From assembly GCA_016744535.1 (NCBI GenBank), contig JADGEE010000021.1:1-36450 (forward strand): DNA of 36,450 nucleotides, in the 5' to 3' direction. Both the position numbers and the translations under genes were made by a program. The first letter of the stretch is position 1, and each line of letters begins with the position of its first letter. This DNA is from Campylobacteraceae bacterium. GTDB lineage: Bacteria; Campylobacterota; Campylobacteria; Campylobacterales; BB28. The notes beneath the pieces were generated by a model that saw only the letters and a list, made by a program, of their open reading frames with translations, was not told the DNA's origin and did not search any database. Below, piece after piece: positions 1-36,450 of the stretch.

Positions 1-80
1 ATGACAGAGGTTCTTACATTTATCATGGTCGTGTAAAAGCATTAGCTGAAGGCGCTCGTGAAGGAGGACTAAAATTCTAA
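1..80 (+). CDS. 3' end of an unrecognised gene
   Basis: Reading from base 3, one frame is open up to a TAA at 78-80 and gives the last 25 residues of a protein. The tail contains YHGRVKALAEGAREGGLKF, a charged, helix-like C-terminus that looks like a conserved enzyme tail. I could not assign it to a family with confidence. The start lies outside the window. The gene runs convergently towards the flagellar block, whose last gene stops at 139, so only 58 bases separate the two 3' ends. Confidence 0.6.
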   Translation, partial: DRGSYIYHGRVKALAEGAREGGLKF

Positions 81-138
81 AATTTTTAAATACTTTTTTG
101 TTAAAATATTGTGGATAAGAGAAAGAAGTGATTTTAAA

Positions 139-399
139 TTATAAACTTTTATCAAGTAGTTTATGGATATTTTTTATTCTATCACTCTCTAAAAAAGATT
201 TACTAGTTTTTAGTTTTTGCATTACTTGCTTTGTTTCATTCATTTTTTTTAGTATAATTTTGTAAGCCTCTTGCATTAATGCCATTACAGTGTTAGCTTC
301 TTCAAGAGAGTTAAATTCAGGTAAATTGGATATTAGATTATATATCTTCTCTTCATCCTCTTCAACTATTGCAATTTTTAACTCTTTAATCCAATCCAT
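139..399 (-). CDS. small helical protein in the fliT position downstream of fliS
   Basis: This 86-residue protein is predicted to be almost all helix, rich in Lys, Glu and Leu, with no signal peptide or membrane segment. It starts one base after the fliS stop and is the last gene of the flaG-fliD-fliS transcript. In many bacteria this slot is taken by FliT, the export chaperone for FliD, which is also a short helical protein. I see no residue-level signature that proves FliT, so the role is inferred from position, size and predicted structure. A 7-bp inverted repeat (141-147 with 158-164) overlaps its 3' end but has no T-run. Confidence 0.8.
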   Translation of the reverse strand: MDWIKELKIAIVEEDEEKIYNLISNLPEFNSLEEANTVMALMQEAYKIILKKMNETKQVMQKLKTSKSFLESDRIKNIHKLLDKSL

Positions 400-400
400 T

Positions 401-790
401 TTATTTAGTTGCCTCTAACTCTTTAACGGCAGTCTCTCTCCAAGCTTCTAATAACTCTTTTACAACATGAAGAACTGTATCTATATTTTTGGGATCATTA
501 TTAACATTTGCTTCTGATAGCAATTGAACTTGATGTGCATATAGACCATTTAAATAGTGTGCTATATCCCCACCTTTTTCAAAATCAATTGAGTTTATAA
601 GTTCAACAAAAATATCAGATGCTCTATTTATCCAATAGACTCTTTTTTCGGTATCATTTTCAGTAATTGATTTTTTCGCAAGAGAGGAAAATTTTAAAAT
701 ACCCTCATACATCATTTCAACTAATTTAGCACTAGATTCTACTCTTATATTATTTTGAGCATAGGCATTATACGCTGCATTCTTATTCAT
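401..790 (-). CDS. fliS: flagellar export chaperone FliS
   Basis: FliS binds the C-terminus of unpolymerised flagellin in the cytoplasm and carries it to the export gate. The 129-residue protein has the family's usual length and features: an N-terminal AYNAYAQNNI stretch (about 6-15), then helices with KLVEMMYEGIL (about 22-32), INRASDIFVELINSIDFEKGGDIA (split across about 54-77) and a final ELLEAW helix. It starts 28 bases after fliD with a strong ribosome binding site (AAAGGGG), so it is probably co-transcribed with flaG and fliD. The identification is firm from sequence pattern and context. Confidence 0.95.
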   Translation of the reverse strand: MNKNAAYNAYAQNNIRVESSAKLVEMMYEGILKFSSLAKKSITENDTEKRVYWINRASDIFVELINSIDFEKGGDIAHYLNGLYAHQVQLLSEANVNNDPKNIDTVLHVVKELLEAWRETAVKELEATK

Positions 791-817
791 CTTACCCCTT
801 TCTATTTATATTTATTA

Positions 818-2809
818 TTAACTACTTGAAACCATTGCGTCAATTTGCATTTGAAGTGCACTAAAGCTTGAATTCATACTTGAAATCATTGAATCATAAG
901 CCGCAAATTTAGTTGACATAATTTCATATCTAATATCAAGCCGTTCTATTGCTTTATCTCTCTCTTCTTCTAGCCTCTTTTTATTACTTTTTAAATTTCC
1001 CTCATATAGTGATACACTTCCGTTATCTCCAATTAAACCATCTAACTCTTTATTCATCTTTGCAAATATTCCATCAAACTCAACATCACTACCTCTTACA
1101 GTTGAGGTATAGCCACGAAATAGTTTTTCTACAGCTTCTGAATCTTCACTTAATTTTGACTGTAGTTTTGTCTCATTAAATGTTAAAAGACCAGATTCAT
1201 TTAACTCAATTCCAACTTCTATTAAATTTTTAATATCTTGAGTAAAATCAGAAGTTAATAAAATTCTATTAAGAGAACTCTTTATTCTTGAAATACTACT
1301 TTCACCCTGAAAAGCTCCTGCTTCACCTGTCTCATCATTATAATCGGTAACTTCAGTCAATTTGTTTAACACTTGATTGTAAGCTGCTACCATCTCTCTT
1401 ACAGAATCAACCATTCCACCATCATCTCTTTTAATTTTAATAGTTGAATTTTCTCCACTATCATCAACTTTTTGTAACTCTAGTGTTAAACCAACTACTA
1501 AATCATCAACGGTATTTGTACTTCTAGTAATATCTACTCCATTAAAAGTAAAGTTTGCATTTTGAGATATTTGAAGCATATTAATTCCAAGTGCATCTAT
1601 AATAGTTTTTGTCTTATCATCTTCATTATCTGAAACTGTTGAAACTTCAGAACCTCCAACATCTACAGTGAAACCTAAACTTTCCCAGTCAGCACCATCA
1701 TTTAAATCTTCAATATCTATAGCACTTCCATCTAAACTTTTAAGAGATAAGTATCCATTGTTATTATAAGCTCTAACATTAGTATCATCAGCTTTTTTAT
1801 TTATAGCATTTACTAAATCGTCAAGAGTATCATAGCTCTCGTCACTATCTACAATATCAATTCCATTTATACTCATTCCAGCTTTTAAATCATTTGGCAT
1901 AGCAGAACCAATTAAATTATCTTCACTATCAGTTGAAACTTCAACACCTCCAACATCTACAGTAAAACCCAAACTTTGCCAATCAGCACCATCATTTAAA
2001 TCTTCAATATCTATGGCACTTCCATTAATAGCTGTAAGTTTAATTTGACCATTGCTATTATATGCCTGAACATTAGTATCATCTGTTTTTTCATTAATGG
2101 CAGAAATTAAATTATCAATAGAATCATAACTAGTATCATTATCAACAATATCAATTCCGTTTATACTCATTCCTGTTTTTAAATTATTAAAAGTAGAGGT
2201 AGCTTCTAAGCTTTCACCAAAAGATATTTGATTATCATCACCTGTATCTTTTGACTTTAAAATTAATTTATATGGATTGTCACCACCTACATTCATAGTT
2301 GAAGCAGTAACTTTATCTCCTGCACTATCGTTTATTTTTGAAACTAAATCAGAAAGTGATATAGCCCCATCACCTAAACTAATTGAAACTTTTGAACTAC
2401 CTACATAAAAAGAGAAAGTAGAGTTACTTCCAGAGGCTAATACATTACTATCTAAATCAGAAAAAGTGTTAGATGATTCAAAAATACTCTGTTTTGCAAG
2501 TTGTTCTACACCTACATCTATATCTTGTATAGAGACACCAGAGCTTGTAGTTGCCGTTACACTATCTCCTACTACAGAGCTACTTCTTGATAGATAAGTT
2601 GTATCATCGCTTAGAGTTGAGGTTGATACTTTAAGTGTAGCTAACATAGTTGAAACCATACTAAGTTCAGATGTTTTACTTATATTATCTTCAATTTTTC
2701 TCTCGGTAGGTGCAACCATAATACTATTATCAGCCTCTTTTAAATTATCAATTACATCACTTGTTAAAGTCCCACTTCCAAGCCCTAATGAGGATATTGA
2801 ACCAGACAT
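818..2809 (-). CDS. fliD: flagellar filament cap protein FliD with an internal duplication
   Basis: FliD (HAP2) forms the cap at the filament tip under which exported flagellin folds. The N-terminus (ISSLGLGSGTLTSDVIDNLK) is the conserved FliD D0/D1 start, and the C-terminal region (about 405-663) carries the FliD_C pattern, including GLLTFNETKLQSKLSEDSE and a terminal coiled coil. At 663 residues it is longer than many FliD proteins. Part of the extra length is a tandem duplication: residues 210-298 and 308-396 align at a constant 98-residue offset and share GMSINGIDIV, DDTNV.AY and SAIDIEDLNDGADW. Each copy resembles a flagellin hook_IN module. The gene begins 14 bases after flaG with an AAGGAT ribosome site. 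The function is secure; what the duplication does is unknown. Confidence 0.96.
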   Translation of the reverse strand: MSGSISSLGLGSGTLTSDVIDNLKEADNSIMVAPTERKIEDNISKTSELSMVSTMLATLKVSTSTLSDDTTYLSRSSSVVGDSVTATTSSGVSIQDIDVGVEQLAKQSIFESSNTFSDLDSNVLASGSNSTFSFYVGSSKVSISLGDGAISLSDLVSKINDSAGDKVTASTMNVGGDNPYKLILKSKDTGDDNQISFGESLEATSTFNNLKTGMSINGIDIVDNDTSYDSIDNLISAINEKTDDTNVQAYNSNGQIKLTAINGSAIDIEDLNDGADWQSLGFTVDVGGVEVSTDSEDNLIGSAMPNDLKAGMSINGIDIVDSDESYDTLDDLVNAINKKADDTNVRAYNNNGYLSLKSLDGSAIDIEDLNDGADWESLGFTVDVGGSEVSTVSDNEDDKTKTIIDALGINMLQISQNANFTFNGVDITRSTNTVDDLVVGLTLELQKVDDSGENSTIKIKRDDGGMVDSVREMVAAYNQVLNKLTEVTDYNDETGEAGAFQGESSISRIKSSLNRILLTSDFTQDIKNLIEVGIELNESGLLTFNETKLQSKLSEDSEAVEKLFRGYTSTVRGSDVEFDGIFAKMNKELDGLIGDNGSVSLYEGNLKSNKKRLEEERDKAIERLDIRYEIMSTKFAAYDSMISSMNSSFSALQMQIDAMVSSS
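1622..2182 (-). repeat. tandem ~98-codon duplication inside fliD
   Basis: Two copies (1916-2182 and 1622-1888 on the plus-strand numbering) lie head to tail with a 294-base period and encode the hook_IN-like modules of FliD. Long nearly identical DNA blocks remain, for example the bases encoding SAIDIEDLNDGADW at about 1676-1727 and 1970-2021. That suggests a recent duplication or continuing gene conversion. Confidence 0.9.
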
Positions 2810-2823
2810 TTTTTATCCTTTAT

Positions 2824-3354
2824 TTAAATTTTTTTATCAAAAATAAGACCAAGTAAATTACTAAACTCTTCAATCTTTTTACTTAATCCATCAATATGAT
2901 TCTCATCAAGTACCATAATAGTTTCATCTGTTTCATTTTCTATAAGTACCCACTCATTATTAATATATTTAAATGATACTTTTTCACTTATAGGTTTTAA
3001 ATTTTCATTTATCTCATCAACAACTACTTGTTGTTGTTCATAAGATAAATTTACTTGTTTATTTCCATCTAAATTATTATTGATAATATTTTGTATAGTC
3101 TCTTTTAATTTTAAAAAGTGATTTGATGGTTCTTGCTTTATAATTCTATTAGTTTGAGCATCAATTAGTTGTACATATAAAAAATCTACTTTATCATCAT
3201 ATCCAAATCTTACAGTTAAATTTAAAGGTTTTAATTGCTTATTTAAGTCACTTATTGCTTTTTTTAATTGGGTATCTTTATTTAAAGTATCGTTTTTTGT
3301 TTGCAATTGTGTTTTAGTAACTTTGCTATTTCCCTTTAAATTTAGACCATCCAT
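2824..3354 (-). CDS. flaG: FlaG family protein with a second FlaG-like half
   Basis: FlaG proteins are small cytoplasmic or filament-associated factors that limit filament length in several polar flagellates. The FlaG domain is clear at about residues 33-85: LNKQLKPLNLTVRFGY, then LYVQLIDAQTNRIIKQ. The protein has 176 residues, longer than the usual 110-140. The extra part (about 110-150) reads like a decayed second copy, because INENLKPISEKVSFKY sits 78 residues after LNKQLKPLNLTVRFGY. It is the first gene of the flaG-fliD-fliS run and has its own sigma-28-like promoter. The main assignment is sound; the internal duplication is my reading and is weaker. Confidence 0.9.
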   Translation of the reverse strand: MDGLNLKGNSKVTKTQLQTKNDTLNKDTQLKKAISDLNKQLKPLNLTVRFGYDDKVDFLYVQLIDAQTNRIIKQEPSNHFLKLKETIQNIINNNLDGNKQVNLSYEQQQVVVDEINENLKPISEKVSFKYINNEWVLIENETDETIMVLDENHIDGLSKKIEEFSNLLGLIFDKKI

Positions 3355-3401
3355 TTTATTGCCTTTTTATTTCTAAGTTATTTTAAAACTCATTAATTAT
3401 T

Positions 3402-3428
3402 AAATCGGACTTTTTTTAATTTTATTTA
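3402..3428 (-). promoter_or_regulatory. candidate sigma-28 (FliA) promoter of flaG-fliD-fliS
   Basis: On the minus strand TAAATAAA, exactly 11 bases, then TCCGATTT precede flaG by about 50 bases. This has the spacing and core of the FliA consensus (TAAA-like -35, 11-base spacer, CCGAT-containing -10). The CCGAT core stands out in this AT-rich gap. Late filament genes are classic FliA targets, so the position fits. Confidence 0.6.
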
Positions 3429-3477
3429 AAATAGTAATTAAAGAAGTTTTGTAGTTTTCTATTTTATAATTCAAGAG

Positions 3478-3507
3478 AAAAAACTTTAGTTTAATATTTA
3501 AACTAAA
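3478..3507 (-). terminator. probable terminator overlapping the stop of the flagellin-like gene
   Basis: A perfect 9-bp inverted repeat (TTTAGTTTA, 5-base loop, TAAACTAAA) on the minus strand is followed at once by six Ts. The stem includes the stop codon of the flagellin-like gene. The stem is AT-only, so it is weak thermodynamically, but the layout is that of an intrinsic terminator separating this gene from flaG. Confidence 0.55.
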
Positions 3508-5654
3508 ATAAGTTGCATTAACTTAGTCTCCAATTCCATTTGGATTCTATGTGAATAGTTACTTCCTATTGCAGGTATTAATGCATCTCTATTATTTATC
3601 TCTTTTGATAATCCAATGAAACTATCTACTCTAAAATTTTCCATTCTTAAACCATTTACAAACTCTTTTGCAGAATCCAAACCACTTTGAATAGTAGAAT
3701 CTATAATTTCCAAGCTACTATTAATTTTATTGAAGTTGTTAGTTGTAGTTTCTAAAATATTTGTTACTACATCTTTTGATAAATTCCCTAAACTTACATT
3801 TGTATTCTCATAATCACTTTTGATATGTTTATTTGCAAAGAGTCCTAATGCCTCCGCCTCTTCTGAATTAAAACCTGTTGTTAAGTTTTGTAAATTTACA
3901 ATAGCACTAGAGTTATTTATTGCAGCATCTCTAAATAGATATGAACCTTTTACATCTATGTTTATATTACTACCATCGCTTACACTAGTTGTAAGTTTTC
4001 CATAATTTTCAAAAGCTTCAACAAAAAGATCTTCTGCTTCAAAATAGTTATTAAAAGTGTCATTTTCACTTGAATAATTATTTAAAATTTTATCAACTTC
4101 ATCACCTGAGCTAAAATTATAAGTTAAATTAAAATCACTTCCATCTGCTTTCTCTAATTTAACTTCTCCTGATATTTCATCTTTTAAAGCACTAACACCA
4201 GTTAAATCACTCTTTTCATTTATTTTAGTAATTAAGTCATCAATACTTATTGCACCACTTGGTGCATCAGAATTTCCAGTCCATAAAATAGTATTTGCAT
4301 CTACTATTGAAACACTCTCATCTATATTATCAATTGAACTAATTTCAAGCTTATCTATTACACCACTTTTAATCAAAGATATAGAATCTGTAACTTCACT
4401 TTGAATGAAACCTAAATTTTTGGCATCACTTATAGATTTAAACTCTATGTTTATAGTTGAATTATCAATATCATCACTATTTTTTGAATTAAAGGTTAAT
4501 TTTCCATCATTAATTTCTGCTTTAACCCCAGTCTCATCATATTTAGAATTAACTAATTCTACAAATTTACTAATACTTGGAGTTTCATTATTTATAACTA
4601 CTCCATTTATTTTAATTCCATTTGATAAATCTTCACTTCCAACTCCATAACTAGTTTCAAGTTTTACCTCTACTGGTAAATTTTCGTGAATATTTGTTAC
4701 AGTTGAAAGCCCGCTATCAGCCTCAACTTTTACTCCCCTTCCATCAATTGATTCTAAATTCAACCTTCCACTCTCATCCACATTAGCCATAACCCCTGTT
4801 TTAGTCGAGAAGCTATTTATAGTTTCTACTAAATTATTATTACCATCTTCTGCTTGTACAGTAATTGAACCAATTGATATATCATTAATTTTTAAATTTT
4901 CAACATTTCCAGCTTCAATTGCTTTAAAGCCTGTTGAAGCTATTTGATAACTAGCTTTAATCCCTGTTAAATCACTACTTTTATTAATTAAATCAACTAG
5001 AGTTCCTAACCCTTCTCCCTCTTTATATCCAATAGTAACATTTGTAAGTGCTAACTCTTTATCTTTATTTGAAATATTTATTGAAATATTTCCACCCTCT
5101 TCTATTGTTTTAGTAGTTTCGTATCTCATACTACCTAAATCAGCACTTCTCGTAGAGTTTAAACTAACTTCTACAAAATTACTACTGTTTAAAGAAGACA
5201 TAATCTTTTGATTTTGAAAATTTCCATTTAAAAGTTTTCTATTATTAAATTTACTATTATTTGCTAAAAAATCCATACTAGAAATTAATTCACTAATATT
5301 TTCTTGTATTAATTCGTTACTCTCACTATTAAAGAGTGTATCTGTTTTATCTTTTATTGAATTGAGTAACTCTTCTTGTTTTGATAGTGTATATTTTACG
5401 GCCTCTGTAAATCCAGCAGATTTATTTATATTTTTAATCAAATTACTAAAGTTACTAATTTGACTTTCTATTTCGTTACTCTCCTTTTTAAAAGAGTTAA
5501 TTTCCAATAAATCATCTTTGTTTATATATACTTCATTTGGCATAAACTTGTTATTAACACTCAAGTAATTATTAGTAAAACGGTTAGTTTGCTTATTACT
5601 AGAATTATCAAACATTGACTGAAAATAGTTTAACCCTGCATCTAAAAACTCCAT
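3498..5654 (-). CDS. large divergent flagellin/FlgL-family protein
   Basis: This 718-residue protein is related to Campylobacterota flagellins. Residues about 60-145 match the D1 helices, ending in FLANNSKFNNRKLLNGNF. Residues 168-180 (TRSADLGSMRYET) match the flagellin turn written SxKIGxxRFET in Campylobacter. Then come several hook_IN-type modules (about 215-245, 250-307, 345-400, 465-505), including DESGRLNLESIDGRG. The ends are unusual: the N-terminus (MEFLDAGLNYFQSMFDN) lacks the usual flagellin start, and the last 100 residues only vaguely resemble D1/D0. Ordinary flagellins of related genera are much shorter. A good Shine-Dalgarno site (AAGGAGG) supports the start. It could be a minor filament component, a junction protein or a sheath-like protein; I cannot choose. 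Confidence 0.85.
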   Translation of the reverse strand: MEFLDAGLNYFQSMFDNSSNKQTNRFTNNYLSVNNKFMPNEVYINKDDLLEINSFKKESNEIESQISNFSNLIKNINKSAGFTEAVKYTLSKQEELLNSIKDKTDTLFNSESNELIQENISELISSMDFLANNSKFNNRKLLNGNFQNQKIMSSLNSSNFVEVSLNSTRSADLGSMRYETTKTIEEGGNISINISNKDKELALTNVTIGYKEGEGLGTLVDLINKSSDLTGIKASYQIASTGFKAIEAGNVENLKINDISIGSITVQAEDGNNNLVETINSFSTKTGVMANVDESGRLNLESIDGRGVKVEADSGLSTVTNIHENLPVEVKLETSYGVGSEDLSNGIKINGVVINNETPSISKFVELVNSKYDETGVKAEINDGKLTFNSKNSDDIDNSTINIEFKSISDAKNLGFIQSEVTDSISLIKSGVIDKLEISSIDNIDESVSIVDANTILWTGNSDAPSGAISIDDLITKINEKSDLTGVSALKDEISGEVKLEKADGSDFNLTYNFSSGDEVDKILNNYSSENDTFNNYFEAEDLFVEAFENYGKLTTSVSDGSNINIDVKGSYLFRDAAINNSSAIVNLQNLTTGFNSEEAEALGLFANKHIKSDYENTNVSLGNLSKDVVTNILETTTNNFNKINSSLEIIDSTIQSGLDSAKEFVNGLRMENFRVDSFIGLSKEINNRDALIPAIGSNYSHRIQMELETKLMQLILV

Positions 5655-5698
5655 TGTCTCCTCCTTGAAACATCAAAATTAAATAGCACTTTAAGGTT

Positions 5699-5704
5699 AT
5701 TCTA
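5699..5704 (-). promoter_or_regulatory. candidate sigma-70 extended -10 before the flagellin-like gene
   Basis: Minus-strand TGTGCTAGAAT has an extended TG and a TAGAAT -10 box, and lies about 45 bases upstream of the start codon with T-rich DNA before it. No sigma-54 (GG-N10-GC) or CCGAT-type element was seen in the 85-base gap, so this gene may be regulated differently from flaG-fliD-fliS. Confidence 0.35.
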
Positions 5705-5739
5705 GCACAATAAAATTAAAATTTACTTTTAAATAAAAT

Positions 5740-6393
5740 TTAGGGAGGAGTAATTATAACTTCTTTATCTGTCCAAATATAGTAACCGTAATGTTTATGT
5801 TTATGTTTATCTTCAAACATAATCTCTTTTGAAGTGTGAAATCCTAAATCATTTATTAAATCACTTATTTTTTTATTTTCTGATAAAAAATTCATAAAAT
5901 ATTTTGATGCATCTCTTGAAATTATTATATATCCTGTTGGAAAATAGTCATAAATATTAGGATTTTTAAATTCAAGATACCTAGCACAATTATTTAAACC
6001 ATCTCCTATAAAATTTTGATGATTTAAAATATCTGAAAATGGCATAAGATAACCAGTATGAACAGCTATCTTTATACCTTTAAAATAATTTATTTTTTTA
6101 TGAATACTATTAGATATATTTTTTAGTGATAGTGCAAAAATAACTCCATAACCTTTTAATCTAGGAGCTAAAATTACAAAAAAACCATCTCCAGTTGCAA
6201 TGAAACCAAGTATTGCTTCACTATTTGGAATTTTTGATTTTGATAACATCAAATTTATAGCTCTTTTAAAGAATTTAGTCATCAAATCAACTACATCAAA
6301 TTGTTGCATATTATTTAATTTAGAATAGTCTATAATATCAATTAAAATAATATCTGTAAAAATTAAATGTTTTTTACTATTAATATTTTTCAT
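5740..6393 (-). CDS. class III nucleotidyl cyclase-like protein
   Basis: The 217-residue protein shows the order of motifs of the adenylate/guanylate cyclase catalytic domain. These are DIIDYSKL (19-26, first metal Asp), ATGDGFFVIL (66-75, second metal Asp69), IKIAVHTGY (107-115) and IGDGLNNCARYLEF (129-142), where Asn134 and Arg138 sit at the N-x3-R spacing of the transition-state residues. The Lys that usually reads adenine, three residues before GD, is Ile65 or Ala66 here, so the substrate is uncertain and it may be a divergent or inactive homologue. There is no signal peptide or membrane segment and no extra sensor domain. It lies just upstream of the flagellin-like gene on the same strand and is divergent from the RluA gene. 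No clear Shine-Dalgarno site precedes the ATG. Confidence 0.72.
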   Translation of the reverse strand: MKNINSKKHLIFTDIILIDIIDYSKLNNMQQFDVVDLMTKFFKRAINLMLSKSKIPNSEAILGFIATGDGFFVILAPRLKGYGVIFALSLKNISNSIHKKINYFKGIKIAVHTGYLMPFSDILNHQNFIGDGLNNCARYLEFKNPNIYDYFPTGYIIISRDASKYFMNFLSENKKISDLINDLGFHTSKEIMFEDKHKHKHYGYYIWTDKEVIITPP

Positions 6394-6434
6394 AATATAA
6401 ATATTAGCAAAATTAACAAAACATAAGGTTAAAA

Positions 6435-7319
6435 TTGGGATTTGAAAAATTAAAAATTAATATAAATATTGAAATTAAAGCTTTTCTATTTTTAATTAGA
6501 GAATTGAATCTAACACAAAGAGAAGCACAGAGATTAATAGCAAGAGGAAGACTAACTCAAAATGGTAAAATTATTAAAGATTCTTCAAAAATTTTAAAAG
6601 GTGAAGTTGAAATTTTGCAATTTACTCCAACTCCAATTGGTTTAAAACCAATTTTTCAAACTAAGGATTTTGCAATATTTGATAAGCCTCCTTTTATGTT
6701 AGTTCATCCTAAAAATACTCTAACTAAAAATTCACTATTAGATGAAGCTAAAGCAAATTTTGGAAGAGAGGCAAATATAGTTCATCGAATAGATTATGAG
6801 ACAAGTGGATTAGTAGTAGTCGCAAAAAATAGAAAGGTTGAAATAGAGTTAAAAAAACTATTTGAGGATAGAAAAGTTAAAAAAAATTACTTAGCATTTA
6901 TTGAGGATAAGTTAAAAGATGAGATTTTAATTAATAAGCCTATTTTAAAAAATCCTGATAGATTAAAGAGTAAATATCGAGCTTTTATTGATACAAAAGG
7001 TAAAAGTTCACAAACACTAATAAAACCAATTAAATATTTAAGTGACAAAAATTGTACTTTAATTGAAGCTTTACCGATAACAGGTAGAGTTCACCAAATT
7101 AGAATCCATTTAAACCATATAAACCATACAATTTTAGGTGAGCCGATTTACGGAAAGAGTTTTGAAGTTGCATCAAAATATTTAGATAAAATCTTAAGTG
7201 AAGATGATAGAATTAATTTAACAAAAGCTAAAAGAGTTATGCTTCACGCAAATAAAATAGAGTTTAAATATAAAAGTGTTATTTATAAAATTTCATCAAA
7301 GATGAGTTTAGGGTTTTAA
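6435..7319 (+). CDS. RluA-family 23S rRNA pseudouridine synthase
   Basis: This enzyme isomerises uridine to pseudouridine in rRNA. The 294-residue protein has an N-terminal S4 RNA-binding domain (about 15-62, with LTQREAQRLIARGRL) and a catalytic domain. The family signature is HRIDYETSGLVVVAKN (117-132), with Asp120 as nucleophile, followed by ITGRVHQIRIHLNH. The start is a TTG six bases after AAGG. The layout fits RluD/RluC-type enzymes; the exact target uridines cannot be read from sequence. It is transcribed divergently from the cyclase-like gene across a 41-base gap. Confidence 0.93.
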   Translation: MGFEKLKININIEIKAFLFLIRELNLTQREAQRLIARGRLTQNGKIIKDSSKILKGEVEILQFTPTPIGLKPIFQTKDFAIFDKPPFMLVHPKNTLTKNSLLDEAKANFGREANIVHRIDYETSGLVVVAKNRKVEIELKKLFEDRKVKKNYLAFIEDKLKDEILINKPILKNPDRLKSKYRAFIDTKGKSSQTLIKPIKYLSDKNCTLIEALPITGRVHQIRIHLNHINHTILGEPIYGKSFEVASKYLDKILSEDDRINLTKAKRVMLHANKIEFKYKSVIYKISSKMSLGF

Positions 7320-7333
7320 TTTGGGAGGAAAAA

Positions 7334-7528
7334 ATGGATATGATTTATAATGTTTTTATAAGTTAATGAGTTAATAGAGTATAAAAAGAGTAATGATTTT
7401 GAAAGATTTAAAAATAATTCAAAATTAGAAAAAAGATTTATCCAAATGGACATCTATATTTAGATAGGTTAAGAGAAAATTTAAAATTGATAGAGAGTGA
7501 ATTAACCAATGCGACTAAAAAAAATTGA
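7334..7528 (+). pseudogene. frameshifted relict of a ~64-codon gene
   Basis: After a strong ribosome site (GGGAGG) an ATG at 7334 opens MDMIYNVFI and then hits a stop at 7364. Moving one base over at about 7362 continues as VNELIEYKKSNDFERFKNN. Moving back near 7445 gives PNGHLYLDRLRENLKLIESE and a TGA at 7526-7528 that overlaps the mntA start. The pieces join into one helical, charged small protein with two compensating frameshifts. I do not recognise the family. Its tight coupling to the toxin-antitoxin pair suggests it was once the first gene of that operon. Sequencing error or chance open frames in AT-rich DNA are the alternatives. Confidence 0.5.
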
Positions 7529-7805
7529 AATAAAAACTATTAAAAAATCTTTTATAGAAACTTTTAAAAGTGGTGAAATATATCTTTTCGGTAGTAGGAT
7601 AGATTATGATAAAAGAGGTGGAGATATTGACCTCTATATAATTCCTGATACAAATATAAATTTAACTAAAAAGAAAATAGACTTTTTAGTAAGTTTAAAA
7701 AAAATTTTAGGTGAACAGAAAATTGATGTTGTGATAGATAGAGGAAAAGATAGAGTTATAGATAAAATCGCTAAAAGTGAAGGGATACTACTATGCAAGA
7801 GTTAA
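7509..7805 (+). CDS. mntA: minimal nucleotidyltransferase antitoxin, MntA type
   Basis: The 98-residue protein is a minimal nucleotidyltransferase of the polymerase-beta superfamily. It has LFGSR (26-30), then DID (39-41), and a third acidic residue at Asp73 in KIDVVID. This is the GS-x9-DxD form of the motif. In the characterised MntA-HepT system the MNT protein neutralises its HEPN partner by adding AMP to a tyrosine of the RX4HXY motif. Here the gene overlaps the HEPN gene by 13 bases, which supports coupled translation. The start ATG overlaps the stop of the relict ORF upstream. Family and partner are clear from sequence; the chemistry is by analogy. Confidence 0.88.
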   Translation: MRLKKIEIKTIKKSFIETFKSGEIYLFGSRIDYDKRGGDIDLYIIPDTNINLTKKKIDFLVSLKKILGEQKIDVVIDRGKDRVIDKIAKSEGILLCKS

Positions 7806-8242
7806 AAGAGATATTTATCTCTATTGATAAATTGATAGAGAGTTGTAATATTGATTATAGAGAGTTAAAGTCAAAAAATATAGATGAAAATTTTTTTGAA
7901 GATTACTCAAATCAAAGATTACTAAATAGCTTTTTGTTTAATTTTATTAAAATTCAAGATAAAGTTGGTGCTAAACTCTTTAAAAAAGTTTTGATTGAAT
8001 TAAAAGAGATAGATAGCCAAAGTGTTCCTATGAGAGATGTTTTAAATATTTTAGAGAAATTAGAAATTATAAAAAGTGTTGATGATTGGGATAGATTGCG
8101 AGAGATAAGAAACTCTTTAACTCACGAATACCCATTAAATATAGAAGAGAGAGTTGAAAATATAGAATTAACACTAAATGGATATGAGATATTAAAAAAT
8201 ATATATTTTTTAATTAAAAATTACTTCATAAAGAGAAATTAG
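7793..8242 (+). CDS. hepT: HEPN-family toxin, HepT type
   Basis: The 149-residue all-helical protein carries REIRNSLTHEYP, in which Arg106, His111 and Tyr113 form the RX4HXY motif of HepT-type HEPN ribonucleases. A second conserved-looking stretch, LLNSFLFNFIKIQDKVG, lies at about 43-59, as in related HEPN proteins. HepT proteins are RNases (tRNA has been reported as the target in one system) held inactive by MntA. The start overlaps mntA by 13 bases. All motif residues needed for activity are present, so the toxin is probably functional and still controlled. The pair could act in stress response, phage defence or simple maintenance; nothing nearby decides between them. Confidence 0.88.
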   Translation: MQELKEIFISIDKLIESCNIDYRELKSKNIDENFFEDYSNQRLLNSFLFNFIKIQDKVGAKLFKKVLIELKEIDSQSVPMRDVLNILEKLEIIKSVDDWDRLREIRNSLTHEYPLNIEERVENIELTLNGYEILKNIYFLIKNYFIKRN

Positions 8243-8274
8243 TTAAAATTATTAAAAAATTATTTGGAGAAAAT

Positions 8275-10227
8275 ATGAAAAGTTTATGGAATGACAGTGA
8301 GGCACAAAATTTTAAAACACCTTTAGAGCTTAGGGTTTATACTTCAAGACTATTAGGCAAAGAGACATCTTTAGTTTTACACGGTGGTGGAAATACTTCT
8401 GTAAAAGATAAAATGGCTAATCTATTTGGAGAAGATGAAGAGGTTTTATTAGTAAAAGGTAGCGGTTGGGATTTAGCAACTATTGAGGGTAAAGGGTTTG
8501 CACCTGTTAAAATGGATATGCTTTTAAAAATGGCTGAACTCGAAAATTTAAGTGATTCTGATATGGTGAAATATCAAAGAGTTGCTATGACTAATCCTTA
8601 CGCTCCAAATCCATCAATTGAGGCGATACTTCACGCAATTATTCCCTTTAAATTTGTAGACCACACTCACGCTGATTTAGTTGTAGCAATTACAAATACA
8701 GATAATGGTGAAGAGAAGATAAGAGAAATTTATGGTGATAGCGTTTTGATTTTACCTTATGTAATGCCAGGGTTTATTTTGGCTAGAGAAGTTTATAAAG
8801 AGATAAAAAATAGAGATTTAAGTAAAGTTGATGCTATTATTTTAATGAATCATGGTGTATTTACTTACGATGATGATGCAAAAAAAAGTTATGAAAAAAT
8901 GATCAATATTGTGACTAAAGCAGAAAATTATATAAAAAATAAAAATATTGAAATAAAACAATCAAATGAGAGTATAGATGTTGATTTATTAAAATTAGCA
9001 AATATTAGAAAAGAGGTTAGTAATTTAAAAGGCTCTGCTATGGTTGCTAAACTTGACACTAAATCGATTGAATTTGCAAAATTAGATAATGTTGATTCAA
9101 TTACAACTAGAGGACCACTCACACCAGATCATGTAATTAGAACTAAAAAAGATGCATGTATTATAAAAAATCCAGAAGATGTAAAAAGTTATGCAAACTC
9201 TTATAGAGGATACTTTAATAAAAATGATAATGGCTCATTAACTTGTCTTGATTTAGCTCCTAGATGGGGAGTTTGGAAAGATATTGGGACTCTATCTTTT
9301 GGAAGTAACTATAAAGAGGCATCAATTATAAATGATATTAAAAATCATACAATAGAAGCGATAGAAATAGCTGAAGCACTAGGAGGATACAAAGCACTAC
9401 CTGAGAATGAAATATTTAAAATGGAGTATTGGGAGCTTGAACAAGCAAAACTTAAAAAAGGAGGAAGTAAACCAAAACTTCAAGGTAAAATTGCAATTGT
9501 AACTGGTGGGGCTAGTGGAATTGGAAAAGCTTGTGTAGAGGAGTTAAACGCTAGAGGTGCTTGTGTTGTAGCACTTGATATTAATCCAAAAGTTACGACT
9601 CTATTTAACAAGAGTAATATTTTAGGAATCGCTTGTGATATTACCAATAGAGACGCTCTAAACAATGCAGTTGAAAAAACAGTAAAAGAATTTGGAGGTA
9701 TTGATATTTTAGTTAATAATGCTGGAATTTTTCCTCCTAGTATGAGTATTGAAGATATGGATAGTAATGTTTGGCAAAAGAGTTTAGATATAAATTTAAC
9801 AAGTCATCAAAATTTACTTACATTCACAGCTCCATATTTAAAACTAGGAATTAATTCAGCAGTTATATTTATCGCTTCAAAAAATGTTCCTGCCCCAGGG
9901 ATTGGTGCTAGTGCATATTCAGTAGCAAAAGCTGGAGTTACACAATTAGCAAGAGTTGCGTCAATGGAGTTAGCACCATTAGTTCGGGTTAATGTATTAC
10001 ACCCTGATGCTGTTTTTGATACAAGTGTTTGGAGTGAAGATGTTATCAAAAGTCGAGCAGAGCATTATGGATTAAGTGTTGATGAGTATAAGAGAAGAAA
10101 TTTATTAAAAGTTGAAGTTGGCTCAAATGAAGTTGCAAATTTAACTTGTGAAATGGCAGGAGATTTATTTGCTAAAATTACAGGAGCTCAATTACCAATA
10201 GATGGTGGAAATGAGAGAGTTATTTAA
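8275..10227 (+). CDS. bifunctional class II aldolase / short-chain dehydrogenase
   Basis: One 650-residue chain joins two enzymes. The N-terminal class II aldolase/adducin domain (about 15-230) has HGGGNTSVKD (36-45), Glu116, and zinc ligands His130 and His132 (HTH) and His193 (NHG). The C-terminal short-chain dehydrogenase (about 402-650) has TGGASGIG (410-417), NNAG (481-484), Ser535 and YSVAK (548-552, Tyr and Lys catalytic). Asp435 after the second strand suggests NAD rather than NADP. Well-studied fusions of this type (RhaD-RhaE) cleave rhamnulose 1-phosphate and oxidise the lactaldehyde, but no rhamnose genes are nearby, so the substrate is open. The ATG follows TTGGAG with good spacing. 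Confidence 0.93.
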   Translation: MKSLWNDSEAQNFKTPLELRVYTSRLLGKETSLVLHGGGNTSVKDKMANLFGEDEEVLLVKGSGWDLATIEGKGFAPVKMDMLLKMAELENLSDSDMVKYQRVAMTNPYAPNPSIEAILHAIIPFKFVDHTHADLVVAITNTDNGEEKIREIYGDSVLILPYVMPGFILAREVYKEIKNRDLSKVDAIILMNHGVFTYDDDAKKSYEKMINIVTKAENYIKNKNIEIKQSNESIDVDLLKLANIRKEVSNLKGSAMVAKLDTKSIEFAKLDNVDSITTRGPLTPDHVIRTKKDACIIKNPEDVKSYANSYRGYFNKNDNGSLTCLDLAPRWGVWKDIGTLSFGSNYKEASIINDIKNHTIEAIEIAEALGGYKALPENEIFKMEYWELEQAKLKKGGSKPKLQGKIAIVTGGASGIGKACVEELNARGACVVALDINPKVTTLFNKSNILGIACDITNRDALNNAVEKTVKEFGGIDILVNNAGIFPPSMSIEDMDSNVWQKSLDINLTSHQNLLTFTAPYLKLGINSAVIFIASKNVPAPGIGASAYSVAKAGVTQLARVASMELAPLVRVNVLHPDAVFDTSVWSEDVIKSRAEHYGLSVDEYKRRNLLKVEVGSNEVANLTCEMAGDLFAKITGAQLPIDGGNERVI

Positions 10228-10241
10228 TTAAAATTTTTTGA

Positions 10242-10247
10242 TATAAT
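10242..10247 (+). promoter_or_regulatory. candidate -10 box for panC
   Basis: A perfect TATAAT follows a T-rich run (TTTTTTGA) in the 45-base gap after the aldolase gene, placing a start site about 20 bases before the panC start codon. T-rich DNA upstream of the -10 in place of a strong -35 is normal for Campylobacterota sigma-70 promoters. Confidence 0.5.
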
Positions 10248-10272
10248 TATCACTAAAAAAGGACTAGTTACT

Positions 10273-11094
10273 TTGAAAATAGTTAAAACTGTTAATGAGT
10301 TAATTAAAATTAGAAATGAAATTGATAATAGTATTGGATTTGTACCTACAATGGGTGCATTACATAATGGACATATCTCATTAATTAAAAGAGCAAGAGA
10401 TGAAAATAGAGTCGTAATTGTCTCTATTTTTGTAAATCCAACTCAATTTTTAGAGGGTGAAGATTTTAATAAATATCCTAAAAAAATTGAAGCTGATAAG
10501 AAAGTTTGTGAATTAGCTGGAGTTGATATTCTATTTTTACCAAATATAAATGAACTCTACTCTAAAGATGAGGTTTTAATAAAAGCACCTTTTGTAAATG
10601 GATTTATTTTAGAAGGCTTTAATAGGGCGGGTCATTTTAATGGTGTTTTACAAATTGTACTGAAACTATTTAATATGATAAGAGCTAAAAAAGCTTATTT
10701 TGGAAAAAAAGATGCACAGCAATTGATACTTATTAAGCAGATGGTTAAAAATCTATTTTTAAATATTGAAATTATTGATTGTGATACTCTAAGAGAGAGT
10801 GACGGATTAGCACTTAGTAGTAGAAATGTATATTTATCTAATGAAGATAGAGAAAAAGCTTTGTTTATATCAAAATCTCTAAAAATTGCCTCAAAAGAGA
10901 TTATGAAAAATATTTTTGAAGTAGAAGTTATAAAAGAGGTTATAAGAGATAATTTAAAAGATTTAAATATAGAGTATATTGAAATTACAAATAGAGAGTT
11001 AAATCAAATTAAAAAGATAAAAAAAGGAGATAGCATAATTTTAATAGCAGTTAAAATTTCAGGAGTTAGGTTGATTGATAATCTTTGGATTTAA
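10273..11094 (+). CDS. panC: pantothenate synthetase PanC
   Basis: PanC condenses pantoate and beta-alanine using ATP in the cytoplasm, the last step of vitamin B5 synthesis before coenzyme A. The 273-residue protein has the expected length. Motifs are [11 protein letters not shown] (24-34, the HIGH-type ATP site), [18 protein letters not shown] and SSRNVYLS. The start is TTG after AAAGGA. panB and panD are not in the window. The 3' end overlaps the convergent mltG by four bases. Confidence 0.96.
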
Positions 11095-12035
11095 TTTGAA
11101 TATTTTTTAATATTTCTCAAATGCTCTTTATAACTTTTTGAAAAGATATGCGAATTTTTATCTTTTTTGAAAAAATATAGATAATTAACTTCTGCTGGAA
11201 AAATTGCAGATTCAATTGAATTAATTGTTACACTTGCAATAGGAGAATTTGGAATACCTCTAATTTTATATGTATTAAAATTTGAATTATTCTCTTTAAT
11301 TCTCTTTGGAGTTACTTTTATATGTGAGTATTTCCCATAATTTAGAGTTCCATCCATTTGAAGTCTCATCCTCTTTTTTATTCTATTGTATATTACTGCT
11401 GAAATTAAAGGTTTCTCCTCTTTATTTCCTGCCTCTTTTTCTATAATAGAAGCAATTGTTACATACTCAAACCACCTTTTTTGACTATAATATCCTAAAT
11501 ATTTTATTGATAATTGTTTATGAATTGAAAGTGAATTATTAATTAAATATTTCATAATATCATTTTCATTAAAGTCTAAAGGAATATTATAACTATTTGC
11601 TAAAATTACACCGTCAGAGTAAGGAGAATATTTATTATAAGCTTTCATTAATTTATCAAATGATAAGTTTAATTTTTTTGCAATATTTAAAATAAAGAAG
11701 TGATTTGTTTCACTAGGGATTAAAGTCACACTACTTTGTGCTGACTTTGCAGTAGTTAATTTATATAAAAAATCTAACTTAGAGAGTTTTGTCTCTTTTA
11801 AATCTATAAAGCCACTCTGTGGATTTCCAATTACTCTTAAAATATAAGAATCAATAGGCAGTAAATTTATATTTTTATCTATCAAGTATGTTATAATCTC
11901 TTTTATGCTTCCTTTTGGAATATATAAAACCTTTTGGCTATAAATTGGTTGTCTTAGATAAAGGGTAAAAATTACAATGGTTATTAGTATTGCTTCGACA
12001 ATAAAAAAGATGGTTCGTAATATTGTAGTTTTCAT
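11091..12035 (-). CDS. mltG: endolytic murein transglycosylase MltG
   Basis: MltG is an inner-membrane lytic transglycosylase that cuts nascent peptidoglycan and is thought to set glycan strand ends. The 314-residue protein has one N-terminal membrane helix (about 8-27) and a YceG-like periplasmic domain. Signatures are ASIIEKEAG (195-203, with Glu199 matching the catalytic glutamate), [10 protein letters not shown] (225-234), [14 protein letters not shown] and [12 protein letters not shown]. Its 5' end overlaps the start of the AsmA-like gene on the other strand, and its 3' end overlaps panC by four bases, so it has almost no non-coding flank. Its promoter must lie inside the AsmA-like coding region. 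Confidence 0.95.
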
Positions 12036-14556
12036 TATTTTACTTAGTGGGTTTATTCTTTATAATCTACTTAGTGGAATTGAAATTGATAAACTTGATT
12101 TAAATATAATAACCATTGATAACCTCTATATTAAATTGGATAAAAGATTAATTGTAACAGCTAAACAATTAAAAATTAATGAAGAGGGAAAATCTAAAAG
12201 TTCACTTGAACAGTTAGATAAAATTTTAACTAATTTTAAATTACTCTTAACTTATTTTGAAAAGATTTATATAGATGAGATTCTCTTAAAAGGGGAAAAG
12301 GCATCAATCTTATATGAAAATGAGCTTTTTTATGTGGATTCAAAGTATCTAAATTTAGCTACTCTATTTGAGTTTGATGAAGAGAGAAAGATTTTCTATT
12401 TTGATATAAAAGCACTATCTTTAAAAGATTATAACCTATTTATTTATGGAGATGCTACTCTTAACTTAAAAAAGAATAGATTTAAATTTTCTGGTGAATA
12501 TATAATTGATAATATCTCTGGGCATACTTTTGTAAATGCTGATGAAAAATGGATAAATTTTCATTTTAATAGTGATGAAACTGATAATATAGATATTTTA
12601 AGAAAATTTATAGATTTAAATAAAAATATCAAAGAGTGGATATTTGATAATCCTAAAGCCGAGAGCTATAGTTTAGATTATCTTACTTTTAGATTAGATA
12701 GAGAATTAAATTTTGACTATAATTCACTAAAAGCAATGGTGAGTTTAGATAATGCAAGAGTTAAGTTTCATCCAAAACTTAGTGAGATAAAAGCAAACTC
12801 TATAAAGGTAAAATTTAAAAATAATAGATTGAGTTTTAATTTAGATAGACCAAGTTATTTAGGGATTAGTTTACAAAATAGTTTTGTAGATATAGAAAAT
12901 TTAATAGACAATCCAATTTTAAATGTTTTAATTAAAGCAGATTCAAGCTTTGATAGAAAAATTGTTTATATACTGAAAAATTATAATATTGAATTACCCA
13001 TAGATTTACAAGCTTCAAAATCAAATTCAGCTGTTAAAATATCAATAGGACTTTTAAATAAAAAAGTTAATGTAAATGGTTATTTTCAAATAAAAAAATC
13101 AAATATTAATATAAATGGCGTAAATTTATTTGTTAAAAGTGCTAGAATTGAATTAAATAGTGATGGGTTAAATATAAAAAATTTAAGATTTAGCTATAAA
13201 GATATGATTGATGCAAATTTAAATTTAAATATTAATTTTAAATCTAAACAAGCGTTTGGAGATATTTTTATAAAAGATTTAACAGTAGAAGATGGTGAAA
13301 TTATCTCTTTACAAAACTTTTACTCTCCTATAATGTTATCATTTAAACCAAATTTATTAGCAGTGCTAACAAATTTAGAATTGACATATTTACAAATATT
13401 TGAAATGGATAATTTAAAAGTTATCTCACTAAAAGATATTTCAAAACTCTCTAAATACTCAAATATACTAAAAAGATTAAAGATTAAAGAGGGAGATTTA
13501 AAAGTTGATACAGAAGATTTTAAAAATTTAAATATTTTTGCAAATTTAAAAAATTTAGATACACCTCTTTATAAAAATGGTAAATTTATAGGAAATATAA
13601 AAAAATTATCTATGCAGATAGATGTGGATAAAAAAAATGTTAAAGTGGCATCTACGAACAGAGATTTAGTAGCATATATTGATAAAGATAAAAAGATAGA
13701 GGCTAGTTTAAATAAATATGATATATTTCTACCTGATATTTCAAAATTAAAAGATATGGGTAGTGATGAAAAAGATAAAAAAAGAGATATAAAAGTAAAA
13801 GCAACAGATACAAATATATACTTTGGAGATAGAGTTTTACTTAGTGAAAAATTTAATTTAAATGTAAAAAATAAAAATATTATATTTAATTCAAAGTATG
13901 GTAATAGTATTTTTAAATTTGAAAAAATTGATGATAAGTTTACTCTAGTAGGTGATAATTTAAGTGAAGTGTTTTTACAGAGTTTTTTACAAAAAGATAA
14001 AATTGAGGGTGGACTTTACAATATAAAAATAGATGGCGATGAAGATGTTGTAAAGGGAAATTTAACTTTTCAAAATGTAATTATCAAAAACTTAAAAGCT
14101 TTAAATAATTTAGTCTCATTTATAGATGCACTCCCAGCACTTGTAACTTTACAAACCCCTGGTTTTAGTGAGAGTGGATATGAGATTAATAAAGGTAAAA
14201 TTGAATTTACATATTTTCAAGATAGTATCTATATTAATGATATAGAGTTAAAAGGTGACAGTATAGATATAACAGGAAGTGGGATTATCTATTTAAATAA
14301 AAAAAATTTAGATTTTAAATTAAAAATATCAACTGTTAAAAATTTGAGCAAAATTATAAAAAATATTCCACTTGTTGGCTATCTTATTTTAGGTGATGGT
14401 AAAATTAGTACAAATGTAAATGTTAATGGTAATATGTATGATCCAAACATCGAGACAAATATGCTTGAAGATACAATAAAAGCCCCTCTTAATATAATTC
14501 ATAGAACACTAACATTGCCTATTAAATTTTTTGAACTCTTTGATTCTCAAGAATAA
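11977..14556 (+). CDS. AsmA/YhdP-like envelope protein
   Basis: The protein of up to 859 residues has one N-terminal membrane helix (about 15-33) and a long periplasmic part of repeating beta-strand patterns. The C-terminal AsmA-like region (about 690-850) includes LKALNNLVSFIDALPALVTL and a LVGYLILGDGKIS stretch. AsmA-like proteins such as YhdP and TamB are thought to bridge the envelope and move phospholipids to the outer membrane. The start at 11977 has AAGGG 11 bases upstream and overlaps mltG by 59 bases. An in-frame ATG at 12010 would start [10 protein letters not shown] and overlap by 26. I prefer the first for its ribosome site but the choice is open. The YcjX-type gene follows closely. 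Confidence 0.83.
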   Translation: MVISIASTIKKMVRNIVVFIILLSGFILYNLLSGIEIDKLDLNIITIDNLYIKLDKRLIVTAKQLKINEEGKSKSSLEQLDKILTNFKLLLTYFEKIYIDEILLKGEKASILYENELFYVDSKYLNLATLFEFDEERKIFYFDIKALSLKDYNLFIYGDATLNLKKNRFKFSGEYIIDNISGHTFVNADEKWINFHFNSDETDNIDILRKFIDLNKNIKEWIFDNPKAESYSLDYLTFRLDRELNFDYNSLKAMVSLDNARVKFHPKLSEIKANSIKVKFKNNRLSFNLDRPSYLGISLQNSFVDIENLIDNPILNVLIKADSSFDRKIVYILKNYNIELPIDLQASKSNSAVKISIGLLNKKVNVNGYFQIKKSNININGVNLFVKSARIELNSDGLNIKNLRFSYKDMIDANLNLNINFKSKQAFGDIFIKDLTVEDGEIISLQNFYSPIMLSFKPNLLAVLTNLELTYLQIFEMDNLKVISLKDISKLSKYSNILKRLKIKEGDLKVDTEDFKNLNIFANLKNLDTPLYKNGKFIGNIKKLSMQIDVDKKNVKVASTNRDLVAYIDKDKKIEASLNKYDIFLPDISKLKDMGSDEKDKKRDIKVKATDTNIYFGDRVLLSEKFNLNVKNKNIIFNSKYGNSIFKFEKIDDKFTLVGDNLSEVFLQSFLQKDKIEGGLYNIKIDGDEDVVKGNLTFQNVIIKNLKALNNLVSFIDALPALVTLQTPGFSESGYEINKGKIEFTYFQDSIYINDIELKGDSIDITGSGIIYLNKKNLDFKLKISTVKNLSKIIKNIPLVGYLILGDGKISTNVNVNGNMYDPNIETNMLEDTIKAPLNIIHRTLTLPIKFFELFDSQE

Positions 14557-14572
14557 AAAATCAGGATTTTTA

Positions 14573-15898
14573 ATGAAAAAAGTTTCAATTCCAAATAAAA
14601 TCAAATTTCCAAATAAATATATAAAAATAGCAATTACTGGGCTTAGTAGAAGTGGAAAAACTATTTTCATAATTTCACTTATAAATCAAATGCTTCACGA
14701 TTTAAATTTAAGAAAGAAGTTTAAAAAAAATTTTATAGTTTCAATTATTCCAAATAGAGAGTTAGAGCAATTTAAATATGATAAATTTTTAGATAATTTA
14801 ATACAAAAAGAGCCTATTTGGCCTCAATCAACTAATAATATTACTGCTATTACTTTAAGATTAGAGATTCAAAGTAGAAAAAAGTTTATAAAAAATAGAA
14901 TCATTGATATTGAAATTATCGATTATCCAGGTGAGTGGTTGCTTGATATTGATATGTTAAATAAAGATTATGAGCAGTGGAGTGAGGGAGTATTTGATTT
15001 AATTAAAAATGAACCACGAAAAACTTTAGCAAAAGAGTGGATAGAGTATTTAGAGAGTATCGATTTAAGTGCTGATATTAATGAGAGTATTCAAAATGAG
15101 TTAGTTAATAAATACACAGAATTTTTACATAAATGCAATGAAAACAGTTTAAGTTTAATTCAACCTGGGCGTTTTATAATGCCAGGGTATTTAGAAGGGA
15201 GTGAAGTTTTAAAGTTTTGCCCACTTCCTAAAAATATAACTTTAAATAAAAGTTCATACTATCTTAAATTTAAAGAGCGATATGAGAACTATGTAAAAGA
15301 GTATGTAAGAGATTTTCACTTAAATCACTTTGTAAAATTTGATAGACAAATTATTTTAGTTGATGTATTAAAAGCACTTAAAAATGGATATGAGCCATTT
15401 GAAGATATGGTAAAAGCTATGAAAATCATAATGTCAATTTACTCTTATGGAAAATTAAATTTTCTCACAAAATTATTTAAAACCCAAATTGACAAAGTTA
15501 TCTTTTGTGCGACAAAAGCTGACCACGTAGCAAACAATCAACACAATAATTATAAATCTCTACTAGAGATGATTATCAAAGAGGCAAAGAGTGAGATAGA
15601 TATAAAAGGTGTTGAGACAATTTCATCTATAATATCATCAGTTAAAAGTACACAAAGTTTAATAAAACTTCACGATGGAAGGCGACTATCTTGTTTAAAA
15701 GGCAAAGTTTTAGCCCAAGATGAAGAAGTCATAGTTTATCCAGGGGAAGTACCAGAGTATTTTCCAAATAGAGTAGATTGGGATACTGATTATTTTGATT
15801 TTCCAAATTTTGCACCAATAGCATTTCCTACAAATAAAGCAGTTGATAATATTAGAATAGATGAGGTAATTTATCATTTAATAGGGGATAAAATTTAA
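14573..15898 (+). CDS. ycjX: YcjX-family P-loop GTPase-like protein
   Basis: This 441-residue protein belongs to the YcjX (DUF463) group of P-loop proteins. The Walker A motif GLSRSGKT lies at residues 23-30, and DYPGEWLLDID is the family's switch-type stretch. RQIILVDVLKALKNG and YPGEVPEYFP near the end are also typical. The biochemical role is poorly known; in enterobacteria it belongs to the phage shock regulon with YcjF. I chose the ATG at 14573 because CAGGA lies just upstream; a TTG at 14531 would overlap the previous gene. No ycjF or psp gene is adjacent. Co-transcription with the AsmA-like gene suggests an envelope link, which is inference. Confidence 0.88.
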   Translation: MKKVSIPNKIKFPNKYIKIAITGLSRSGKTIFIISLINQMLHDLNLRKKFKKNFIVSIIPNRELEQFKYDKFLDNLIQKEPIWPQSTNNITAITLRLEIQSRKKFIKNRIIDIEIIDYPGEWLLDIDMLNKDYEQWSEGVFDLIKNEPRKTLAKEWIEYLESIDLSADINESIQNELVNKYTEFLHKCNENSLSLIQPGRFIMPGYLEGSEVLKFCPLPKNITLNKSSYYLKFKERYENYVKEYVRDFHLNHFVKFDRQIILVDVLKALKNGYEPFEDMVKAMKIIMSIYSYGKLNFLTKLFKTQIDKVIFCATKADHVANNQHNNYKSLLEMIIKEAKSEIDIKGVETISSIISSVKSTQSLIKLHDGRRLSCLKGKVLAQDEEVIVYPGEVPEYFPNRVDWDTDYFDFPNFAPIAFPTNKAVDNIRIDEVIYHLIGDKI

Positions 15899-15905
15899 AT
15901 TTTAT
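15888..15905. terminator. AT-rich palindrome at the end of ycjX
   Basis: ATAAAATTTAAATTTTAT is an 18-base perfect palindrome that spans the ycjX stop codon, flanked by GGGG on the left and CCC shortly after on the right. It could be a weak terminator or just AT-rich composition; there is no clear T-run after it. Confidence 0.25.
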
Positions 15906-16069
15906 AAAAATTCCCATCTTTTCATAAAGATTGTGAAAATAGATTAAAAAAAATATTAAAAAAAACTCTAAATAATAATAAATAGACTTCAAATGTAACT
16001 TAATGAAACATCTATTTTCTAAAAAGTTAAACAATATAATTTTTATTATAAATAAAATTTAAAAGATGT

Positions 16070-16075
16070 TACAAT
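16070..16075 (+). promoter_or_regulatory. candidate -10 box for icd
   Basis: TGTTACAAT lies about 35 bases before the icd ATG. The same TGTTACAATT stands upstream of rpmE (26671-26680), at a similar distance from its gene, which supports TACAAT as a real -10 sequence here. The icd ATG is preceded by AGAGGA. The rest of the 211-base gap (15899-16109) shows nothing else that I can support. Confidence 0.5.
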
Positions 16076-16109
16076 TATTCTTAATAAAAATTTTATAAGA
16101 GGAAAATAT

Positions 16110-18311
16110 ATGTCAAAAATTATATGGTCAAAAATTGATGAAGCTCCAGCTTTAGCAACTTATTCATTTTTACCAATTGTACAAAAGTTTTGTAGTGCTG
16201 GTGGAGTAGATGTAGAATTAAGAGATATTTCATTAGCAGGAAGAGTAATATCAACTTTTCCTGAAAATTTAACAAATGAGCAAAAAATTGATAATGAACT
16301 TGCTAAATTAGGTGATGTTGTTAAAGAGGCTGAGGGTAATATTATTAAATTACCAAATGTATCTGCTTCGATTCCTCAATTAAAAGATTGTATTGCAGAG
16401 TTAAAATCTCAAGGTTATAATCTTCCAAATTATCCAGAAGAGCCACAAAGTGATGTAGATAAAGAGATACAAGCTAAATATTCTACTTGTTTAGGTTCAG
16501 CTGTTAATCCAGTATTAAGAGAAGGTAATTCTGACAGAAGAGCTGCTGTTGCAGTAAAAAATTTCGCTCAAAAAAACCCTCATAAATTAAGAGCATTTGA
16601 AGCTCAATCAAAATCTTATGTTTCTCATATGGACGGTAATGGTGATTTTTATTCAAATGAAAAATCTGTCATTATGAACGGTGCAGGTTCAATTACAATT
16701 GAATTAAATGGAAATTGCCTTAAAAAACTTGATGATATTCAAGATAAAGAGGTTTTAGATGCTACTTTTATGTCTGCTAAAGCACTCCAAGCTTTTTATC
16801 AAAAAACTTTAGATGATGCAAAATCAAATGGTGTTTTATGGTCACTACACTTAAAAGCTACTATGATGAAAATTTCTGACCCTATTATGTTTGGTCACGC
16901 TATTAAAGTGTTCTTTAAAGATGTATTTGCAAAATATAGTACAGAATTTAAAGAGATAGGATTTAATGCAAATCTTGGTTTAGGTGATTTATATCAGAAG
17001 TTAGAAAAATTACCAGCTGATAAAAAAGCTGAAATTGAAGTAGCTATTAGTGCTACTTATGAAACTCAACCTCCAATGGCTATGGTTGATTCTGATAAAG
17101 GTATTACTAATTTACACGCTTCAAATGATATTATCATTGATGCTTCTATGCCTGTAGTTGTAAGAGATGGCGGTAAAATGTGGAATGCAGATGGAAAAGT
17201 GCAAGAGTGTGTTGCTGTTATTCCTGATAGCTCGTATGCAAGATTTCATCAAGGTATGGTTGATGATTGTGTTAAAAATGGTCAATATGATGTTACAACT
17301 ATGGGTAATGTTGCAAATGTTGGTCTGATGGCACAAAAAGCTGAAGAGTATGGTTCACACCCAACAACTTTTGAAATACCTGAAGATGGTGTAGTTGAAG
17401 TTAAAGATTCAAATGGTAATGTTTTAATGAGCCATAGCGTTGAGTGTGGTGATATTTGGAGAATGAGTAGAGCTAAAGATATTCCTATTAAAGATTGGAT
17501 TAGATTAGCAGTTGAGAGAGGAAGATTAACTGGAAGTCCAGTAGTATTTTGGTTAGATGAGAAAAGAGCACATGATGCTAATTTAATTAAAAAAATTAAT
17601 GAATACATTGTTGAATTTGATACTGAGGGTGTTACTTGGTGTATCTTAGATGTTAAAGATGCAGTTGAGTTTACTAATGCAAGAGTAAGAAAAGGTGAAA
17701 ATACAATTTCTGCTACTGGTAATGTTTTAAGAGATCATTTAACTGATATGTATCCAATTTTAGAGCTTGGAACTTCTGCAAAAATGCTTTCAATCGTTCC
17801 ATTATTAGCAGGTGGGGGTCTATTTGAAACTGGTGCTGGTGGTTCTGCTCCAAAACATGTTGATCAATTCTTAAAAGAGGGTCATTTAAGATGGGATTCT
17901 TTAGGTGAGTTTTTAGCACTTGCTGAATCTATGAGATATATTGAGCAAAAACACCCTAATGCAAACTTAAAAGCAGTAACAGAGGCTTTAGATAAAGCAG
18001 GTCAAGGTTACTTAGATAACAACAAAGCACCTTCAAGAAAATGTGGTGAACCTGATAATAAAGCAAGTCACTTTTTTGTAGCACAATATTGGGCAAAAGC
18101 ATTGGCTGAATCTGATAATGCAGAATTATCTGCTAAATTTGCTCCTATCGCAAAAGCATTAATTGAAAATGAAGATAAAATTATAAGTGAACTTTTAGCA
18201 AGTGAAGGAAGTTCTAAAGATATCGGTGGTTACTATCACTTAGATGATACTAAAGCAGAAGCTGTTATGAGACCAAGTTCAACGCTAAATGCAATAATTG
18301 ACGCAATCTAA
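16110..18311 (+). CDS. icd: monomeric NADP-dependent isocitrate dehydrogenase
   Basis: This enzyme interconverts isocitrate and 2-oxoglutarate with NADP. The 733-residue length and sequence are those of the monomeric type, unrelated in length to the dimeric 400-residue enzyme. Recognisable blocks are the N-terminus (IIWSKIDEAPALATYSFLPI), the substrate region LGSAVNPVLREGNSDRRAA (at about 128-146), and DGGKMWNADGK and GTSAKMLSIVPLLAGGGLFE later on. It stands just upstream of the mdh-oor operon but has its own promoter. A hairpin with a T-run follows 55 bases after its stop. Confidence 0.96.
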   Translation: MSKIIWSKIDEAPALATYSFLPIVQKFCSAGGVDVELRDISLAGRVISTFPENLTNEQKIDNELAKLGDVVKEAEGNIIKLPNVSASIPQLKDCIAELKSQGYNLPNYPEEPQSDVDKEIQAKYSTCLGSAVNPVLREGNSDRRAAVAVKNFAQKNPHKLRAFEAQSKSYVSHMDGNGDFYSNEKSVIMNGAGSITIELNGNCLKKLDDIQDKEVLDATFMSAKALQAFYQKTLDDAKSNGVLWSLHLKATMMKISDPIMFGHAIKVFFKDVFAKYSTEFKEIGFNANLGLGDLYQKLEKLPADKKAEIEVAISATYETQPPMAMVDSDKGITNLHASNDIIIDASMPVVVRDGGKMWNADGKVQECVAVIPDSSYARFHQGMVDDCVKNGQYDVTTMGNVANVGLMAQKAEEYGSHPTTFEIPEDGVVEVKDSNGNVLMSHSVECGDIWRMSRAKDIPIKDWIRLAVERGRLTGSPVVFWLDEKRAHDANLIKKINEYIVEFDTEGVTWCILDVKDAVEFTNARVRKGENTISATGNVLRDHLTDMYPILELGTSAKMLSIVPLLAGGGLFETGAGGSAPKHVDQFLKEGHLRWDSLGEFLALAESMRYIEQKHPNANLKAVTEALDKAGQGYLDNNKAPSRKCGEPDNKASHFFVAQYWAKALAESDNAELSAKFAPIAKALIENEDKIISELLASEGSSKDIGGYYHLDDTKAEAVMRPSSTLNAIIDAI

Positions 18312-18325
18312 TCATTTGAGAAACT

Positions 18326-18331
18326 TATAAT
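18326..18331 (+). promoter_or_regulatory. candidate -10 box for the mdh-oor operon
   Basis: A perfect TATAAT sits between icd and mdh. A second, weaker option is TATACT at 18349-18354. Either would place the start site upstream of the hairpin at 18366-18388, so that hairpin would be in the leader of the operon mRNA. Confidence 0.35.
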
Positions 18332-18365
18332 ATAAAATATGTAATAATTATACTAAATTATTAAG

Positions 18366-18388
18366 AGGAAATCTCCTGTTTCCTTTTT
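18366..18388 (+). terminator. hairpin with T-run between icd and mdh
   Basis: AGGAAA, a 7-base loop (TCTCCTG), then TTTCCT runs into five Ts. This is the form of an intrinsic terminator for icd. Since promoter-like boxes lie upstream of it, it could also act as a leader attenuator for mdh. The stem is only six base pairs. Confidence 0.5.
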
Positions 18389-18410
18389 AATTCTCAAATA
18401 AAGGATTTAT

Positions 18411-19376
18411 ATGTTGTCAAAAAGTAGAAAAGTTGGAATTATTGGGGCAGGAAATGTAGGTAGTACCGTAGCTTTTATCTTAGCTATGAAAGGTAGTTGT
18501 CACGAAATAGTTTTAAGAGATAATAAAATTGATATTGCTAAGGGCAAGGCATTAGATATGAGTCAAGCAGCAGCGGCTGCTAGAAGTCATACTATTGTTT
18601 CAGTTGCAGATACTCCTGAAAAATTGAAAGGTTGTGATGTTGTCGTAATAACTGCTGGAAGTCCTAGAAAACCTGGAATGAGTAGAGACGATTTACTTTT
18701 AATTAATGGTGAAATTACTAGAGAAGTTGTAAATGATATTAAAACTTATGCACCTGATGCTATAATCATTACTGTATCAAATCCGCTTGATGTTATTACT
18801 TATGCAGCTCTAAAAGTTAGTGGTTTTGATAGAAGTAAAGTTATTGGAATGGCTGGAATACTTGATAGCTCAAGAATGGCAAGTTTTATTCACGAAAAAT
18901 TAGGCTATGGAGCTGGTCAAATTAGAGCAAGTGTAATTGGAGGACACGGTGATGATATGGTTCCACTTCCTAGTTATTCAACAGTAGCAGGAGTTCCATT
19001 AACAGATTTACTTACTGAAAAAGAGATTGATGAAATTGTTGATAGAACAAGACACGGTGGGGCTGAAATTGTAAGTTATTTAAAAACTGGTTCAGCTTAT
19101 TATGCTCCGGCTAAATCTACTGCAATTATGGTTGAATCTATTTTAAATGATACAAAACAAATATACTCTTGTGCTACAATGTTGCAAGGTGAGTATGGTT
19201 ATGAGAATGTTGTTTGTGGAGTTCCTGTTATGATGGGTGCTGGTGGAGCTGAAAAAATAATTGAAGTTACACTAAATCAATGCGAAAAGAAAATGTTTAA
19301 AAAATCAGTTCAATCAGTTCAAGATTTAATAGATGTTTTAGATAAAAATAAATTCTTTGGAAAGAAAAAGAAATGA
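18411..19376 (+). CDS. mdh: NAD-dependent malate dehydrogenase
   Basis: Malate dehydrogenase interconverts malate and oxaloacetate. The 321-residue protein is of the lactate-dehydrogenase-like type. It has GAGNVGS (12-18) for NAD, Asp37 at the end of the second strand (NAD preference), [11 protein letters not shown] (86-96) with the substrate-choosing arginines of malate enzymes, and the catalytic His179 in [10 protein letters not shown]. It opens a compact operon; its stop overlaps the fumC start (ATGA), which indicates translational coupling. Confidence 0.96.
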
Positions 19377-20770
19377 GTGTGAGAATCGAAAAAGATACAA
19401 TGGGAGAGATTGAAGTTCCTGATGATAAATATTGGGGAGCTCAAACTCAAAGAAGTTATCAAAACTTTAAAATTGGAATTGAAAAAATGCCAATCGAAGT
19501 TGTAAAGGGATTTTCTTATTTAAAAAAAGCTTGTGCAATTGTTAATAATAGACTCGGTCGCCTTGATGATAAAAAGTGTGAAGCTATAAGTAAAGCAGCT
19601 GATGATGTAATTAATGGAAAATTAGATGATAATTTCCCTTTAGTTGTTTGGCAAACTGGAAGTGGCACACAATCTAATATGAATATGAATGAAGTATTAG
19701 CAAATCGTGCCACTGAAATTTTGGGTGGAGACTTTAGAAATGAGAAATTAATTCATCCAAATGATGATGTAAACAAAGGTCAAAGTTCAAACGATACTTT
19801 TCCAACAGGAATGAGAGTTGCTACTGTAATAGAGACTGAAGTTTTACTTTTTCCTGCAATTGAAAAATTAAAAAATACACTACAAGAAAAATCAGACACT
19901 TTTAATAATGTCGTAAAAATTGGTAGAACTCATCTTCAAGATGCAACTCCATTGACACTAGGACAAGAGTTAAGTGGATATGTAGCAATGCTTGAGAAAA
20001 GTGAAAAGCAAGTAAAAGAAGCTTTACAAGATGTAAAAGAGTTAGCAATTGGTGGAACAGCAGTTGGAACTGGGCTTAATTCTCATCCAAAATTTTCAGA
20101 GATGGTAAGTGAAGTTTTAAATGAAATTGTACCTAAGAATTATGGATTTATTTCAAATCCAAATAAATTTCATGGATTAACTGCACACGATGGTGAAGTC
20201 TATTTAAGTGGAGCTTTAACAGGACTTGCAAGTAACTTAATGAAAATAGCAAATGATATTAGATGGTTAGCTAGTGGACCTAGATGTGGAATTGGTGAAA
20301 TTAGTATTCCTGCCAATGAGCCTGGGAGTTCAATTATGCCAGGTAAAGTAAATCCAACTCAAGCAGAGGCTATAACTATGGTGGCTACTCAAGTTATGGG
20401 AAATAATACCACAATTTCAGTAGCTGCAAGTCAAGGAAATTTTGAGTTAAATGTATTTAAGCCAGTAATTGTTTATAACTTAATTCAATCAATCAGATTA
20501 TTATCTGATTCAATGGTTAGTTTTAATGATAATTGTGCAGTTGGGATTGAGCCTAATATGGAAAATATCAATAAAAACTTAAATGAATCATTAATGCTTG
20601 TAACAGCATTAAATCCATATATAGGTTATGAAAAAGCTGCTAAAATTGCAAAAACTGCATTTAATGATAATTCAACTTTAAAAGCAACTGCTATAAAATT
20701 AGGTTATTTGAGTGCTGAAGAGTTTGATAAATATGTAAAACCTGAAGAGATGATTGCACCAAAAGAGTAA
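19373..20770 (+). CDS. fumC: class II fumarate hydratase
   Basis: FumC reversibly hydrates fumarate to malate and needs no iron-sulfur cluster. The 465-residue protein has [10 protein letters not shown] (184-193, catalytic His187) and the signature [11 protein letters not shown] (318-328). The following TQAEAITM and the C-terminal [19 protein letters not shown] stretch are those of fumarase rather than aspartase. An oxygen-stable class II enzyme would suit a cell that meets oxygen. It overlaps mdh by four bases and precedes sucC by 20. Confidence 0.96.
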
Positions 20771-20790
20771 AAAAAGTGAAAGGAAAATAG

Positions 20791-21957
20791 ATGAACATTC
20801 ATGAATATCAAGCCAAAGAGATTTTAAAAAAACAAGGTGTGCCTACACCTAGAGGTCATATTGCTTTTACACCAGATGAAGCTGTCAAGGCAGCACAAGA
20901 ACTTGGCGGTAAACTTTGGGTAGTAAAAGCTCAAATACATGCTGGTGGTAGAGGTTTAGGTGGTGGTGTCAAACTTGCTAAATCAGTTGATGAAGTAAGA
21001 GAATTGGCTAAAGAGATATTAGGTATGACATTAGTAACTCACCAAACAGGACCTAAAGGAAAACTTGTTCAAAAAGTTTATATTGAAGAGGGTGCTGATA
21101 TTAAGGCAGAACTTTATTTAGGAGTAGTTTTAGATAGAGCTAAAGAGATGCCTGTAATGATGGCTTCAACTGAAGGTGGAATGGAAATTGAAAAAGTTGC
21201 AGAGGAATCTCCTGAAAAACTTATTAAAATAGCAATAGACCCAGCTATTGGTTTTCAAGGTTTTCACGGTAGAGAGTTAGCTTTTGGGCTTGGACTTCCA
21301 AAAGAGGAAGTTGGTGCTTTTATTAGATTTGCAAATTCTTTATATAAAGTATATATGAAAAATGATGCAGAGATGATCGAAATAAATCCTCTTATTAAAA
21401 CTAATGATGGAAAATTTTTAGCATTAGATGCAAAAATGGGCTTTGATAATAACGCACTTTTTAGACAAAATGAAATTGCAGATATGAGAGATTTAAGCGA
21501 AGAAGAAGCAACTGAAATTGAAGCTGGTAATTATGGCTTAAGTTATGTTAAGCTTGATGGTACTGTGGGTTGTATGGTAAATGGTGCTGGGCTTGCTATG
21601 GGTACTATGGATACAATTAATTATGTTGGAGGAACTCCTGCAAACTTCCTAGATGTTGGTGGTTCAGCAAATTCTGAAACAGTAGCAAAAGGTTTTGAAA
21701 TTATCTTAAAAGATAAAAATGTAAAATCTATTTTTGTAAATATTTTTGGTGGAATTGTTAGATGTGATAGAGTTGCAAATGGAATTTTAGAGGCTACTAA
21801 AATGATAAAAGTTGATGTTCCTATTATTGTTAGACTTGATGGAACAAATGCATCTGAAGCTGCTGAAATTTTAAATAATTCTGGAATTGATAATATTATC
21901 GCTGCAACTGATTTAGCTGATGGTGCAAAAAAAGCTGTAGAAGCGGCAAGGGGTTAA
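20791..21957 (+). CDS. sucC: succinyl-CoA synthetase beta subunit
   Basis: SucC pairs with SucD to interconvert succinyl-CoA and succinate with nucleotide and phosphate. The 388 residues match the family length. The N-terminus ([20 protein letters not shown]) begins the ATP-grasp domain, with [20 protein letters not shown] at about 45-64. The C-terminal CoA-ligase-type domain has [12 protein letters not shown] and [10 protein letters not shown]. The ATG follows AAAGGAAAA. The sucD start lies two bases after the stop, so the subunits are made together. Confidence 0.97.
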
Positions 21958-21959
21958 AA

Positions 21960-22832
21960 ATGAGTATTTTAATAAACAAAGATACAAAAGTAATAGTTCA
22001 AGGTTTTACAGGTAAAGAGGGTTCTTTTCACGCTGAACAATGTATTGATTATGGAACTAAAATTGTAGGTGGTGTAACTCCTGGAAAAGGTGGAATTGAG
22101 CATCTTGGGAAACCTGTATTTAACACTGTAAGCGAAGCTGTAACAACAACTGGTGCAACTGTAAGTATGATTTTTGTTCCACCTGCATTTGTAGCTGATG
22201 CTGTTATGGAAGCGGCTAATTCTGGAATTGAACTTTCAGTTATTATTACTGAAGGTGCACCAGTTAAAGATATGATGTATGCAAAAGCTTATGCAACTAA
22301 ATCTGGTATGATGACAATTGGACCAAATTGTCCAGGAATTATAACGGCAGAAGAGTGCAAAATTGGAATTATGCCAGGTATGATTTTTAAAAAAGGGAAT
22401 GTTGGTCTAATTTCAAAATCAGGAACTCTAACTTATGAAGCCAGTAATCAGGTAGTTCAAGAAGGCTTAGGCATCACAACTGCTGTTGGAATTGGTGGAG
22501 ATCCAATTATTGGTTTAAGCTATAAAGAGATACTTCCTATGTTTGAAGCTGATTCTGAAACTGAAGCAATTGTTATGATTGGTGAAATTGGTGGAGATTT
22601 AGAAATTCAAGCAGCAGAGCTTATTAAAAAAGAAATTACTAAACCAGTCGTTGCTTTTATTGCAGGTCAAACTGCACCAAAAGGTAAGAGAATGGGACAT
22701 GCAGGGGCTATTATTAGTGGAGGTGCTGGGACAGCAGCAGAAAAAATGGAAGCTTTAGAAAAAGCTGGAGTAATAGTTGTAAAATCTCCTGCTGATATTG
22801 GCAAAGCAATATCTAAAATTTTAAAAAAATAG
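21960..22832 (+). CDS. sucD: succinyl-CoA synthetase alpha subunit
   Basis: SucD binds CoA and carries the phosphorylated histidine. In the 290-residue protein the CoA-binding Rossmann part starts [12 protein letters not shown] (13-24), GPNCPGII (121-128) is conserved, and the active His247 lies in [10 protein letters not shown]. It follows sucC by two bases and precedes the HMA-domain gene by two. Confidence 0.97.
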
Positions 22833-22834
22833 TA

Positions 22835-23119
22835 ATGATTAAAAATTTTAAGCTTTCAAATATTAGATGTGGTGGTTGTGCAAATAGTATTCAAAAAGCT
22901 TTAAAAGATAAGTTTGGTGAAGTAGAAATTGATATAGAAAATCAAAAGGTAACACTTGACATAAAAAGTATTGAAGATGAGGAATTTCTAAGAAATACTT
23001 TAAGAAAACTTGGCTATCCTCTTAGTGATGAAAAATTAACCATTTTTCAAGATATAGGATTAAAAGCTAAGAGTGTTGCCTCTTGTAGTATAGGCAAATT
23101 TAGTAAAAAGGAGAATTAA
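22835..23119 (+). CDS. HMA-domain (CxxC) metal-binding protein
   Basis: The first 65 of 94 residues form a heavy-metal-associated domain of the CopZ/Atx1 type. The metal site is RCGGCANSI, with Cys12 and Cys15. The remaining tail (about 66-94) is not part of the usual fold and holds one more cysteine (Cys84). Such domains bind Cu(I) or similar soft metals and pass them to a partner. The gene is wedged between sucD (2-base gap) and oorD (shared base in TAATG), so it is translated with the enzymes of 2-oxoglutarate metabolism. No copper ATPase is nearby. A link to metal supply, or to protecting the iron-sulfur Oor complex, is conjecture. Confidence 0.88.
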   Translation: MIKNFKLSNIRCGGCANSIQKALKDKFGEVEIDIENQKVTLDIKSIEDEEFLRNTLRKLGYPLSDEKLTIFQDIGLKAKSVASCSIGKFSKKEN

Positions 23120-23436
23120 TGGGAATTTTATCAGCTCCAGAAAATACCCCTGTTTGGGTAGACGAGAGTAGATGTAAAGCGTGTGATATTTGTGTTAGTG
23201 TATGTCCAGCTGGAACTATTGCAATGAGACAAGCACCAGATTCAACACTGGGTTCTATGGTGGAAGTTATTACACCTAATAGCTGTATAGGCTGTAAAGA
23301 GTGTGAGTTACAATGTCCTGATTTTGCTATTTATGTAGCAGAGAGAAGTGAATTTAAATTTGCAAAACTTACAGATGAATCAAAAGATAATGCTGCAAAA
23401 ATTAAAGCAAATAATTATAGAAAACTTAGTGCATAA
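23119..23436 (+). CDS. oorD: 2-oxoglutarate:acceptor oxidoreductase delta subunit (ferredoxin-like)
   Basis: OorD is the two-cluster ferredoxin-like subunit that passes electrons in the 2-oxoglutarate oxidoreductase complex. The 105-residue protein has two CxxCxxCxxxCP motifs, at Cys19-22-25-29 and Cys56-59-62-66, each suited to a [4Fe-4S] cluster. It leads the oorDABC set, the order known in Campylobacter and Helicobacter. Confidence 0.95.
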   Translation: MGILSAPENTPVWVDESRCKACDICVSVCPAGTIAMRQAPDSTLGSMVEVITPNSCIGCKECELQCPDFAIYVAERSEFKFAKLTDESKDNAAKIKANNYRKLSA

Positions 23437-23445
23437 GGAGAGTTA

Positions 23446-24573
23446 ATGCCAAGAGAAATAATTTCAAGCGGTAATGATTTAGCTGCAAAAGCATCAGTTG
23501 ATGCAGGATGTAGATTTTTTGGTGGTTATCCAATTACACCATCAAGTGAAGTTATGCACACAATTAGTGATTTATTACCAGAGGTTGGTGGTGCTTGTAT
23601 TCAAATGGAAGATGAAATTGCTGGAATTTGTACAGCAATTGGAGCTTCTATGAGTGGTGTTAGAAGTTTAACAGCAACTTCAGGACCTGGGATATCTTTA
23701 AAATCAGAGCAAATAGGTTTAGCATATATTGCTGAAGTTCCTTTAGTAATTGTAAATGTTATGAGAGGTGGTCCATCAACTGGTTTACCTACAAGAGTTC
23801 AACAAGGTGATGTACTTCAAGCTAAAGTTCCAACACACGGTGATTATAATTCTATTACACTATGTGCAGGAAGTTTAGAAGAGTGTTATACTGAAACAGT
23901 TAGAGCCTTTAATTTAGCTGATAGATTTATGCAACCTGTATTTGTTTTATTAGATGAAACACTAGGACATATGCATGGAAAAGCAGTACTTCCTGATTTA
24001 GAAACAGTTCAAAAAGGTATTAAACCTAGAGAGACTTTTGAAGGTAGCCCAAAAGATTATAAACCTTATGAAGTAGCCCAAGATAGACCAGCAGTATTAA
24101 ATCCAATGTTTAAAGGTTATAGGTATCACTATACTGGATTACATCATGGACCAAATGGACATCCAACTGAAGATGCTCAAATGTGTCAAGATTTAATTGA
24201 GAGACTTTTTAATAAAGTTGATTCACATATAGATGAGATAGAGTCTTATGAAGAGTATCAGTTAGATGATGCTGAAATTTGTATTGTGGCTTATGGCTCG
24301 GTTGCACTTTCAGCTAGAGAAGTTGTAAATAGACTTAGGAAAGAGGGTATGAAAGTTGGTATGTTTAGACCAATTACTTTATGGCCAAGTCCTGCTGATA
24401 AAATAAAAGAGATTGCTAATAGAATACCTAAAATGTTAGTAGCTGAATTAAATATGGGGCAATATTCAACTGAAATTGAGAGAGTTACAGGAAGAGATTT
24501 TGATACTATATTTAAAGCTAATGGTAGACCAATTAGCCCTGGTGAAATTATTGAAAAAGTGAAGGGAATGTAA
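23446..24573 (+). CDS. oorA: 2-oxoglutarate:acceptor oxidoreductase alpha subunit
   Basis: OorA forms the pyrimidine-binding part of the thiamine diphosphate site. The 375-residue protein begins with ISSGNDLAAKASVDAGC and FFGGYPITPSSEVMH (about 24-38), the hallmark of alpha subunits of 2-oxoacid:ferredoxin oxidoreductases. TATSGPGISLKSEQIGLA is also conserved. The C-terminal domain has PITLWPSPADKI. It overlaps nothing: nine bases follow oorD and one base precedes oorB. Confidence 0.96.
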   Translation: MPREIISSGNDLAAKASVDAGCRFFGGYPITPSSEVMHTISDLLPEVGGACIQMEDEIAGICTAIGASMSGVRSLTATSGPGISLKSEQIGLAYIAEVPLVIVNVMRGGPSTGLPTRVQQGDVLQAKVPTHGDYNSITLCAGSLEECYTETVRAFNLADRFMQPVFVLLDETLGHMHGKAVLPDLETVQKGIKPRETFEGSPKDYKPYEVAQDRPAVLNPMFKGYRYHYTGLHHGPNGHPTEDAQMCQDLIERLFNKVDSHIDEIESYEEYQLDDAEICIVAYGSVALSAREVVNRLRKEGMKVGMFRPITLWPSPADKIKEIANRIPKMLVAELNMGQYSTEIERVTGRDFDTIFKANGRPISPGEIIEKVKGM

Positions 24574-24574
24574 T

Positions 24575-25405
24575 ATGGCTTTTAATTATGATGAATATTT
24601 AAGAACGGATAAGATGCCTACACTTTGGTGTTGGGGTTGTGGTGATGGAGTAATCTTAAAAGCACTTATTAGAGCTATCGAAAAGATGGGTTGGAGTATG
24701 GATGATGTTTGTGTTGTTTCTGGAATTGGATGTTCTGGAAGATTTAGCTCATATATCAACTGTAATACAGTTCATACAACTCACGGAAGAACTGTAGCTT
24801 ATGCAACAGGAATTAAGTTAGCAAATCCTGAAAAACATGTGATTGTTGTAAGTGGTGATGGTGATGGTTTAGCAATTGGTGGAAATCATACGATTCATGG
24901 TTGTAGAAGAAATATTGACCTTAATCATATTGTTATCAATAACTTTATTTATGGTTTAACTAATTCTCAAACTTCACCAACAACACCTAAGGGAATGTGG
25001 ACTGTTACAGCTAAAAGAGGAAACATTGACCCAACTTTTGATGCTTGTAAATTAGCTGAGGGAGCAGGGGCTAGTTTTATCGGAAGAGAAACTATGATTG
25101 ATGCTAAAAAACTTGAAAAAATATTTGTAACTGGTTTAAAACATAAAGGTTACAGTTTCTTTGATATTTTCTCAAATTGTCATGTTAATCTTGGTAGAAA
25201 AAATAAGATGGGTGATGCTATGCAAAACCTTGACTGGATTGATAATATATCAGTACCTAAGAGAAAATTTGATGAAATGACACCAGAAGAACAAGCTGGA
25301 AAATTTCCAACTGGTGTTTTAAAACAAGTAGAAGAGCCAGAATATTGTGATTCTTATGCTAAAGTAATTGAAGCTCATCAAAATAAAACAAAAGTTCAAC
25401 TGTAA
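24575..25405 (+). CDS. oorB: 2-oxoglutarate:acceptor oxidoreductase beta subunit
   Basis: OorB binds the diphosphate of thiamine diphosphate through magnesium. In the 276-residue protein LWCWGCGDG (18-25) and GIGCSGR supply cysteines placed like those that hold the proximal [4Fe-4S] cluster in related enzymes. GDGDGLAIGGNH and INNFIYGLTNSQTSPT form the GDG-NN cofactor motif. It sits in the fixed D-A-B-C order. Confidence 0.96.
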   Translation: MAFNYDEYLRTDKMPTLWCWGCGDGVILKALIRAIEKMGWSMDDVCVVSGIGCSGRFSSYINCNTVHTTHGRTVAYATGIKLANPEKHVIVVSGDGDGLAIGGNHTIHGCRRNIDLNHIVINNFIYGLTNSQTSPTTPKGMWTVTAKRGNIDPTFDACKLAEGAGASFIGRETMIDAKKLEKIFVTGLKHKGYSFFDIFSNCHVNLGRKNKMGDAMQNLDWIDNISVPKRKFDEMTPEEQAGKFPTGVLKQVEEPEYCDSYAKVIEAHQNKTKVQL

Positions 25406-25415
25406 GGAGATTAAT

Positions 25416-25970
25416 TTGAGACATCTAATGAGATTTACAGGCGTTGGTGGTCAAGGTGTTCTTCTTGCAGGAGAAATTTTTGCTGCAGCGAAGATTAAAG
25501 GTGGTGGTTTTGGATTAAAAACTGCTACATATACTTCACAAGTTAGGGGTGGTGCAACTGTCGTTGATATTACACTTGATGATGATGAAGTTTTATATCC
25601 TTATGCAAATGATGGTGAAATTGATTTTATGTTATCTGTTGCACAAGTATCTTATGATCAATTTAAAGGCGGTGTAAAAGATGGTGGAATTATTGTAATT
25701 GAGCCAAATCTTGTAACACCAACAGCAGAAGATAGAAAAAAATGGACAATTCACGAAATTCCAATTATTACTATTGCAAAAGAAGAAGTTGGAAATGTTA
25801 TTACTCAATCAGTTGTAGCACTAGCAGTTGCTAATACTATGACTGGTGCTTTAGATAAAGATTTGCTAAGAGAAGTAATGTTGTCAAAAGTTCCTGCTAA
25901 AGTTCACGAAGTTAATAAAAAAGCTTATGAACTTGGAGAAAAATATGCTAATGAGGCAACTCAAGGCTAA
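25416..25970 (+). CDS. oorC: 2-oxoglutarate:acceptor oxidoreductase gamma subunit
   Basis: OorC is the gamma-type subunit that completes the complex. I place the start at the TTG at 25416, giving 184 residues beginning MRHLMRFTGVGGQGVLLAGE, because AAGGAG lies six bases before it. Upstream in-frame codons would run into oorB and lack similarity to gamma subunits. FTGVGGQGV and TYTSQVRGGATVVDI are the family motifs. It is the last gene of the operon. Confidence 0.94.
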   Translation: MRHLMRFTGVGGQGVLLAGEIFAAAKIKGGGFGLKTATYTSQVRGGATVVDITLDDDEVLYPYANDGEIDFMLSVAQVSYDQFKGGVKDGGIIVIEPNLVTPTAEDRKKWTIHEIPIITIAKEEVGNVITQSVVALAVANTMTGALDKDLLREVMLSKVPAKVHEVNKKAYELGEKYANEATQG

Positions 25971-26006
25971 TTTTTTTCTTCTCTTTTTATTATTTACCAA
26001 ATTAGC
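25966..26006. terminator. possible two-way terminator between oorC and the membrane protein gene
   Basis: GCTAATTT at 25966-25973 and AAATTAGC at 25999-26006 form an 8-bp inverted repeat that takes in the stop codons of both convergent genes. The long T-rich loop is unusual, so the call is weak, but no better candidate lies in this 31-base gap. Confidence 0.3.
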
Positions 26007-26478
26007 TATATCCATCTACCTCTATAAACCTAGATTTTCCACTAATCCCCTCTAAGAGTTTTTCCATAGCATCTGCTACATCACTTAATTGTCGTCCTTG
26101 ATTAATACTTTCTATTGTGTCATCTTCTTTACTATTTAATATATCCACATTAAATGCAAGTTGTTTTGCCATTTTATATGTATCTGGATAATTTAATTTA
26201 TTTTTTTCTAAAAATGCTAAAGTTGCTAATATAAATCCTCTTTTTGAACCTATAGACTCTTTACTATTATTTTGCATTAAATTAGTAGCCTGTTTTTCTA
26301 TTTTTGTAATTTCAGCAAGAGAGTTTTGATAATATACAAATCCACTAGCCAATATAGATATAATAAAACCATATATAGCATGTATTAATCTCTCTTTAAA
26401 GCCATTAGCACCTAATAATAATCCAATAATTGAAGCTACACTTCCTATTACTCCAATGGTTAATACTATACTATTCAT
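26002..26478 (-). CDS. two-helix membrane protein of unknown function
   Basis: The 158-residue protein has two likely membrane helices (about 4-24 and 34-54) joined by a short GANGFKERL loop. A soluble part of about 100 residues, rich in helix-forming residues, follows. I recognise no family. It is a single-gene unit on the strand opposite to its neighbours, with AGGA before the ATG. The gap on its upstream side is non-coding and holds a broken small ORF, so this is the one spot between oorC and rpmE that looks like accessory DNA. Confidence 0.75.
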   Translation of the reverse strand: MNSIVLTIGVIGSVASIIGLLLGANGFKERLIHAIYGFIISILASGFVYYQNSLAEITKIEKQATNLMQNNSKESIGSKRGFILATLAFLEKNKLNYPDTYKMAKQLAFNVDILNSKEDDTIESINQGRQLSDVADAMEKLLEGISGKSRFIEVDGYS

Positions 26479-26562
26479 TTTAGTTATCCTGTTTTTTATC
26501 TTATTTTATTTTTTAAAAGCTTTAAAAATAGTTAATTTATTTTTAGAAACTAGAAATTAGAA

Positions 26563-26661
26563 ATGAAAGTAAAAATTTATAATTTAATAAATGAAGATTT
26601 TGATAATGAATTATTAGATTAATTTCACTCACTTTATAATCAAATATTAAGTAAAGAATAA
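26563..26661 (+). pseudogene. stub of a small ORF with an in-frame stop
   Basis: An ATG at 26563 opens MKVKIYNLINEDFDNELLD. After an in-frame TAA at 26620 the same frame goes on as [12 protein letters not shown] to a TAA at 26659. Read through, the pieces look like the N-terminus of a larger protein whose rest has been lost. No ribosome site is evident. The call is tentative, since AT-rich gaps produce short frames by chance. Confidence 0.25.
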
Positions 26662-26673
26662 AAACTTTTTTGT

Positions 26674-26679
26674 TACAAT
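26674..26679 (+). promoter_or_regulatory. candidate -10 box for rpmE-rsmI
   Basis: TTTTTTGTTACAAT stands about 52 bases before the rpmE start and repeats the TGTTACAATT found upstream of icd. It would drive rpmE and the tightly packed genes after it. Confidence 0.5.
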
Positions 26680-26731
26680 TCTAATTCTTCTAAGTAAATT
26701 ATTACAAATTAAAATTAAGGGAAAAAGAATA

Positions 26732-26932
26732 ATGAAAAAAGATATTCATCCAAATACAGTAGAGTGTCAAGTCAGTTGTGCTTGTGGAAGTAGTTTTGCA
26801 GTTTTATCAAATAAACCTGAATTAAGAATTGATATTTGTAGTGAGTGTCATCCATTTTTTACTGGTTCGGAAAAAATTGTAGATGCTGCTGGTAGAATTG
26901 AAAAATTCAAGAAAAAATATAGCATAAAGTAA
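26732..26932 (+). CDS. rpmE: 50S ribosomal protein L31
   Basis: The 66-residue protein is the zinc-binding form of L31, with Cys16, Cys18, Cys36 and Cys39 as metal ligands (CAC and CSEC). The start MKKDIHPN and the [20 protein letters not shown] stretch are diagnostic. It is the first gene of a run whose next members (rsmI and an rlmB-like gene) modify rRNA, so the operon is themed on ribosomes. The ATG follows AAGGGA. Confidence 0.97.
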
Positions 26933-26933
26933 T

Positions 26934-27746
26934 TTGCTAACATTTGTTCCTACTCCAATTGGAAACTTAAATGATATTAGCTTTAGGGCTTTAAAAGCCC
27001 TAGAAGAAGCTGAAATTATTTTTTGTGAAGATACAAGGGTTTCTAAAAAACTCTTAAATTTATTAAAAGATAAATTTAATATTTTTCCAAAAGTTCAAAA
27101 ATATATTTCACTACACTCTCATAATGAAGACATACTTATAAGTTCTATTGATAAATCAATTTTTGAAAAAAGTGTTATTTATATCAGCGATGCTGGAATG
27201 CCTGCAATATCAGACCCTGGTGCAAAATTAATTAATTTTTGTATTAAAGAGAGTATTGAATATGATGTTTTAGCTGGTGCTAACGCTGTACTTTTAGCTT
27301 ATGTTATGAGTGGATTTTTAGATAAAGAGTTTACTTTTTTTGGATTTTTAAGTAATAAAGGTAGTAAGAGAAGCGAAGAGTTAAATTATCTATTAACACA
27401 TAAATTTAATACAGTATTATATGAAGCACCACATAGAATATTAAAATTAATTAATGAAATAGTTAGTATTGATGAGGATAGAGAACTTTTTTTAGTAAAA
27501 GAGATTACTAAACTTCATCAAAAAAGCTTTAGGGCGAGTGCAAAAAATTTAAAAGAGAGTTTACAAGATGTAAATTTAAAAGGTGAGTGGTGTGTTGTTA
27601 TAAAAGCTAAAGAGAAGACTTTAAATCAAATAACTAAAAGAGATATAATTAATTTAGATATTCCAAAGAAATTAAAAGCTAAACTACTCTCTAAAATCAG
27701 TGGGGAAGATATAAAAAAATGCTATAATGATTTAATTCAAAATTAA
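26934..27746 (+). CDS. rsmI: 16S rRNA (cytidine-2'-O)-methyltransferase RsmI
   Basis: RsmI methylates the ribose of C1402 in 16S rRNA. The 270-residue protein shows VPTPIGNLNDISFRALKAL (about 4-22), EDTR and YISDAGMPAISDPG, the family hallmarks, and has a tetrapyrrole-methylase fold. It starts with TTG one base after the rpmE stop, so translation is probably coupled. Confidence 0.95.
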   Translation: MLTFVPTPIGNLNDISFRALKALEEAEIIFCEDTRVSKKLLNLLKDKFNIFPKVQKYISLHSHNEDILISSIDKSIFEKSVIYISDAGMPAISDPGAKLINFCIKESIEYDVLAGANAVLLAYVMSGFLDKEFTFFGFLSNKGSKRSEELNYLLTHKFNTVLYEAPHRILKLINEIVSIDEDRELFLVKEITKLHQKSFRASAKNLKESLQDVNLKGEWCVVIKAKEKTLNQITKRDIINLDIPKKLKAKLLSKISGEDIKKCYNDLIQN

Positions 27747-27758
27747 GGTAATTATTTA

Positions 27759-28436
27759 ATGTTAGTTTATGGAAAACAAGTCTTTTTATATATTTTAGAG
27801 AAATATCCAAATTTAATTGAGGAAATTATACTCTCTAAAGAGCTTGACAAAAAACTTTTTAGCAAAGTATCGAGATTAAATAAAAAAATCATAAAAGTTG
27901 ATAATCAAAAAGCACAGGCACTTTCAAAGGGAAAAAATCATCAAGGATTCTTTTTAAACATTAAAGATTATGAATTAACACCATTTGAAACAATAAAAAA
28001 TTTTAATTTTTTAATTGTTTTAGTTGGTGTTACCGATGTGGGGAATATTGGTGCAGTTATTCGTTCAGCTTACGCATTAGGAGCTGATGGAATAATTGTA
28101 AGTGATATTAAATCTTTAAATTTTGAAGGAGTTGCAAGAAGTAGTAGTGGAGCATTGTTAGATATGCCTGTTTGCTTAATGCCAAATACACTAGATTTAA
28201 TTAATGAATTAAAACAAGTTAATTTTACACTTTTTGGAGCAACAATGAATGGAAGTGATGTAAGAGATATCTCTTTTAACTCTAAAAAAGTACTTTTTTT
28301 AGGTTCTGAAGAGAATGGGCTTAATAGAAAAGTGTTAAGTAAAATTGATAAAAAAATCTCTATCGTTATGAGTAGGGAGTTTGATTCATTAAATGTAAGT
28401 ACAGCAGCCGCTATATTAATTGATAGGATGAGATAA
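27759..28436 (+). CDS. rlmB: SpoU-type 23S rRNA 2'-O-methyltransferase, RlmB-like
   Basis: The 225-residue protein is a SPOUT methyltransferase with a short N-terminal substrate-binding part and the knotted catalytic domain. Motifs are VGVTDVGNIGAVIRSAYALG, VARSSSGAL, LGSEENGL and FDSLNVSTAAAILI. In E. coli RlmB modifies G2251 of 23S rRNA. The closely related TrmH group cannot be fully excluded, but the neighbours (rpmE, rsmI) favour rRNA. Its stop shares a base with the next start. Confidence 0.88.
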   Translation: MLVYGKQVFLYILEKYPNLIEEIILSKELDKKLFSKVSRLNKKIIKVDNQKAQALSKGKNHQGFFLNIKDYELTPFETIKNFNFLIVLVGVTDVGNIGAVIRSAYALGADGIIVSDIKSLNFEGVARSSSGALLDMPVCLMPNTLDLINELKQVNFTLFGATMNGSDVRDISFNSKKVLFLGSEENGLNRKVLSKIDKKISIVMSREFDSLNVSTAAAILIDRMR

Positions 28437-29254
28437 TGGATGAGATACTTTCTGAACTTAAAAAAATAGGGATTAAAGCTATAGCACAGAAGACGCTTAT
28501 GACTGAACAGAGTGTTAAAGCGATATTAAATAAAGATTTTAAATCTCTACAAAAGACAAAAGCTATTGGATTTGTTAAAATTATAGAGAGAGAGTTTAAA
28601 GTAGATTTTAGTGAGTGGATAGAGGAGTATAATAGATATTTAAACGAGAGTGAACCGCCAGAAGAGGAAGAGCAATTTGTAATGAGTGAACCCTCTAAAG
28701 ATAAGGGAAATAAATTAATAAATATATTTACATATTTTATAATTTTTATCTCTGTAATTGCTCTTTTTTATATACTCTCTGATATTAATAGTTTTAAAAA
28801 GAGTGAAGAAGTTAAACCTGTAAAAGAGTTAGTCCAAGAGGCTAAAATTAATTTGGAAATTACGAAAGAGTTAAACGAGTCTATTTTAGTTTTAGAAGAA
28901 GTTAAAGAGACTAATGAAAGTATTTCTGAGGAAAAAGAAGAGTTAATAGAGGATGAAAAGATAGTTGAAACTCCTGTTAAGATAGAAATTTATATAAAAC
29001 CAAGGGTTAAGGTATGGGTAGGAGTAATAGTTTTACCTAACTATAAAAAAAGAAGCTTTATTACAGGTGAAGAGTTCGATATAGATACTTCAAAAGAGCA
29101 ATTAGTTTCATTAGGACATAATAGAATAGATATATATTTAAATGGTGGAAAAGTAAATTTAGAAGGCAAAGAGAAATTTCATTATAAAGATGGTGAAATA
29201 ACACCATTGACATTTGCAGAGTTTAGAGAGTTAAATAGAGGTAGGAATTGGTAA
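28436..29254 (+). CDS. RodZ-like bitopic membrane protein, function unknown
   Basis: The 272-residue protein has a cytoplasmic N-terminal helical part (1-65) that looks like a helix-turn-helix fold, an acidic linker, and one membrane helix (about 95-115). A Glu-rich periplasmic linker follows, then a C-terminal beta-rich domain (about 190-272) with VKVWVGVIVLPNYKKRSF. RodZ has the same HTH-membrane-beta layout, but I see no sequence proof of RodZ and no mreB is nearby. It overlaps the rlmB-like gene by one base and the next gene by seven, so it is translated as part of the same unit. Confidence 0.75.
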   Translation: MDEILSELKKIGIKAIAQKTLMTEQSVKAILNKDFKSLQKTKAIGFVKIIEREFKVDFSEWIEEYNRYLNESEPPEEEEQFVMSEPSKDKGNKLINIFTYFIIFISVIALFYILSDINSFKKSEEVKPVKELVQEAKINLEITKELNESILVLEEVKETNESISEEKEELIEDEKIVETPVKIEIYIKPRVKVWVGVIVLPNYKKRSFITGEEFDIDTSKEQLVSLGHNRIDIYLNGGKVNLEGKEKFHYKDGEITPLTFAEFRELNRGRNW

Positions 29255-30090
29255 AATTTGTCTTAAGTTTCATATTTACTTTCTCTTTTATTTATGCTGA
29301 TTTATTAGATGAAAAAGTTAAAAATTTAGTAGATAAAGAGAGTTATTTAATTCACCAAAAATTAATAGATATAATTTTTAAAAATAAGAGTAAATTTTAT
29401 AAATCAACAGGTGAAATTGATGTTGTAAAAGTTGCAAAATATTTAAAAGACAGTGGTCTTTTAAAACTATTTTTTGAAGCTCCAGCCACATTAAATATTA
29501 CATTTAATACAAATCAAAATCCAATATTTTTTATGAAATTAATTACAAATTCATTAAATGCTATGGGATATTACTTTTTTATAACAAAAGAAGCCAAAAG
29601 AGAAGGAAATGTATTTAGTTGGAGTATATCACTTACAACAGAGTACGCCATTGACCCAACTATCTTTGCAAGAGAACTTGGTAAGAGAAATTGCAAAATT
29701 TTGGATATTATCAAAAATTCTAAAGATAGTTGGGAGTATATAATAGATATATCTAAAGCTAAAGTTTTAGAGGCAAAAGAGGTTAGAGTTGATGAATTTA
29801 TAGAGCTTGGCAAATCTATAAATGATTACTGGTTAAAAGTTGAAAATGGAGAAATTTTAAAAATAGTTAGTAGGAAAAATAATAGTTGGTATCCTTATGT
29901 TGCTTTTTATGATAAAAATTTAAATTTGGTAAGTATATATAAAGAAGATAGTAAAGTTATAAAAAGTATAAATATAAAAGTGCCAGAAAATTGCCTATAT
30001 ATAAAAATTTCAGATATTTTTACATTAAATAATATAAAAAATGGTTTTAGCGTATATTTAAAAGGAGATATGGATGTTTCCAGAAATTGA
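29248..30090 (+). CDS. exported protein of unknown function
   Basis: A Sec-type signal peptide (VKFVLSFIFTFSFIYA, cleavage likely after residue 17) starts this 280-residue protein, so it probably acts in the periplasm. No lipobox cysteine or further membrane helix is seen. The mature part is mixed alpha/beta and rich in Lys, Asn and Ile. I do not recognise a family. The TTG start overlaps the RodZ-like gene by seven bases, and the aminotransferase start lies inside its 3' end (17-base overlap). Coupling to the upstream gene suggests that the two envelope proteins work together. Confidence 0.75.
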   Translation: MVKFVLSFIFTFSFIYADLLDEKVKNLVDKESYLIHQKLIDIIFKNKSKFYKSTGEIDVVKVAKYLKDSGLLKLFFEAPATLNITFNTNQNPIFFMKLITNSLNAMGYYFFITKEAKREGNVFSWSISLTTEYAIDPTIFARELGKRNCKILDIIKNSKDSWEYIIDISKAKVLEAKEVRVDEFIELGKSINDYWLKVENGEILKIVSRKNNSWYPYVAFYDKNLNLVSIYKEDSKVIKSINIKVPENCLYIKISDIFTLNNIKNGFSVYLKGDMDVSRN

Positions 30091-31285
30091 ATTTGATAGA
30101 ATGAAAAGACTTCCTAATTATGTTTTTGCTGAAATAAATGATATAAAATTAAAGGCAAGACAAGAAGGTGAAGATATAATAGATTTTAGTATGGGTAATC
30201 CAGATGGTGATACTCCTAAATTTATAGTAGATAAGTTAATTGAAGTAGTCCAAAGACCAAAAGTTTATGGATACTCTGCTAGTAAAGGAATTGATAAATT
30301 AAGGTTAGCAATTGCTGATTGGTATAAGAGAAAATATGGGGTTGAACTTGATTCAAATCTTGAAGCAGTGGCTACTATTGGCTCAAAAGCTGGATATGTA
30401 AATTTAATTGAAGCTATTACAAATACAGGTGATATTGCTATTGTTCCAAATCCAACATATCCAATTCACTCTTATGCTATTATTTTAGCTGGAGGAAGTG
30501 TTTGTAATGTTGAATTACCATTTAATGAACAGTATGAAGTTGATGAAGATGGTTTTTTAAAATCACTTAAAAGAGCTATTAAAGAGTGTACTCCCAAAGC
30601 AAAATATATTGTAATAAATTTTCCACATAATCCATCTTGTGCAACAGTTACACCTGATTTTTATAAAGAGTTAGTAGCACTTGCTAAAAAAGAGAGATTT
30701 TATATCATTAGTGATATTGCTTATGCAGATTTAACTTATGATGGATATAGAACACCATCTATTTTAGAAGTTGAAGGTGCAAAAGATGTAGCAGTTGAAA
30801 CTTTTACACTCTCAAAAAGTTATAATATGGCTGGTTGGAGAGTTGGTTTTGTAGTTGGTAATCCAAGACTTGTTGGGGCATTACAAAAAATTAAAAGTTG
30901 GTTGGATTATGGGATGTTTACCCCAATTCAAGTAGCTGCAACAGTTGCATTAAATTATGGTGATGATGAAGTACTTAAAATTAGAGATAAATATGAGTAT
31001 AGAAGAGATATTTTAGTTGAGAGTTTTAGAAATGCTGGTTGGGAGATGGAAAAACCAAAAGCAACTATGTTTATATGGGCAAAAATTCCAAAAATAGCAC
31101 AAAAGCTTGGAAGTTTAGAGTTTTCAAAAAGGCTTTTAACTGAAGCTAAAGTAGCTGTTAGTCCAGGTATTGGGTTTGGTGAGTTTGGTGAAAACTATGT
31201 AAGAATTGCATTAATTGAAAATGAGAATAGAATCCGTCAAGCTGCAAGAAATATTAAAAAATTTTTAAAAGAGTTAGAGAATTAA
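30074..31285 (+). CDS. class I/II PLP-dependent aminotransferase
   Basis: The 403-residue enzyme has the class I fold. Lys248 in TLSKSYNMAGWRVGF binds PLP, with Asn186 (NFPHNPS), Asp214 and Tyr217 (ISDIAYADL) around the cofactor, and a C-terminal YVRIALIEN arginine for the substrate carboxylate. It resembles the group annotated as alanine (AlaC-like) or LL-diaminopimelate aminotransferases. The amino acid used cannot be fixed from sequence alone. AAAGGAG before the ATG at 30074 supports the start, although it overlaps the exported protein gene by 17 bases. Confidence 0.92.
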   Translation: MFPEIEFDRMKRLPNYVFAEINDIKLKARQEGEDIIDFSMGNPDGDTPKFIVDKLIEVVQRPKVYGYSASKGIDKLRLAIADWYKRKYGVELDSNLEAVATIGSKAGYVNLIEAITNTGDIAIVPNPTYPIHSYAIILAGGSVCNVELPFNEQYEVDEDGFLKSLKRAIKECTPKAKYIVINFPHNPSCATVTPDFYKELVALAKKERFYIISDIAYADLTYDGYRTPSILEVEGAKDVAVETFTLSKSYNMAGWRVGFVVGNPRLVGALQKIKSWLDYGMFTPIQVAATVALNYGDDEVLKIRDKYEYRRDILVESFRNAGWEMEKPKATMFIWAKIPKIAQKLGSLEFSKRLLTEAKVAVSPGIGFGEFGENYVRIALIENENRIRQAARNIKKFLKELEN

Positions 31286-31299
31286 ATAATTACTCTTTT
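31267..31299 (+). terminator. possible terminator at the end of the aminotransferase gene
   Basis: AAAAGAGT at 31267-31274 pairs with ACTCTTTT at 31292-31299 across a 17-base loop that holds the stop codon. The T-rich right arm could serve as the release tract. It separates the rpmE-aminotransferase run from sqr. The rest of the 168-base gap shows only AT-rich DNA and the sqr ribosome site. Confidence 0.35.
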
Positions 31300-31453
31300 A
31301 ACTCTTCGATAGATAATTAACTGATTTAATAACTTCAAAATATCAAATTAATAACTAATTCAAATAAAATAATTTTATAACTAAATATAAGTAAATTTTA
31401 ATTAGAGTTTAGATAAATTTAGCTTTAAATCAAAGTTTAAAAAGGGGGTAGAT

Positions 31454-32911
31454 GTGGCAAGAGTTGTAGTACTTGGTGCAGGTGTTTCAGGACACACTGT
31501 GGCTACATTCACAAAAAAATGGTTAGGTAAAGGGCACGAAGTTGTTGTTATTTCACCTAATAGTAAATGGAATTGGATTCCATCAAATATTTGGGTTGGT
31601 GTTGGAAAAATGCCAATGGAAGAAGTTGTTTTTGAGTTAGCACCAGTTTACCAAAAAGCTGAAATTGATTTTAGACAAGCAAAAGCTGTAGCAATTAGTC
31701 CTGATGGCGATTCTGAAATTGATAAACCTTTTGTAACTATTGAGTATACAGAAAGTTCAAAAGAGGGAAAATCAGAAAAAGTTACATATGACTATTTAGT
31801 TAATGCAACTGGACCTAAGTTAAACTTTGGTGCAACAGAGGGCTTAGGACCTGATAGTGGACATTCACTTTCTGTTTGTACAGCACCTCATGCAAAACAT
31901 GCATCTGAAGTTTTAGATGAAACTATCAAAGAGATGAAAGAGGGTAAAGAGAAAACTTTCGTAATTGGTGTAGGTCACGGGATGGCAACTTGTCAAGGTG
32001 CTGCATTTGAATACATCTTTAATGTTGAGCATGTATTAAAAGAGAATGGTGTTAGAGATAAAGCAAGATTGATTTGGTTATCAAATGAGTATGAGCTTGG
32101 TGACTTTGGAATGGGTGGACTTCACATTAAAAAAGGTGGATATATTACTAATAGTAAAGTTTTTACTGAATCAATTATGGCTGAGAGAGATATTTTTTGG
32201 ATTACAAAAGCACATCCAACAAAAATTGAAGCAGGCAAAATTCATTATGAAACACTTGAAGGTGAGATGAAAGAGCAAGAGTTTGATTTTTCAATGTTAA
32301 TTCCTCCATTTGCAGGTGCTGGAATGAAAGCTTACAATAAAGCTGGTGAAGATATTACAGATACAATTTTTGCACCAAATGGATTTATGAAAGTTGATGC
32401 TGATTATACTCCAAAACCTTATGAAGAGTGGCAAGCAGAAGATTGGCCAAGAACGCTTCAAAATCCAACTTATAAAAATATGTTTGCTGTTGGTATTGCA
32501 TTTGCACCACCGCATCCAATTAGTAAACCTATGAAAAGTCCTAATGGAACTATGATTTTCCCAACACCTCCAAGAACAGGTATGCCTTCAGGTATAATGG
32601 GTAAAGCAATTGCAGGAAGTATTGTAGATATGATTAGAGGTGCTAAAGAGCCAACTCATACAGCATCAATGGCAGAGATGGGTGCAGCTTGTGTTGCTTC
32701 AACTGGTGCAGGAGTACTCAGTGGAAGTGCTGCTGGAATGACTGTATATCCAGTAGTTCCTAACTTTAAAAAATACCCAGAGTTTGGTAGAGACCCAGAT
32801 TTAACATTTGGTGAAATTGGTCTCGCAGGTCACTGGATTAAGTATGTATTACATAAAATGTTTATTTACAAAGCAAAATTAAAACCAGGATGGAGTTTAA
32901 TTCCAGAATAA
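31454..32911 (+). CDS. sqr: sulfide:quinone oxidoreductase-like flavoprotein
   Basis: The 485-residue protein is a two-dinucleotide-binding FAD enzyme of the SQR/flavocytochrome c sulfide dehydrogenase group. The N-terminal VVVLGAGVSGHTVA (4-17) binds FAD, and NATGPKLNF (117-125) and MFAVGIAFA (343-351) are the other FAD motifs. Three cysteines, Cys142, Cys180 and Cys413, are spaced like the redox cysteines of SQRs. SQR oxidises sulfide to polysulfide or sulfur and reduces membrane quinone. An amphipathic C-terminal stretch (about 458-475) could hold it to the membrane. The start is GTG after AAAGGGGG. I did not assign an SQR type. Other FCC-like oxidoreductases are possible. Confidence 0.85.
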   Translation: MARVVVLGAGVSGHTVATFTKKWLGKGHEVVVISPNSKWNWIPSNIWVGVGKMPMEEVVFELAPVYQKAEIDFRQAKAVAISPDGDSEIDKPFVTIEYTESSKEGKSEKVTYDYLVNATGPKLNFGATEGLGPDSGHSLSVCTAPHAKHASEVLDETIKEMKEGKEKTFVIGVGHGMATCQGAAFEYIFNVEHVLKENGVRDKARLIWLSNEYELGDFGMGGLHIKKGGYITNSKVFTESIMAERDIFWITKAHPTKIEAGKIHYETLEGEMKEQEFDFSMLIPPFAGAGMKAYNKAGEDITDTIFAPNGFMKVDADYTPKPYEEWQAEDWPRTLQNPTYKNMFAVGIAFAPPHPISKPMKSPNGTMIFPTPPRTGMPSGIMGKAIAGSIVDMIRGAKEPTHTASMAEMGAACVASTGAGVLSGSAAGMTVYPVVPNFKKYPEFGRDPDLTFGEIGLAGHWIKYVLHKMFIYKAKLKPGWSLIPE

Positions 32912-32943
32912 GATATAAAAAATATATTACAATAGGAGATAAA

Positions 32944-33099
32944 ATGGTAGATAATCAAAAACCTTACGAACAAGCATATTTCCCACCTAAACCAACAGGT
33001 GCTACGAAATTTTTTAGAAATTGTGCAATTTGGCAAGCTATAAGATTTGTTATTTTAAATATCAAAATGCTAAAAGTTGTATCAGCTTCGCATCACTAA
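32944..33099 (+). CDS. 51-residue companion of the SQR
   Basis: This microprotein starts at the ATG at 32944, with AGGAG five bases before it, and ends in a double histidine. The sequence has a Pro-rich middle (AYFPPKPTG) and a helix-like hydrophobic C-terminal half (about 24-45, WQAIRFVILNIKML) that could lie along or in the membrane. It follows sqr by 32 bases and is ended by a strong hairpin, so the two form one transcript. I recognise no family. An accessory or membrane-anchoring role for the SQR is a guess from position. Confidence 0.8.
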   Translation: MVDNQKPYEQAYFPPKPTGATKFFRNCAIWQAIRFVILNIKMLKVVSASHH

Positions 33100-33103
33100 A
33101 ACT

Positions 33104-33119
33104 TTCCCCTTTTGGGGAA
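33104..33119 (+). terminator. hairpin after the sqr operon
   Basis: TTCCCC, a TTTT loop, then GGGGAA make a GC-rich stem that is very conspicuous in this DNA, five bases after the microprotein stop. The T-run is displaced (TTTTT at 33132-33136), so it may act as a terminator or as a 3' stabiliser of the mRNA. Confidence 0.6.
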
Positions 33120-33215
33120 TATATATATCTGTTTTTAATTACTACTTTCATAAAATTGAAAAATAATAATTTTTTGTCGATATTATGGTTTTAAACTTTA
33201 ATAAAAGGCTTATAG

Positions 33216-34586
33216 TTGAAGCATAACTTTACAGAACATAATGATTTAAATCTTGTTTTAAACAGTGTTGTAAATGAGATAAGTCTATTTAGTCAAAATC
33301 AATTAAATAAGATAAAAGAGTTAAATCAAATTGGAATGGCACTTTCTGCTGAGCGAAACTTAGATAAATTATTAGATATGATTCTATTTCAAGCTAGAAA
33401 ATTTACAGGTGCAGATGCAGGAACACTATATTTAAAAGATTCTACATTTAAAAAATTAAATTTTCAGGTTATTCAAAATGATTCAATAGATACATTAAAT
33501 TTAAATAAAATTCACTGGACACCTCTTAATTTATATAAGGGTAATGGAAGTGAAAATAGGGAAATGGTAGCTGTTTTATCTTTCTTAACTGGAGAAGTTA
33601 TTCATATAGATGATGTTTATGATGTAGATGGATTTAATTTTGAAGGTACTAAAAAATTTGACAAAGTTACTGGATACAAATCAAAATCTATGTTTGTAGT
33701 TCCTATGAAAAATAGTTTTAATGATACTATTGGAGTGGTTCAGCTCTTAAATAAAAAAGATAAAAATAGTAAAATCATTCCATTTAATCAAGAAGATAAA
33801 GATTTAACTCTTTCACTTGCTTCTCAAGCAGCTATCTCAATTACTCGTGTAAAACAAGAAGAGTTATTAATCCAACAATCTAAAATTGCTGCTGTTTGTG
33901 AAATGATAGACGCAATAGCTCACCAATGGAAACAACCTTTAAATGCAATTAGTATGTATATTAGTAATATTCCTTTACAGTATGAATTGGGTGAATTAAA
34001 TAAAGATTTTATTGATAGAAATACTTTAAGGATGAATGGTCAAATTGAACATTTAGTAAATACTTTAGATGAATTTAAAAAATTTTTTAGACCAAATAAG
34101 AGAAAACAAGAGTTTGATATAAAAGAGATAATAAAAACAGTAATGCTTCTTGTTAAAGATGAATTTGTAAGTAATGATATAAGTTTTATTATTAATACTA
34201 ATAGTGTTAAGGCTAGTGGATTTGCTAATGAGTATAAACATATTATATTGAATATAATTAATAATTCAAAAGATGCTTTTAATGAAAAAAATATTAAAAA
34301 TAGAGAAATAATGATAGAATTAAAATCTAATAAAGATAAAGCAATATTAGAAATTAGTGATAATGCTGGTGGAATTAATGAGGATATTCTTTCAAATATA
34401 TTTGATGCAAATTTTACTACAAAATCAGATAATAGTGGTACTGGAATAGGTCTTTATATGTCAAAGACAATTATTCATAATATGAATGGAGAAATATTTG
34501 TTAAAAATATATATGATTCTTCAAATGATTGTAAAGTAAGAAAAGGAGTTAAGTTTATAATTGAAGTTCCAAAAGGAAATAAGTGA
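33216..34586 (+). CDS. soluble GAF-domain sensor histidine kinase
   Basis: The 456-residue kinase has a GAF sensor domain (about 40-212, with GADAGTLYL), a short coiled coil, a phosphoacceptor region AIAHQWKQPLNAI with His236, and an ATPase domain. In that domain Asn350 is in the N-box, DNAGG at 382-386 and GTGIGLYMSK at 408-417. There is no membrane segment or signal peptide, so it senses an internal signal. The HQWKQPL form of the H-box is common in Campylobacterota kinases. No response regulator is adjacent; the partner must lie elsewhere. The start is TTG, and the stop overlaps the next gene (GTGA). Confidence 0.93.
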   Translation: MKHNFTEHNDLNLVLNSVVNEISLFSQNQLNKIKELNQIGMALSAERNLDKLLDMILFQARKFTGADAGTLYLKDSTFKKLNFQVIQNDSIDTLNLNKIHWTPLNLYKGNGSENREMVAVLSFLTGEVIHIDDVYDVDGFNFEGTKKFDKVTGYKSKSMFVVPMKNSFNDTIGVVQLLNKKDKNSKIIPFNQEDKDLTLSLASQAAISITRVKQEELLIQQSKIAAVCEMIDAIAHQWKQPLNAISMYISNIPLQYELGELNKDFIDRNTLRMNGQIEHLVNTLDEFKKFFRPNKRKQEFDIKEIIKTVMLLVKDEFVSNDISFIINTNSVKASGFANEYKHIILNIINNSKDAFNEKNIKNREIMIELKSNKDKAILEISDNAGGINEDILSNIFDANFTTKSDNSGTGIGLYMSKTIIHNMNGEIFVKNIYDSSNDCKVRKGVKFIIEVPKGNK

Positions 34587-35329
34587 ATTTAAAAAAAAAG
34601 TTAGATGATGAAGTAAAATTTAGAAACTCTTATAATGAAGTAAATGAAAATAAACCTGACCCTATTTTAATAGCTAGAGAGTACAAAGATGAGTATATTT
34701 CTCTTATTTGTGCTTTGTTTGCATATGGTAAAGTTTCACTTATAGTTAAATTTTTAAAAAGCCTTAATTTCGATTTATTAAAAGAGAGTGAAAATAAAAT
34801 AAGAGAAGAGTTAAGAAATCACTACTATAGATTTCAAAAACCATTAGATGTAGTAGAGTTTTTTATAACTATTAAGAGATTAAAAGAAGAGGATTCAATA
34901 GAAAATATATTTTTTGAGGGTTATAAAAAAGAAAATTTAATTTTAGATGGATTAGTAGAAGTAATCTCTAAAATTGAAAAAGTAAATAGTTATGATTCAA
35001 AAGGTTATAAATTTTTAATTGGAAAAAAACCATCTAATAAATTAATAGGACAATCACCATATAAGAGATGGAATATGTATTTAAGATGGATGGTAAGAAG
35101 CGATAATATAGACTTAGGATTATGGAATAAAATTAATAAAAGAGATTTAATATTACCCCTTGATACTCACACTTTTAAAGTATCTCAAAAACTTGGTTTA
35201 CTAACTAGAAAAACTTATGATTTAAAATCTGCTATTTTAATAACTGATAAATTAAAAGAATTTGATTTAAGTGACCCCATAAAATATGATTTTGCTATAT
35301 ATAGATTAGGTCAAGAGATGATAATTTAA
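34583..35329 (+). CDS. TIGR02757 (DUF2400) family protein
   Basis: The 248-residue protein matches the TIGR02757 family, with SPYKRWNMYLRWMVR, LPLDTHTFKVSQKLGL and DPIKYDFAIYRLGQ near the C-terminus. The helical fold recalls the HhH-GPD DNA glycosylase superfamily, but the function of the family is not established. The start is GTG, overlapping the kinase gene by four bases, so it is translated from the same mRNA. Whether the two share a function or only a promoter is not clear. Confidence 0.88.
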   Translation: MNLKKKLDDEVKFRNSYNEVNENKPDPILIAREYKDEYISLICALFAYGKVSLIVKFLKSLNFDLLKESENKIREELRNHYYRFQKPLDVVEFFITIKRLKEEDSIENIFFEGYKKENLILDGLVEVISKIEKVNSYDSKGYKFLIGKKPSNKLIGQSPYKRWNMYLRWMVRSDNIDLGLWNKINKRDLILPLDTHTFKVSQKLGLLTRKTYDLKSAILITDKLKEFDLSDPIKYDFAIYRLGQEMII

Positions 35330-35399
35330 ATTATTATAATTTTAAGTTTATTTTATTAAAATGGTTTTTTTATTTAAAAAATATATAAAAGAGAAAATT

Positions 35400-36098
35400 A
35401 TGTATAAAAATAAAAGTTTTTTAGCAATTATTCCTGCAAGAGCTGGAAGTAAGAGACTTCCAAATAAAAATATTTTAAATTTAATTGACAAACCAATGAT
35501 TAGTTATAGTATTGAGGCGGGATTAAATTCAAAGTATATTGATGAAATTGTTGTAAGCACTGATAGTAAAAGTATTGCTGATATTTCTGAACAATTTGGT
35601 GCAAAAGTTCCTTTTATTAGACCATTTGAGTTAGCCACAGATACAGCAACGAGTTTTGATGTAGTAAAACATACAATTGAATTTTACAAAAATAAGTTAA
35701 AAAAAGAGTTTGATTACTTAATTTTACTTCAACCAACTTCACCATTAAGAGATGAAGAAGATATAGATGAAGCCATTGAATTTATGTTTGAAAAAAGTGC
35801 TGATAGTGTAATTAGTATTTGTGAAGCTGAACATTCACCTCTATATATGAATATTTTGGAGAGTGATTTATCAATGAAAGATTTTATTCCAAAAGAAATT
35901 GAAAATTTAAGAAGTCAAGATTTTGAAAAATATTATAGAATTAATGGAGCTATTTATATAGTTAAAGTAACTAAATTTTTAAGTGAAAAAACTCTATTTT
36001 TAAAGAAAAACTCTTTTGCATTTGTAATGGAAAGAAAAAAATCAATTGATATTGATGAGGAGATAGATTTTAAATTAGCAGAAGTTCTATTAAAATAG
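35400..36098 (+). CDS. CMP-sugar synthetase, NeuA/PseF family
   Basis: The enzyme activates a nonulosonic acid (sialic, pseudaminic or legionaminic) with CTP. From the ATG at 35400 it has 232 residues, the usual length for PseF/NeuA, and the motif IPARAGSKRLPNKN falls at 11-24. An upstream ATG at 35361 adds 13 residues without family similarity. LLQPTSPLRDEEDIDEAI and YRINGAIYI are further conserved parts. Campylobacterota often glycosylate flagellin with pseudaminic acid, so a link to the filament genes at the other end of the window is plausible, but no other sugar gene is here to fix the substrate. Confidence 0.9.
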   Translation: MYKNKSFLAIIPARAGSKRLPNKNILNLIDKPMISYSIEAGLNSKYIDEIVVSTDSKSIADISEQFGAKVPFIRPFELATDTATSFDVVKHTIEFYKNKLKKEFDYLILLQPTSPLRDEEDIDEAIEFMFEKSADSVISICEAEHSPLYMNILESDLSMKDFIPKEIENLRSQDFEKYYRINGAIYIVKVTKFLSEKTLFLKKNSFAFVMERKKSIDIDEEIDFKLAEVLLK

Positions 36099-36295
36099 AT
36101 AATGATTTTATAGGGATATTATGATTAGTTTTGGCTAATATTAATTTATCTTGGATACTTAAAAAGCTAAAACTTATCTTTAGTTATTACTATATTTTAG
36201 TTTATTTTAAGAATAGTAGTAATTGTATATATATTTATTTTTTACTTTAGCGTAACATCAGTGATTAATAACATTAAATCTTAATAAAGATTATA

Positions 36296-36450
36296 GGGCA
36301 TTGCGTCCTTTCACAGCTATTAATAATTTTTTATAACCAATTTTTTTCAATAAAAAGTATAGCTAAAGATAATTCAAGCATATCATTTGATTTTGAATAT
36401 GATAAACTTTTCCTTTTTAATCTTGCTAAATAATGCCTCATTCTTGTATT
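36296..36450 (-). mobile_element. right-hand part of an IS1-family insertion sequence
   Basis: The element enters from the right edge. Its transposase ends at 36331. The proposed tip at 36296 reads inwards as GGGCATTGCGTCC, similar in style to the IS1 tip GGTGATGCTGCC. The other end and any target duplication are outside the window, so the boundary is approximate. The 36099-36295 stretch between the CMP-sugar gene and the tip is AT-rich with no gene that I can support. Confidence 0.7.
36331..36450 (-). CDS. IS1-family transposase, C-terminal fragment
   Basis: The last 39 residues of a minus-strand protein are visible. MRHYLARLKRKSLSYSKS matches the end of the IS1 transposase (InsB has LRQHLARLGRKSLSFSKS), a region in the DDE catalytic protein. 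The rest lies beyond the window. The final residues, IEKNWL, end in TAA. Confidence 0.85.
   Translation of the reverse strand, partial: NTRMRHYLARLKRKSLSYSKSNDMLELSLAILFIEKNWL

Follow-up and report, generated by a model that had tools for sequence, protein, structure and literature searches.

The window, a stretch of 36,450 bases that makes up one whole contig of a 3.02-Mb, 174-contig assembly (G000), carries on its minus strand an intact reading frame for a 718-residue relative of flagellin (Table 1). Adjoining this gene in G000 are three that Pfam identifies as flaG, fliD, and fliS, in agreement with the preliminary description of the locus. In another genome belonging to the genus (G001), a full-length ortholog adjoins genes that were named by eye as uppS-like and nuo-like; the fliD-fliS locus of that genome, its genes likewise named by eye, is adjoined by neither the ortholog nor a flaG. 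The flaG-fliD-fliS neighborhood of the gene in the window is therefore not a conserved link.

Table 1. Gene, flanking signals, and regions of the 718-residue protein, with positions in the window
Feature	Position	Strand	Evidence
Gene for 718-residue flagellin relative	3498..5654	-	Intact ORF, ATG start; full-length ortholog in G001
AGGAGG ribosome-binding site	5660..5665	-	Read from sequence
TAGAAT, possible -10 element	5699..5704	-	By eye; no support from consensus scan
Hairpin and U-run across stop codon, likely terminator	3477..3509	-	Hairpin shuffle test
Residues 1-58: N-terminal tail at place of D0, putative export signal, least conserved part	5481..5654	-	Pfam, ortholog comparison
Residues 59-180: flagellin-like turn and N-terminal helices of D1	5115..5480	-	Pfam, solved relatives, profile-profile
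Residues 181-320: outer domain common to related flagellins, Flagellin_IN modules 1 and 2	4695..5114	-	Solved relatives, profile-profile, Pfam
Residues 321-540: ~220 additional residues, for the most part unmatched in ordinary flagellins, weak Flagellin_IN modules 3 and 4	4035..4694	-	Alignment, Pfam
Residues 541-625: outer domain, second half; FENYGKLT aligns with flagellin ENYGRLT	3780..4034	-	Alignment, 398-genome search
Residues 626-675: C-terminal helix of D1, with weak likeness to flagellin	3630..3779	-	398-genome search, ungapped comparison
Residues 676-718: C-terminal tail at place of D0, kept in ortholog, D0 not recognizable	3501..3629	-	Pfam, profile, codon comparison

The hairpin at the gene end (12 bp, A-U-rich, -7.5 kcal/mol) was equaled by 2 of 200 shuffles and, with its U-run, supports the terminator suggested earlier as a likely one; a terminator scan demanding G-C pairs found none. 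Cotranscription with flaG-fliD-fliS was considered and thought unlikely, given this hairpin, a YCGATT box before flaG, and the other neighbors in G001. The sigma-70-type promoter that had also been proposed was not supported by a consensus scan. The region held 11 promoter-like sites, shuffled sequences held 16.9, and upstream of the start a single minus-strand site turned up, at 5803-5776, inside the next gene.

Neither a sigma-54-type box nor a YCGATT box was found in the 120 bases that precede the start codon, and the G001 ortholog had neither. Among 14 ordinary flagellin genes of the two genomes (the L077 gene, described below, was excluded), eight carried the sigma-54-type box, located between -58 and -72, compared with 8 of 120 other genes. 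The letters of that pattern were drawn after the upstream regions had been viewed, and an earlier scan with the textbook pattern, in which as many as two mismatches were allowed, had given the same eight genes. The YCGATT box was found at the flagellin genes C85c and C92, at flaG, at the G001 fliD, and at 3 of 120 other genes. Six of the 14 ordinary flagellin genes thus lack the sigma-54-type box too, and four of them (C85b, C6, C5, and L079), together with a FlaC-like gene of G000, have neither box.

Several other observations were made at the locus. FliD (818-2809, minus strand) contains a tandem duplication, in frame and of 294-nt period, the copies of which (1638-1894 and 1932-2188) are 81% identical; the duplication amounts to one extra module, and FliD is 663 aa long here versus a 567-aa ORF in G001. 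A 217-aa protein encoded at 5740-6393 (minus strand) had no Pfam or NCBIfam match and only weak PHROGs matches; on visual inspection its sequence looks like a nucleotidyl cyclase domain in degenerate form. At 7509-8242 (plus strand), a 149-aa ORF with weak, below-cutoff HEPN-type and nucleotidyltransferase-substrate matches is preceded by a 98-aa ORF that looks nucleotidyltransferase-like by eye. A match to Bac_DnaA_C (PF08299) was found in G000 and none in G001, which is 88% complete. Thiovulum had come into consideration as the source genus on account of the many flagellins; PF00308 and PF08299, both DnaA domains, are listed among the markers absent from all six Thiovulum genomes (PMC9938260), and the match in G000 thus speaks against that genus, though not decisively.

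The flagellin body and its outer domain

The protein has a clear flagellin D1/D2 core at approximately residues 59 to 320, and the D1 core claimed for it at the outset was borne out by relatives of solved structure and by a profile-profile match. The best solved relative, 6x80, which is Flagellin A from Campylobacter jejuni, aligned with residues 60 to 318 at an E value of 9e-38. Two further relatives, 9ygu and 9yh1, the Helicobacter pylori flagellins FlaA and FlaB (PMC12880188), aligned with residues 27 to 314 and 58 to 316, respectively. Weaker matches began as early as residue 24, and one of them, 6b5b (2e-8), extended to residue 434; among the 31 solved-structure matches listed, not one was best aligned within the final 280 residues. 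A profile-profile comparison, made with seven of the nine flagellins of G000, gave a match over residues 38 to 314 (E value of 6.8e-40), and all eight NCBIfam matches were to flagellin models, with scores far under the cutoffs. The sequence LGSMRYET aligned with the conserved turn of ordinary flagellins, as had been pointed out.

What had been described as about four hook_IN-like modules corresponds to four stretches matching the Pfam domain Flagellin_IN (1.8e-17). Excised and searched singly, two of the four exceeded the Pfam cutoff of 22.7 bits (33.5 and 35.4 bits) and the other two fell narrowly below it (19.7 and 22.1 bits). The likeness to H. pylori FlaA and FlaB and to 6x80 comprises D1, the first half of the outer domain, and the conserved turn, whereas the protein in the window differs from all three in having both D0 ends unrecognizable and approximately 220 additional outer-domain residues. 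Giant flagellins, reportedly described in PLoS One in 2018, are said to have an enlarged outer region and normal ends and to form thick filaments; the enlarged outer region is the point of likeness, and the ends, normal in theirs, are altered here.

An AlphaFold2 model built on the alignment of the family, which consists of two sequences, had a pLDDT of 35 and a pTM of 0.25. Its helices, placed with low confidence, follow a flagellin-like order (residues 2-20, 52-76, 84-109, 113-141, 627-689, and 694-717).

The two ends of the protein

The D0 domain of flagellin, formed by the two ends of the chain, builds the filament core. At the N terminus, the Pfam Flagellin_N match to the protein started at profile position 47 and scored 23 bits against a cutoff of 26.6; a six-frame search gave 26.8 bits, just above the cutoff, again from position 47, and the reported absence of a normal flagellin start accordingly stands. 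The start of the ortholog, MNISVNSGI, is near the flagellin start MGFRINTNI, with 1 of 131 unrelated controls as good over ten residues. For the first ten residues of the protein in the window the resemblance was fainter, being equaled by 9 of 131 controls, and over the N-terminal 14, 25, and 45 residues between 3 and 12 of the 131 controls equaled either family member. Residues 1 to 55 are the least conserved part of the family, with 14 of 49 aligned residues identical in the ortholog versus 303 of 626 in the remainder (binomial, 0.004). Export signals are often the least conserved parts of exported proteins, and this loosely conserved N terminus may still act as a flagellar type III export signal.

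The C terminus had been called barely like D0, and profile methods agree. Flagellin_C did not match the protein at an E value of 10 or less, while its cutoff was passed at 11 other places in G000, namely, nine flagellins, FlgL, and the short FlaC-like protein. A Pfam search with excised residues 620 to 718 gave no match, and a profile of the last 100 residues of both family members found nothing against a flagellin C-terminal profile (E value of 0.67). A more lenient test was an ungapped comparison with flagellin ends, anchored near the C terminus with an offset of 0 to 3 residues and set against 131 unrelated controls. Over the last 90 residues, both the protein in the window and its ortholog scored better than all 131 controls, the former at an offset of one residue and with 10 of 5,000 shuffles reaching its score. 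The trace was weaker over the last 28, 40, and 60 residues, for which 5, 2, and 4 controls and 158, 152, and 228 of 5,000 shuffles, respectively, were as good as the protein in the window and 5, 6, and 0 controls were as good as the ortholog. From the 90-residue trace it follows that the D1 C-terminal helix is probably present and that the chain ends within one residue of the flagellin end position; D0 proper is not recognizable, and the same trace suggests that a D0-like helix may remain.

Within its own family, the C-terminal tail is conserved as protein, since 16 of the last 29 residues (55%) are identical in the ortholog and the codons agree in 66% of first positions, 86% of second positions, and 45% of third positions. 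Both genomes share the tail motif RDALIPxIGxNY...LxTKxMxLxLV. The preliminary description of the ends as degenerate therefore holds insofar as both have changed from D0 and is too strong for the C terminus. Two other properties of the tail were set aside. Matches of the region to HA2 (E values of 0.083 and 0.088) were taken as chance helix matches. Tail hydrophobicity, at 0.23 and 0.21 in the family versus -0.04 to 0.01 in 13 of 14 flagellins, was not used as a distinguishing mark because the fourteenth flagellin, C5 (0.24), and the FlgL proteins (0.16 and 0.14) are similar to the family tails.

Ordinary flagellins, divergence, and distribution

G000 encodes nine other flagellins with recognizable D0, on contigs C85, C160, C128, C15, C92, C6, and C5 (L013-L019), as well as the 243-aa FlaC-like protein (L020:5686-6414). 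Three of the flagellin genes stand in tandem on C85, and the upstream boxes differ among the G000 genes. In five pairs of ordinary flagellins from G000 and G001, four of which (all but C85a/L074) are sisters in the tree, D0 was 71 to 92% identical at the N terminus and 88 to 93% identical at the C terminus and was among the most conserved regions, compared with 25 and 40% in the 718-residue family. The constraint on D0 thus appears, on this comparison of sequences, to be relaxed in the family. A sixth pair, C5 and the L077 gene, was 52% identical at the C terminus; its N terminus was unusable, the open frame of L077 having no normal start. This relative of C5 (G001:C38), the frame of which is without a normal N-terminal D0, may be truncated, frameshifted, or truly shorter.

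A tree built from 45 flagellin bodies placed the protein in the window and its ortholog alone on the longest branch, approximately 4.5 changes per site from the other flagellins. The program warned that the position of long rows is unsure and that the composition of the protein is unusual; the tree is read for divergence and not for ancestry.

The ortholog in G001 is 47% identical over its full length and has equally altered ends, so that the search for orthologs called for at the outset yielded one. By region, the identity over aligned residues was 29% (residues 1-55), 49% (56-180), 58% (181-320), 40% (321-540), 59% (541-625), 44% (626-675), and 42% (676-718). A search of 60 relatives recovered the family from G000 and G001 alone, and so did a search, with a 230-position model of the C-terminal region, of 398 genomes from the order, themselves an even sample of a larger group, in each of which up to seven candidates were scored. 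Matches at an E value of 0.01 or less occurred in 67 of the 398 genomes, the best apart from the two genes at 1.1e-8. Among the matches listed, none other than the two genes extended beyond model position 205, and these matches are therefore flagellin bodies and not tails. A scan of public species genomes with two short peptide patterns, which has a small reach, gave one confirmed relative, L073 on DZAZ01000018.1, a metagenome assembly labeled Helicobacter cetorum isolate SulCav_PC08_66_28_11; it is the G001 gene itself.

Other flagellin-like sequences came to light during these searches. L083, L086, L089, and L090 are flagellin genes with normal-looking ends in IMG/VR viral contigs, the first of them following an ORF that is terminase-like by eye; MAFFT misplaced the C-terminal ends of the viral-contig flagellins when they were added to the family alignment. 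A 1,865-base Campylobacter jejuni "plasmid" record, NZ_CP148207.1, contains a flagellin body and is perhaps a mislabeled chromosomal piece.

Judged by its sequence, the protein is a flagellin paralog, found so far in one genus, with ends that fall outside the D0 family. Neither a standard flagellin nor a full-length FlgL identity, the two outcomes that the preliminary description had named as counting against it, was found at this level, and a search of literature titles and abstract openings found no description of such a flagellin relative.

Possible roles

Our tentative preference is for a fast-evolving paralog that leaves the cell by flagellar type III export as a secreted or surface-located protein, and that is not an ordinary filament subunit; we consider this quite possible without regarding it as established. 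Without a normal D0, the protein would not be expected to stack, as ordinary subunits do, into the filament core; it would be passed out through the flagellum and would work outside the cell or at its surface by means of its enlarged outer domain. The strong D1/D2 homology, the unrecognizable D0, the presence of nine other flagellins in G000, the poor conservation of the N-terminal part, and, weakly, the missing sigma-54-type box are all consistent with secretion. Against it stand the ungapped 90-residue flagellin trace at the C terminus and the FlaC-like protein of G000, which keeps both Flagellin_N and Flagellin_C and so indicates that known non-filament relatives need not lose D0.

Secreted flagellin-like proteins provide partial parallels, and the occurrence of a flagellin core in a genome with separate filament flagellins is common ground with that type. 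In Vibrio, the flagellin-homologous proteins FlaE and FlaF are secreted, absent from the filament, and able to bind exopolysaccharide (PMC6692518). The likeness lies in extra flagellin-like genes beside a full filament set and in a proposed export without assembly; secretion and polysaccharide binding are properties shown for the Vibrio proteins (PMC6692518), to which the 718-residue protein, known from its sequence, is likened by description. C. jejuni FlaC is similarly described as secreted and as having no part in motility (PMC4863622), and here too the proposed likeness, a secreted flagellin-like protein without use in motility, is by description. The FlaC-like protein of G000, at 243 aa, differs from the 718-residue protein in keeping Flagellin_C.

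The chief rival to secretion, which we find rather doubtful, is a minor subunit with a special position in the filament and a D0 remodeled to fit one neighbor only; it may lie near the hook, under the FliD cap, or at scattered surface sites. Such a subunit would account for the C-terminal trace, which ends no more than one residue from the flagellin end, for the conservation of the tail at the protein level, and for the adjoining flaG-fliD-fliS genes in G000, whereas the ortholog is not next to fliD in G001 and D0 is among the most conserved regions of ordinary pairs. Helicobacter FlaB, a known hook-proximal minor flagellin, keeps D0 and D1 domains that are highly similar in structure to those of FlaA (PMC12880188), unlike the 718-residue protein.

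Other placements on the flagellum are less probable. It is unlikely that the protein, as an ordinary flagellin D1/D2 body on a rewritten C-terminal tail with a free N terminus, is an axial component joining or capping the filament through a new, non-D0 interface, a position held by no known flagellin or hook-associated protein. We think it quite improbable that it is a surface, scaffold, or cap-associated helper, held on the filament exterior by D1 contacts and acting through its IN-rich outer domain: in its favor, D1 has been kept while D0 has been lost and outer modules have been added, but D1/D2 is itself very divergent on its long branch.

That the protein is an additional component of the hook-filament junction, akin to FlgL or FlgK, was an idea of the earlier reader, to which the Flagellin_IN modules of the adjoining FliD lend some weight and which we consider highly improbable. 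FlgL (HAP3) is distant kin within the flagellin superfamily. Over the last 24 to 90 residues of the protein, 39 to 108 of 130 unrelated proteins scored as well against FlgL, and ordinary flagellins outscored it; its C terminus is thus unlike FlgL, and the junction idea is not supported. Both genomes, moreover, have an intact FlgL of their own, a complete FlgK occurs in G001 and a fragment of it at a contig end in G000 (model positions 1 to 115, 108 bits, below the full-model cutoff), and the NCBIfam matches of the protein are all to flagellin models. As improbable is a decaying duplicate, frameshift, or assembly artifact, which the low N-terminal identity and very long branch might suggest, because the reading frame is intact in both genomes with a ribosome-binding site in each, no normal flagellin ends were seen by eye when the other frames were read at both ends of the two genes, and codon position 2 is far better conserved than position 3 in the tail; frameshift or misassembly in particular was rejected in view of the full-length ortholog with equally altered ends and a conserved C-terminal tail.

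A flagellin relative that keeps D1, enlarges its outer domain, and drops D0 is a natural test of the need for D0 in export, in folding after export, and in assembly, and it stands in contrast to the ordinary flagellins of the same genus, which keep D0 nearly unchanged. If the preferred reading of a secreted or surface protein is true, this bacterium would have put another flagellin to a use other than motility, beside nine others.
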